Origin: Candidatus Poribacteria bacterium
GTDB lineage: Bacteria > Poribacteria > WGA-4E > WGA-3G
Direction: 5' to 3'
Assembly: GCA_021295715.1 (NCBI GenBank)
Contig: JAGWBV010000025.1
Location: 1 to 44,242 of the forward strand
Length of the DNA: 44,242 bases
Within the stretch, counting starts at the first letter, position 1; each line of letters begins with the position of its first letter. Made by a program: the position numbers and the translations under genes. Shown in pieces: positions 1 to 44,242 of the stretch. Below the pieces are notes generated by a model. The model was not told the DNA's origin, did no database searches, and saw only the letters and a list, made by a program, of their open reading frames with translations.

Positions 1-184
1 CACTATTTTTTCATGCCCTAAATATCTTTTGACTGACAGCCGATAGCCGATAACCGATGGCTATTATATCGCGTATACAGTGGTCTGTCAATTTATTTCT
101 TTGGATGCAAATCGGGCTTATAAAGCCCCCCCACAAAAACGCCTCGCGCGAATTGAATGGCTCTGGGCGTGCCCCTGCAATAAT

Positions 185-213
185 TTGACATTTCGCTCAA
201 GATGTGCTAAAAT
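185..213 (+). promoter_or_regulatory. Predicted sigma70-type promoter for argC
   Basis: TTGACA at 185-190 and TAAAAT at 208-213 are separated by exactly 17 bases, with TGTGC just before the -10 box. The expected transcription start lies about 40 bases before the argC start codon. The match to the sigma70 consensus is seen directly; activity is inferred. Confidence 0.65.
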
Positions 214-260
214 TCCTATAGAAAATTAACACCTTCATAAAAAATATAGAGTGAGACTAA

Positions 261-1430
261 ATGATGAAACTTGGAATTATTGGTGCATCGGGGTATGGTG
301 GTAGTGAATTGTTACGCTTTCTTGTCAACCACCCTGGGGAACTTGATATTACACTCTGCACGTCCGAGACCTATGCAGGCCAATGTATTGACAGTGTTCT
401 ACCCAACCTTCGCGGGTTTCTATCGTCCAAATTTGAAGCCTTAGATCTCGACTCCCTCAAAGAGAGAGTAGATGCCGTTGTGCTCGCCGTGCCACACAGA
501 GTAGCGATGTCTTTCGTGCCACAGATTTTGGCACAAGGTTTACGCGTCGTGGATTTCAGTGGAGATTATCGGTTTGAGGATGCCGAAACCTACGAAGCCT
601 GGTATCACGCCGAACATACGAGCGCATCACTGATGCCACAAGCAGTATATGGGCTACCGGAGCGTTACCGCGATTGCATTCGCACCGCCCAACTCGTCGC
701 GAATCCTGGATGTTACCCAATGAGTGCTATACTCGCGGCTCTGCCGTTAGTGGCACATGGCGGGGTGGAATTGGACTCTATCATCATTGACTCGAAATCG
801 GGCATTTCTGGTGCCGGTCCGAAACCGAGTGAAAATACACACTACCCGAATCGAGAGTCCAATTTTGTCGCTTACAAAGTTGGTGTGCATCAACATACAC
901 CAGAAATTGAACAGGAGTTGAGTGCCGTCGCATCTGAACCGGTTCGCGTGACGTTCACACCACACCTTGTCCCGATGACCCGCGGTATCCTTAGCACTGT
1001 TTATATGCGTCTCACAGAGGAAATCTCCACAGCAGAAGCCCTCGATATGTACGCACAGTTCTATGAGAATGAACCGTTCGTTCGGGTGCTTCCAACCGGT
1101 ACATATCCGCAAACGAAGGCTGTCCTTGGTAGCAACTATTGCGATGTTGGACTTGAAGTGGATGCGCGGACACGTCGTATCGTCGCAATGGCAGCAATTG
1201 ATAACCTCGGTAAAGGCGCAGCAGGAGCCGTTGTACAGAATCTCAATCTGATGTTCGGTTTCAAAGAAACTGACGGACTGAAGGTGCTTAGCCGTCAGCT
1301 GTCGGCAGGCAGTCACAAAAGCGTGAAATTTGGGTTACAATCGCCTCCCACAACCTCTGTTCTGATAGTTCCGAGGACCGATAGTCGTTATGCCGAAGAT
1401 TATGATTGTTGCTGGAGAACCCTCTGGTGA
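261..1430 (+). CDS. argC: N-acetyl-gamma-glutamyl-phosphate reductase (ArgC) with an abnormal C-terminal tail
   Basis: NADPH-dependent reductase of arginine biosynthesis that converts N-acetylglutamyl phosphate to the semialdehyde in the cytosol. The N-terminus has the Rossmann start GIIGASGYGGSELLR. The active-site cysteine lies in ANPGCYP near residue 154, followed by SGISGAG and the family's late motif DNLGKGAAGAVVQNLNLM. The family usually ends soon after the MFGF..T.GL motif, at about 345 residues. Here the frame runs about 45 residues further, through CTGTCGGC/CAGTCAC-type repeat DNA, and overlaps the start of lpxB by 41 bases. The tail has no family counterpart that I recognise and probably arose when the original stop was lost. 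Translation could start at either of the two adjacent ATGs (261 or 264). The enzyme assignment is firm; the meaning of the tail is not. Confidence 0.93.
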   Translation: MMKLGIIGASGYGGSELLRFLVNHPGELDITLCTSETYAGQCIDSVLPNLRGFLSSKFEALDLDSLKERVDAVVLAVPHRVAMSFVPQILAQGLRVVDFSGDYRFEDAETYEAWYHAEHTSASLMPQAVYGLPERYRDCIRTAQLVANPGCYPMSAILAALPLVAHGGVELDSIIIDSKSGISGAGPKPSENTHYPNRESNFVAYKVGVHQHTPEIEQELSAVASEPVRVTFTPHLVPMTRGILSTVYMRLTEEISTAEALDMYAQFYENEPFVRVLPTGTYPQTKAVLGSNYCDVGLEVDARTRRIVAMAAIDNLGKGAAGAVVQNLNLMFGFKETDGLKVLSRQLSAGSHKSVKFGLQSPPTTSVLIVPRTDSRYAEDYDCCWRTLW

Positions 1431-2604
1431 CTTACACGCTTCTCACGTTGCACGCCAACTCACAACACTTTGTCCCGATATAACACTCTTCGGCATGGGC
1501 GGCGACCAGATGGAAGAAGCATCGGTCACACTCGATTTTCATATCCGAGATTCTGCTGTGATGGGCTTCGCGGATGTTATCACTGTCCTGCCGATGTTCC
1601 TTCGGAAACAAGCGCATCTGAAACGGCGTATCCGTGAGGAACGCCCCGATGTTCTTCTCCTCGTGGACTTTGCAGAGTTTAATATGCCGTTAGCTCAGTT
1701 CGCCCGGAAACACGGTGTTCCTGTTGTGTATTACATTCCCCCAAAAGCGTGGGCGTGGCGTGAAAACCGGGCACGGAAGTTGGCAAAATGGGCTAACGTT
1801 GTTGCCGCGATCTTCCCATTTGAAGCAGAATTTTACCGAAACGCGGGTGCAAATGCCGAATTTGTTGGGCATCCACTTGTTGATTTTGCACAGACATCCC
1901 TCACCACACAAGCCGCACGCGAGCATCTCAATCTATGTGAAACACAAGACACTGAGATTACGGCGGAGGCACGCCATCACGATGATCGTGATCGCGGGAC
2001 CTCCGATCCTGTTATCGGATTGATGCCGGGGAGCCGCCGTTCGGAAATTCGACACATTTTGCCGGTCATGCTAAGTGCAGCGGCGAACATCGCTCAGGTC
2101 TATCCAAGCGCCCAATGGGTCCTCCCGTTAGCACCAGGGATTTCACACGAACTCATTGCGAAGTACCAGCAAGAGCAAAATTTGTCAGGACTGCAGGTTC
2201 CACCCATCAAAATTGTAGAAGATGCAACTTATCCGGCAATGCGTGCTTCCTCCCTGTTGCTGGTTACCTCTGGCACAGCGACACTCGAGGCGGCATGTAT
2301 CGGCACACCGATGATTATCGTCTTTCGGACCGCATCACTTAACTGGCACGTCGTCAGGTCGTTGACTCCCTTGGAACGAAGCGGACTTCCTAACCTCATC
2401 GCAGGACGAGACATTGTTCCAGAACTCCTGCAGACAGAACTGACACCGACCACTTTGACGGAAATGGCTCTTGATTTTTTGCAGGATTCGCAGAAACGGG
2501 AGACACAACGGGATGCACTCCAAAGGGTACACGCACAACTCGGCACTGCTGGTGCAGCTGAGCGCACGGCGGAATTAGTGTTAGATGCTGCAAAAAGTCT
2601 GTAA
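1390..2604 (+). CDS. lpxB: Lipid-A-disaccharide synthase (LpxB)
   Basis: GT19-family glycosyltransferase that joins UDP-diacylglucosamine and lipid X to make lipid A disaccharide at the inner face of the inner membrane. The N-terminus KIMIVAGEPSGDLHA is the LpxB signature. Also visible are GMGGDQM, VDFAEFN, YYIPPKAWAW, FVGHPLVD, GLMPGSRRSEI and TSGTATLEAA. The length of 404 residues is slightly above the usual 370-390. The excess is a hydrophilic stretch of about 20 residues just before GLMPGSRRSEI (nt 1950-2015), rich in ATCACGATGATCGTGATCGC-like palindromic DNA, which may be a small repeat insertion. The start codon lies inside the argC tail, implying coupled translation, and lpxK follows 89 bases downstream. 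Confidence 0.95.
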   Translation: MPKIMIVAGEPSGDLHASHVARQLTTLCPDITLFGMGGDQMEEASVTLDFHIRDSAVMGFADVITVLPMFLRKQAHLKRRIREERPDVLLLVDFAEFNMPLAQFARKHGVPVVYYIPPKAWAWRENRARKLAKWANVVAAIFPFEAEFYRNAGANAEFVGHPLVDFAQTSLTTQAAREHLNLCETQDTEITAEARHHDDRDRGTSDPVIGLMPGSRRSEIRHILPVMLSAAANIAQVYPSAQWVLPLAPGISHELIAKYQQEQNLSGLQVPPIKIVEDATYPAMRASSLLLVTSGTATLEAACIGTPMIIVFRTASLNWHVVRSLTPLERSGLPNLIAGRDIVPELLQTELTPTTLTEMALDFLQDSQKRETQRDALQRVHAQLGTAGAAERTAELVLDAAKSL

Positions 2605-2693
2605 AGTGGTCTAAAGTGCCTAAAGTTGTTAGGAAATCATCTTTCAACTTTACAGATTTCGCAACTTTAGTACACTTGCAAACTTTATTCACT

Positions 2694-4004
2694 ATGAAAC
2701 TCACACACACCCGCGATCTTCGATCGCTACAGCAGAGAATTCTCGCCACGCCTCTACGCTTTTTATTAGTTCCATTGAGTTGGCTCTACACCGTAAGCGT
2801 CCAACTCCGGAATATCTTCTATACATGCGATGTGCTTAAAGCACGCAAATTGCCCTGCCGAGTCATTAGTGTCGGTAACATTGTTGTCGGTGGGACAGGT
2901 AAAACCCCCGCTGTTATCGCGATTGCGAAACATCTCCAGAGCGAGGGAATGCGCGTCGCGATTCTGTTGCGTGGGTATAAACGTCCTGTTCGCGAAAAAG
3001 TGACAATCGTCTCAGACGGCGAAAAAGTGTGTGCTTCCGCTATAGAAAGCGGCGACGAAGCGTATATGATGGCGAGATGCCTCAGCGGCATTCCGATTAT
3101 TGTAGGTAAATGTCGCTATCAGGCAGGTCAGGTCGCACTTGAATGTTTCAACGTAGATGTCTTGCTCTTAGATGATGGTTTCCAGCATCGGCAGCTTGCC
3201 CGCGATGTCGATATTCTCACTATTCCTGCGACACATCCCATCGGAAATCCAGAGAAATTGCTACCCGCGGGAACCTTACGTGAGCCACCCCCCGCCCTAC
3301 GACGCGCAGACCTCATCTTACTGACACATGCAAACACACCTAATGTATCCGCACAGGCGAAAAAAGTAGTGAAAAGATTGGCACCGAACGCGCCTGTCTT
3401 GGAAAGCATTCACCAACCGACACATTTCTATCCGTTAGCCATCAGCAATCAGCGGAATAGCAGTCAGCCCTCGGCAGTCAGCCCTCGGCAAGAGACTGGA
3501 AGGGAAGGCAGGAGGGATGGAAGGATGGATGCCCAATCTTCCAATCCGAAGATCCTTCATCCAAACGCCGATAGCCATACCTCTGAAAGCCGACCCCCGA
3601 TGGCTGATAGCCACACTTTTGATATTAAAGAACTCAAGGGAAAACGGGTTCTCGCAGTTTGTGGGATTGGAAATCCGGACGCATTTGTTGCGACCCTCAT
3701 CCGATGCTCAGTTGCGAGTGTGGAACTACTGGCATTTCCCGACCACTATGTCTATACGGAAATCGACAAGCAGCAGATATACACGGCTTTTCAGGAAGCA
3801 GGAGCAGATCTGATTGTCACAACACAGAAGGACGAACAGAAATTAGTAAGATTTGTAGATAACTGGGGACTGCCGATAGTCGTTTTAGCGATTGCGTTGG
3901 TTATTACGGAAGACAATGAGGCGTTCAATGATGTGTTACTGGGGGCAGCAGCGCTAAGCAGTCGGACGTTGCCGATCAAGCCATTTAACGGAAAAATGGA
4001 GTAG
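2694..4004 (+). CDS. lpxK: Tetraacyldisaccharide 4'-kinase (LpxK) with a repeat-derived internal insertion
   Basis: Inner-membrane kinase that phosphorylates the 4' position of lipid A disaccharide. The N-terminal hydrophobic segment (FLLVPLSWLYTVSVQL) and the P-loop VGNIVVGGTGKTP are typical, as are LLRGYKR, GDEAYMMA, LLDDGFQHR, LPAGTLREP and the C-terminal FPDHYVYT. I start at the ATG at 2694. An upstream GTG at 2616 would add 26 residues read from AAAGT-rich intergenic repeat with no homology. The chain is 436 residues against about 330-380 in the family. The excess is a roughly 60-residue low-complexity insert (nt 3433-3620) between HQPTHFYPL and IKELKGKRVLAVCGIGNP, built from the simple repeats seen between genes elsewhere here. 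The 3' end overlaps the convergent gene by 51 bases. Confidence 0.93.
   Translation: MKLTHTRDLRSLQQRILATPLRFLLVPLSWLYTVSVQLRNIFYTCDVLKARKLPCRVISVGNIVVGGTGKTPAVIAIAKHLQSEGMRVAILLRGYKRPVREKVTIVSDGEKVCASAIESGDEAYMMARCLSGIPIIVGKCRYQAGQVALECFNVDVLLLDDGFQHRQLARDVDILTIPATHPIGNPEKLLPAGTLREPPPALRRADLILLTHANTPNVSAQAKKVVKRLAPNAPVLESIHQPTHFYPLAISNQRNSSQPSAVSPRQETGREGRRDGRMDAQSSNPKILHPNADSHTSESRPPMADSHTFDIKELKGKRVLAVCGIGNPDAFVATLIRCSVASVELLAFPDHYVYTEIDKQQIYTAFQEAGADLIVTTQKDEQKLVRFVDNWGLPIVVLAIALVITEDNEAFNDVLLGAAALSSRTLPIKPFNGKME
3433..3620 (+). repeat. In-frame insertion of intergenic-type repeats inside lpxK
   Basis: The stretch contains tandem CAGTCAGCCCTCGG units, a purine-rich GGAAGG/GGATGG tract and paired GATAGCCA motifs. 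These match the CTGAC..GCCGATAGCC repeats found between genes (for example 31-65 and 22360-22385). It keeps the lpxK frame open and encodes a Ser/Arg/Asn-rich loop. Confidence 0.75.
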
Positions 4005-6479
4005 GTTTTCCATAATTTTATCGTTGACTTGGACATCTGCTTCCGTCTCGTTTCTCAAGCTGGTGACAATGTATAACCCTTTCTGAAAAGGTAGGAGTAA
4101 AAGCGCGGAGGCATTTTCAGATCCGTTCTTTGGAACCCCGGTAGCAGATGTGTGAATTTTCGCGAGAGATGTCCATTTTCCAAGAGGATCCAACCACATA
4201 TCATCCAGTCGAACAAAAGACTGATCTTGCATCTCTGCCTCGGTATGATTCCCATTAATCGGATTCGGATATTGGAAAATACGTGAGCGTTTCCCTTGGA
4301 GTGTGGGTGAGAGTTCATAAGTCTCTTCACATTCAACGCCGGTCAGAGGTTCTGGAATCCAACCTGTGCCGCGGCGCTGTTTGGTACTGGCTTTGACATC
4401 TTGTCCAGAAACGATGACGATCCCGCCTTGGCTGACGAAATTTTTAATTCGATGTTCAGTATCTATGTTTAATCGATAGCCGGATTTGTAAATCTCACCG
4501 TTGCCAATCCATAAAATATCAGTCTTTGCCAACCGATCGGTTCGCAAATTTTGAACAGCGTTGTAAATCATGTGGTGATCCTGAACGTATTCAAAACGTT
4601 CAAGGACTGGAAACTCGACAGAAGATGTATTCCCAGTCAGTGCCATGAGTTTAAAGGGCATCGCGATTTGTACTTCCGAACGTTTTACATCAGGCATTCT
4701 GGAAAGCCCGTTTCCTGATTTCCAAATTGCAGCATTTATGCCCCTCACAATTCGATTCCGCATCCGTTTTCGCTTACGTGTTCGCTGCTCCGCCGTGTTG
4801 AGGTTACGTGGTTGCGGATAAACAATCGGTGCTAACGCGGCGTGCCGAATTGGGTTGCTGTGTATCTGCTCAATAAGGGAAGCGTGCGCTGTAATCCGGG
4901 CGCGATTTATGGGGAGAAGCCGCTTGTAGATAGGGAATCCATGACGGAGTTTGTTATCAAGACGGAGAAATGCACTTTCAACGTCCCATCTTCGGCTATA
5001 ACTCACGTCAATTGCCTTTAGATCAATACGTTCTTCATTGATATTTGTCACATACCCGTGAACAACGTTTATACCGTGGATAGCATTGCCATCTTTGTCT
5101 GTAATAGCGATGTTCTCTGTATCACGCATGTCTAAAATAGTATCTGTTAAACCGGTAAGACTGAAAAGTTCAGGCTGATATTTTTCTGCGCTTTCAACAA
5201 TTGTGCAGTAGCGGCGCGGGAAAACGATATCCGCGTCGCGGAAGGAGCGAAACTTGAACCAAATTTTCTTGTAATTGTTTATGGCGCGCGTGTCTCGAAC
5301 AGCGACGCGCTCGAACGGCTCTACATTATGTTTGATGACAGGATTTACTTCAAGTCTTTGAACACTGAAGGCACCGATATGGTATTTATACTCATAATCT
5401 TTTTCCCATTTCGGTGAGTCCTCTGTCAACCGAATGCGTCCGAGTTGGATGGTATAGGGTGTATTGTTTTCAAAGATGATTTCATTGCCTACTGCACGGC
5501 ATCGCAAGCCGCGGTCGTCCCGACGGTTGAGTTGCGCGAGATCCTTCTTAAATTCATGTTCATATTCCCATTCGTCTGCATACCCGTTGTTGTCCTTATC
5601 TTTTACATCCATGAGCGCAATATGTTTATTATTGTAGTCTTTGAGGATAGCCGTGTACTCAGCAGTATGTTCACCGAAACGAATTCGAACTTTGACACGT
5701 GTCCCAATCAAGCGTTCGATTAAACGTTCATAACTCTCCTGCTCCAGGTAGCTTGTAGATTCTTCTTCCAAGCTGCCGATCCTTTTTTCCAAATCGCCGC
5801 CACCCGCTTCATAAGCCTCAGTGTACCGCTCTAACCGCTTGTTCGCCCCTCTTGTGAAACTGCTCCATGCCATGCTAATGGCTTCCTTCAACGCCTCGTT
5901 GAGAGCAATGAACATGTTCCGAATTTTTCGCCCAATTTTGTAGATGAGAGGCGGATGGTAGATGCGCTCAAGCTCCCACGCGCGTTCTCTAAGTTCACGC
6001 TCATTCATCGAATCATGGTAACGGATGTAGGCGACAATCCCTTCATCACGTTCTTCATTGGTAAAAATATAACTCGGGGCATGCCCGCGTTGTCGGGATT
6101 CCTCAGAAATAATCTCCATGCCTGTGAATTCCAGCCGCATGGTGCCTCGGTACCGCCTGCCGTCTTTCATCTGAAAAACAACGTACTTATTCAGGAGCTT
6201 CTTAAGAAGTTTGTCCTTTTTAAAAAGCCTGATTATATATCCAACGCTACTGATGATAAAAACAAGAAGGATGACACCGACGTAGACCTGTGTGTTTGAC
6301 CACCAACTCCGCGCCTGTTTTTGTACCTCCTCAACGACATTGGATTCTTGTCCGAACGCTGAGTGCAGAAGTATGAAAAAGATCGAAACAAGAATTAAGC
6401 AGGCTATTTTCCCTACAGAGATTTCGCCCCTACGCGGTGGAGAGAGGAATATGAATGTATTTAGAAAGTTTTTCATCAT
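3954..6479 (-). CDS. Membrane-anchored protein of unknown function with a GATase1-like C-terminal domain
   Basis: I do not recognise this 842-residue protein as a named family. A signal-anchor (about residues 20-42) is followed by GQESNVVEEVQKQ and a second membrane segment (VYVGVILLVFIISSVGYIIRLF, about 53-75), then a basic region and a long soluble part. Around residues 90-130 and 265-310 are small beta-rich modules (FQMKDGRRYRGTMRLEFTGM and a KVRIRFGEHTAEYTAIL segment) followed by a DKDNNGYADEWE calcium-site-like loop. Near residue 665 the segment DILWIGNGEIYKSG, with RIKNFVSQGGIVIVSGQD, looks like the glutamine-amidotransferase-like fold common in large bacterial envelope proteins, but I see no nucleophile elbow. 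The start is the ATG at 6479, with GGAG 5 bases upstream; a TTG at 6482 is also in frame. The N-terminal PPRRGEISVG is encoded by a dispersed repeat. The gene is convergent with lpxK and overlaps its 3' end. Confidence 0.8.
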   Translation of the reverse strand: MMKNFLNTFIFLSPPRRGEISVGKIACLILVSIFFILLHSAFGQESNVVEEVQKQARSWWSNTQVYVGVILLVFIISSVGYIIRLFKKDKLLKKLLNKYVVFQMKDGRRYRGTMRLEFTGMEIISEESRQRGHAPSYIFTNEERDEGIVAYIRYHDSMNERELRERAWELERIYHPPLIYKIGRKIRNMFIALNEALKEAISMAWSSFTRGANKRLERYTEAYEAGGGDLEKRIGSLEEESTSYLEQESYERLIERLIGTRVKVRIRFGEHTAEYTAILKDYNNKHIALMDVKDKDNNGYADEWEYEHEFKKDLAQLNRRDDRGLRCRAVGNEIIFENNTPYTIQLGRIRLTEDSPKWEKDYEYKYHIGAFSVQRLEVNPVIKHNVEPFERVAVRDTRAINNYKKIWFKFRSFRDADIVFPRRYCTIVESAEKYQPELFSLTGLTDTILDMRDTENIAITDKDGNAIHGINVVHGYVTNINEERIDLKAIDVSYSRRWDVESAFLRLDNKLRHGFPIYKRLLPINRARITAHASLIEQIHSNPIRHAALAPIVYPQPRNLNTAEQRTRKRKRMRNRIVRGINAAIWKSGNGLSRMPDVKRSEVQIAMPFKLMALTGNTSSVEFPVLERFEYVQDHHMIYNAVQNLRTDRLAKTDILWIGNGEIYKSGYRLNIDTEHRIKNFVSQGGIVIVSGQDVKASTKQRRGTGWIPEPLTGVECEETYELSPTLQGKRSRIFQYPNPINGNHTEAEMQDQSFVRLDDMWLDPLGKWTSLAKIHTSATGVPKNGSENASALLLLPFQKGLYIVTSLRNETEADVQVNDKIMENLLHFSVKWLDRQRPTA
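6411..6434 (-). repeat. CGTAGGGG-N5-TCTCTGTA element, copy 1 (inside a gene)
   Basis: Reading the minus strand, CGTAGGGGCGAAATCTCTGT followed by AGGG matches a copy at 9801-9824 (plus strand) at 20 of 24 bases. It codes for RRGEISVG at the N-terminus of the 842-residue protein. Confidence 0.7.
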
Positions 6480-6494
6480 CAAGACTCCATTTTT

Positions 6495-6517
6495 TTTACA
6501 GAGATTTGACCCCTAAG
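6495..6517 (-). repeat. CGTAGGGG-N5-TCTCTGTA element, copy 2 (intergenic)
   Basis: On the minus strand, CTTAGGGGTCAAATCTCTGT followed by AAA differs from the copy at 9801-9823 at about three positions. It lies just upstream of the ribosome-binding site of the 842-residue gene, about 60 bases from copy 1. Confidence 0.65.
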
Positions 6518-6559
6518 CCCCATTATCAGCGGGATAGGGTTGAAGAAAACCTCTTAACC

Positions 6560-6633
6560 TTAACCATCAACTTGAAGAAACACCCAAGCAAAAACACTCC
6601 GTTATAAATGTTAAAGCACGAGTTGATGGTTAA
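6560..6633. repeat. Perfect 13-bp inverted repeat flanking a 48-base core
   Basis: TTAACCATCAACT at 6560-6572 is the exact reverse complement of AGTTGATGGTTAA at 6621-6633. The 74-base unit lies between the sugar isomerase-like gene and the 842-residue gene. It could be a tiny MITE-like element or a long stem-loop; the core (AAACACCCAAGC) recurs near 44134-44148. Confidence 0.65.
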
Positions 6634-6659
6634 AACCGATGCCTGACAACTGACAACCC

Positions 6660-7520
6660 TTAATAAATACGAACGCCGTTTTCGGCGGCAATTTGCCGAA
6701 CATTCGTGTTCGCGAGTGGGATTTTCTCCGCGGGGAGATGTTCTATCAATCCGTAGCCATCCGGATAAAGTGCCTCGAAACGCTTTAACGCCACACCAAG
6801 TGCTAATTCACCCTCACCGGGGACCTCCTCATTGAGATGGAGTACCAAACCGTTCTCCACGCTGATGTCTTTGATATGCGCCATCGGTGCGATCGGTCCC
6901 ATGATGTCAAAAATGTGGTTAAGCCGTGTTTCGCTCTCATAGACCTGTCGGAGTGTTTGAAAATGATTGACGAAATCCATGACGATACGAAGCCTCTCAG
7001 AACCGACACGATCCACGACTTCCCGACACGTTTCAGGGGAATCCATAATTGAAACGGCATGCGTTTCCATAACAAGGGTCAGCTCGTGGTGTTCCGCATG
7101 TTCTGCGATGGGTTTCAAAGTGTCAATCAGACGCTCCATCGCTGCTGGCAGATGGTTATCTCGATGAGATGTCCAAGCACCATCGGGATTAAGACTACCC
7201 GCACGAAATAAATAATGCTGCGCGTTGAGAGAAGCAGCCGTCGGCATGCCGCGTTGGACGCTGGCGATACCTGATTTTCGGATATCGGCATCTGGATGAA
7301 AAAGGCACTCTTCGTAAGTTATGCCGAATTGCACAAGGTCAAGTTCCGCGGTTTCTAACATTTGCACACAGCGGGGGATAGCAGCCGGCGGTACAGATGG
7401 GATCTCCGCACTGCGGAAATGGAAACTTAAACCGGTAAACGCTAACGCTTTGATTTTTGCGATCTCATCCGATGTGAGGGTGCAAAAGTCCCCACAGAGT
7501 CCAACAACACCAAGTCTCAT
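6660..7520 (-). CDS. Sugar phosphate isomerase/epimerase-like TIM-barrel protein
   Basis: This 286-residue protein has the xylose-isomerase-like TIM-barrel (AP endonuclease family 2) pattern. It shows GVVGLCGDF at the start, LVQFGITYEE near residue 60, TLVMETHA with a putative metal-binding glutamate near residue 150, RIVMDFVNHF near 180, MAHIKDIS near 215 and a closing GYGLIEHLP. These E-D/H-K-H-E positions usually bind a divalent metal in the family. The substrate cannot be read from sequence; related proteins act on sugars, inositols or hydroxypyruvate. The start ATG is preceded directly by the AATTAAAA leader repeat. The preceding gene on the same strand is the cyclase (138-base gap). Confidence 0.85.
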   Translation of the reverse strand: MRLGVVGLCGDFCTLTSDEIAKIKALAFTGLSFHFRSAEIPSVPPAAIPRCVQMLETAELDLVQFGITYEECLFHPDADIRKSGIASVQRGMPTAASLNAQHYLFRAGSLNPDGAWTSHRDNHLPAAMERLIDTLKPIAEHAEHHELTLVMETHAVSIMDSPETCREVVDRVGSERLRIVMDFVNHFQTLRQVYESETRLNHIFDIMGPIAPMAHIKDISVENGLVLHLNEEVPGEGELALGVALKRFEALYPDGYGLIEHLPAEKIPLANTNVRQIAAENGVRIY

Positions 7521-7658
7521 GTTTTTAATTTTCCTTGCGGAGGAACAACGGACGTTAGGACTTTTGCGTGCGTTCCTCTAATCCGCCTGCGTGTTTTTGA
7601 TAGGGTATTTATGCGTATTGTTGCAGGCTACCGTTTTGGTTCATCGTTGCAAACGCAG
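7521..7658 (-). repeat. Leader repeat (copy A1) in front of the isomerase-like gene
   Basis: Read toward the gene: a GCAGG/CGCAGGCGGATTAGAGGAAC block, ACGTCCGTTGTTCCTCCGCA, AGGAAAATTAAAAAC, then ATG. The same order of blocks occurs at 15086-15180, and in weaker form at 12043-12135 and 41619-41761. A separate GTGTTTTTGATAGGGTATTT motif (7591-7610) is nested inside. Confidence 0.7.
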
Positions 7659-10600
7659 CTACTTTGTGGTTTCCTGCAGCGTCTCTAACAGCTGTTTCGC
7701 CTGTTGGAGGTCTTTCGTATCAAAACCTTCCGAAAACCATAGATATATCGGTCTCAGTAAATTGTATGCCTCCCGATAGCGATCTTGTGTCCACCATAAT
7801 TTGCTCAAACTGAGAGCGGCTCGGAGTTCCCAAGATTTTGCACCTTGTCGGCGCGCGATCGCTAATGCCTCCTGAAAATAGGATTCAGCCTTTGTGATAG
7901 TAGAAGTCGTATCCTTCTTGCCAACTGTTTCAGTTGCTTTACCAAGAACGAGGCAAAGTTCGCCTTTCCGCCGGGTGAGTTCTGCATCATAGGCACGCTC
8001 GCCCGTTCGTGTGACGACACTCAATGCCGAATCAAGTGTTTGTAAGGCTAATGTATACTGTCCTGCGCGTTGATATGCTTGTGCGAGGAGTGTGAGAAAG
8101 AGTGGCAGTTGTAATTCAGCTCTTGTCTTTTCCCATGCCGCAATTCCCTTACGTATCATCGAGATGCCTTCTTCAGAGTGATTCAGCTCTGTGAGTGCCC
8201 AGCCCTTCATCACCGTTGCGGCGGCTTCCCAAAGGGAAAATCCGTGTTCTTGACATATCTGTAACATCTGCGATGCGGTGGTCTTCACTTTCTCTACTTC
8301 ATCTTCATGTTGATAGAGCACAGCCTTAAAATGGAGCAATACAGCGTCACTAAAAGGATGGTTTCTATCCTCCCCAATCTTTGCGGCTTCGGCAAGTCGT
8401 TCTTCCGCCTGCAGAGGGTAGCCAAGGCACCATAACAGCGGTGCAGAATAAGCGAGTAGTGTCGTCCCAGGATCCGCTACGAAGTGTAGAAATGTAGGAA
8501 CCGGGTGTTGCTGCGGTTGATAGAGTTCAATTCCTGCCTCAAGATGTGCCAAGGCATCTCTGAATTCACTTAAATAGTAAAGTGTCGCGCCAAGGGCTCG
8601 GTGTGCCTCGACCTCAAAAGCTTCATCTCCGGCTTGCTTGGCAATTACAAAGCACTGTTCACCGAGTTCACGTGCGGAGAGGAATCGTCCGCGTACGAGA
8701 TGAGAGAGCCATAATCCGAACAGAATCGGAAAGCGGAGATCCTTTATGCGATCAAGCGAAGTATCAGTGTCCTCTCCTAAGGTCGGTTCCATACTTTCAA
8801 GGGTTTCCAAGAGTTCTCTTGCGCGCGTATAGGCGACCTCGACTTCCGGTGCGGCATACCCTTTTGTTGCAATCAACGCGCTCCCAAGAATCGTCTGTAG
8901 TTCTAATTCTTGCTGAGCAGTAGATTCCAACCTCCGTGTACTCGTGTGAGTCGAAAGTTCCGCAAGTGCCGCAAGTCCCTGCGTGATATGGCGAATACCT
9001 TCCACGTTTGCGGAACGCTCAAGTGCGCGTTGTCCAGCACGGTGCCAATAGTCAACCGCTTTTTCAGGCAGACCTGCTTCGGTATAATGATATGCGACCA
9101 ACTCCGGCTGAAAACCGCCACCTTCTCGCAACACTTCTGCAATTTGTTGATGGTACTGCTGTCGCCTACTCCTGAGCAGAGATTGATACGCTGTTTCACG
9201 CAGGAGCGGATGTCGGAACGTGTAGCGTAGCTGGTTGTCAGCAGCTTGGTTTCGATTGAGGATGTAGGCATCTACGAGTTTGTTCAACTCACTTTTCAGA
9301 GAGGCGAAATCGGTGAAAAAACGATTTCCCAGTTCAAGTCCAGATGCGATCTCGTGTAATAGTTCTGCAGTCCATTCCCTTCCAAGCGTTGCCCCGAGTT
9401 GGACGATCTCTTTCGCAGCACCGAGTTCGTCTAATCTCGCTGTCAATAAATCCTGTAGCGTTACAGGGACTTCCATTGTTTGAGAATGTGGGTCTACCGC
9501 ATCGGAGACTTCAGAAGCCAACGTCAATGGATCCCCCTCAAGCATCATCTGGGTGAGTTCCTCAACAAACAGAGGAACGCCCTCGGTCATTTCGACAATC
9601 CGTGTCAGCACCTCTGATGGGAGTGCTGTGTCTCCTGCGACGTGCTGAATCATCTCATGCACCTGCGGAGGCGTGAGGGCAGTCAACGTCAGCGCATTTG
9701 CCCATTCTGGGTGTAGAAGTTGCTCCAGCACTTCTCTATCATGGTTGTTAGGTGTCAGTTGTTGATTGTCAGTTAAAGCGAAATCTGATTTAAGCAACCC
9801 CGTAGGGGTGACATCTCTGTAAAGTTGCGTATCGGTGCGACAGGACAAAACTACGAAGATCCGAGCATTTTCGATCCTTGTAATCAAGAGCGTCAGAAAT
9901 TCTATACTGGAGGGATCAATCCAGTGAAGATCTTCAACGACAAAAAGTATCGGTTTTTGTTCAGCCATCTTCATCAGGACTTGAACGAGCACGTCCAGGG
10001 TTTGCTGTCGGCGTTGTTGGCGTCCCCAGCCTGATGGATATGTGTCCTGTTCAACCGGCCTACCATAGGGACGCGCGCCTACACCGGTTACCGTTTGTTG
10101 TTGGACCTCAAAAGGTATTTCCAATAATTCTGCGAGAAGTGGTAGTGTCTCTGGCGCATGCTCTTGTCCTTCACTATCAGAATCAGATAGCGATGCTGTA
10201 TCGCTTCCTATTGTCGGAATGTTGTAGTCGCGGAGTAAACTCTCAAGTTTGTCAAGGCGCGTTTGTGCCGTATCGGTGCTGGAAAACTGCACAACGTGCT
10301 CTTGGAACAGCGAAAGAATAGGATAGAGTGGACTGTTCTGGTAATAGGGGGAGCATCTGCATTCCATTGCCACCGCATCTGGATGATCCTCAACGTATTC
10401 GTGAATGACTTGCAAACATCTTGACTTTCCGATGCCAGCCTCGCCTTCAATCAGCAACGCTTGTCCTTTAGATGCAAGTGCCTGTGCCCATCCGTGCTTG
10501 AGTGATTCGACCTCGTGTTCCCGCCCGATCAAAGGGGTTAGTCCACTTTCGCTGGCAATATCCAATCGACTTTGAGCAGGAATTTCACCTGACACTTGAT

Positions 10601-11294
10601 ACACATTCACGGGTTGTGAAATGCCACGAAGTGGGAAAGTACCGAGTGCAGCGGTCGTAAAAAAACCTTCAACCAGTTGATGTGTTGTATCGCCAATGAC
10701 AATGCTGTTCGGTGTTGCTAACTCTTGCATTCTCGCTGCGATATTTGGCGTTTTACCGACGATGTCAATTGCTTCTGGAGATTCTTCCGCTGATATATGC
10801 CAGACGACAACAAGCCCTGTATCAATACTCAGTCGGACACGGATTTCCACGCCAAAGGTGGCTTGTAGATACGGGTTCAGGGTCTCAATAGCGGCAACGA
10901 TACCTAAAGCGGCTCGAACGGCGCGGTGTGCGGTGTCTTCGTGTGCAATTGGGTAACCAAAATAAACGAGGATACCATCACCAAAGTAACGAGCGATATG
11001 TCCGCTTTGCGCTAAAACCACCTCCATAATACATGTCCGGTATACTTCTAAAAGGTTTCGAAGTTCTTCGGGATCCAATTTTTCAGTGAATGCTGTGGAG
11101 TTGACAATATCACAGAAAAGGACGGTTAACTGGCGACGTTCTGCCCCATGCGGTAATGCTTGTTCCATTACAGCAGTATCTACTACTGGAGTTTGGCGTG
11201 AACGTGTGCGGCTTTCAAGGGACGTTCCACATTCACCGCAAAATTTGAAAAGTGGATTCAAGAACCCACAATTTGGGCAGTGTTTGTGATGCAT
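7659..11294 (-). CDS. Class III adenylate/guanylate cyclase fused to an AAA/NACHT-like ATPase and a TPR-rich tail
   Basis: The domains in order are as follows. Residues 6-22 form a zinc ribbon (CPNCG..CGECG). Residues 54-235 form a class III cyclase domain with metal aspartates D62 (FCDIVNST) and D106 (YFGDG) and the transition-state pair N184/R188 (PNIAARMQ). Residues 255-560 form an ATPase with Walker A GEAGIGKS (284-291) and Walker B ILFVVEDLHWID. The rest is helical and TPR-like to residue 1211. The architecture is common in signalling proteins that couple cNMP production to protein or ligand sensing. It is probably cytosolic, with no membrane segment. Adenylate versus guanylate specificity is not settled. 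Two in-frame repeat-like insertions lie in the ATPase region (about residues 395-423 and 488-520). A Crp-family regulator in the same gene run could be the cNMP reader, which is inference. Confidence 0.9.
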   Translation of the reverse strand: MHHKHCPNCGFLNPLFKFCGECGTSLESRTRSRQTPVVDTAVMEQALPHGAERRQLTVLFCDIVNSTAFTEKLDPEELRNLLEVYRTCIMEVVLAQSGHIARYFGDGILVYFGYPIAHEDTAHRAVRAALGIVAAIETLNPYLQATFGVEIRVRLSIDTGLVVVWHISAEESPEAIDIVGKTPNIAARMQELATPNSIVIGDTTHQLVEGFFTTAALGTFPLRGISQPVNVYQVSGEIPAQSRLDIASESGLTPLIGREHEVESLKHGWAQALASKGQALLIEGEAGIGKSRCLQVIHEYVEDHPDAVAMECRCSPYYQNSPLYPILSLFQEHVVQFSSTDTAQTRLDKLESLLRDYNIPTIGSDTASLSDSDSEGQEHAPETLPLLAELLEIPFEVQQQTVTGVGARPYGRPVEQDTYPSGWGRQQRRQQTLDVLVQVLMKMAEQKPILFVVEDLHWIDPSSIEFLTLLITRIENARIFVVLSCRTDTQLYRDVTPTGLLKSDFALTDNQQLTPNNHDREVLEQLLHPEWANALTLTALTPPQVHEMIQHVAGDTALPSEVLTRIVEMTEGVPLFVEELTQMMLEGDPLTLASEVSDAVDPHSQTMEVPVTLQDLLTARLDELGAAKEIVQLGATLGREWTAELLHEIASGLELGNRFFTDFASLKSELNKLVDAYILNRNQAADNQLRYTFRHPLLRETAYQSLLRSRRQQYHQQIAEVLREGGGFQPELVAYHYTEAGLPEKAVDYWHRAGQRALERSANVEGIRHITQGLAALAELSTHTSTRRLESTAQQELELQTILGSALIATKGYAAPEVEVAYTRARELLETLESMEPTLGEDTDTSLDRIKDLRFPILFGLWLSHLVRGRFLSARELGEQCFVIAKQAGDEAFEVEAHRALGATLYYLSEFRDALAHLEAGIELYQPQQHPVPTFLHFVADPGTTLLAYSAPLLWCLGYPLQAEERLAEAAKIGEDRNHPFSDAVLLHFKAVLYQHEDEVEKVKTTASQMLQICQEHGFSLWEAAATVMKGWALTELNHSEEGISMIRKGIAAWEKTRAELQLPLFLTLLAQAYQRAGQYTLALQTLDSALSVVTRTGERAYDAELTRRKGELCLVLGKATETVGKKDTTSTITKAESYFQEALAIARRQGAKSWELRAALSLSKLWWTQDRYREAYNLLRPIYLWFSEGFDTKDLQQAKQLLETLQETTK
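9735..9826. repeat. Two dispersed repeats inserted in frame inside the cyclase-ATPase gene
   Basis: This stretch carries a GTGTCAGTTGTTGATTGTCA simple repeat (9748-9774), like those between genes, directly followed by the CGTAGGGG..ATCTCTGTA element (9801-9823). Together they encode a hydrophilic loop (TPTGLLKSDFALTDNQQLTP) after the strand VVLSCRTD, where related ATPases pass quickly into the next helix. Confidence 0.7.
10053..10089. repeat. AACCGG...CCGGTT inverted repeat inside the cyclase gene
   Basis: AACCGG (10053-10058) and CCGGTT (10084-10089) bound a 25-base core. It encodes GVGARPYGRPVE, a linker between the LLAELL helix and the next ATPase helix that I do not recognise in relatives. 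It may be a small palindromic insertion. Confidence 0.4.
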
Positions 11295-11325
11295 AATTTT
11301 TTAATGCCTGACGACTAACAGCCAT

Positions 11326-12042
11326 TTACTTTCTGAACTGATTCAGATACTCTTCCAACTCGGCATCCCGCGGATCTAATTTGTATGCCTCTTGATAATA
11401 ATCAAGCGCCTTATCGGTTCTGCCTACCTTCATGTAAAATGAACCAAGGTTGCGATAAGCGACACTATGCGTAGGTTTCAGATCCAAAGCACGGATATAA
11501 TGGTCGCGAGCGCGCAACATATAGATTTTTGTCTGTCCAATGAGAATGTTAAGCGTTGTTTCGTTTTCCCAACGCTGTCTATATACTTCTCCGCCGAGTG
11601 GTTCTGCCTCTTGTTCAAGCGCGTCAGCGACGGCTTCGTCTCGTGTTTTGAACGTAATAGCACCAGAACCTGTTTTGTCGACAGCGACTTTGAGTTCTGC
11701 GACTGCCTCATCAACGGATTCTTCTCTCAACTCCTTCTCCCACGAGGGCCAACTCGGTCCTGCATATTTCAGACCTTGCTCGTAGTAGACGGTGCCAAGG
11801 TCATTATAGATTTCAGCGTTTTCAGGACGCATCTTTAATGCTTCGCTGTAAAGCTCAATGGCTTGTTGGTATTTCCCGGCGTTGAACGCATCGGTGGCAT
11901 GCGTCCTGAGCTGCTTGAATTCCTCACTTTCCAAATTAACGGCGATTCCCAATTCTGGCTTGTCTCTGCCGAAGAAGTAAATGCCACCAATGAGCAGGAT
12001 AGCAAGACAAACGGCGATAAGTGTCGGTAGTTGCAATTTCAT
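11326..12042 (-). CDS. Membrane-anchored TPR protein
   Basis: A 238-residue protein with one N-terminal membrane segment (LIAVCLAILLIGGIYFFG, about residues 7-25) and then tetratricopeptide repeats. One pair lies near residues 45-90 (AFNAGKYQQAIELYSEALKM, IYNDLGTVYYEQG) and another near 175-235 (ARDHYIRALDLKP, AYRNLGSFYMKVG, ALDYYQEAYKLDP). The first and second groups are separated by an acidic linker of about 80 residues. Most of the protein probably faces the periplasm, as a scaffold. It sits 31 bases upstream of the cyclase on the same strand. The start is preceded by GCAAGG and an AAATTAAAAAG tract. Confidence 0.85.
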   Translation of the reverse strand: MKLQLPTLIAVCLAILLIGGIYFFGRDKPELGIAVNLESEEFKQLRTHATDAFNAGKYQQAIELYSEALKMRPENAEIYNDLGTVYYEQGLKYAGPSWPSWEKELREESVDEAVAELKVAVDKTGSGAITFKTRDEAVADALEQEAEPLGGEVYRQRWENETTLNILIGQTKIYMLRARDHYIRALDLKPTHSVAYRNLGSFYMKVGRTDKALDYYQEAYKLDPRDAELEEYLNQFRK

Positions 12043-12228
12043 CTTTTTAATTTACCTTGCGGATAAAGGACGCGGGTTTGGAACTTTATTCCTTTTTGTG
12101 TTCGAGCCGCCCTCCATTTCATTACGGGCTACGGTGATATGTCTATAGAAATATGGTATATCCAAGCAACTGCCCCCCGTAGGGCTCTATCTATCAAGAG
12201 GCAGGAACTTGGGCTAATTATAAAACAC
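12043..12228 (-). repeat. Leader repeat (copy A2) and flanking intergenic DNA
   Basis: Toward the TPR gene the order is GTAGCCCGTAATGAAATGGA, GGGCGGCTCGAA, GCAAGGTAAATTAAAAAG, ATG. This resembles the copies at 15086-15180 and 41619-41761. The part near htrA (12140-12228) shows a CCCCCCGTAGGGCTC patch but no gene. Confidence 0.55.
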
Positions 12229-13671
12229 TTATCTCCGCCGATTGTTTCTATTAAAAAAAGTGACGGGAACGGCTTGATAGACCCCGTCTCGTTCAAAATA
12301 GACTTGTGCTCTACTTTGGGTACGGATATGGTCATCAACAATTTTGAAAATTTCAAGCGAATGAATTGCGGTATCGTCAATTTGGTAGATAAGATCTCCA
12401 CGTTCCAGTGCGTCCGCTAACCCACTGTTTTTCTCGACGTGTGTGACAATAACACCGCGCTGCCCATATTTCTGTGCCATCGCCTTATCAGGTTGGGCAA
12501 GCGTTATTCCCCAGCCGCGGGGTGCATAATTCCATTGTAGCGTTTTCAGCGTGAATTCGGTCTGTCGCCTTTTCCCACGGCGGATGAACTCACACTGAAC
12601 AGATTGATTGAGTGGAAGCAAACGCGTGCGTGCGTTGAAGTCTTGTTCGTCCTTTATCCGTTGTCCTGAAATCGCGAAAATGACATCCCCGCGTTTAATG
12701 CCCGTATCAGTAAGAGGGCTGCGTTTCCCTATTTCTGACACCAAAACCCCGGTGTTGCGCGACATCGACAACTTTTCTGCCAACTCTTCGGTTACAGGTT
12801 GTACCTCCAAGTCGAAGTAAGGTGGAATAACGCTGCCGTACTCAGTAATCTGATGGACGACCCGCCTCGCCTTATTGACTGGAATCGCAAAACCAACACC
12901 TTGTGAGCCACCACTCGTTGAACGGATAACGGTGTTTATGCCGATAAGTTCGCCGTGGATGTTCACCAAGGCACCACCGCTGTTGCCAGGATTAATGGAA
13001 GCATCTGTTTGAATCAGATCTTCATGATACAAATCTTCGACAGTGAGCATGCGCCGTGTCGCACTCACGATACCAACTGTGACCGTGGGTTGCGCGTCGC
13101 CGAGAGACAAACCGAACGGATTTCCGATTGCAACGACCCATTCACCGATCAGAAGAGAATCTGAGTTTCCCCACTGTATTTCTGGTAAGAATACCCCGTC
13201 TGTCTCGACCTCCAAGAGGGCAAGGTCTGAGAAAAGGTCATATCCGACAATCTGTGCTTCAAATTCCCGTCCATCAGAGGTAGTGACGGTAATCTTATCG
13301 GCATCTCTAATGACGTGATGATTGGTCAGGATGTGTCCCTTCTTATCAACGATAACGCCAGAACCGACCTCTCGCAAGGCGCGTTTGCGAGGAAGGGTAA
13401 TTTCGCCCCAGAACCATTCGTCAAAGGAGGTGCGCGTTTCAACACTCCGGACGGCACTGATATTGACGACTGCGGGGCTCGCATTCGCCACTGCTGTAAC
13501 AAGTGCGGTGCGCCGCGATGCCGCGACTGCGTCGCTGGCGAGGTTTCCGAACCTCGCTTCTCTACTGGACTCTGCACTATAGGCTCGGTGCCAAGTTCCA
13601 TCCACAATCACCGCGAGAATCAATAACAATAATAGGAGAGGACGACTATAACGACAACATGAATGTAGCAT
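12229..13671 (-). CDS. HtrA/DegP-type trypsin-like serine protease with two PDZ domains
   Basis: Envelope protease or chaperone. After the ATG at 13671 comes a signal peptide (PLLLLLLILAVIVDGTWHRA), then a trypsin fold with catalytic His (ILTNHHVI, about 119), Asp (FSDLALLEV, about 149) and Ser (NPGNSGGAL, about 231). Two PDZ domains follow (about 285-380 and 385-475). I chose 13671 because AAAAGGA sits 4-5 bases upstream; an in-frame ATG at 13695 would add 8 residues and start within 10 bases of the upstream stop. Just after the signal peptide, REARFGNLASD is encoded by a CGAGGTT/AACCTCG hairpin repeat that also occurs between genes. The gene lies 34 bases behind the M28 peptidase. The closest named group is the Do family; degP versus degQ/degS cannot be separated. 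Confidence 0.92.
   Translation of the reverse strand: MLHSCCRYSRPLLLLLLILAVIVDGTWHRAYSAESSREARFGNLASDAVAASRRTALVTAVANASPAVVNISAVRSVETRTSFDEWFWGEITLPRKRALREVGSGVIVDKKGHILTNHHVIRDADKITVTTSDGREFEAQIVGYDLFSDLALLEVETDGVFLPEIQWGNSDSLLIGEWVVAIGNPFGLSLGDAQPTVTVGIVSATRRMLTVEDLYHEDLIQTDASINPGNSGGALVNIHGELIGINTVIRSTSGGSQGVGFAIPVNKARRVVHQITEYGSVIPPYFDLEVQPVTEELAEKLSMSRNTGVLVSEIGKRSPLTDTGIKRGDVIFAISGQRIKDEQDFNARTRLLPLNQSVQCEFIRRGKRRQTEFTLKTLQWNYAPRGWGITLAQPDKAMAQKYGQRGVIVTHVEKNSGLADALERGDLIYQIDDTAIHSLEIFKIVDDHIRTQSRAQVYFERDGVYQAVPVTFFNRNNRRR
13533..13557. repeat. CGAGGTT-N3-AACCTCG hairpin repeat inside htrA
   Basis: CGCTGGCGAGGTTTCCGAAC followed by CTCGC matches the intergenic copy at 16080-16104 almost base for base and the copy at 33926-33950 in its core. 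In htrA it is in frame and codes for the post-signal-peptide linker. Confidence 0.75.
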
Positions 13672-13705
13672 AATTCCTTTTGCCGTGACGGACATGTTCC
13701 GAAAC

Positions 13706-15085
13706 TTAGCGGGTTAGTTTGAGCGAGATGCGATATCCCTCTAACCCTGGATCAGTGTCAACAATCTCTTGAACCGCTTCCGACGTTCGGCGTTTGGCGG
13801 GAAAATCATCGGCATTCGCACATCGGAGTGCGACTCTTGCGCCGACTGCACTCGCAGCCCGTAGGTTCTCCAATTCCACCTTGTCGAGTGTGTCATAAGC
13901 GGTATGACCGAAACCCCTACCCCCAGGTGGTGCCTCTGGATCGCCCATGTGGCTTGAAGGGACACCCTTGAGAAAAAACGGGAAATGGTCAGAGTAGGAA
14001 TGGACCTTTTGTCCAACCGGCATTTCAGCGTGCATCTGCTCACGAGCAGTGTTAAAGAAGGCATCCAACGCATCCCAGCGATGAAGGACAATGCCCTTAC
14101 GACTTGAACCGCCTGCCGCATCCATATTGAGCATGAACCGAATATTGTCCAACTCCGAGGCGTGCGCATCGACATAACGGAACGCGCCGGTAAGTCCAAT
14201 TTCTTCCGTTCCGAAAGCGATGAAACGGATTGTACACCTAAGCGAATCGGCGGAATAAGCAGATAGCACACGAGCGGCTTCTATGACGGATACCATTCCT
14301 GAAGCGGGGTCGTGCGCGCCTTGTGAAATATCGTGTCCGTCGTAATGGCATCCCACAATCACCATCTCCTCGGCGTTCTCATTACCGGGTAAATCTGCGA
14401 CGACGTTCCACGAGGTCCGTGGTTCATTGATGTCCGTTGTCTGGAGTTTCAGTGTTACCTTTCCGTTTTCTCGTGCGATTAACCGTGCCAAGAACTCGCC
14501 ATCTTCTTTACAAACGGATATGCCGGGGATGGGCGCGCGTCTGTTATTTTGCAGGCTTCCCGTTTCGGGTCCGACACCCGGGTGTTCACTGACAAAAATG
14601 AATCCACTTCCGCCCGCGAGCACGGCACGTTCAAACTTCTCCTTACGATGTACCCATCTTCCGAGATCAGGCGGTGAGGCACTCTTCGCCATAACCAGTT
14701 TATCGGTAGCGGTATCACCGAGCGCGGCGTACTCGTCAGGGCTTCCACATCCGACAGAGACAAGTTCCGTGGTGATGTCGGCAGCCGGGCAATACGGTAG
14801 CGAGATGCAGTGCAGTGTTCGACGAATCGGTTCGATAACCTCAAGCGTCGCCGTGCCACGCGTCCAGCCAGCGTAGGGATATGTTTCAAGTTTGATATTC
14901 TGAAGTCCATAACGTTTGAAACACGCAGCGATGAAGTTTGCGGCTTCATATTCCTCCGGCGTTCCGGCGAACCGAGCACCGTATTCATCACATAGGACTG
15001 TCAGGTTTTCCATCACTTCTCGCGAAGTGTAGATATCACCGACCATCTGCTGGTCGAGCTGCAAATAAGGGTTCTTCTTGCTCAT
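13706..15085 (-). CDS. M28-family zinc peptidase, cytosolic
   Basis: A 459-residue di-zinc aminopeptidase-like protein. Expected ligands are all present: H247 (GCHYDGHD), the bridging D259 (GAHDPASG), E294/E295 (FGTEEIGL), D322 (LNMDAAG) and a late histidine in FGHTAYDT. A PA-like insert lies at about residues 110-215. No signal peptide is visible (MSKKNPYLQ), so it should act in the cytosol, which is less common than the secreted forms. The start codon follows CCTCCGCAAGG and an AAAATTAAAAATTT tract of the leader repeat. It lies between the Crp-family gene (39 bases) and htrA (34 bases), so co-transcription with both is likely. The substrate is unknown. Confidence 0.9.
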   Translation of the reverse strand: MSKKNPYLQLDQQMVGDIYTSREVMENLTVLCDEYGARFAGTPEEYEAANFIAACFKRYGLQNIKLETYPYAGWTRGTATLEVIEPIRRTLHCISLPYCPAADITTELVSVGCGSPDEYAALGDTATDKLVMAKSASPPDLGRWVHRKEKFERAVLAGGSGFIFVSEHPGVGPETGSLQNNRRAPIPGISVCKEDGEFLARLIARENGKVTLKLQTTDINEPRTSWNVVADLPGNENAEEMVIVGCHYDGHDISQGAHDPASGMVSVIEAARVLSAYSADSLRCTIRFIAFGTEEIGLTGAFRYVDAHASELDNIRFMLNMDAAGGSSRKGIVLHRWDALDAFFNTAREQMHAEMPVGQKVHSYSDHFPFFLKGVPSSHMGDPEAPPGGRGFGHTAYDTLDKVELENLRAASAVGARVALRCANADDFPAKRRTSEAVQEIVDTDPGLEGYRISLKLTR

Positions 15086-15180
15086 AAATTTTTAATTTTA
15101 CCTTGCGGAGGAATAACGTCCGTTTCAACTATCAACGGCGTTCCTTAAATCCGCCTGCGCCGATGTTGCAGGCTGCGTGT
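15086..15180 (-). repeat. Leader repeat (copy A3), overlapping the 3' end of the Crp-family gene
   Basis: Read toward the M28 gene: CAGCCTGCAACATCGGCGCA, GGCGGATTTAAGGAACGCCG, TTGATAGTTGAAACGGACGT, TATTCCTCCGCAAGG, AAAATTAAAAATTT, ATG. It is the clearest copy of the family. The upstream half is translated as the last residues of the Crp-like protein. Confidence 0.75.
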
Positions 15181-16015
15181 CTGGTAGAAAGTTAGAATCC
15201 GACTGAGTTTGAAGAGGTGGTAGCGTTTCCATCCGTGCGTTGGCAATCTTTTTCAGTTGCCACGGATCAAGTATCTGAATCTGCCGAAACCGTTTCTTTA
15301 TTATCTGGTGGTGTTTAAACTGATTGAGAAGTGTTTCCATCTTCTCGACGGAAATACCGATTAATTGTGCCAATCGCCGCGTCGAGAGTTTACGTCCGAC
15401 ACACCGCGCATTGCGACCCATCGCCGTGCGTCTGTGTTCCGGTGCCTCGGCACAGTTTTGTAACAGAAGTGCGAGTCGCGACGCTGGGCTTCGGAACGCA
15501 ATGTTCAGGAAAGGGTTCGTCAGTCCCCGACGCTGTTTCTGACATGTAGTTACGATATTATAATTCGCAGGTTCCGCCGAACGCTGACGTAAATACCTCT
15601 TTAGAAGACTTCCTAACGTTCTCTGTGGCGGCATTGCTAAATGCGGTTTTCGTTTCAAAAAATACTGGAAGTTCTGGACACTAACAACCCCGACAACAGA
15701 AGTCTCAGCAAATGTCTCAGCGGTGACGTTCGAGGCTGCGTCGTTATCTTCCCATTTGACCGCCCCAAAGAACTCGCCGGGTTCCAACACGTCTAAAGTG
15801 ATCGCTTCACCTTCAGGTGGAGTCTGATATATCTTGATGTGACCTTCCTTCAGTAGGTAAACGCCTTCGGCAGAGAGCGTGTCTCCGTGTTTTAGCTGGA
15901 CGAACGTCGTTATGCGTGCGAGCGCGTCGGCATCTGCTTCGGAGACCAGGTCTCGGAAGATGTCTATCTGTTTAACGCACCAGAACCTTTCTGGGATTTT
16001 TTGTTGTGTGACCAT
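15125..16015 (-). CDS. Crp/Fnr-family transcription regulator
   Basis: The N-terminal half is a cyclic-nucleotide-binding-type beta barrel (DIFRDLVSEADADALARITT, HGDTLSAEGVYLLKEGHIKI, LDVLEPGEFFGAVKWEDN). The C-terminal half ends in a winged helix with the recognition segment LSTRRLAQLIGISVEKMETL. The phosphate-binding cassette is not clearly the cAMP-type RSxTA form, so the ligand is open. I start at the ATG at 16015; the longer version begins at a TTG (16057) with no ribosome site. The last 18 or so residues (TQPATSAQADLRNAVDS) are read from the leader repeat of the next gene. It heads the run containing the M28, HtrA, TPR and cyclase genes. Three TGTGACG motifs lie upstream. Confidence 0.88.
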   Translation of the reverse strand: MVTQQKIPERFWCVKQIDIFRDLVSEADADALARITTFVQLKHGDTLSAEGVYLLKEGHIKIYQTPPEGEAITLDVLEPGEFFGAVKWEDNDAASNVTAETFAETSVVGVVSVQNFQYFLKRKPHLAMPPQRTLGSLLKRYLRQRSAEPANYNIVTTCQKQRRGLTNPFLNIAFRSPASRLALLLQNCAEAPEHRRTAMGRNARCVGRKLSTRRLAQLIGISVEKMETLLNQFKHHQIIKKRFRQIQILDPWQLKKIANARMETLPPLQTQSDSNFLPDTQPATSAQADLRNAVDS

Positions 16016-16079
16016 ATTACGATTTATTGTAAAACTGACAAATAAGTAACCTCTCAATAGGTGCGAAAACCTACAAACC

Positions 16080-16104
16080 CGCTGGCGAGGTTTCTAACCT
16101 CGCC
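16080..16104. repeat. CGAGGTT-N3-AACCTCG hairpin repeat (intergenic)
   Basis: CGCTGGCGAGGTTTCTAACC followed by TCGCC forms a stem with a 3-base loop. It lies 65 bases upstream of the Crp-family start and matches the copy inside htrA. Confidence 0.75.
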
Positions 16105-16144
16105 TCTTTAAAGTGTCTCATTAATTCTAAAACCTACCATAAAA

Positions 16145-16226
16145 TGTGACGGACGTTCGTCTATTAGGACGTTTTATCCAGCGAATTGTGACGTACAGAT
16201 GTCAAGTGAGCCGTGGGAATGTGACG
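16145..16226 (+). promoter_or_regulatory. Three TGTGACG half-sites upstream of the Crp-family gene
   Basis: TGTGACG occurs at 16145-16151, 16187-16193 and 16220-16226, all on the plus strand, with start-to-start distances of 42 and 33 bases (close to whole helical turns). TGTGA is the half-site recognised by many Crp-type regulators. Autoregulation is inference. Confidence 0.4.
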
Positions 16227-16290
16227 TTATTTTGCTTTTTACTTTCGGGGCTCGTCTGAGGCTCTTGATTTCTGTCGTTCTTTGCCCTTA

Positions 16291-16319
16291 ATTATACCAG
16301 TACGTTGCCGATAAAGCAA
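16291..16319 (-). promoter_or_regulatory. Predicted sigma70-type promoter for the Crp-family gene run
   Basis: On the minus strand TTGCTT (16319-16314) and TATAAT (16296-16291) are 17 bases apart, with TGG directly before the -10. The start codon is about 275 bases downstream, leaving a long leader that holds the hairpin repeat and the TGTGACG motifs. No other gene lies between. Confidence 0.55.
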
Positions 16320-16363
16320 GGAAAATAAGATGCTTTGAAACCGCGCCGCTTCCAAACGCACGC

Positions 16364-16969
16364 TCACGCCTTTTGCGCCACCATACTGGCGAGGATACCA
16401 AGAATTTTGTCGCACTGCGCGATTTGGTAGGCTGCCATGTCAAGTTGAAGTTTCTTTCCATCCAACTTAAGGAATACCCAATCTATGCCTGACGTAAGGG
16501 CACCATAGATGCAAGAAGTGTCGTTTCCCGCTTCGGCATTAAAGCGTTGGGCGGCGATCATCTCTGCGACACACTGCCCAAGCCCTATTGTCAAATTATC
16601 CCTTTTCGCTTCAACCAGAACGATGACGGGTGCCTCCAAATGGAATTGGGCAGGCGACAGACTTACCAGAAAATCGCAAACGCCGGTCAAGCCGTTTTCA
16701 GCATCAACATTAAAGTCAATCCCCGAAAAAAAACTGATGTCGCGGTCGAAGTGCTCCCAGAGTTCAACGAGAACCGCGGAGACGATCAGTTCTGATTTTG
16801 CCTTCTCAGTGCCCATCGCAAAGGCTAATGGCACATTTCGTGCCAGGGTCGTCGCAAGATGTGTGCTCGGTTCGACCGGTTCTGCCTCGGCGAAAATGCC
16901 GGCGGCATTCACTTCTTCTAACTGAAACGCTTTTTTTACTGTTTCTAAAGTCCAATCACTATATGCCAT
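16364..16969 (-). CDS. Conserved-looking protein with a PD-(D/E)XK nuclease-like core
   Basis: A 201-residue soluble protein without a named family I can recall. The segment GVCDFLVSLSP, about 20 residues before VIVLVEAKRDNL, followed by a glutamine-containing helix (IGLGQCVAEMIAAQRFN), matches the D...(E/V)xK-Q layout of restriction-endonuclease-like folds, as in the N-terminus of type I restriction HsdR subunits. Catalysis is not established. The start has GGAGG 9 bases upstream and a predicted promoter at 17005-17033. It sits at the edge of the defence-like island, which fits a nucleic-acid role, but similar small proteins also occur as stand-alone genes. Confidence 0.75.
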   Translation of the reverse strand: MAYSDWTLETVKKAFQLEEVNAAGIFAEAEPVEPSTHLATTLARNVPLAFAMGTEKAKSELIVSAVLVELWEHFDRDISFFSGIDFNVDAENGLTGVCDFLVSLSPAQFHLEAPVIVLVEAKRDNLTIGLGQCVAEMIAAQRFNAEAGNDTSCIYGALTSGIDWVFLKLDGKKLQLDMAAYQIAQCDKILGILASMVAQKA

Positions 16970-17004
16970 GAGAGGAAGCCTCCGTCCCGTCAGAATATGA
17001 TAGA

Positions 17005-17033
17005 ATTACACCACAAAATCACCTAAAATGCAA
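17005..17033 (-). promoter_or_regulatory. Predicted sigma70-type promoter for the PD-(D/E)XK-like gene
   Basis: Minus-strand TTGCAT (17033-17028) and TGTAAT (17010-17005) are separated by 17 bases. The expected start is about 30 bases before the ATG. Confidence 0.5.
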
Positions 17034-17085
17034 ATCTTTTTTCTTACAATTCCGAAAGCTATTCAGTTTCCGGTTTTTTCAGGAA

Positions 17086-17140
17086 GTGCTGGCACGGAAA
17101 GCGGAGTATATCCTGCTCCTGAAAGCGAATGAGAAACAGG
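17086..17140 (+). pseudogene. Relic of an IS transposase (ISAs1-like)
   Basis: One reading frame gives VLARKAEYILLLKANEKQ, resembling the 'DYVLALKANQ' core motif of ISAs1-type DDE transposases. Nothing on either side continues the protein, and the MITE-like element begins at the next base. This is a short match, so the family is tentative. Confidence 0.5.
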
Positions 17141-17268
17141 TAGGACTTACGCATGCTGCTCTTTTGTAGCATAGACTGTTAGTCTGTGTCAACAAACCGT
17201 CTCTCTTTTTTTGGGCGGGGAAATTCCATCTCACAGCGCGTGCTATGGTCAAAACTGCGTAAGGCCTG
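17141..17268. mobile_element. MITE-like element with GGACTTACGCA terminal repeats
   Basis: TAGGACTTACGCA at 17141-17153 and TGCGTAAGGCCTG at 17256-17268 are imperfect inverted repeats (two mismatches) bounding 128 bases without a gene. An inner TAGACTGTTAGTCT palindrome is present. GGACTTACGCA ends are familiar from small non-autonomous elements in other bacteria (from memory). It abuts the transposase relic, so it may derive from, or have inserted into, that IS. Confidence 0.65.
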
Positions 17269-17299
17269 ACGGGGATGTTTCAACTGAAAAATTCCGAAA

Positions 17300-17420
17300 A
17301 ATGTTACACTTTTATAACATTTTGGTTGTGACGATTATCGGTATAGAACTCAATGGTTGTAGGCGTTTTTGTTGTTGATTCCTAAAGTAAAAAAAATAAT
17401 TTAGCGGAAAGTGTAACATT
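17300..17420. repeat. Perfect 13-bp inverted repeat, AATGTTACACTTT
   Basis: AATGTTACACTTT at 17300-17312 and AAAGTGTAACATT at 17408-17420 are exact reverse complements, separated by 95 gene-free bases. This could be the ends of a second small element or sites for a regulator. Confidence 0.6.
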
Positions 17421-17429
17421 TTGATTGTC

Positions 17430-17467
17430 AGAATCAGGATTTACAGGATTCAAGGATTTGCAGGATT
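17430..17467. repeat. AGGATTTACAGGATT-type repeat
   Basis: The phrase CAGGATTTACAGGATT is followed by AAGGATTTGCAGGATT. This tandem form recurs in many bacterial genomes as an intergenic repeat. From here to 17663 the DNA is AT-rich, and I see no gene or terminator. Confidence 0.5.
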
Positions 17468-17663
17468 ATTGTGTATTTTGGGTATTATGTTTCACGTCGT
17501 TTGACGAGATTCCTAAACTTTATTTTAGTATACATTATTTATGATAACATATTTGATTTGGAAATGCTAATTTGTTTTTATACGGTTTAGAGGGTATTGA
17601 TAGGAACAGCAGGACTGGGGTTACTGTCGGAGGTACTGTTTGGACGTGCGATGAATCGCACGA

Positions 17664-18539
17664 CTACGAATTGGTGTTTGATTGAGTTTGACCATTACTT
17701 GCTTGGCGTATGCGTTCTGCTTCCCGAACTGCTTTACGCAATCGCCTTTTCAAGCTATTATGGTTGCGGGTTTTCACCAGTTGCCAGACGACTCTTGAGA
17801 GATAGAGTCTGATTTCGTCATTTGGAATGCTTTTACCGACTACCTTACTTATAAAACGTCTCATGATGCCAAAGGCGAGGTGTCCGGGAAGTAAGTTGAT
17901 GAGGCACTGGTCTCTTAAATATTTTTCAACCAAATTTTTTGCGTCATCAATGCCTTCTATGTCAATACCCTCAGCAGCTGCCTCTTGCTGTTTTTGAATT
18001 TGATTGTCTTGGAAGCGTGCCTTGAAAAATCTGTCCGGGGTCTGGAAAAAGGTCTTCTGTCCTGTTTTTGAACGCTGATGTGCTACATCCAATATGAGCC
18101 AATCCTTAAATTTTACTTCAATATCCTCAGCAAAATCCTTAAATTCATCGCTTGCTAAGGGTTCTTCCAAACTATCCTCTGAAGGCACACGATCGCGACA
18201 GAATTGTTTTATTCGCTCTTCCTCAAAAAGATAATTTTCATAAGAATGTCGATGCAGCAAAACGATTCGCCTATGTTGACTGCGAACGCGCTCTAAAATG
18301 TCGTAATGTCCATCCAGAATAACAACATAAGGATAGTTGTCTTGTCCAAGAAACGTTGCTAACTTTTCACACTCCGGTTTTCCATTTTTCGCTTTTACTC
18401 GACAATTATAATTTTGGAGAATCGCATTATAGAAGGGAATGTCGGTGTACCCCTCAACATAAACAAGGATTTCTGAAAAAAAAAGATATTCTGCGGATAA
18501 CCCCGATGGGGTTCGGGAAAACGACATTAACTTTCTCAC
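17664..18539 (-). CDS. DUF4435/TOPRIM-like nuclease, AriB-like partner of the ATPase (candidate PARIS effector)
   Basis: A 291-residue protein with the layout of the TOPRIM-like DUF4435 family. A conserved glutamate lies in ILVYVEGYTDIPFYNAIL (E29). A hydrophobic strand ending in two aspartates follows (VVILDGHYD, D76 and D80), then HRHSYENYLF (98-104), which matches the family's H-x-x-ENYL motif. The GTG start overlaps the ATPase stop by four bases (GTGA), so the two are made together; an ATG four codons later is an alternative. The pair ATPase + DUF4435 is the composition of PARIS (AriA/AriB), where AriB is a toxic nuclease released by AriA when a phage anti-restriction protein is sensed. 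The function here is inferred from that family. The C-terminus is highly basic. OLD-family pairs are an alternative. Confidence 0.7.
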   Translation of the reverse strand: MRKLMSFSRTPSGLSAEYLFFSEILVYVEGYTDIPFYNAILQNYNCRVKAKNGKPECEKLATFLGQDNYPYVVILDGHYDILERVRSQHRRIVLLHRHSYENYLFEEERIKQFCRDRVPSEDSLEEPLASDEFKDFAEDIEVKFKDWLILDVAHQRSKTGQKTFFQTPDRFFKARFQDNQIQKQQEAAAEGIDIEGIDDAKNLVEKYLRDQCLINLLPGHLAFGIMRRFISKVVGKSIPNDEIRLYLSRVVWQLVKTRNHNSLKRRLRKAVREAERIRQASNGQTQSNTNS

Positions 18540-19831
18540 ACCAACTCTATCACTTTATCCTGAAATTTGCCAACAATATCGGGGGAGTGCATGGCGACGA
18601 TTATCTGTTTCTGTCCGCCGAGTGTTACCAGAGATTCCAACAGTTTCTCCTGCCAAGTGACGTGGAGTGACAATTCCGGTTCATCCGCGATATAAACCAC
18701 TGGCTCATCAACCTTAAGTAAAGCTTCAGTGAGTAAAATTAGAATCTGTTTTTCACCTGAAGAGAGATAGTGCCAATTTAGGTCTGAAGACGAAGGAGAG
18801 TCAATTTTTAAATTACCATTCTCATCAACCTTAACGAACGTACCATTCATGAACGAATTAACAGTTTCTCCATGACTGCTCAAAAACATATTAACAATTT
18901 CTTCATAACGTCGTAAAGGTGCGAAGATTTTCTCTCTATCTTCTTCAAGTTTCCTCGCATATTCCACCATAGTTTTCGTTCGATCAATAAGCGGAAGCAC
19001 AAGTATGTCCTCCATTCCAAAAACACCAGGATTTTCGCGAATACGTTTCACCACTTTCTCTGCAGCAGCAAAATGCTCATTAATCCTATTGTGTATCTGT
19101 TTGTTTAAGAGCCCGGATGCTTCAAAAGCTCTAAGTAATTGAACCTTTTCCGCTTCCGTTGGCAATGAAGGAGTCAAATCCAGCCGATCAAACTCTTTAC
19201 TATAAAGAATTATCGATAGGACTTGATGTTCAAATGCCTTGTAACGTTCAGAAAGTTGCGCGTTTAAACGAGAGTGATAGTGGAAGAGTTCTTCTAACAA
19301 TTCCTCAAGTCGTAAGTCGACCGACTCCAAATCCTGTGTTCTGGTATATCGTTCTTCTTCATTTTCTCTTACAGGTAAACGACGGTTTACAGGAAGCCAA
19401 ATCAAAGAAACTGAGGCAGTTAATTCGCTATCAAGATCCTTTGATAGCATGTTCCTGATAACGTTATCTCTTTGATGAAAATACTGGAGAGAGGAAGGAA
19501 TGGGCTTTCCGTGAAAAAAAAAATTGGTAGGGAACCTTTGTTCTTTCGGCCCTACTTTGAGTTTCAAAAATTCATCTCCAATATCAAACCTAATAGTGCG
19601 GACAGAATTACCTTTGAAACTTCTCAGTCCGATTTTTACATGCTCAAAGCTAACCTTTAAGATACTGAGTAGATCGCCTGATAATATAGTATGGAGGAGA
19701 TTCAAAATAGTGGTTTTGCCAGAACCGTTCGGACCTATCAGTACATTCACATCCCTGTTAAAGGTTAGATCGATGTCTCGGTAACCCCATAAATTAGTTA
19801 TCTTAAGAGACTCAATAAAATATTTACGCAT
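18536..19831 (-). CDS. ABC/SMC-like AAA ATPase, AriA-like (candidate PARIS sensor)
   Basis: A 432-residue ATPase of the AAA_15/AAA_21 kind. The N-terminal FIESLKITNLWGYRDIDLTF precedes Walker A (LIGPNGSGKTT, 32-41). A middle helical section carries HQRDNVIRNM and WLPVNRRLP. The ABC-type signature YLSSGEKQILIL lies near residue 354, then Walker B VVYIADEPELSLH near 380 and a switch histidine in VAMHSPDIVG. I start at the ATG at 19831 because AGGGGA lies 8 bases upstream; the longer frame to 19933 would start across the promoter. The gene has its own predicted promoter and reads straight into the AriB-like gene. Base use looks more AT-rich than flanking genes, consistent with horizontal transfer (by eye). 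Confidence 0.8.
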   Translation of the reverse strand: MRKYFIESLKITNLWGYRDIDLTFNRDVNVLIGPNGSGKTTILNLLHTILSGDLLSILKVSFEHVKIGLRSFKGNSVRTIRFDIGDEFLKLKVGPKEQRFPTNFFFHGKPIPSSLQYFHQRDNVIRNMLSKDLDSELTASVSLIWLPVNRRLPVRENEEERYTRTQDLESVDLRLEELLEELFHYHSRLNAQLSERYKAFEHQVLSIILYSKEFDRLDLTPSLPTEAEKVQLLRAFEASGLLNKQIHNRINEHFAAAEKVVKRIRENPGVFGMEDILVLPLIDRTKTMVEYARKLEEDREKIFAPLRRYEEIVNMFLSSHGETVNSFMNGTFVKVDENGNLKIDSPSSSDLNWHYLSSGEKQILILLTEALLKVDEPVVYIADEPELSLHVTWQEKLLESLVTLGGQKQIIVAMHSPDIVGKFQDKVIELV

Positions 19832-19904
19832 GACACGTCCCCTGTTGTTTAACGACAAACCTTTAAAAACTTTTAATCCCGCCCTGTTGCAATCAATTGC
19901 TAAG

Positions 19905-19933
19905 ATTATAGCACATTTGACCAGAAAAGACAA
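19905..19933 (-). promoter_or_regulatory. Predicted promoter for the ATPase/TOPRIM pair
   Basis: Minus-strand TTGTCT (19933-19928), a 17-base spacer ending in TGTGC, then a perfect TATAAT (19910-19905). The start codon is about 75 bases further on. Confidence 0.6.
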
Positions 19934-19964
19934 AAATTAGATTGTAACGCTGGAACAGCATGCC

Positions 19965-20390
19965 TCACTCGGCATCCAACCGAGCGGATATTTCCAGAAA
20001 TCCATTCTCACTGAATACCAATTGGAAGATGCCTTGCCGTCTGGAACCGTCGCAGACGACAGTAAGCAATTTTTTGAGCAAATGCAACCTCGGCCACATC
20101 ATACATAGCCATTTGTCATGTCGTTCCAAGTCTTCGTTATCAACGGGTGCATTCTCGGTGAGCCATTGCTGCATCAGTGGGCTGTTTACATTGTCGTTGT
20201 AAACCCAACCCTCGTTGCCGGTGTTGTAGGGTGGGTTGGTGTAGATGCATTTGACACGGTTGGCATAGCGCGGGAGTAGTGCTTTGAGGGCATGCAGATT
20301 GTCGCCGTGGATGATGAGGTTGTCGTCTGTGTCGGTTGGATTGCAGTGAGAGTTATTTGCAGGTTTACCATAAAAAATATTATAGTGATC
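19965..20390 (-). pseudogene. N-terminal stub of a site-specific DNA adenine methyltransferase (type III Mod-like)
   Basis: One minus-strand frame starts with HYNIFYGKPANNSH, then gives NLIIHGDNLHALKALLPRYA, VKCIYTNPPYNTGNEGWVYN and HDKWLCMMWPRLHLLKKLL. This is the N-terminus of a beta-class N6-adenine methyltransferase, with the NPPY catalytic motif present. After about 115 residues the homology stops and the frame ends at 19965, so the SAM-binding and target-recognition parts are missing. No in-frame ATG, GTG or TTG precedes the first homologous residue; the ATG at 20371 is in another frame. It is therefore a non-functional remnant. It lies directly upstream of the ATPase/TOPRIM pair on the same strand, as expected of a decayed defence island. 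Confidence 0.8.
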
Positions 20391-20396
20391 CCTTCA

Positions 20397-20425
20397 ATTA
20401 TACACGCTTATAGTTTGATTGTCAA
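20397..20425 (-). promoter_or_regulatory. Perfect consensus sigma70 promoter in front of the methyltransferase stub
   Basis: Minus-strand TTGACA (20425-20420), a 17-base spacer, TATAAT (20402-20397). The expected start lies at the first base of the stub. It may now only feed transcription into the ATPase/TOPRIM genes. Confidence 0.65.
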
Positions 20426-20446
20426 TCCTGAAATTCACTGAGAATA

Positions 20447-20473
20447 GATCGCGATTCGGAGATCGCTCCTACT
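20447..20473. repeat. GTAGGAGCGATCTCCGAATCG-type repeat
   Basis: ATCGCGATTCGGAGATCGCT followed by CCTAC is a hairpin-forming element. Diverged copies occur at 38673-38700 and 39213-39236. It marks the gap between the island and the GT2 gene. Confidence 0.55.
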
Positions 20474-20522
20474 GAGAATGGCGGTCAGCGGTGTAGTTAT
20501 TTTTATTGCCGTTGGGTAAGTT

Positions 20523-21245
20523 CTATGCCAAAAAACGGTGGTAGATAAGGGTTGTGAGGATTTTGTAACCCGCTTTGAGAGTACCAGTGAAGGTGCCAGT
20601 GATTTTAGAGACCCCAATTCGCTTGCGATAGCGAACCGGAATTTCACACACAGGGATTCCCTGTTTCGCGGCTTTGAGTTGCATCTCGACCGTCCATCCG
20701 AAGGTTTTGTCCTGCATGTTCAAAGCGAGAAGCTGCGGGTACCGGATCGCTCGAAAGGGTCCTAAATCTGTATAACGCACGCCGTAGAGGCACTTTATCA
20801 AGAAACAGGCAAGCCAATTGCCGAACCGCGCTTGGGGTAACAACACATCACGTGCGCTGTCCGCGCTTCTCGCTCCAACGACAAAGGCGGTGTTGCCTTC
20901 AAGTATCGGGTGGAGGAGCTGCGGCATGTCTGTCGGATAGTCGCTATAGTCGCCATCAAGAAAAACGACGATATCCGGCTCGGTCGTCGTGACCGCAGCA
21001 ATTCCGGCGAGACAAGCGGATCCATATCCGCGTCGGGGTTCTGTTATGACCCTTGCCCCGTTTCGGCTTGCGATTGCGGCGGTGTTGTCCGTGCAGCCGT
21101 TGTCAACAACGATAATTTCTTGGACTGCGGCTTCGGTTTTTCCGTCAAGAGTCCGTACGGTCTTTGGAATATCGGTGATGACTTTGGCAATGGCGTTTTC
21201 CTCATTGAGGACTGGAATGATGACCGAAATCTTTTGTGATGGCAT
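20523..21245 (-). CDS. GT2-family glycosyltransferase (dolichyl-phosphate-mannose-synthase-like)
   Basis: A 240-residue soluble GT-A transferase. It shows SVIIPVLNEENAIAKVI at the start, EIIVVDNGCTDNTA near residue 45, EPRRGYGSACLAGI, the metal-binding VFLDGDYSDYP near residue 95, and a C-terminal EIPVRYRKRIGVSKI. This resembles the DPM1-like group that moves sugars onto lipid carriers or into envelope glycans. The donor and acceptor are unknown, and no membrane segment is evident. The ATG follows the MoxR stop without a gap (TAGATG), so translation is probably coupled. Confidence 0.88.
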   Translation of the reverse strand: MPSQKISVIIPVLNEENAIAKVITDIPKTVRTLDGKTEAAVQEIIVVDNGCTDNTAAIASRNGARVITEPRRGYGSACLAGIAAVTTTEPDIVVFLDGDYSDYPTDMPQLLHPILEGNTAFVVGARSADSARDVLLPQARFGNWLACFLIKCLYGVRYTDLGPFRAIRYPQLLALNMQDKTFGWTVEMQLKAAKQGIPVCEIPVRYRKRIGVSKITGTFTGTLKAGYKILTTLIYHRFLA

Positions 21246-22253
21246 CTACAACCTTGCAGCGGGTTCCTGCACTGTGTCGAGTAGACGTTGGATGACGGTG
21301 TCGGAGTCAATACCTTCAGCTTCGGCATGGAAATTGGTTAAGACGCGATGGCGTAGCACCGCAGGTGCGACAGATTTCACGTCTTCACAAGAAGCGTTGT
21401 AACGACCTCGTAGGATCGCTCGCGCTTTCGCGCCTAAGATGAGATACTGCCCGGCACGCGGTCCCGCGCCCCATCGGACCCATTGCTGGATGAAATCGGG
21501 AACGTCCTCCTCTTTTGGACGGGTTGCGCGCGCAATTTTCACGGCGTATTGCACGACGTTGTCGGCGGCAGGCACACGCCTAACAATTTTATGGAGTGCC
21601 ACGATCGCCTCACCGGAGAGTGCTGTTTCGAGTTCAGGTTCCTCTGCGCCAGTTGTTGCTGAAACGATGTCCGTCTCCTCTGATTCTGTCGGGTAATCTA
21701 TGACGATTTTGAACATGAACCGGTCTAACTGCGCTTCTGGAAGTGGGTATGTTCCCTCCTGCTCGATCGGGTTTTGCGTGGCAAGCACAAAGAAGGGTTG
21801 TTCCAGATGGAATTCGTTCCCACCGGCGGTGACGTGGTGTTCCTGCATCGCCTCTAAGAGTGCGGCTTGTGTCTTCGGCGGTGTCCGATTGATTTCATCC
21901 GCGAGGAGGATGTTCGCGAAGATGGGTCCCTGAATAAATCGGATCGTGCGATGTCCAGTTTTCCGGTCTTCTTCGAGGACATCGGTTCCTGTGATGTCGG
22001 CTGGCATTAGGTCGGGGGTGAACTGGATTCGCTTGAATTTGAGATTCAGAATGTCTGCCAAAGTTCTAATCATGAGGGTTTTGGCAAGCCCTGGGACACC
22101 CTCTAATAAGCAGTGTCCTCCAGCAAAAAGTGCCATCAACATCTGATTGATAACGTCCTCTTGCCCAACGATTACCTTTTTGAGTTGCTCTAAAATCAGC
22201 TCTTGGCTTTTCATCAACTCTTCTATTGCTTGAACTTCTTCTGTTGCTGGCAT
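21246..22253 (-). CDS. MoxR-family AAA+ ATPase
   Basis: A 335-residue AAA+ chaperone-like ATPase. Walker A is EGVPGLAKT (51-59), Walker B is [20 protein letters not shown], sensor 1 is [28 protein letters not shown], and the C-terminal lid has [16 protein letters not shown]. MoxR ATPases usually work with von Willebrand A-domain proteins and DUF58 partners to mature or remodel other proteins. Here no such partner is next door. It sits between the pseudo-caspase/transglutaminase gene and GT2. The ATG is preceded by GGAGGCC and an ATAATTTAAAAA tract. Confidence 0.93.
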
Positions 22254-22380
22254 TTTTTAAATTATGGCCTCCTGGCTGCCCTCCACTACGTTTCGGGCAG
22301 GTTTTCGGTCAGTTTCAACGGAGTTTGGAAATCTATGCGGTAAATCTTCAAAACAACTGATGGTTTCCGATAGCCGACGG
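22254..22380 (-). repeat. Intergenic repeats upstream of moxR
   Basis: Toward moxR: CCTGCCCGAAACGTAGTGGA, GGGCAGCCAGGAGGCC, ATAATTTAAAAA, ATG, a diverged leader repeat. The far end (22357-22385) is a CCGATAGCCGACGGCTATTG simple repeat. No gene. Confidence 0.5.
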
Positions 22381-25300
22381 CTATTGTGTCAATATGAATC
22401 GTTTCGGTCCTCGATTTGAGGCGATTCTGACGACCTCTTTGAGATGCTGAATGTTGTCCGGTGTGACCCTCGGGGTCAAGAAACGGATCGTTTGATGCAT
22501 CTCCGCTTTTCGCTTGGATTGCGAATAGCGGATCTGTATCTCTGCGACCTCGGTATTCAACGTCTGCTCCTCAGGAACGGTATCAATCCGAAAGGGAGCA
22601 TCCGTGCTGACACTGATCTTGTCCTCAAGCGTTAATGCCTTACCAATGACGGCGGGATACATCCGGCGTTCCTCGCTCAGTAACTCGGCATAAGGGTGCT
22701 TGACGATCGGTAATTCAAGGACAAATTGACTGCCGATCGCGTACAAATACTCCTTACATGTCCATGTAACGTCAACCTTCAATTCGCCGTCCAACTTTGA
22801 AAGTCCAGAGACTTCGACCGCCGTCACCTTGGCACGTTCGTCCAATTCTAACGCTTTGTGGAAAAACTCCGCTTTTTCCTCAGAAGTCTGCAGATGTGAA
22901 AGTTGGCTTCGGAGTTTCATGTTAAAAATCCCTGTTACCGTCAACGCTTGGCGAACAGAGACGCTCATATCCTTTTTCACCGCTACGCGGGTGTGAACGC
23001 GCTTCAGATTCGATGTTGCATCGATGGATGGACTTTTCTGAAAGAGGTAAAGCCTATTTTCCATTGCATGGCTATTGTCAGTCGGCGGTGGACTATCGGT
23101 CTCCGAACCCTGACGGTTCTCTGTCAGAAACTGTGGATTGATAATCAGTGCCCACCTGTCTTGGTCGCCCGCAGGGAAATCCCCAAAAGCGCACGTCTCT
23201 GCTGTCGGATCGAGCCAGATGAATTCATCATCTTGGTTTCCGCTGTCAACAGCGAGGATCATGTGGTTGAAATAGGCAAGTGAAGGCACTGCCTCGACCT
23301 CCGAACCACCGTCTGGAAGATGGGCGTTAACGCCGCGCGTATCGCCAGCGGAAATGAGAACAGGATAGGAATTAATACCTACGGATGAAAGCATCGTAGA
23401 GAGGAGTGTCGTTTTGTCCTTGCAATCCCCTTTCCCGACTTTCAGAACGAAGTCCGCTGGATACGGCTTAATTGCCCAGATACCGAGCTCATAGCCGAGA
23501 TACTGGATGTTCGTTGCGACGTATTCGTAAAGTCGTTTTACTTTCTCCTTTCGGGTCCAGGCACCGCTGAGGATTTTCTCGGTCTTTTTCGTGATTTCTG
23601 GTGTAATGGTGTCCTGCTCCCGAATGAGCGTCGCATACCATGTCACTAATTTATCCCAAGAATCAATTGAGGAGATACTAATGCTATAAGCGAGATCCTG
23701 AGGAGCAGGCATCAGGTATTCCTCTCTCAAAGGCGGGACATTTTGCACTTCAAAGGTATAGGTGCGGATGTAGTTATTCTCGGTAATTGTGGGTTCAATA
23801 TTAAGAACAGAAGCACTTGATTGTAAATCTGTTGTAACCTCCGGCGCACCTGAAACCTGATAATAGAGTTCCTTCTTCTTCGGGATATGGACGGTGAACC
23901 GATAGTATTGCACGGGTTGTGAGCCTTGGAAATAGACCTTACGCCAAAACTCACCCCGCATAACATGCCCAAGATTGTTCGTGGAATACGCATAATCTAT
24001 GATACAGCCATCGGAGATTTCTGGAAGTGAAAAATACATCAAGCGTGCATCGACGTATAAACCTGCGTCCACAGCACTCGGCGGTGGGATATTCGTTACC
24101 ACATCAGTCAAATCGAGTTCCACAACTCTGCCATCAGGCGTAACTGTCCGGGCATGATGGATCGTGACATCGTCTTTTCCACGCATATAAGGGATGCTAA
24201 TTTCGCCAAGAGCCGCGCCATCTTCATTGAAGATTTTGGCGACGCGCCGTGTGGAATAGATATAACGACTCTTTTCATCAATGTCCACATCAACACTTTC
24301 CCAAAGCACGACAGCACCGTCTTCAGGATAGTCCTTTTCAGAGGGTGCCGTGTCAATGGCTGCTTGGATGACGTTCTCATCCGCTTTGCTGATATAGTCG
24401 TAGGGCAGTGACGATGGACGGTTCTCAGTGTTGTGAATGGCAGTCGAAGTCTCTGAATTCTCCTGTTCATGCGCTTCGGGTGATTCCGTAGGTGGCACGT
24501 CGGCGAAGATTTCATCAGATTCAGGTGCCGATCGGGGGCTTGGGAGGACTGTTCGACGGGTCCCTAAGAATGTTTTTGCGGCGAGTGCGCCATCCTCTGT
24601 CTCTTCTACACCCGCGCTCTCAGGGTCAATCGTTAGGTTTCGAGTGGCGTTTCCATCGCCATTATCATCGAGATGCGGATGTTCAGATTGAATCGTTCTG
24701 TTGTTCTCATACCATTCCTTCGTCCGCGTCTGCAGCGAGAAGAACGCTTCTAAGAGTGAAATGTCTCCATCGATATTTATATCGTTATCTGCTGTAGAGA
24801 AGGCATCAACAAAGACGTCGCCGAATCCTGCCTGTAGTGAATAGCCTTCATTTGGTGAACTTGAGGTGAGGATTATACGTCCCGGTGCACTGAGTTGCGA
24901 CACAAGTCGTCCACTATAGGGGAAGCCAAAGATTAGAATCTGATTCTCAGCAGGAATACTGTTAATGAGTGTCACATATTCCACTTCGGTAATGTCCCGT
25001 CCCCGCAGATTAAACTTCGCACTACCTCTACCGGTGCGAGATGCGTGCCCCAGCATGAACAGCAGAAATCGATCCGATGGTTGCACAGTCTTGACAAGTT
25101 GATCGAATGCGGCTAAAACCTGTTCGCGATTCGATTCCGCGTCAACGAGTTCCAATGCTCCGTGTCCACTTTGGTCTGTATCGCCTATATCTTCAAAGAG
25201 AAAAGTAATCTGGTCGGGCGAGTAGCCGTATTCATCGGTGAGCAACTGATGGAACCGAGAGGTGGCACCCCAGAACGCGTCGTAAAAGGATTTTTCACCC

Positions 25301-25392
25301 GCAACACCGCCAATAATCAGGACGTGATTGGCGGCAAAGGTGGTTGTAGAAATTAGACAAAGGGCAAGGATAATGATAAATATCTGACGCAT
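22381..25392 (-). CDS. Secreted pseudo-caspase / DUF3857 / transglutaminase-like fusion
   Basis: A signal peptide (residues 1-20) is followed by a C13/caspase-like domain (21-230) with the expected histidine in FMLGHAS (H116). The position where the family has catalytic Cys (x-Cys-x-SG) reads GFPYSG, with Pro158, so it is probably inactive as a protease. A Pro/Glu/Ser-rich linker (about 265-330) leads into a DUF3857-like beta domain (about 340-520). A transglutaminase-like domain follows with Cys about 657 (GKGDCKDKTTLL), His about 711 (YFNHMILAVD) and Asp about 728 (WLDPTAE), so that triad looks intact. A C-terminal beta domain ends the protein. DUF3857-transglutaminase proteins are periplasmic or secreted; the substrate is unknown. 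A run near ENRQGSETDSPPPTDNSH is encoded by simple-repeat-like DNA. moxR is downstream. Confidence 0.85.
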   Translation of the reverse strand: MRQIFIIILALCLISTTTFAANHVLIIGGVAGEKSFYDAFWGATSRFHQLLTDEYGYSPDQITFLFEDIGDTDQSGHGALELVDAESNREQVLAAFDQLVKTVQPSDRFLLFMLGHASRTGRGSAKFNLRGRDITEVEYVTLINSIPAENQILIFGFPYSGRLVSQLSAPGRIILTSSSPNEGYSLQAGFGDVFVDAFSTADNDINIDGDISLLEAFFSLQTRTKEWYENNRTIQSEHPHLDDNGDGNATRNLTIDPESAGVEETEDGALAAKTFLGTRRTVLPSPRSAPESDEIFADVPPTESPEAHEQENSETSTAIHNTENRPSSLPYDYISKADENVIQAAIDTAPSEKDYPEDGAVVLWESVDVDIDEKSRYIYSTRRVAKIFNEDGAALGEISIPYMRGKDDVTIHHARTVTPDGRVVELDLTDVVTNIPPPSAVDAGLYVDARLMYFSLPEISDGCIIDYAYSTNNLGHVMRGEFWRKVYFQGSQPVQYYRFTVHIPKKKELYYQVSGAPEVTTDLQSSASVLNIEPTITENNYIRTYTFEVQNVPPLREEYLMPAPQDLAYSISISSIDSWDKLVTWYATLIREQDTITPEITKKTEKILSGAWTRKEKVKRLYEYVATNIQYLGYELGIWAIKPYPADFVLKVGKGDCKDKTTLLSTMLSSVGINSYPVLISAGDTRGVNAHLPDGGSEVEAVPSLAYFNHMILAVDSGNQDDEFIWLDPTAETCAFGDFPAGDQDRWALIINPQFLTENRQGSETDSPPPTDNSHAMENRLYLFQKSPSIDATSNLKRVHTRVAVKKDMSVSVRQALTVTGIFNMKLRSQLSHLQTSEEKAEFFHKALELDERAKVTAVEVSGLSKLDGELKVDVTWTCKEYLYAIGSQFVLELPIVKHPYAELLSEERRMYPAVIGKALTLEDKISVSTDAPFRIDTVPEEQTLNTEVAEIQIRYSQSKRKAEMHQTIRFLTPRVTPDNIQHLKEVVRIASNRGPKRFILTQ

Positions 25393-25513
25393 AAGGGTTG
25401 TCGGTTATCGGCTGTCGGCTGTCGGTTACGTCTTTTGTAACACAATGCCTATTGACGAGCTTCTAACCGCTCCTCGTTTTCACGTTTGTGTCGTCGTTAT
25501 CAGAGGTCTCTTT
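25393..25513. repeat. Intergenic simple repeats between moaC and the pseudo-caspase gene
   Basis: GTCGGTTATCGGCTGTCGGC and repeats of CTGTCGGTT occupy 25396-25428, and a GACTATCGACGACTGGTGAC block runs from 25519 into the end of moaC. The middle holds no gene. Confidence 0.6.
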
Positions 25514-26005
25514 TTACCGACTATCGACGACTGGTGACTGATAACTATTCTTACCACCTGTTTTTTTGACAAGCCTGACATCACCGATAACCATTTCCCT
25601 GTCCACTGCCTTACACATATCATAAACCGTCAAAGCAGCGACGGATACGGCAGTGAGTGCTTCCATTTCCACGCCTGTGCGCCCCACAGTCTGGACTTCT
25701 GCTTCAATTTCGACCTGCGGCACGTCATCTGCGATAGCGAGTTCAACGCGAATCGAAGTCAATGCGAGAGGATGACACAGCGGGATGAGTTCACCTGTGC
25801 GTTTCGCTGCCATGATCCCCGCAAGCCGTGCAACCTCTAAAACATCACCCTTCTTCATACCTTGTTCAGCGATGAGACGGAGTGTTTCAGGACGGGCAGT
25901 AATATGCCCATGGGCGATGGCGATGCGCAGTGTTTCGTCTTTGCCACCGACATCCACCATTCGGGTGTTGCCTTTTTCGTCAAAGTGCGTTAGTTTTTCT
26001 TTCAT
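25514..26005 (-). CDS. moaC: Cyclic pyranopterin monophosphate synthase (MoaC)
   Basis: Cytosolic enzyme of molybdenum cofactor synthesis that converts the MoaA product into cyclic pyranopterin monophosphate. Visible motifs are [57 protein letters not shown] and RLVKKTGGK. The length of 163 residues is normal. The last residues (QSPVVDSR) come from a CACCAGTCGTCGATAGTCGG simple repeat instead of the usual short SG.. end. The start is preceded by CCATTAAAAA. It lies 17 bases after the sugar kinase. No other moa gene is in the window, so the neighbours do not explain it. Confidence 0.95.
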
Positions 26006-26022
26006 TTTTTAATGGTTGACTG

Positions 26023-27660
26023 CTAATATTCTTCCATAATTTTTTCGTATTTTTCCCGAAACTGCTGGAGGTATTTACCTTCACCATGATAGGCAGCAAT
26101 GTCTGCAGGGTGCGGTTGGATCGGTTCACCGCGCTTTAAGACGGCAGCACTGAACGCCTCAACATCAAAAGGCTGTGCCTCCATACCGGAATCCGCATCA
26201 AAAAGTGCCTTGACACCTGCAACAGCCGCACCGAGTGCGGCACCACCTTTCTCTACCGGAAGCGTCGGTCTGTTCCAGATTCCAGCGACACGTCGCATGA
26301 TTTCAGGACTTTCTGTTGCACCGCCTGTTACATACAACGGTTCCTGTGTCTGTTTTGTGAAGACGGTAGAGTAGATGTAAACCGCGGCGAGGCTCGTTTC
26401 AATAATACCCGCATAGTCTTCCGCTAATGTCGATTGTGCGGTGGCGTGGATTAACGCAAACGCCCCGGAGACAGGGAAAGACTCCGTCTTCGGTTGCCAA
26501 AACGTCATAAACTGTCCGGGGGTAACGGTCTGCAACGCCGCTTCCGCAGGCGCGTATTCCTCTTTCGCCAAGCCGTAATGACTCCTCACGGCATCCCATA
26601 CCATCGCACCGTTCGTGCGACATCCAAACATAAAGGGACGGTTGATACCGTCATACATCGCGTTAGCAAATCCCTCTGGATCAAGTGTATCACCGTCGGT
26701 TGATACCATATTGACGAAACTGGTTCCAAGGCTCAGTAAATCTCCCGCAACAGGCACCTTTGACTGTGGGTTGTCCCCAGAACCGGCGATCACCGCGCAA
26801 CGACCATCGAAGCCATATTTCTCTATGTAATACGCCGCGAGACTCCCCACAATGGAATCTGGACGTGTGAGCGCGGGCAATTTCGATTGGAGTGCTTCCA
26901 CACCGCCCGGTAAGCCATCAGCGGTTGCAGTCAACAGGGCGGAATCCCACACCTTGCCTCGGTAGTTCATGAGCGACATCCCACATCCGTTTCCATAATC
27001 TATAGGCACGTCGGCATTACCTGTCAGCACTGCTGGAATGAAACTGCTAATCAATTGGACTTTTGCTGTCGCGGCATAGCATTCGGGGAATTGTTCTCCG
27101 ACACGGCGCACAACGGCACCTGTGAAGCGGAGCGGCGCGTCCGAACCAGATAGGTCAATCATCTCCGATTTTCCGCCGACCCCGTTTCGGACAGCATCGG
27201 TTTGTGAAGTCGTGTTCGCGGTCATCCAGATGGGTGCATTCGGATACGCAAATGCATCTTTTAGCAGGATTTGTAAGTCGCGAGTATCTTCATTAAAGTT
27301 CTGGAAACTTGCGAGTTGCGCCAAAATCGCATCTGCATCTCGGTTCAAATAGACATGCCCGTGTTGCTGTCCTGATGTGTTGATGAGGAGGATGTTCTCA
27401 AGTGGCACGCCTGCCTCGCGCATGTCAGCAAACAGCGCGTCAAGTGAGGCGAGATACATCAGCGGTGGCTGTTCGGCTTCACCTTCCTCTCTCGGTGGCA
27501 AGATATAATCCTCTCCGATACCGAATTGGTTGAGACGGGTATCGGCGCGATAATCAAGCGAATGCTCAAAGCATTTTTCCGCTGTGTCTATGTCAATGAC
27601 GACAGCAGATAGGCTTTGTGTGCTTGAATCTAAACCGAGAGCGAGTTTTTCTCTTGGCAC
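26023..27660 (-). CDS. FGGY-family carbohydrate kinase (xylulokinase-like)
   Basis: A 545-residue sugar kinase with two actin-like domains. It shows LALGLDSSTQSLSAVVID at the N-terminus (phosphate-binding loop), INTSGQQHGHVYLN near residue 95 (xylulokinases have SGQ.HG here), a second phosphate loop VIAGSGDNPQSKVPV near residue 288, SLGTSFVNMVST near 310 and YVTGGATESPEIMRRVAGIW near 445. D-xylulose is the best guess for substrate, but ribulose or a rarer sugar is possible. It starts at GTG with GGAGA 7 bases upstream. It is 37 bases behind trxB and 17 ahead of moaC, so the three are probably one transcript without sharing a pathway. Confidence 0.88.
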   Translation of the reverse strand: MPREKLALGLDSSTQSLSAVVIDIDTAEKCFEHSLDYRADTRLNQFGIGEDYILPPREEGEAEQPPLMYLASLDALFADMREAGVPLENILLINTSGQQHGHVYLNRDADAILAQLASFQNFNEDTRDLQILLKDAFAYPNAPIWMTANTTSQTDAVRNGVGGKSEMIDLSGSDAPLRFTGAVVRRVGEQFPECYAATAKVQLISSFIPAVLTGNADVPIDYGNGCGMSLMNYRGKVWDSALLTATADGLPGGVEALQSKLPALTRPDSIVGSLAAYYIEKYGFDGRCAVIAGSGDNPQSKVPVAGDLLSLGTSFVNMVSTDGDTLDPEGFANAMYDGINRPFMFGCRTNGAMVWDAVRSHYGLAKEEYAPAEAALQTVTPGQFMTFWQPKTESFPVSGAFALIHATAQSTLAEDYAGIIETSLAAVYIYSTVFTKQTQEPLYVTGGATESPEIMRRVAGIWNRPTLPVEKGGAALGAAVAGVKALFDADSGMEAQPFDVEAFSAAVLKRGEPIQPHPADIAAYHGEGKYLQQFREKYEKIMEEY

Positions 27661-27697
27661 AAGTTTCTCCTATACATCCGGCAATCAAGGATTGCGT

Positions 27698-28660
27698 TTA
27701 ATTCCCCGGATAGGCGCGGTTTTCTAATTCTGCGATGAATTTCTCAGCGGCGATAGCGGCTGCGGCACCGGCACCCGCAGCGGTGATCGCTTGACGGAAG
27801 ACATGGTCATGCACATCACCGGCTGCATAAACACCGTTTATGTTCGTGCGCTGCATTTCATCCACAATGATATACCCTTGCTCGTCCATATTTATGACAT
27901 CTGTAAAGAGCTCTGTGTTCGGAATATGTCCAATAAAGATGAATACACCGTCAATCGGGAAGGGTTGCGTTTCACCGGTTTTAACGTTTTTGAGGGTGGC
28001 ACCAGTAACTTTTTCTCCATCGCCATTGATCTCCTCAACGACGGTGTCCCAGATAAACTTAATTTTATCGTTTTTGAAGGCACGTTCCTGCATAATTTGG
28101 CTCGCGCGGAGCTGATCGCGGCGGTGGACGATATACACCTCAGAGGCGTACTTGGTTAGGAAAATGCCCTCCTCCAACGCAGCGTCCCCGCCACCAACGA
28201 CAACGAGCCGTTGATCTTGGAAGAAGAACCCATCACACGTCGCGCAGTAGGAGACACCGCGTCCGCCATATTCCTCTTCACCCGGAATATCGAGCGTGCG
28301 CGGTGAAGCACCTGTCGCGATAATCACGGATTTCGCACGGTATTCTTTCTCGTAGGTGGTGACGGCGAATGGGTGTTGCGAAAAATCAACCGCTGTTACG
28401 GTGTCAAATTTGACTTGGGTGCCGAACCGCTCCGCCTGCTCTTGCATACCTTGTATAAAAACTCCCGCCTCGTTACCGAAGAAGCCGGGATAGTTTTCCA
28501 AGTCAAGTGTTAAAGAGAGTTGTCCGCCGAGTGCCTCTCCTGTAATCAGGATAGGTTCAAGCATCGCACGTGACGTATAGACACCTGCGGAAAACCCAGC
28601 GGTGCCACCGCCAATAATCACGATATTTCGATCTTCTATGTTGTTTGTATGAGTATCCAT
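27698..28660 (-). CDS. trxB: Thioredoxin reductase (TrxB)
   Basis: FAD/NADPH enzyme that reduces thioredoxin in the cytosol. The FAD motif VIIGGGTAGFSAGVYTSRA starts near residue 14. The redox site is CATCD (about 140-144), the NADPH motif is LVVVGGGDAALEEGIFL, and the closing FAD motif is GVYAAGDVHD. The 320-residue length is standard. The ATG follows AAAATTAAAATT of a leader repeat. The sugar kinase and moaC follow on the same strand. Confidence 0.95.
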   Translation of the reverse strand: MDTHTNNIEDRNIVIIGGGTAGFSAGVYTSRAMLEPILITGEALGGQLSLTLDLENYPGFFGNEAGVFIQGMQEQAERFGTQVKFDTVTAVDFSQHPFAVTTYEKEYRAKSVIIATGASPRTLDIPGEEEYGGRGVSYCATCDGFFFQDQRLVVVGGGDAALEEGIFLTKYASEVYIVHRRDQLRASQIMQERAFKNDKIKFIWDTVVEEINGDGEKVTGATLKNVKTGETQPFPIDGVFIFIGHIPNTELFTDVINMDEQGYIIVDEMQRTNINGVYAAGDVHDHVFRQAITAAGAGAAAAIAAEKFIAELENRAYPGN

Positions 28661-28749
28661 AATTTTAATTTTGTGCTAAGCGTTAAACGACACTGTTAGT
28701 TTCATAAGGATTTTCGATGAGTTCCACAGTAAGAGCAAACGGAGGCACG
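28661..28749 (-). repeat. Leader repeat of the GCTAAGCGTTAA type upstream of trxB
   Basis: The GTGCTAAGCGTTAAACGACA block next to an AATTTTAATT tract matches 32117-32175 (GCGCTAAGCGTTAACGGACA) well. Both lie in the same orientation and end directly at a start codon. Confidence 0.7.
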
Positions 28750-30945
28750 TCAATTATCCATCACTTCTCGAACCTCACGGGCGGCATCCCACTCCCATAA
28801 AAGGATCGTGCCATCACGTCCAGCACTCACGAGTGTTTTGCCATCTGGTGAAAATAGCAATGTGTCCACCAGTGCTGTATGCCCGTCGAGGGTCGTCAGT
28901 TGGTCACCCGTTTCTAAATCCCAGAGTTCTATTCTGCTGCCAAATGATGCCACCAGCACTGTCCGATCCGGTGAAAACACTAATCGTCTCGCCCCGCGCG
29001 GTATCTCCTTGAGACCGATCTGTCTATGCCGTCCGAGCAGACGTGTGCCTCTGTAACTACCGATAGCAAGTAATCCCTTATCCGCAACGTATGCGAGTGC
29101 GGTAATAGCATCTCGAAACGAGATACTGTTCCCATCGATCATCGATGCTGGATCGTCTCCTTCAAGGAAGGGTGCCAACGGGACTCCTGTCTCTGCATCC
29201 CACATCTGAACCTGTCCATTCATTGCCCCGCTGATCAGTTTCTTTCCGTCTGGCGTGAATACCACGGCACTGACTTCCGTGGCGAGGTGATGAAGCCCGT
29301 GGAACGGTAATCCGAGCGGTAATTCTTCATTACCGTTTTCATGGACAGGAACATTTTCGGTGAGCGGGATATCCAGAAAAACGTCCTTGTCTGTAATAGT
29401 TGTGTTCCACACGCGTATGTTCCCGGAACCCCCTAAGGCGATCCTTTTCCCATCTGGAGAAAACGCTAATTTCGTATCCCTCGGCGCATGTCCTTGTCGA
29501 CTTGTGAAAGTCGCGAGTTGATCTCCTGTTTTGACATCCGTTAGGACCACTTGGTTCTCGCCCATGTGCGTCATTGTAGAAAGCGATTCACCCGTACCCG
29601 GGTAAAAATATATCCTACCCGTTGCGGAGATACTTGCGAGTTTTGTGCCGTCCGGCGAAAAGGATGCTCCTGATAACATGTCCCCACGTTCTGGGATCTC
29701 GATATCCGTTCTTTCCAAGGTTGTCAGATTCCAAAGTGTAATTATTCCGTTAAACGCAACACTCGCAAGCCTCGAACCGTCCGCCAAGAATGACACGGCT
29801 TTCACCGACTCCGTGTGTCCTGTAATATGCAAGGGTAAGGCTTCCTGCGTCTCTGTGCTCCAGAACCGAACCGTGCCGTCTACACTGCCACTCGCCAATA
29901 TCCGACTGTCTGGTGAAAACCTTAAAGCAACGATACCACTGAGATGTCCCTGAAACGTCCCGAGCAAGGCACCGCTCGTCGTGTCCCATACATGGACTGC
30001 CGTATCCGTATCACCACTGGCGAGCATGCGACCATCAGGAGAGAACGCCAACGCATTTATCCAACCTATATGCTGTTGCAGCACAACCGGTGCCTCGGTC
30101 CCCGCGGTATCCCATAAACGCACCGTTGTGTCTTTACTGCCACTGGCGAGTCGCGTACCGTCGGGTGAAAATGCTAAAGCCAGCACCTGCCTGCTCCTAT
30201 CCACCGGCAATGGAGGGTGTCCATGCCCACCTCTAGGCACTTGATCTTGTACTAGCGGTCCCGGGACCGGCATTGGTGCGTCTCCATCTGTAAAAGACGT
30301 TCCTTTCTCGCCGGTAGTTGTATTCCACAATGTAATCGTTCCGTTCTCTCCACCAACCGCAATTTTATCATGTGTGAGCGCGTAACTCTCATACCCCCGC
30401 CGACCGCGCATCCGTTCCACGGATCTGCCTTCTATAGCCGTAACACCTCGCTTCCCAGTTTCAACATTTAATCTGTTGATCGCGCTTCCCCATCTATCCA
30501 AACCGATAAGCATTTTGCCAGCTGAAGAAAAACGTATATCCCTCCCAGCGTAAAGACCGTCCAGGCGTGAGACCTCCTCGTGTGTCGCTGTGTCCCATAC
30601 TTTGAGCGTATGTTCACGAGACCTGCCGCCTCCATTGGCAAGATAGCGTCCGTCCGGCGAAAATGCCACCGATTGACACATCCCTCGGAACATAGCGATC
30701 TCTTTTCCTGTCGCCATATCGTAAAGCCAGACCCCGATGTTACTACCCACCGCGAATTGTGTGCCGTCAGGTGAAAACGCGAGCGTATTAATCCCGCCTT
30801 TCCCCAAACGCGCTTTCACCGCTTTTGGGAGTCCCCATTTCGATACATTTTCTGCACCTACGTCGGCTTCCACATCAGCATCACTAACGCCACCTAATAT
30901 GAGCAACACAATGAAAATGCCAGCAGTACCGACGATCATTCGCAT
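28750..30945 (-). CDS. Secreted WD40-repeat protein
   Basis: A 731-residue protein with a signal peptide (MIVGTAGIFIVLLILGGVSD) and at least a dozen WD40 units marked by LAFSPDGT/FSPDGR and LWDTAT/VWDTTS motifs from about residue 50 to 725. This is enough for two beta-propellers. Such secreted WD40 proteins are probably protein-binding scaffolds in the envelope; no enzyme domain is seen. The start has GAGGA 5 bases upstream (GAGGAATATTATG), one of the clearer ribosome sites in the window. A second ATG two codons later is possible. Confidence 0.9.
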   Translation of the reverse strand: MRMIVGTAGIFIVLLILGGVSDADVEADVGAENVSKWGLPKAVKARLGKGGINTLAFSPDGTQFAVGSNIGVWLYDMATGKEIAMFRGMCQSVAFSPDGRYLANGGGRSREHTLKVWDTATHEEVSRLDGLYAGRDIRFSSAGKMLIGLDRWGSAINRLNVETGKRGVTAIEGRSVERMRGRRGYESYALTHDKIAVGGENGTITLWNTTTGEKGTSFTDGDAPMPVPGPLVQDQVPRGGHGHPPLPVDRSRQVLALAFSPDGTRLASGSKDTTVRLWDTAGTEAPVVLQQHIGWINALAFSPDGRMLASGDTDTAVHVWDTTSGALLGTFQGHLSGIVALRFSPDSRILASGSVDGTVRFWSTETQEALPLHITGHTESVKAVSFLADGSRLASVAFNGIITLWNLTTLERTDIEIPERGDMLSGASFSPDGTKLASISATGRIYFYPGTGESLSTMTHMGENQVVLTDVKTGDQLATFTSRQGHAPRDTKLAFSPDGKRIALGGSGNIRVWNTTITDKDVFLDIPLTENVPVHENGNEELPLGLPFHGLHHLATEVSAVVFTPDGKKLISGAMNGQVQMWDAETGVPLAPFLEGDDPASMIDGNSISFRDAITALAYVADKGLLAIGSYRGTRLLGRHRQIGLKEIPRGARRLVFSPDRTVLVASFGSRIELWDLETGDQLTTLDGHTALVDTLLFSPDGKTLVSAGRDGTILLWEWDAAREVREVMDN

Positions 30946-31163
30946 AATATTCCTCTAATCTACCCGTCTCTTTTTGAGGAGGTTCTCTTCGTGGGAGGGG
31001 TTTTCAACCTCGAGGCATTCCGTGCTTGTAAGCGAGCTGTTAATCCGAAGAAATCTCCTAAGATAGCTATCAGCAAGAGGAAACCTTTGTTAAACGATAT
31101 CCTCTTAACTGACTGCTGAAAGGATTTTTGAAAAAAATCCGACCTGACTGCTGACTACTTTAT
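30946..31163. repeat. Intergenic repeats with a nested GGATTTTT/AAAAATCC hairpin
   Basis: CTGACTGCTGA occurs at 31109-31119 and again at 31144-31154. Between them is GGATTTTT-GAA-AAAAATCC (31122-31140), a perfect 8-bp stem. A partial GGGGTTTTCAACCTCGAG hairpin lies near 30998. No gene; the stem could act as a terminator for the Ldh_2 gene. Confidence 0.6.
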
Positions 31164-32116
31164 TTAAAATGGAAGCCGAATGCCAACGCGTTCAGCAACT
31201 ATTTTCAACTGTTCCTGATGTTCTTCGCCAACGGGGATACCGATTTCAGCCCATTCCTGTTCGCGCTCCCACTCTAAACCGCCAGGTAGGTCGGATCGGT
31301 CATAACCGGGTGCGGGTTGCATTTGTCGTGCGTCTTGGATATGTTGATCGATCTCTGCTTTATACTCGTCAATCAGTCGGAATCGGGAAATGTCAATCGC
31401 GGCAATGAATGCCCCTTGATTGGCACCCTCCCAGATTTTTGGCGGATCCGGTGGTTTATCGAACAGCCAGATGCCCGCCATAAATCCACCGAGGGCATGA
31501 CTCACATGGCTCAGTCCCAACATCTTGAAAAACGCGGCGGGAGTCTGTTCAAACGCCTCTTCCAAGGGGAGTTTGGCATCAATGCCGGTTGCCATATCGA
31601 CAACGATAGGGGGCTGATCACCCGCAGGTATCGCGAAACTCATCGGCGAGGCTCCCGTCGCAGTGGCAATCGGAGCGTTCGGACCGTGTCGAAAACGGTG
31701 GCAGGAGACCGCAAATCCAGCGCAATCTGCTTCCAATGCAAGCCGTGTGTACTTGCCTGCACTCCCAAAGTGGAAGTGGTTCCGACTCGTCGCGGCACCG
31801 AGTCCCATCTCTTTGGCTTTTTTGACCGCTGCTTTTGCCGCATGATACGAGGCAAAATGTCCCATACCGCCATCGCCGTCGTAGACCTCCGTTGTCGGAG
31901 ATTCATCGATGCATCGGACGTTTGGACGTGGATTTACTTTGCCGTCAAGCATCATCCCGACATATCCGGGTGTTTGGCGCGTGCCATGACTGAATACGCC
32001 GCGTAGATCGGCGCAGCGTCTTCTTCCGAGGTGCCTGCCTTCTGGAAAGCTTCACTGACGAAGCCTCTCATTGCATCTGGCATCACGCGGATAAATTCTT
32101 TCGGTACTACATTCAT
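31164..32116 (-). pseudogene. Ldh_2-family malate/L-lactate-type dehydrogenase, frame broken near the N-terminus
   Basis: NAD(P)-dependent dehydrogenase of the MDH2/LDH2 fold. Two frames are needed. From the ATG at 32116 (after a leader repeat) a 54-codon frame reads KEFIRVMPDAMRGFVSEAFQ and EEDAAPIYAAYSVMARA, and ends with TGA at 31954-31952. The second frame starts at the overlapping ATG at 31955 with MMLDGKVNPRPNVR and continues 263 residues with VYDGDGGMGHFASYHA, NHFHFGSAGKYTRLAL and FAIPAGDQPPIVVDMATG. At the junction the family normally has the catalytic histidine in 'DSHGV'. That stretch is missing, as if about 30 bases were deleted and the frame shifted. Reinitiation could make the 263-residue part, but without the active-site loop. 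A sequencing or assembly error is the main alternative. Confidence 0.7.
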
Positions 32117-32226
32117 TTTTTTAATTATGCGCTAAGCGTTAACGGACAGTATTGGTTTCGCAAGGGCTTTCGATTCGGTTCTGCAAGCCGCCGTTGTTGG
32201 CTTACTGAGGGCATTCTTAAGACCTT
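32117..32226 (-). repeat. Leader repeat of the GCTAAGCGTTAA type upstream of the Ldh_2 gene
   Basis: GCGCTAAGCGTTAACGGACA with an AATTAAAAAAA tract lies directly before the ATG. The element is homologous to the one before trxB. The rest (CAAGCCGCCGTTGTTGGC) resembles the GCAGG block of the other leader repeats. Confidence 0.65.
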
Positions 32227-33063
32227 TCATTCTCGGCTTGTGACTTTGCCGAAACGCGGAATTCCATCAACAATCCGATAGGACTGTTCGCACATTTTGC
32301 AATGGAGACTGTGTTCTTCCCACGTAATGTCGCCTTTACACTGCGGACAGACGAGAATTTCTTGCAATGTTTTCGTCTGGCGACGTTGGTTTCCTTTTGT
32401 CAAAAGCGATTTTACACGGGAAACGATGCTTCGCGGCACTGCACTTTTGAGAAACAGTAACCATTCATTATGTCTCGGAACATTACTATCTGATGCGACA
32501 AGCCTGTCAAGCGTATCGTGGCAATCCAAATCCAGTGCTGACTCATGTTCGAGAAGTATTTTATAGTCTATTTCATCTTCCCATTCGTACTGGACCAGGA
32601 AGAGGTTATGGTGTGTAATATGAAACTGCTTCCAATGCTTATCTGTTACCGCCAATCTGTGGAAAAGCTGCCCAAATTGGGAATTTTTTTCATTCTTCCG
32701 TAGCATCAAACAGCCATCAACCAAGTTGACGACCCAGTGGTGATAGTGCCATCCATAGATTCGCTCACCTATTTCAGATGGCGTTTCAATGTAGCCTCGG
32801 CATGCGACACGCATGAGTTCGGAGATGAATCGCCTCGGATCTTCAACGTGTTCCAACACATGCGAGCAGATGACATAGTCAAACGCCCGATCTGTGAACG
32901 GCAGGAACTCCCCATCCGCTTCCACCATCGGACGATCGGTAACGATTGCACCGCCGCGTTGTTCGTCATCCCCTATAAATTTATCACATAAGACATCCGC
33001 GCGTGCTTTCGGATTATGACCGCTCCCTATCTCTAAGACAAAATCGTCTGCGCGAATGTTCAT
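32227..33063 (-). CDS. SAM-dependent methyltransferase with a C-terminal zinc ribbon
   Basis: A 278-residue class I methyltransferase. Motif I is VLEIGSGHNPKARADVLCD, DYVICSHVLEHVEDP lies near residue 68, and a tyrosine-rich HYHHWVVN segment follows. The last 50 residues are a Trm112-like ribbon (ILVCPQCKGDITWEEHSLHC, then CEQSYRIVDGIPRF) with four cysteines. Fusions of this kind occur in enzymes that modify glycans, lipids or small molecules; the target is unknown. The ATG overlaps the preceding gene's TGA (ATGA), so both methyltransferases are co-translated. Confidence 0.88.
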   Translation of the reverse strand: MNIRADDFVLEIGSGHNPKARADVLCDKFIGDDEQRGGAIVTDRPMVEADGEFLPFTDRAFDYVICSHVLEHVEDPRRFISELMRVACRGYIETPSEIGERIYGWHYHHWVVNLVDGCLMLRKNEKNSQFGQLFHRLAVTDKHWKQFHITHHNLFLVQYEWEDEIDYKILLEHESALDLDCHDTLDRLVASDSNVPRHNEWLLFLKSAVPRSIVSRVKSLLTKGNQRRQTKTLQEILVCPQCKGDITWEEHSLHCKMCEQSYRIVDGIPRFGKVTSRE

Positions 33064-33917
33064 TTTTCGACAACCATGGTGATATAAGGACTCAGGTGCG
33101 GAAACGCGCTGGCGATAATTCTACCTTTTATCCCAAAGCCAACGGCTTTCTTGACGATCGTGCACCCGTGCAACCGGAAAAATTGCGCGAGATCAATAGG
33201 GCTTGCATAATAAGCACTGTCGGCATCTCCACCGATTGCATCCGCCTGTAAGTCGGGTTCACGGTAAATGAAGTTCGGTGATTTTGACGAGAACCGCTTC
33301 TTTACACAAAGTCCACAGTTACGCATAAACTGTTGCAACGCTTGCTGCTTCGTTTCACCCCAGACGGGTCTGCCGGGTTTGCCAGACATCAGGTTCAGCC
33401 AATCAAAGAACGGGATTAAAGGGGAGCAAAGATTTGGACCCGAAAGCACAATTCTGCCGCCCTGGCACACAACCCGCATCATTTCGGTTAACGCCGTTTC
33501 TACATCGGGCAGATGTTCAATTAATTCGTTTGAACAGATGACATCGAAGGACTCGCTTTCAAAGGGGAGTTCCATCACGTCGCAAACCTGATAGCGGAGA
33601 CTCGGATTTTCCCATGCTTGCGCGCCTTCAAGAAAGAGTGGAGAGATGTCGGTTCCGACAACATCAAAATCCGCCTGATTGAGCAGCCGCGCTGAAATAC
33701 CGTTCCCGCATCCGAGGTCAAGTACCTTGGCACGAGGCGGTGCGTAGCGGATCACCAATTCTACGTAGTGTCGGAGATAAACTTCATCGTGTGCCGCGAG
33801 AAGTCCTTTGTAGGTTTCCGATGTCTCGTAGAACTCACGCATTCGGTCGCGAATTGACAACGATGTTTCAGGTGCTGACGTTCCAAGCATAGTCATCCAA
33901 GGCTCTCCGTGTGCCAT
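33060..33917 (-). CDS. SAM-dependent methyltransferase, class I
   Basis: A 285-residue methyltransferase. Motif I is KVLDLGCGNGISARLL (near residue 66), the acidic loop is VVGTDISPLFLEGAQ, a YQVCDVMELPFES segment follows, and then FDVICSNELIEHLPDVE. This is the Methyltransf_11/25 type, as in ubiquinone, sugar or secondary-metabolite methyltransferases; the substrate is unknown. It is cytosolic. The 4-base overlap with the second methyltransferase suggests that the two act on the same molecule or in one complex. Confidence 0.88.
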   Translation of the reverse strand: MAHGEPWMTMLGTSAPETSLSIRDRMREFYETSETYKGLLAAHDEVYLRHYVELVIRYAPPRAKVLDLGCGNGISARLLNQADFDVVGTDISPLFLEGAQAWENPSLRYQVCDVMELPFESESFDVICSNELIEHLPDVETALTEMMRVVCQGGRIVLSGPNLCSPLIPFFDWLNLMSGKPGRPVWGETKQQALQQFMRNCGLCVKKRFSSKSPNFIYREPDLQADAIGGDADSAYYASPIDLAQFFRLHGCTIVKKAVGFGIKGRIIASAFPHLSPYITMVVEK

Positions 33918-33925
33918 TGAAAGAG

Positions 33926-33950
33926 GACGAGGTTACAAACCTCGTCAGCG
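33926..33950. repeat. CGAGGTT-N3-AACCTCG hairpin repeat (intergenic)
   Basis: GACGAGGTTACAAACCTCGT followed by CAGCG shares the stem with the copies at 13533-13557 and 16080-16104. It lies 10 bases upstream of the first methyltransferase. Confidence 0.7.
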
Positions 33951-33989
33951 GAGGAAGGTGTTTGTTAAACCTCAAATAAGGCTAACGGG

Positions 33990-34391
33990 TTACGAGCGGA
34001 GCGTATTCCACGGTGTCTGATCGTAAACATCAATAAGCTGATACCCCTCTTCACCTTTGCTGGGGCTGAGGGTAACAAACAACTTCGCTGACGCAGAGGA
34101 AACGTTAAAAGAGGCGTGCACCATGTCCGCTGGAATGAATACAGAATCTCCTGCGTTGAGCGTCTGCTTCTTATCTTCAAGCCACTGCTCTACACTACCC
34201 TCTATAACGTAAATTACCTCTTCTTGGTCGGGATGTTTATGGAAATCGTGTCCATATCCGGGGGAAAGGCTGACTTCCATAGCGACAATGTCTTTCCCAC
34301 CTGTACTTTCTGGGCGACTGAGCCAACCGATTGTTCCCCAGTCGAGTTCGTCTCGTTCTACGTCTGCTGACGCAATAAATTTTCCGTTCAT
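33990..34391 (-). CDS. Cupin-domain protein
   Basis: A small single-domain cupin of about 133 residues from the ATG at 34391. It shows the metal-binding pattern GYGHDFHKHPDQEEVIYVIEG (motif 1) and GDSVFIPADMVHASFN (motif 2). The longer frame (to 34466) has no ribosome site and crosses a hairpin, so I prefer 34391, which has AAGGAGA about 13 bases upstream. Cupins bind metal and act as dioxygenases, isomerases or sensors; the role here is unknown. It lies between the LamG gene and the methyltransferases. Confidence 0.85.
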   Translation of the reverse strand: MNGKFIASADVERDELDWGTIGWLSRPESTGGKDIVAMEVSLSPGYGHDFHKHPDQEEVIYVIEGSVEQWLEDKKQTLNAGDSVFIPADMVHASFNVSSASAKLFVTLSPSKGEEGYQLIDVYDQTPWNTLRS

Positions 34392-34425
34392 AACGCTATA
34401 CACTCTCCTTTTCTTGTTATAAAGA

Positions 34426-34458
34426 GAGTGCGCGCTGAGAGATTCAAAGCGCGCACTC
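34426..34458 (-). terminator. GAGTGCGCGC hairpin between the LamG and cupin genes
   Basis: GAGTGCGCGC (34426-34435) and GCGCGCACTC (34449-34458) form a perfect 10-bp stem with a 13-base loop. On the minus strand it is followed by TCTTTATAAC, a weak T-run. It could end LamG transcription or be a leader stem for the cupin gene. Confidence 0.5.
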
Positions 34459-34467
34459 GGACGCATT

Positions 34468-35241
34468 TTATCGCTGTGAGGTCTTCAGATGTCCCCAAGT
34501 TGTAGCCAGTTTTTGGCGCGGATCAACGGCGAAAAGCTCGAAATGACCGCTCTCCATCTGTTCAATAACCTCTTCCTCACTGAGGGCGCGGTTCCAAATA
34601 CGAACCTCGTCAATCAGACCGAGGAACTCGCGTTGTCCCTCGTGCGTTTTCCCGACGAGGACCTCCGCAGTATCGGCTTTACCCGGGGGAGGTGGCTTTC
34701 CGCCGAATTCACCGACATTTTCGCCGTTTATCCAATAACGATGTGTACCATCATCCACTTGGGCAACGACGTGTTGCCACTCCTCAAGAGCGACCTTCCC
34801 GTTACAAACACTTCCCGAGCCGCCAACGCTCAGATGCAGACATTCGCTGGGGAATTCAGTGTAGAAACTGTAGGAACGTGGTCCGTTACTCTTCGCAACG
34901 ATGCCCTGCCACCGTTGTCCGCCTGGTCCCTGGTGGCGTTCGGTATTAATCCAAGCCATGACAGTGACGCTCTCATCAACAGTAAGGATCTCTTCATGTG
35001 GGACCACAACCCAGTCGCTTTCACCGTTGAGTTGTAGTGCCTTTCCGAATTTGCCCTCAACATGCTTCGGGTCGCCTACGATTTCTCCATCGTTCCCATA
35101 GAGTGAATGATCAATAGCAGTTTCGCCATCAATTTCATCGAAAGAGAAATAAAGGATCATCGAATCCTCTGGTTCGTTTAACGCGTAGGCAAAAGATGCC
35201 GTAAACGCGACAAGTGTTAGCATTATAAATAGGGTTTTCAT
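34468..35241 (-). CDS. Secreted LamG/concanavalin-A-like lectin domain protein
   Basis: A signal peptide (LFIMLTLVAFTASFAYA, residues 4-20) is followed by one LamG-like jelly roll: SMILYFSFDEIDG, AIDHSLYGNDGEIVGDP, GKFGKALQLNGES, VTVMAWINTE, WQHVVAQVDDGTHRYWING, FLGLIDEVRIWNRALSEEEV. Such proteins bind glycans or other surface ligands, and no catalytic domain is fused here. The gene has a clear GGAGG ribosome site about 5 bases before the ATG, within a CCTGCTTAAGGCAGG hairpin-containing leader. A hairpin follows the stop. Confidence 0.9.
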   Translation of the reverse strand: MKTLFIMLTLVAFTASFAYALNEPEDSMILYFSFDEIDGETAIDHSLYGNDGEIVGDPKHVEGKFGKALQLNGESDWVVVPHEEILTVDESVTVMAWINTERHQGPGGQRWQGIVAKSNGPRSYSFYTEFPSECLHLSVGGSGSVCNGKVALEEWQHVVAQVDDGTHRYWINGENVGEFGGKPPPPGKADTAEVLVGKTHEGQREFLGLIDEVRIWNRALSEEEVIEQMESGHFELFAVDPRQKLATTWGHLKTSQR

Positions 35242-35291
35242 TTTTCCTCCGTGGAAAACCTGCCTTAAGCAGGCGTATTTTTTAAAATTGA

Positions 35292-36959
35292 CTAACGTAT
35301 CGGAACGATCTGACTCCCTTCAACCGCCAGAAACCTACGATTGACGGGGAGGTGTGTCTCCCGGTCAATGAGTCCGCTGACCGCTTTACCAACGCCAAAA
35401 TGGGCGCATAGGTCGTGGAAGGAGAGATAACTCCCGCCACTCTGTACCTCCCAATATTGGACGTGTGTTCCCGTGACGACTTTAATCTTGGCACCAATCC
35501 CAGAGCGGTTGCTTTTTTCTCCGACGACTTGGATCTGTATCCAATTGTTTCGATTCCCGACTGCGTTTTGGAGTAGATCTGGTCGTTGGTTGCAATTGGT
35601 AACAAGGATATCAAGGTCACCGTCGTTGTCGTAATCGCCGATAGCCGCACCACGACTCACCTTTTCCAGTGCCAAGCCATCCGTCTCTGATATGACAGTG
35701 GCGAATCTGCCATCGCCTAAATTCCTGAACAACAGATTCCTCTGCGGATAGGTCACATGCTTCTCAAGCCGGTTGATGTTGTCCATCAAATGCCCATTGG
35801 CGACAAAGAGGTCTTGGTATCCATCGTTGTCGTAATCAAAAAACTTGATACCCCATCCCAGATAGCCGTGTGTTACTTCTGCGATCCCTGATGTAATCGT
35901 ATTGTCGGTAAAAAAGGTGCCATCATGATTATGATAAACGGTATTAGTTTCCGTCTGGTAGTTGCTGACGGTAAGGTCGAGCCACCCGTCGTTGTCATAG
36001 TCCCCGAAATCGGTACCCATACCGGCTTCCTCTTTACCCATATCATTATAGCACACACCTGAAATTAATGCAACTTCCGAAAAATTACGCAAAAAATTGT
36101 CGCTACCGTTGTTTTGAAACAAAAAGTTTGGATCCTGATCGTTCGCGACGTAAAGGTCGGTATCGCCATCGGCATCGTAATCGGCGAACGCTACACCTAA
36201 CCCGTGCTGCGGAATTAGATTCGAGGGTCGGAACAATGCCGACACATCGGTGAAGGTCCCATCTCCATTATTCTTGTAGAAGGTATCGTGAACCGCTGGA
36301 TACGCGTGCGGACCGCAATAAACGTGAACCCCGCGTTCTTCACACCGAATGTCGTTCTCTGGCGTATACGCGGCGTAATTCGCTACATAGAGGTCCAAGT
36401 GTCCATCGTTATCAACATCAGCAAACGCACAACTGGTGCCCCAGTTTGAATTGCCAATTTGGGCGTGTGTCGTCACATCTGTGAAGGTTCCGTCGCCATT
36501 ATTCCGATAGAGTTGATCTTCACCGAAGTTGGTAACGTATAAATCTATGTCGCCATCGTTATCGTAATCACCGACAGCGGCACCAGTGCCGTAGGCACGA
36601 CTTCCGACACCCGCCTTGGCGGTGACATCTGTGAAGGTTCCATCACCATTGTTTCTGTAGAGAACATTATGTGGTGTTTGACCTTGTTCGTTCTCCGTCT
36701 GAACCGCGCCATTGACGAGATAGATGTCGAGATCGCCGTCGCCATCATAATCGAAAAAGCCACCGCCGGATCCGAGAAACTCATTAAAGAGTCGCAACCC
36801 GCTTCTGCCGTCGGTATGCTGAAAGGTTATCCCCGCCGATTCCGTGACATCGACAAAAATCGGTTCTGCAAGCGCGATTGTGCAATATTGGAAACTTATA
36901 AGTGTGAATGCCAAAAGAAGATAGACGGATGGGATTCTATTCAAGTTGCTTTTCGGCAT
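35292..36959 (-). CDS. FG-GAP/VCBS-repeat protein with an ASPIC/UnbV C-terminus
   Basis: A signal peptide (VYLLLAFTLISFQYCTIALA) precedes a beta-propeller of about seven FG-GAP/VCBS repeats, each with a calcium-loop of the form DYDNDGDxDLYV (for example FFDYDGDGDLDIYLVNG and VGDYDNDGDIDLYVTN). The C-terminal 100 residues (NRSGIGAKIKVV, VQSGGSYLSFHDLCAHFGVG) match the ASPIC/UnbV domain. These proteins are secreted or outer-surface and probably bind or process glycans or proteins. The gene follows the TPR protein after nine bases, so both are probably one transcript; such pairs are common in this group (general knowledge). Confidence 0.92.
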   Translation of the reverse strand: MPKSNLNRIPSVYLLLAFTLISFQYCTIALAEPIFVDVTESAGITFQHTDGRSGLRLFNEFLGSGGGFFDYDGDGDLDIYLVNGAVQTENEQGQTPHNVLYRNNGDGTFTDVTAKAGVGSRAYGTGAAVGDYDNDGDIDLYVTNFGEDQLYRNNGDGTFTDVTTHAQIGNSNWGTSCAFADVDNDGHLDLYVANYAAYTPENDIRCEERGVHVYCGPHAYPAVHDTFYKNNGDGTFTDVSALFRPSNLIPQHGLGVAFADYDADGDTDLYVANDQDPNFLFQNNGSDNFLRNFSEVALISGVCYNDMGKEEAGMGTDFGDYDNDGWLDLTVSNYQTETNTVYHNHDGTFFTDNTITSGIAEVTHGYLGWGIKFFDYDNDGYQDLFVANGHLMDNINRLEKHVTYPQRNLLFRNLGDGRFATVISETDGLALEKVSRGAAIGDYDNDGDLDILVTNCNQRPDLLQNAVGNRNNWIQIQVVGEKSNRSGIGAKIKVVTGTHVQYWEVQSGGSYLSFHDLCAHFGVGKAVSGLIDRETHLPVNRRFLAVEGSQIVPIR

Positions 36960-36968
36960 AAGGAATAA

Positions 36969-38333
36969 TTAAAAACGCTTCTGCAAGTGTTCTAAGTTTT
37001 GTAATGCCTTCCGAGCGTCGCCATCGTCAGGTGCGATTTCTGTGATGTGTCGATAGACCTCTATCGCTTTCTGAAGATGCCCTTGTTTCGTGTAAATTTC
37101 GGCTAATCCATGATATGCCAAAGTAAGACCAGGCATCTTCTTTATAGCGGCTTGCAGATGTGATTCTGCCTTGTCAAACGCCTTCAGTGTGGTATAGAGC
37201 CACCCTAACCGAACATGCGCTTCCACAGCGTTTGGATTGAGTTCAATGACTTTTAGGAAGAACGGAATGGCGCGCTGGGGCATGTTGAGATCCATGTAGA
37301 GTCGCCCCAGTTTATCGTATCCAGTCGCCAACGCTGGACTCAGCCGAATCAGGCTTTGGTATGTCGTAATTGCCGCGGAGATGTGTTTGTGTGCCAGATG
37401 GACTTTCGCCAATTCAAGCCGAAGCGGCGTGTTCATTGGATCTTCTGCCAAAGCACCTTCAAGTGCGTAAGTCCGATCGTAATAGGTTTTCATTTGCTGG
37501 AACAGCTTGAGGTGTTCCGCCGCCGCGGCGGTATCACCAAGAAGTCGGTAAGCCTTCGCCAGATTGTAATAGGCACTCTGAACATAAGGTTTTCTCTTGA
37601 TTGCCTGCTGATAATGTTCCACCGCTTGTTGCGGCTTCTGTTGCATGAGCGCGATTAAACCGAGCCATTCGTAGACTTCAGCGAAATTAGGATTGTGTGC
37701 GAGGGTCTGTTTGAAGGAAGAGAGTGCAGCGTCAAATTTCGCCTGATGTGTGTAGATGTAACCGAGACGATAATGCGGATCCGCATCCGTGGGATACCTC
37801 TGAACGGCTTCTTTGGCGTGCTGCTCGGCGATGTCCAATTTGCTCTGCTTGCAATAGATTTCCGACAACGCGAGGTGTGTTAACCCATAAATCCGCTCTG
37901 CTGTCAGCGCGTTTTTTGAATCTGTGATTGTGGCGTTTTGGGAACCTGTAAGTTGCGCCTCATTTAATAGCAAGTTTTGGCTTGCAAGCTGCGCCAAAAG
38001 GGTGTTAAATGTCTGAATCGCTAATTCCAATTCATCTTGCAATTTATAGACATTTGCCAGTTGGAAAAGCGCGTTCACATCTGTCGGATCGCGTGATAAA
38101 AACGATTTAAAGGTATCCACCGCTTGTGGATAGAGTCGAAGTTTGACATATTCAACGCCCTGCTGAAACGTTGCTGTCGTTTCGGGCCTGCTAACAGATG
38201 GCGTGAGACATAAGAGGATAGCCGTGAGGATTAATACCCGATACGTGCACTTTCCAAGCGTCAGGAAACGGCATTCATATCCGGTGTCGCTGTTGATTTC
38301 CTCGATTGAATTACGACTGTTTATCCACAACAT
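36969..38333 (-). CDS. Exported TPR-repeat protein
   Basis: A 454-residue protein with an N-terminal hydrophobic segment (YRVLILTAILLCLTPSVS, about residues 31-48) probably serving as signal or anchor. Ten or so tetratricopeptide repeats follow, for example AVDTFKSFLSRDPTDVNALF, AVQRYPTDADPHYRLGYIY and AVEHYQQAIKRKPYVQSAYY. The start ATG lies inside the upstream CMD gene (23-base overlap). The TPR solenoid probably scaffolds the FG-GAP/UnbV protein encoded next. Confidence 0.9.
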   Translation of the reverse strand: MLWINSRNSIEEINSDTGYECRFLTLGKCTYRVLILTAILLCLTPSVSRPETTATFQQGVEYVKLRLYPQAVDTFKSFLSRDPTDVNALFQLANVYKLQDELELAIQTFNTLLAQLASQNLLLNEAQLTGSQNATITDSKNALTAERIYGLTHLALSEIYCKQSKLDIAEQHAKEAVQRYPTDADPHYRLGYIYTHQAKFDAALSSFKQTLAHNPNFAEVYEWLGLIALMQQKPQQAVEHYQQAIKRKPYVQSAYYNLAKAYRLLGDTAAAAEHLKLFQQMKTYYDRTYALEGALAEDPMNTPLRLELAKVHLAHKHISAAITTYQSLIRLSPALATGYDKLGRLYMDLNMPQRAIPFFLKVIELNPNAVEAHVRLGWLYTTLKAFDKAESHLQAAIKKMPGLTLAYHGLAEIYTKQGHLQKAIEVYRHITEIAPDDGDARKALQNLEHLQKRF

Positions 38334-38631
38334 CTTGTATCCAAGATAATGCCGCCATACTCGAAGACCAGCCGATAGAGGTCACGGCGAGTAGAGCTAC
38401 CTGTTGTAACTCCTCAGGCGTAATGCCTTCTCGAAGGGCGCGCCGTGTATGGGAGTGGACTGCGCCTTCAGACTTCGCGCCTATCGCCAATGCAAGTTTA
38501 ACAAGCCTCACGGTTTTCGGTTCAAGAGGACCAGCGGTCCCACACGCTTCACCCAATGCCTGATATGCTTTCCAAACATCGGGATATTCGTCAATCACAT
38601 TCTGAAGAAAATCGGGTAATTTATCTGTCAT
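38311..38631 (-). CDS. Carboxymuconolactone-decarboxylase-family (AhpD-like) protein
   Basis: A compact 106-residue all-helical protein: LPDFLQNVIDEYPDVWKAYQ, PKTVRLVKLALAIGAKSEG, AVHSHTRRALREGITPEELQ, QVALLAVTSIGW. The AhpD-type C-x-x-C pair is absent; the conserved histidine (VHSHTRRA) is present, so it belongs to the non-redox subgroup, whose role is unclear. It is cytosolic and overlaps the TPR gene by 23 bases. Confidence 0.87.
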   Translation of the reverse strand: MTDKLPDFLQNVIDEYPDVWKAYQALGEACGTAGPLEPKTVRLVKLALAIGAKSEGAVHSHTRRALREGITPEELQQVALLAVTSIGWSSSMAALSWIQDVVDKQS

Positions 38632-38632
38632 T

Positions 38633-38735
38633 GTTAGTTGTCAGCTGTCGGTTGTTAGTTAAGAGTATAGAAGTCGCGATCGCGGCGTTTGCTCCTACAA
38701 GCCAAATGAGAACGTAGCGGAGGATTCGATGCGTT
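38633..38735. repeat. Simple repeats and a GTAGGAGC-type element upstream of the CMD gene
   Basis: GTTAGTTGTCAGCTGTCGGT (38633-38665) is the simple repeat; GTCGCGATCGCGGCGTTTGC (38673-38692) followed by TCCTAC is the GTAGGAGCGA-type element. It separates tatA from the CMD gene and carries no gene. Confidence 0.55.
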
Positions 38736-38948
38736 CTATCCAGTTTTCTCTTTTGGCGGTATTCCATTCTCTTGGTGTGCTTGTCCTGTCGATTCGGTTT
38801 CCTCTGTCTGTTCCTCATTGAGTCCTGCTTTAAAGTTCGTAACGCTCTTACCGAGTCCTCGCGCCAACTCAGGTAGACGTTTCCCTCCAAATATGAGTAA
38901 CACGACAGCCAAAACAATCAATAATTCCCATGGACCAAGGCCTAACAT
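38736..38948 (-). CDS. tatA: Twin-arginine translocase subunit TatA/TatE
   Basis: A short inner-membrane protein of 70 residues from the ATG at 38948, with GGAGG 7 bases upstream. An N-terminal membrane helix (WELLIVLAVVLLIFG) is followed by the hinge FGGKRLPELARGLGKSV and an acidic tail, the full TatA/B/E layout. The longer frame to 39059 gives an N-terminus with no family match. tatB and tatC are not nearby, so the gene is a stand-alone tatA. It might support export of cofactor-containing proteins; nothing in this window shows an obvious RR signal. Confidence 0.93.
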   Translation of the reverse strand: MLGLGPWELLIVLAVVLLIFGGKRLPELARGLGKSVTNFKAGLNEEQTEETESTGQAHQENGIPPKEKTG

Positions 38949-39012
38949 ATTTATGCCTCCATGTTTTTCGTAGTTCGTGCGCTGTGCGGATGCACGATGG
39001 ATATTAGCGTAT

Positions 39013-39042
39013 ATATTACCACGTTGAAAAAAATATGTCCAA
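39013..39042 (-). promoter_or_regulatory. Possible promoter for tatA
   Basis: Minus-strand TTGGAC (39042-39037) and TAATAT (39018-39013) are 18 bases apart, about 65 bases before the ATG. This is weaker than the others. The rest of 38949-39210 holds CTGTCAGTTGTCAATTGG-type repeats and no gene. Confidence 0.35.
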
Positions 39043-39288
39043 TAGTTTTTAGTCCTCAACTGTCAGTTGTCAATTGGAGAGAGCACATCGTGAGAATTAA
39101 AAATCTCTGGAAAGGTTCTGCTTTCATCTTGATCTATTTTTACTGTTGTGTTATTGTATCAGGTATTAGGGCTATTCAGTTTTCGATTTTCTGTTGATTC
39201 TGTGGGATAAATAGCGACTGAGAGGTCGCTCCTACAGATCGAGATTCTACTTGGAAATCTGTTAGACCCACCTATCATTACCAAAGAG

Positions 39289-39906
39289 GTGCTTTTTGCT
39301 CCCATTGATGCACTTCGCGCTGCATTACATGAACCATCACCACCATTGGAAAAAGACTTGGAACCTCCTTTTCAAGCATCCACTATCCGTCGCTTGGTGC
39401 CGAACCCTGTAGATGAGAAAGTGATTGCAATACGGGAAGGGAAACTGAGTCCACTGGCACTAAAACGCCCGTCTCCGGTGCTATGTAAGTCCGAAAGTGG
39501 GGATTCGTCACGAGCGATTTCCACTGTGCATGTTATCGAACATGACGAAAAAACAGGCTGTCTTTTCGCGGTTGATGATGTGGGAAACTATCTAACGTTT
39601 CTCGAAATTCGTATATCGAAAGACCTATTGGATGCGTGGAGTATTGAGCAACAACAGGTTGCTTTAGGGAACTTTGCAAAAGCTTTACTGAACGCTTTAG
39701 AGAGCAAAAGCGAACTTTATGAAATCCCTACCAGACGGGTCCGAATGATAGGGCAGGCATTTGAGAGGCAGGAGGAAACACTTATTGCGGCAATTCAAGG
39801 ACATCCGGGAGCTGTAAAAAATGAACTCAAGCGTCTCGTTGATTCAGGTGAGATTGTAAAGGCTGGACGGGCTGTGTACGCGCTCCCAGAGACAGAGACG
39901 CGATAG
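39289..39906 (+). CDS. Hypothetical protein, possibly N-truncated
   Basis: I do not recognise this 205-residue protein. The frame has no ATG; GTG at 39289, with AAAGAG upstream, is the likeliest start. The frame is open back to 39211 (residues EILLGNLLDPPIITKE fit the rest well), and there it meets a GCGACTGAGAGGTCGCTCCT repeat and a stop. The true 5' end may therefore have been replaced by the repeat. The protein is hydrophilic, with an alpha-helical centre (QQVALGNFAKALLNALES) and a C-terminal LIAAIQGHPGAVKNELKRLV that looks like a winged-helix-type segment. There is no signal or membrane segment. Confidence 0.6.
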   Translation: MLFAPIDALRAALHEPSPPLEKDLEPPFQASTIRRLVPNPVDEKVIAIREGKLSPLALKRPSPVLCKSESGDSSRAISTVHVIEHDEKTGCLFAVDDVGNYLTFLEIRISKDLLDAWSIEQQQVALGNFAKALLNALESKSELYEIPTRRVRMIGQAFERQEETLIAAIQGHPGAVKNELKRLVDSGEIVKAGRAVYALPETETR

Positions 39907-39929
39907 TCCTGAAGGAAAATGCCGGGTTA

Positions 39930-39958
39930 TTGACAGGAAGTTTCTGACATGCTATAAT
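39930..39958 (+). promoter_or_regulatory. Perfect consensus sigma70 promoter for serA
   Basis: TTGACA (39930-39935), a 17-base spacer ending in TGC, TATAAT (39953-39958). The start codon is at 40032, so the leader is about 65 bases; it shows no obvious attenuator or riboswitch. Confidence 0.75.
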
Positions 39959-40031
39959 TTAAGGATACCCTTGCAAGTGGAATACTACAAACAGCCGTTT
40001 TAACGCGATACGGGTGGAGGATTTTAGACGT

Positions 40032-41618
40032 ATGAACAAGGTGCTGGTCAGCGACCTGCTGTCACAGCGAGGTTTAGATGTTTTGGCGGAGAGTGGTGAT
40101 TATGAGGTGGATGTTAACCTCAACCTCTCTCATGAAGAACTCCTGGACCGGATTGCTGACTACCATGCCCTACTTATCAGAAGCGCAACGAAGGTAACTG
40201 CGGATGTTATTGACAACGCAAAGCGGCTACAGGTCGTTGGGCGCGCCGGGGTCGGTGTGGATAATATTGATGTGCAAGCCGCAACGCGAAACGGTATCTT
40301 AGTTGTCAACACACCAACAGGGAATACGATCGCAGCAGCAGAACATACGATTGCGCTGCTATTGGCATTGGCGCGTAACATCGTCCCTGCTGGGATTTCA
40401 CTCCGAAACAGAACATGGAAACGCAACGATTTCATTGGGGTTGAGTTATACGGGAAGGTTTTTGGCACGATTGGACTCGGACGGATCGGACGAGAGGTGG
40501 CTCGACGCGCACAGGCTTTCGGGATGAAAATCATCGCCTACGATCCGTATATTTCAGCGAGTGCCGCGGAAAAAATCGGCATTCGGATTGTTGACCGGGA
40601 AACGCTCTTTCAAGAATCCGATTATATCTCCGTCCATACGCATCTCAACGCCGAAACGTATCATAGTGTCGGTGAGTCGGAGTTCACATTGATGAAGTCA
40701 AGTTGCCGCCTGATTAACTGTGCTCGTGGTGGTATTATTGATGAGAATGCCCTCTATCACGCCTTAAAAAATGGACAACTCGCCGGTGCTGCACTTGACG
40801 TTTTTGAAAGCGAACCGGCAACCGAAACCCCACTGCTGGACTTAGAAAATGTACTGGCGCTCCCACATCTCGGGGCGTCTACATCGGAAGCACAGGAACA
40901 TGTCGCTGTCGAGGTAGCACAGCAGGTAATGAACGCGCTCCGCGGACAGCCCGTCGCGAATGCGGTAAATCAACCCAAAATTGACCCGAGGACACTCGAT
41001 ATTTTGGGCCCTTACTTAGAACTTGCCGAAAAGATTGGCAGCTTTCACGTGCAAATTGTTGAAGGACAGATCTCCGCGATTAAAATCCATTACAACGGCG
41101 CGCTCTTCCAGAAAGAAGACGTTACACCGATAACTGTCGCTTTACAGAAAGGGCTTTTGACACCTGTACTCACGGACGTAAATTATGTAAACGCGCCGTT
41201 TCTGATTAAGCAACGCGGCATAGCTGTTACAGAGACCAAGAGCGAGGCAGACGCAGATTTTGCCAACTCTATCGCGATTACGGTCACAACCGATAAAGGC
41301 GAAGCAATCATCGAGGGGACTGCTTTCGGCAAAAAAGACCTCCGCATCGTCCGAATAGATCAACTTCATATCAACGTGAGACCGACCGGTTATATCCTTC
41401 TCATCTACAATAGCGATCAGCCCGGAATGATAGGGTTAATGGGAACGATTCTCGGAGAGCACGGTATCAACATCGCCGATATGACTGTCGGACGTTCGCG
41501 CGTATCGGAACTTGCTGTAACGCTCATCAACGTGGATACGCCTGTGCCTCGGCACGTCTTGCAAACCATTGCTGAACAAAAGAAGATTGACTTTGTTAAG
41601 CAGGTCTTCCTGGCATAA
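40032..41618 (+). CDS. serA: D-3-phosphoglycerate dehydrogenase (SerA)
   Basis: First enzyme of serine synthesis (3-phosphoglycerate to phosphohydroxypyruvate, NAD+). I start at the ATG at 40032 with GGTGGAGG about 10 bases upstream; a GTG at 40014 would add six residues. Domains: substrate half with VVGRAGVGVDNID and TPTGNTIAAAEHTIALLLALAR, Rossmann motif GTIGLGRIGREVARRA, catalytic arginine in NCARGGIIDE, histidine in LALPHLGAST. An intermediate domain follows, then a C-terminal ACT domain (YILLIYNSDQPGMIGLMGTI) that usually binds serine for feedback control. It is the long, 528-residue form. Confidence 0.96.
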   Translation: MNKVLVSDLLSQRGLDVLAESGDYEVDVNLNLSHEELLDRIADYHALLIRSATKVTADVIDNAKRLQVVGRAGVGVDNIDVQAATRNGILVVNTPTGNTIAAAEHTIALLLALARNIVPAGISLRNRTWKRNDFIGVELYGKVFGTIGLGRIGREVARRAQAFGMKIIAYDPYISASAAEKIGIRIVDRETLFQESDYISVHTHLNAETYHSVGESEFTLMKSSCRLINCARGGIIDENALYHALKNGQLAGAALDVFESEPATETPLLDLENVLALPHLGASTSEAQEHVAVEVAQQVMNALRGQPVANAVNQPKIDPRTLDILGPYLELAEKIGSFHVQIVEGQISAIKIHYNGALFQKEDVTPITVALQKGLLTPVLTDVNYVNAPFLIKQRGIAVTETKSEADADFANSIAITVTTDKGEAIIEGTAFGKKDLRIVRIDQLHINVRPTGYILLIYNSDQPGMIGLMGTILGEHGINIADMTVGRSRVSELAVTLINVDTPVPRHVLQTIAEQKKIDFVKQVFLA

Positions 41619-41761
41619 CCAAATGGCACGGAATAATTAAAGATTCTTTGTAGTATCGAAAACCAGGTCTCCCGTAATGAAATGGAGGGCGGATTTAAGG
41701 AACGTACTTGATACTTCAGACGCACGTTGTTTAACCGCAAGGAATAATTAAAAAATTAAAA
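41619..41761 (+). repeat. Leader repeat (copy A7) upstream of the ATP-grasp-like gene
   Basis: ACGGAATAATTAAAGATT, CCGTAATGAAATGGA, GGGCGGATTTAAGGAACGTA, then CCGCAAGGAATAATTAAAAA and ATTAAAA, TTG. The blocks match copies A1 and A3 in order and orientation. The first 20 bases look like a second, partial copy of the AATAATTAAAA part. Confidence 0.65.
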
Positions 41762-43168
41762 TTGGATGCGAAACAGAAATGTCTATTTATTAATGACGAA
41801 ATTCCGAAGGCGAAACTATTTGAGGCAGAAAAACGGGAAATCCATCCCGATTGCAATACTTCTTGGCGTATCTCACCAGAGCCGTTCTGGATTTCCGAAT
41901 CAGATTTGAGATGGTTTGAGGAACTCGGAACGCATCTTTTAAATTTCTATCGCGCCTGTAATCTACTCTATTCCCAAAGCGTGCGGGGTATTCAACCCGG
42001 TTGGGTGGCTGAGTACTTGGAACTCGGTAAACCTGAATCCGTTATCCAATATGGACGGATGAACCGTTTTAAGAGCCAACTCCCAGGTGTGCTGCGTCCC
42101 GACATTCTCCCTACTGGTAACGGTATGGCGATTACCGAACTCGACTCGATTCCTGGATTTATTGGGGGGACAGGGTGCTTAGCACAGCTCTACGCACAAC
42201 TCGGCTATCGCATCATAGGTGGCAGCGACGGGATGGTGGACGGATATGCCGAAATGATCCGTGCCTTGGCGAAGAAGGATAACCCTACACTCGCAATCGT
42301 TGTGTCGGATGAATCGGAAGATTATTGGGCGGAGATGGTATGGCTCGCCGCAGCACTTTGTGAAGCGGGGCTGGAGACCCGGACCGTCAAACCGCACGAG
42401 GTAATTTTTACTGAAGATGGACTACTCGTCGAAACGATAGAAGGTAAGATGGAAGTTGATGTGCTCTATCGCTTCTATGAACTGTTTGATTTACCCAATA
42501 TCCCGAAAGTGGAGTTAATGCTTTACAGTGCGAAGAAACGCACTCTTGTGATGACACCACCGCCGAAATCCTATTTGGAAGAAAAATTGTGTCTCGCGCT
42601 TTTCCATCATCCGACGCTCCAACCGTTTTGGAAACGCCACCTCGGTAAAAAAACCTACCCGTTCCTACAACAAGCTATTCCAGAGACATGGGTTATCGAC
42701 GCTCGTCCCTTACCACCGCATGCTGTAATTCCCAATTTGGAGGTGGATGGAAACGTCGTAACAGACTGGCGGCAACTCGGTGCTGTGACGCAAAAACAAC
42801 GGGAATTGGTCATTAAACCGTCAGGATTTTCTGAACTCGCATGGGGGAGTCGCGGCGTAGCGATCGGACACGATCTTCCTACGGAAGAGTGGGAAGCCGT
42901 CATCGAAAACAGTCTTGAGAATTTCGAGAAAAACCCGCACGTTCTCCAGAAATTCCACACTGCCGAACGGGTCCGGATGCAGTATTACGATTTCGACGCT
43001 GGTGATGTCCAAGAGATGGCATGCCGCCCGCTTCTTCGTCCATACTATTTCGTCGTCGGCGACACGGTAAGACTCGGAGGCATGCAAGCCGCAGTCTGTC
43101 CAGCCGACAAGAAAATTCTACACGGCATGGTGGATTCTATTATTGTGCCCTGCGCAGAAAGGCAATAA
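41762..43168 (+). CDS. ATP-grasp-like protein of unknown function
   Basis: A 468-residue soluble protein. The middle and C-terminal parts look like an ATP-grasp fold: ELVIKPSGFSELAWGSRGVA (lysine and glycine-rich phosphate loop, near residue 345) and ACRPLLRPYYFVVGDTVRLGGMQ near residue 425. The N-terminal half contains ITELDSIPGFIGGTGCLAQ and VDVLYRFYELFDLPN, reminiscent of circularly permuted ATP-grasp amide ligases. No substrate can be named. The start is a TTG at 41762, since no upstream in-frame ATG exists; it abuts the leader repeat with AAGGA. The PhyH gene follows 55 bases later, so a shared pathway is possible. Confidence 0.75.
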   Translation: MDAKQKCLFINDEIPKAKLFEAEKREIHPDCNTSWRISPEPFWISESDLRWFEELGTHLLNFYRACNLLYSQSVRGIQPGWVAEYLELGKPESVIQYGRMNRFKSQLPGVLRPDILPTGNGMAITELDSIPGFIGGTGCLAQLYAQLGYRIIGGSDGMVDGYAEMIRALAKKDNPTLAIVVSDESEDYWAEMVWLAAALCEAGLETRTVKPHEVIFTEDGLLVETIEGKMEVDVLYRFYELFDLPNIPKVELMLYSAKKRTLVMTPPPKSYLEEKLCLALFHHPTLQPFWKRHLGKKTYPFLQQAIPETWVIDARPLPPHAVIPNLEVDGNVVTDWRQLGAVTQKQRELVIKPSGFSELAWGSRGVAIGHDLPTEEWEAVIENSLENFEKNPHVLQKFHTAERVRMQYYDFDAGDVQEMACRPLLRPYYFVVGDTVRLGGMQAAVCPADKKILHGMVDSIIVPCAERQ

Positions 43169-43223
43169 GAATAGCAATCAGCAGTCAGCGGTCAGCAGAC
43201 AGTAAAGAAAGGTAGTTTTAGTC

Positions 43224-44072
43224 ATGCAATTAAATGAGAAGCAAATCGCGGAATTCCGAAACAATGGATATCTTGCCATTGAAGGGTTTTTCGATCTCAT
43301 TGAGGCGAAGGCACTCCGACTGGAATTGGAACGCATCTACGACACTGAACTCAAAAACGGAACGGGTATCAATTGCGCGGTGCAAACAGACGGGACCAAG
43401 CGAGATAATGCGGGTGAACGACAAAACCTACAGGTAATTCCCCTCAACAACCGAAGCGATTTGCACAAAGCGTTGCCCTTTCATCCGAAGGTCATCTCCG
43501 CTGTCCAGCATCTTATCGGAGATGAATTCATGTTAGAACTGGATCAAGCGTTTTGGAAACCGCCTAAAGTCGGTATCGGCACGAGTTGGCATCAAGATAA
43601 CGCCTATTTCAAAATTGCCGACCCGTTACGGGGCACTGCGATGTGGATTGCTATTCACGATGCAAACGTTGAGAACGGGTGCATGCACGTCATACCGGGC
43701 AGCCACCGAGAGAGTTACGAACACTATCGCGATCCACAGAGTGACCACCATATTCGGTGTGATCCGCCCGAAGAACGTGCCGTCCCGATCGAGTTAAAGG
43801 CGGGTGGTGTGCTTTTCTTCTGTTACGGCGTAGCACATTGCACAAAATCGAACCTCACCGATAAGGAGCGCGCCGGCGTTGCCCTTCATTTCCTCCACAA
43901 CGACTTTGGTGGTAGGGAACTTTGGGAAAATAACAACACCACCAAACCGATGCTTCGCGGTCCCCTTGCAACCGGCGGAGAAGCCGAGTTCGGCGAGAAA
44001 TTTGAAGGCAGATGGGAAGAACTCATGAACGCCGTGCTCGCGTCTGATTATAGTAAGCCTAAAAATATGTAG
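43224..44072 (+). CDS. Phytanoyl-CoA dioxygenase (PhyH)-family Fe(II)/2-oxoglutarate oxygenase
   Basis: A 282-residue non-haem iron oxygenase. The facial triad is H123 and D125 (SWHQDNAYF) plus H205 (GVAHCTKSN), with the 2-oxoglutarate-binding arginine R216 (KERAGVALHF) eleven residues later. The VENGCMHVIPGSH segment before it is the family signature. PhyH proteins hydroxylate or halogenate lipids and natural products; the substrate is unknown. It starts at the ATG at 43224 with AAGGTAG upstream. Its nearest neighbour is the ATP-grasp-like gene on the same strand. Confidence 0.92.
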   Translation: MQLNEKQIAEFRNNGYLAIEGFFDLIEAKALRLELERIYDTELKNGTGINCAVQTDGTKRDNAGERQNLQVIPLNNRSDLHKALPFHPKVISAVQHLIGDEFMLELDQAFWKPPKVGIGTSWHQDNAYFKIADPLRGTAMWIAIHDANVENGCMHVIPGSHRESYEHYRDPQSDHHIRCDPPEERAVPIELKAGGVLFFCYGVAHCTKSNLTDKERAGVALHFLHNDFGGRELWENNNTTKPMLRGPLATGGEAEFGEKFEGRWEELMNAVLASDYSKPKNM

Positions 44073-44242
44073 AAAGTTTTCAACAAACAAGCACCCCATC
44101 ACCGCTGGCGAGGGTGTTTTTGATAGGGGTATTTGCTTGGGTGTTTCTGTGGATTTCCCCTATTAGTTTGTCAACGTTATTTTGACTTTTTGTAGGTGTT
44201 TTTGATTGGGTATTTCCTGCAGGTAGAACGGAGTGAAACCCG
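44073..44242. repeat. Tandem-like GTGTTTTTGAT repeats at the window end
   Basis: GTGTTTTTGATAGGGGTATT (44114-44133) and GTGTTTTTGATTGGGTATTT (44196-44215) match GTGTTTTTGATAGGGTATTT at 7591-7610. A partial CGCTGGCGAGG (44103-44113) is the arm of the hairpin repeat family. No gene is seen. Confidence 0.6.

Follow-up and report, generated by a model that had tools for sequence, protein, structure and literature searches.

The window analysed here, a 44,242-nucleotide stretch of contig JAGWBV010000025.1 from a Candidatus Poribacteria genome of 5.1 Mb in 175 contigs, contains on its reverse strand an open reading frame with an ATG start (22381-25392(-)) that encodes a 1003-aa protein joining a peptidase-fold domain to a transglutaminase-like unit. 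The sole hydrophobic stretch of this fusion protein, residues 3-21, corresponds to a signal peptide at residues about 1-20 (MRQIFIIILALCLISTTTFA; 25333..25392(-)), in which A20 is near-invariant among relatives, and the protein is predicted to be secreted or exported. There follow a pseudo-C13 (legumain/caspase-fold) domain (residues about 22-250; 24643..25329(-)), in which His116 is present and Pro158 replaces the catalytic Cys, a linker under low constraint (residues about 251-335; 24388..24642(-)), DUF3857 (residues 378-555; 23728..24261(-)), a transglutaminase-like core (residues about 604-760; 23113..23583(-)), and a DUF3858-like C-terminal beta domain (residues about 780-1003; 22384..23055(-)). 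Pfam matched DUF3857 (E 7e-31) and Transglut_core (residues 604-675, E 2e-7), both above its cut-offs; the N-terminal part had no match in Pfam and the whole protein none in NCBIfam. Downstream, separated from the fusion gene by 127 bp, lies its conserved neighbour, a MoxR AAA+ ATPase gene (21246..22253(-)), which is abutted by a GT2 glycosyltransferase gene (20523..21245(-)), while moaC (25514..26005(-)) is the conserved upstream neighbour. The window also contains, at 17664-19933(-), two genes that lie side by side and overlap; their products, an AAA_15 ATPase and a DUF4435 protein, give matches to AriA (E 2e-36) and AriB (E 1e-13), respectively, from the anti-phage system PARIS.

The N-terminal domain has a caspase-like fold in an AlphaFold model built from 31 homologues (pLDDT 78, moderate confidence). 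The best Foldseek match was yeast metacaspase 4f6p (E 5e-8), followed by plant legumain 6l4y and GPI transamidase 7wld, all with a probability of 1.00, and a search of PDB profiles agreed, returning metacaspase-1 (E 5e-5). Eight Cys-bearing relatives, seven of them matched by Pfam C13 (one of these just below the cut-off), served as the reference set for the active site. Since hhalign aligned the 31 homologues with this set at a probability of 99.7 (E 6e-27), pairing GFPYSG with NPCYSG, Pro158 (codon 24919..24921(-)) occupies the clan CD nucleophile position. Across 69 Poribacterial alignment rows, in which a few genes were entered twice, this position is Pro in 63, Gln in 6, and Cys in none, and the GH motif containing His116 is invariant; three deep branches carry DFPFSG and retain the Asp commonly found ahead of this motif. 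The first-pass annotation had described the domain as C13-like, with its histidine motif kept and a proline where the nucleophile belongs, and the modelled fold and the alignments bear this out; the loss of Cys is, moreover, general in Poribacteria. Sequencing error or chance at codon 158 is excluded by the non-Cys state shared by all Poribacterial relatives. The fold and the GH histidine of active clan CD/C13 peptidases are thus present and the catalytic Cys absent, a combination that fits pseudo-clan CD proteins (p20-type fold, substituted His-Cys dyad), and we interpret the domain, as read from its sequence, as a legumain/caspase-fold domain presumably unable to act as a cysteine peptidase.

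This dead domain is kept by strong purifying selection. Comparison of the window gene with four close orthologues gave a dN/dS of 0.08-0.10 for the dead domain and 0.04-0.14 for the transglutaminase core, with higher values (0.31-0.49) for the linker, and 29 columns are invariant across 31 diverse dead-domain sequences; recent decay is ruled out by the low dN/dS. The linker is also less conserved in sequence (mean pairwise identity 36% vs 58% in the dead domain), and its residues 287-332 fall below a pLDDT of 50 in the AlphaFold model of the full-length fusion (pLDDT 74, moderate confidence). At one Poribacterial locus (L067, 4971-8845; G041:C200), a 423-aa N-terminal copy directly precedes a second copy containing a run of X, either through tandem duplication or through an assembly fault.

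The remainder of the protein has the domain order of 3kd4-type proteins, and the full-length model matched 3kd4 (BDI_1141 of Parabacteroides; DUF3857-transglutaminase-DUF3858) over its C-terminal part (Foldseek E 1e-32, TM 0.80 on target). DUF3858 matches fell just below the cut-off in two orthologues (L082, E 6e-6; L083, E 6e-5). The transglutaminase Cys/His/Asp triad, considered complete in the first-pass annotation, is apparently intact, with GDC657K, NH710, and LD728 invariant in 23 diverse full-length sequences. Unlike the fusion protein, 3kd4 has neither the dead C13 domain nor the transglutaminase Cys (the alignment pairs its YGTPLE with the YGDCKD that the Poribacterial family keeps), and 3kd4 itself therefore looks like a pseudo-transglutaminase. 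In a paralogue from the same genome (L101, 5143-7803; G000:C65), TPR repeats stand where the fusion protein has its dead C13 domain; DUF3857 and a transglutaminase whose triad motifs are the same and look intact come next, and the enzyme unit is therefore used with different N-terminal domains.

A periplasmic transglutaminase domain with a conserved triad, in vitro activity, and an essential role is known from TgpA of Pseudomonas aeruginosa, whose gene is co-transcribed with PA2875-PA2874 (PMC3507681). TgpA shares with the fusion protein its triad-bearing transglutaminase domain but is a membrane protein with another accessory region and no C13 domain. We take PA2875-PA2874 to be MoxR- and DUF58-type genes. 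TgpA shows that periplasmic transglutaminases can matter in the envelope.

Strong matches to the dead domain were found in 67 of 85 Poribacterial genomes, and all 32 related loci returned by a single-sequence contig search were from Poribacteria. In one family (f1), moaC, the fusion gene, and MoxR follow one another in this order wherever flanks extend, mostly with GT2 next; in a second (f3, genus g6), MoxR follows the fusion gene by 10 bp, as in L084; in a third (f4, genus g8), moaC is retained and MoxR lies elsewhere, and MoxR is likewise not adjacent in genus g9 or in f8. Of the MoxR/Bat genes, MoxR alone lies beside the Poribacterial fusion gene, and it does so in families f1 and f3 only. 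Because moaC, which is probably functionally unrelated, is kept beside the fusion gene about as consistently as MoxR, adjacency by itself is weak evidence; the MoxR linkage nonetheless spans two families and thus has depth, while the GT2 linkage, limited to one, has none. The first-pass annotation had taken the MoxR and GT2 neighbours together as a hint of envelope remodelling: its MoxR half stands, both in these two families and in the MoxR/Bat operons outside the phylum described below, its GT2 half is weak, and a role in envelope remodelling may be suggested by the former.

The window MoxR scores as a classical AAA_3 protein (214 bits vs 46 for bpMoxR), and the adjacent genes examined include none for a vWA protein; membership in a VMAP/bpMoxR conflict system is therefore rejected. 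A defence role for the fusion protein was likewise set aside after PADLOC returned no match for it or for its MoxR. There is no DUF58 gene beside the window MoxR, the DUF58 genes of this genome being located elsewhere. In a phylogenetic tree, the window MoxR fell into one group with the MoxRs of Bat operons and a few paralogues from Poribacteria, separate from the other paralogues (96/99 support); the tree does not fix the branching order within this group. Poribacterial genomes also carry GATase1-like, DUF4159, and DUF4175-like genes together; a pseudo-C13 gene was sought in these Bat loci and not found.

Beyond Poribacteria, a search with the domain profile recovered stand-alone proteins of ~350-470 aa (E 1e-48 to 1e-25), most with an N-terminal hydrophobic stretch, which are predicted to be secreted. 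Profile-profile comparison aligned the Poribacterial and stand-alone families over 255 columns, including a common stretch after the domain, and placed them closer to each other than either is to Cys-bearing C13 (E 1e-50 vs 6e-27). The tree puts the Poribacterial clade nearer the Cys-bearing rows than these profile scores imply, and is compatible both with one loss of Cys and with two (to Pro in Poribacteria and to Ser in the stand-alone family).

We sampled 52 stand-alone members (the first nine proteins together with three samples taken by phylum), and in 42 of these the gene directly follows one for a GATase1-like membrane protein, whose transmembrane segments lie close to its termini and whose central part is large. 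Where the operon is complete, Pfam reads it as MoxR-DUF58-BatA/vWA-DUF4175-like-GATase1-like-pseudo-C13, with the pseudo-C13 gene last; it is complete or near-complete at five loci (L268, L270, L271, L283, and L284). DUF4159 also occurs upstream in these operons, as does a TPR/peptidase-MA gene in L283, and no pseudo-C13 protein of the stand-alone operons has a transglutaminase in the same polypeptide. Among the 42 GATase1-linked members, the nucleophile position is occupied by Ser (30), Ala (6), Pro (4), Gly (1), or Cys (1), so that 41 are without Cys, compared with Cys in 5 of the 10 unlinked, mostly more distant members (Fisher p 5e-4 for Cys loss versus operon linkage, relatedness among sequences being ignored). 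The sole linked member with an aligned Cys (L225, ORF from about 1405(+); HSACGSDGF) is a possible active or re-evolved case. Two other linked members (L263 and L229) have Pro at the nucleophile position and have also lost the His (GQAN for GHGS).

Several known systems resemble parts of this arrangement. Peptidase C13 (legumain, GPI8; PF01650; clan CD) shares with the dead domain its fold, the GH motif, and the SG after the nucleophile, as reflected in the profile match to Cys-bearing bacterial C13-type domains, but the Poribacterial domain has Pro or Gln for Cys and is fused to DUF3857-transglutaminase. In pseudo-orthocaspases, too, a bacterial caspase-fold domain has been kept in evolution although its His-Cys dyad is broken; the substitutions commonly seen in them are Tyr-Ser, Tyr-Asn, Tyr-Ala, Phe-Ser, Gln-Cys, and His-Ala (PMC6426788), whereas the Poribacterial pairs are His-Pro and His-Gln, in an exported C13-like domain with a transglutaminase fusion, and the word "transglutaminase" is absent from that paper. 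Caspase-fold domains also accompany MoxR in MoxR-vWA conflict systems, where ~70% of the ones that occupy the effector position are described as inactive (PMC7159879), but in those systems the caspase is fused to the vWA part and has VMAP/iSTAND partners, while the pseudo-C13 proteins described here are predicted to be exported and belong to Bat-type operons. The Bat (Bacteroides aerotolerance)/MoxR operons themselves combine MoxR with BatA-type vWA membrane proteins (PMC3557215), and stand-alone pseudo-C13 genes end such operons, whereas the Poribacterial fusion sits outside Bat loci; the Leptospira Bat paper (PMC3557215) mentions neither caspase nor peptidase.

The dead C13 domain is probably a non-cutting recognition or scaffold part of the MoxR/Bat envelope machinery that was fused to a transglutaminase-like enzyme in Poribacteria. 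A caspase fold that is without its nucleophile, exported, and strongly constrained most likely binds a polypeptide, and the dead domain may have been kept as a protein- or peptide-binding module that keeps a substrate or partner in place, or orients it, for the DUF3857-transglutaminase-like enzyme to which it is attached. That enzyme, through Cys657-His710-Asp728, probably cuts or cross-links envelope proteins. The non-catalytic role proposed earlier for the N-terminal domain is supported. In other phyla, the dead domain may represent an old component of MoxR/Bat-type envelope systems, in which the stand-alone pseudo-C13 protein probably docks onto the GATase1-like membrane protein at its periplasmic part. 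The simplest story for Poribacteria would be that the domain left the Bat operon, gained the transglutaminase unit, and kept as its neighbour a MoxR from the subfamily found in Bat operons, which could act on the fusion protein. A broader reading, in which a widespread exported pseudo-legumain family is a standing MoxR/Bat subunit for substrate or peptide recognition without cutting and Poribacteria made a guided enzyme from it by transglutaminase fusion, is tentative and in our judgement falls somewhat short of an even chance.

Alternatively, the N-terminal domain may serve the transglutaminase alone, as an autoinhibitory or positioning pro-domain that is perhaps freed by linker cleavage and has no tie to MoxR/Bat. 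The loose, fast-evolving linker (residues 251-335) is consistent with such a role, as are the TPR-bearing paralogue, in which the enzyme unit accepts another N-terminal domain, and the parts of the phylum in which MoxR is not adjacent; we nevertheless think it unlikely, because it leaves unexplained the stand-alone pseudo-C13 proteins encoded in MoxR/Bat operons with no transglutaminase in the polypeptide. We give less credence still to the idea that the domain remains an enzyme, for example a serine hydrolase or transamidase, and uses another or displaced nucleophile, such as Ser160 or, in the stand-alone family, the Ser that takes the place of Cys. Although His116 and Ser160 are both invariant in Poribacteria and the stand-alone family has Ser more often than any other residue at the nucleophile position, that position is Pro or Gln in Poribacteria and Ala in nine stand-alone members. 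Ser160, moreover, belongs to the CxSG motif, where Cys-bearing relatives have this Ser alongside Cys, and is therefore not a replacement nucleophile. Least probable is that the domain is a vestige, the passive leftover of a fusion with a once-active peptidase: this would account for the lost nucleophile but not for a dN/dS of 0.08-0.10, about as low as in the enzyme part, for the 29 invariant columns, or for retention in 67 of 85 genomes.

Both pseudo-orthocaspases (PMC6426788) and inactive caspase domains near MoxR in conflict systems (PMC7159879) were already known, while the fusion, a secreted C13-like domain with Pro or Gln for Cys, and the consistent link of such domains to MoxR/Bat operons had no published description in the literature searched, which left out most subscription papers. 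The role of the MoxR/Bat operon in the envelope is poorly understood, and a non-cutting protease-fold subunit at the operon end, together with an enzyme-fused lineage, would provide a direct handle on it, suggesting that the MoxR/Bat system recognises periplasmic proteins or peptides and naming a protein pair to test. Our data also add a C13-type, putatively secreted branch to the known bacterial pseudo-caspases, whose relatives in other phyla point to a common non-cutting role for a protease fold. Poribacteria carry, in addition, a second, more degenerate caspase-like family of ~545 aa (L123, L124, L132, L134, and L141), in which, judging from the alignment, neither the His nor the Cys motif seems to survive and one member (L123) has a PEGA domain.
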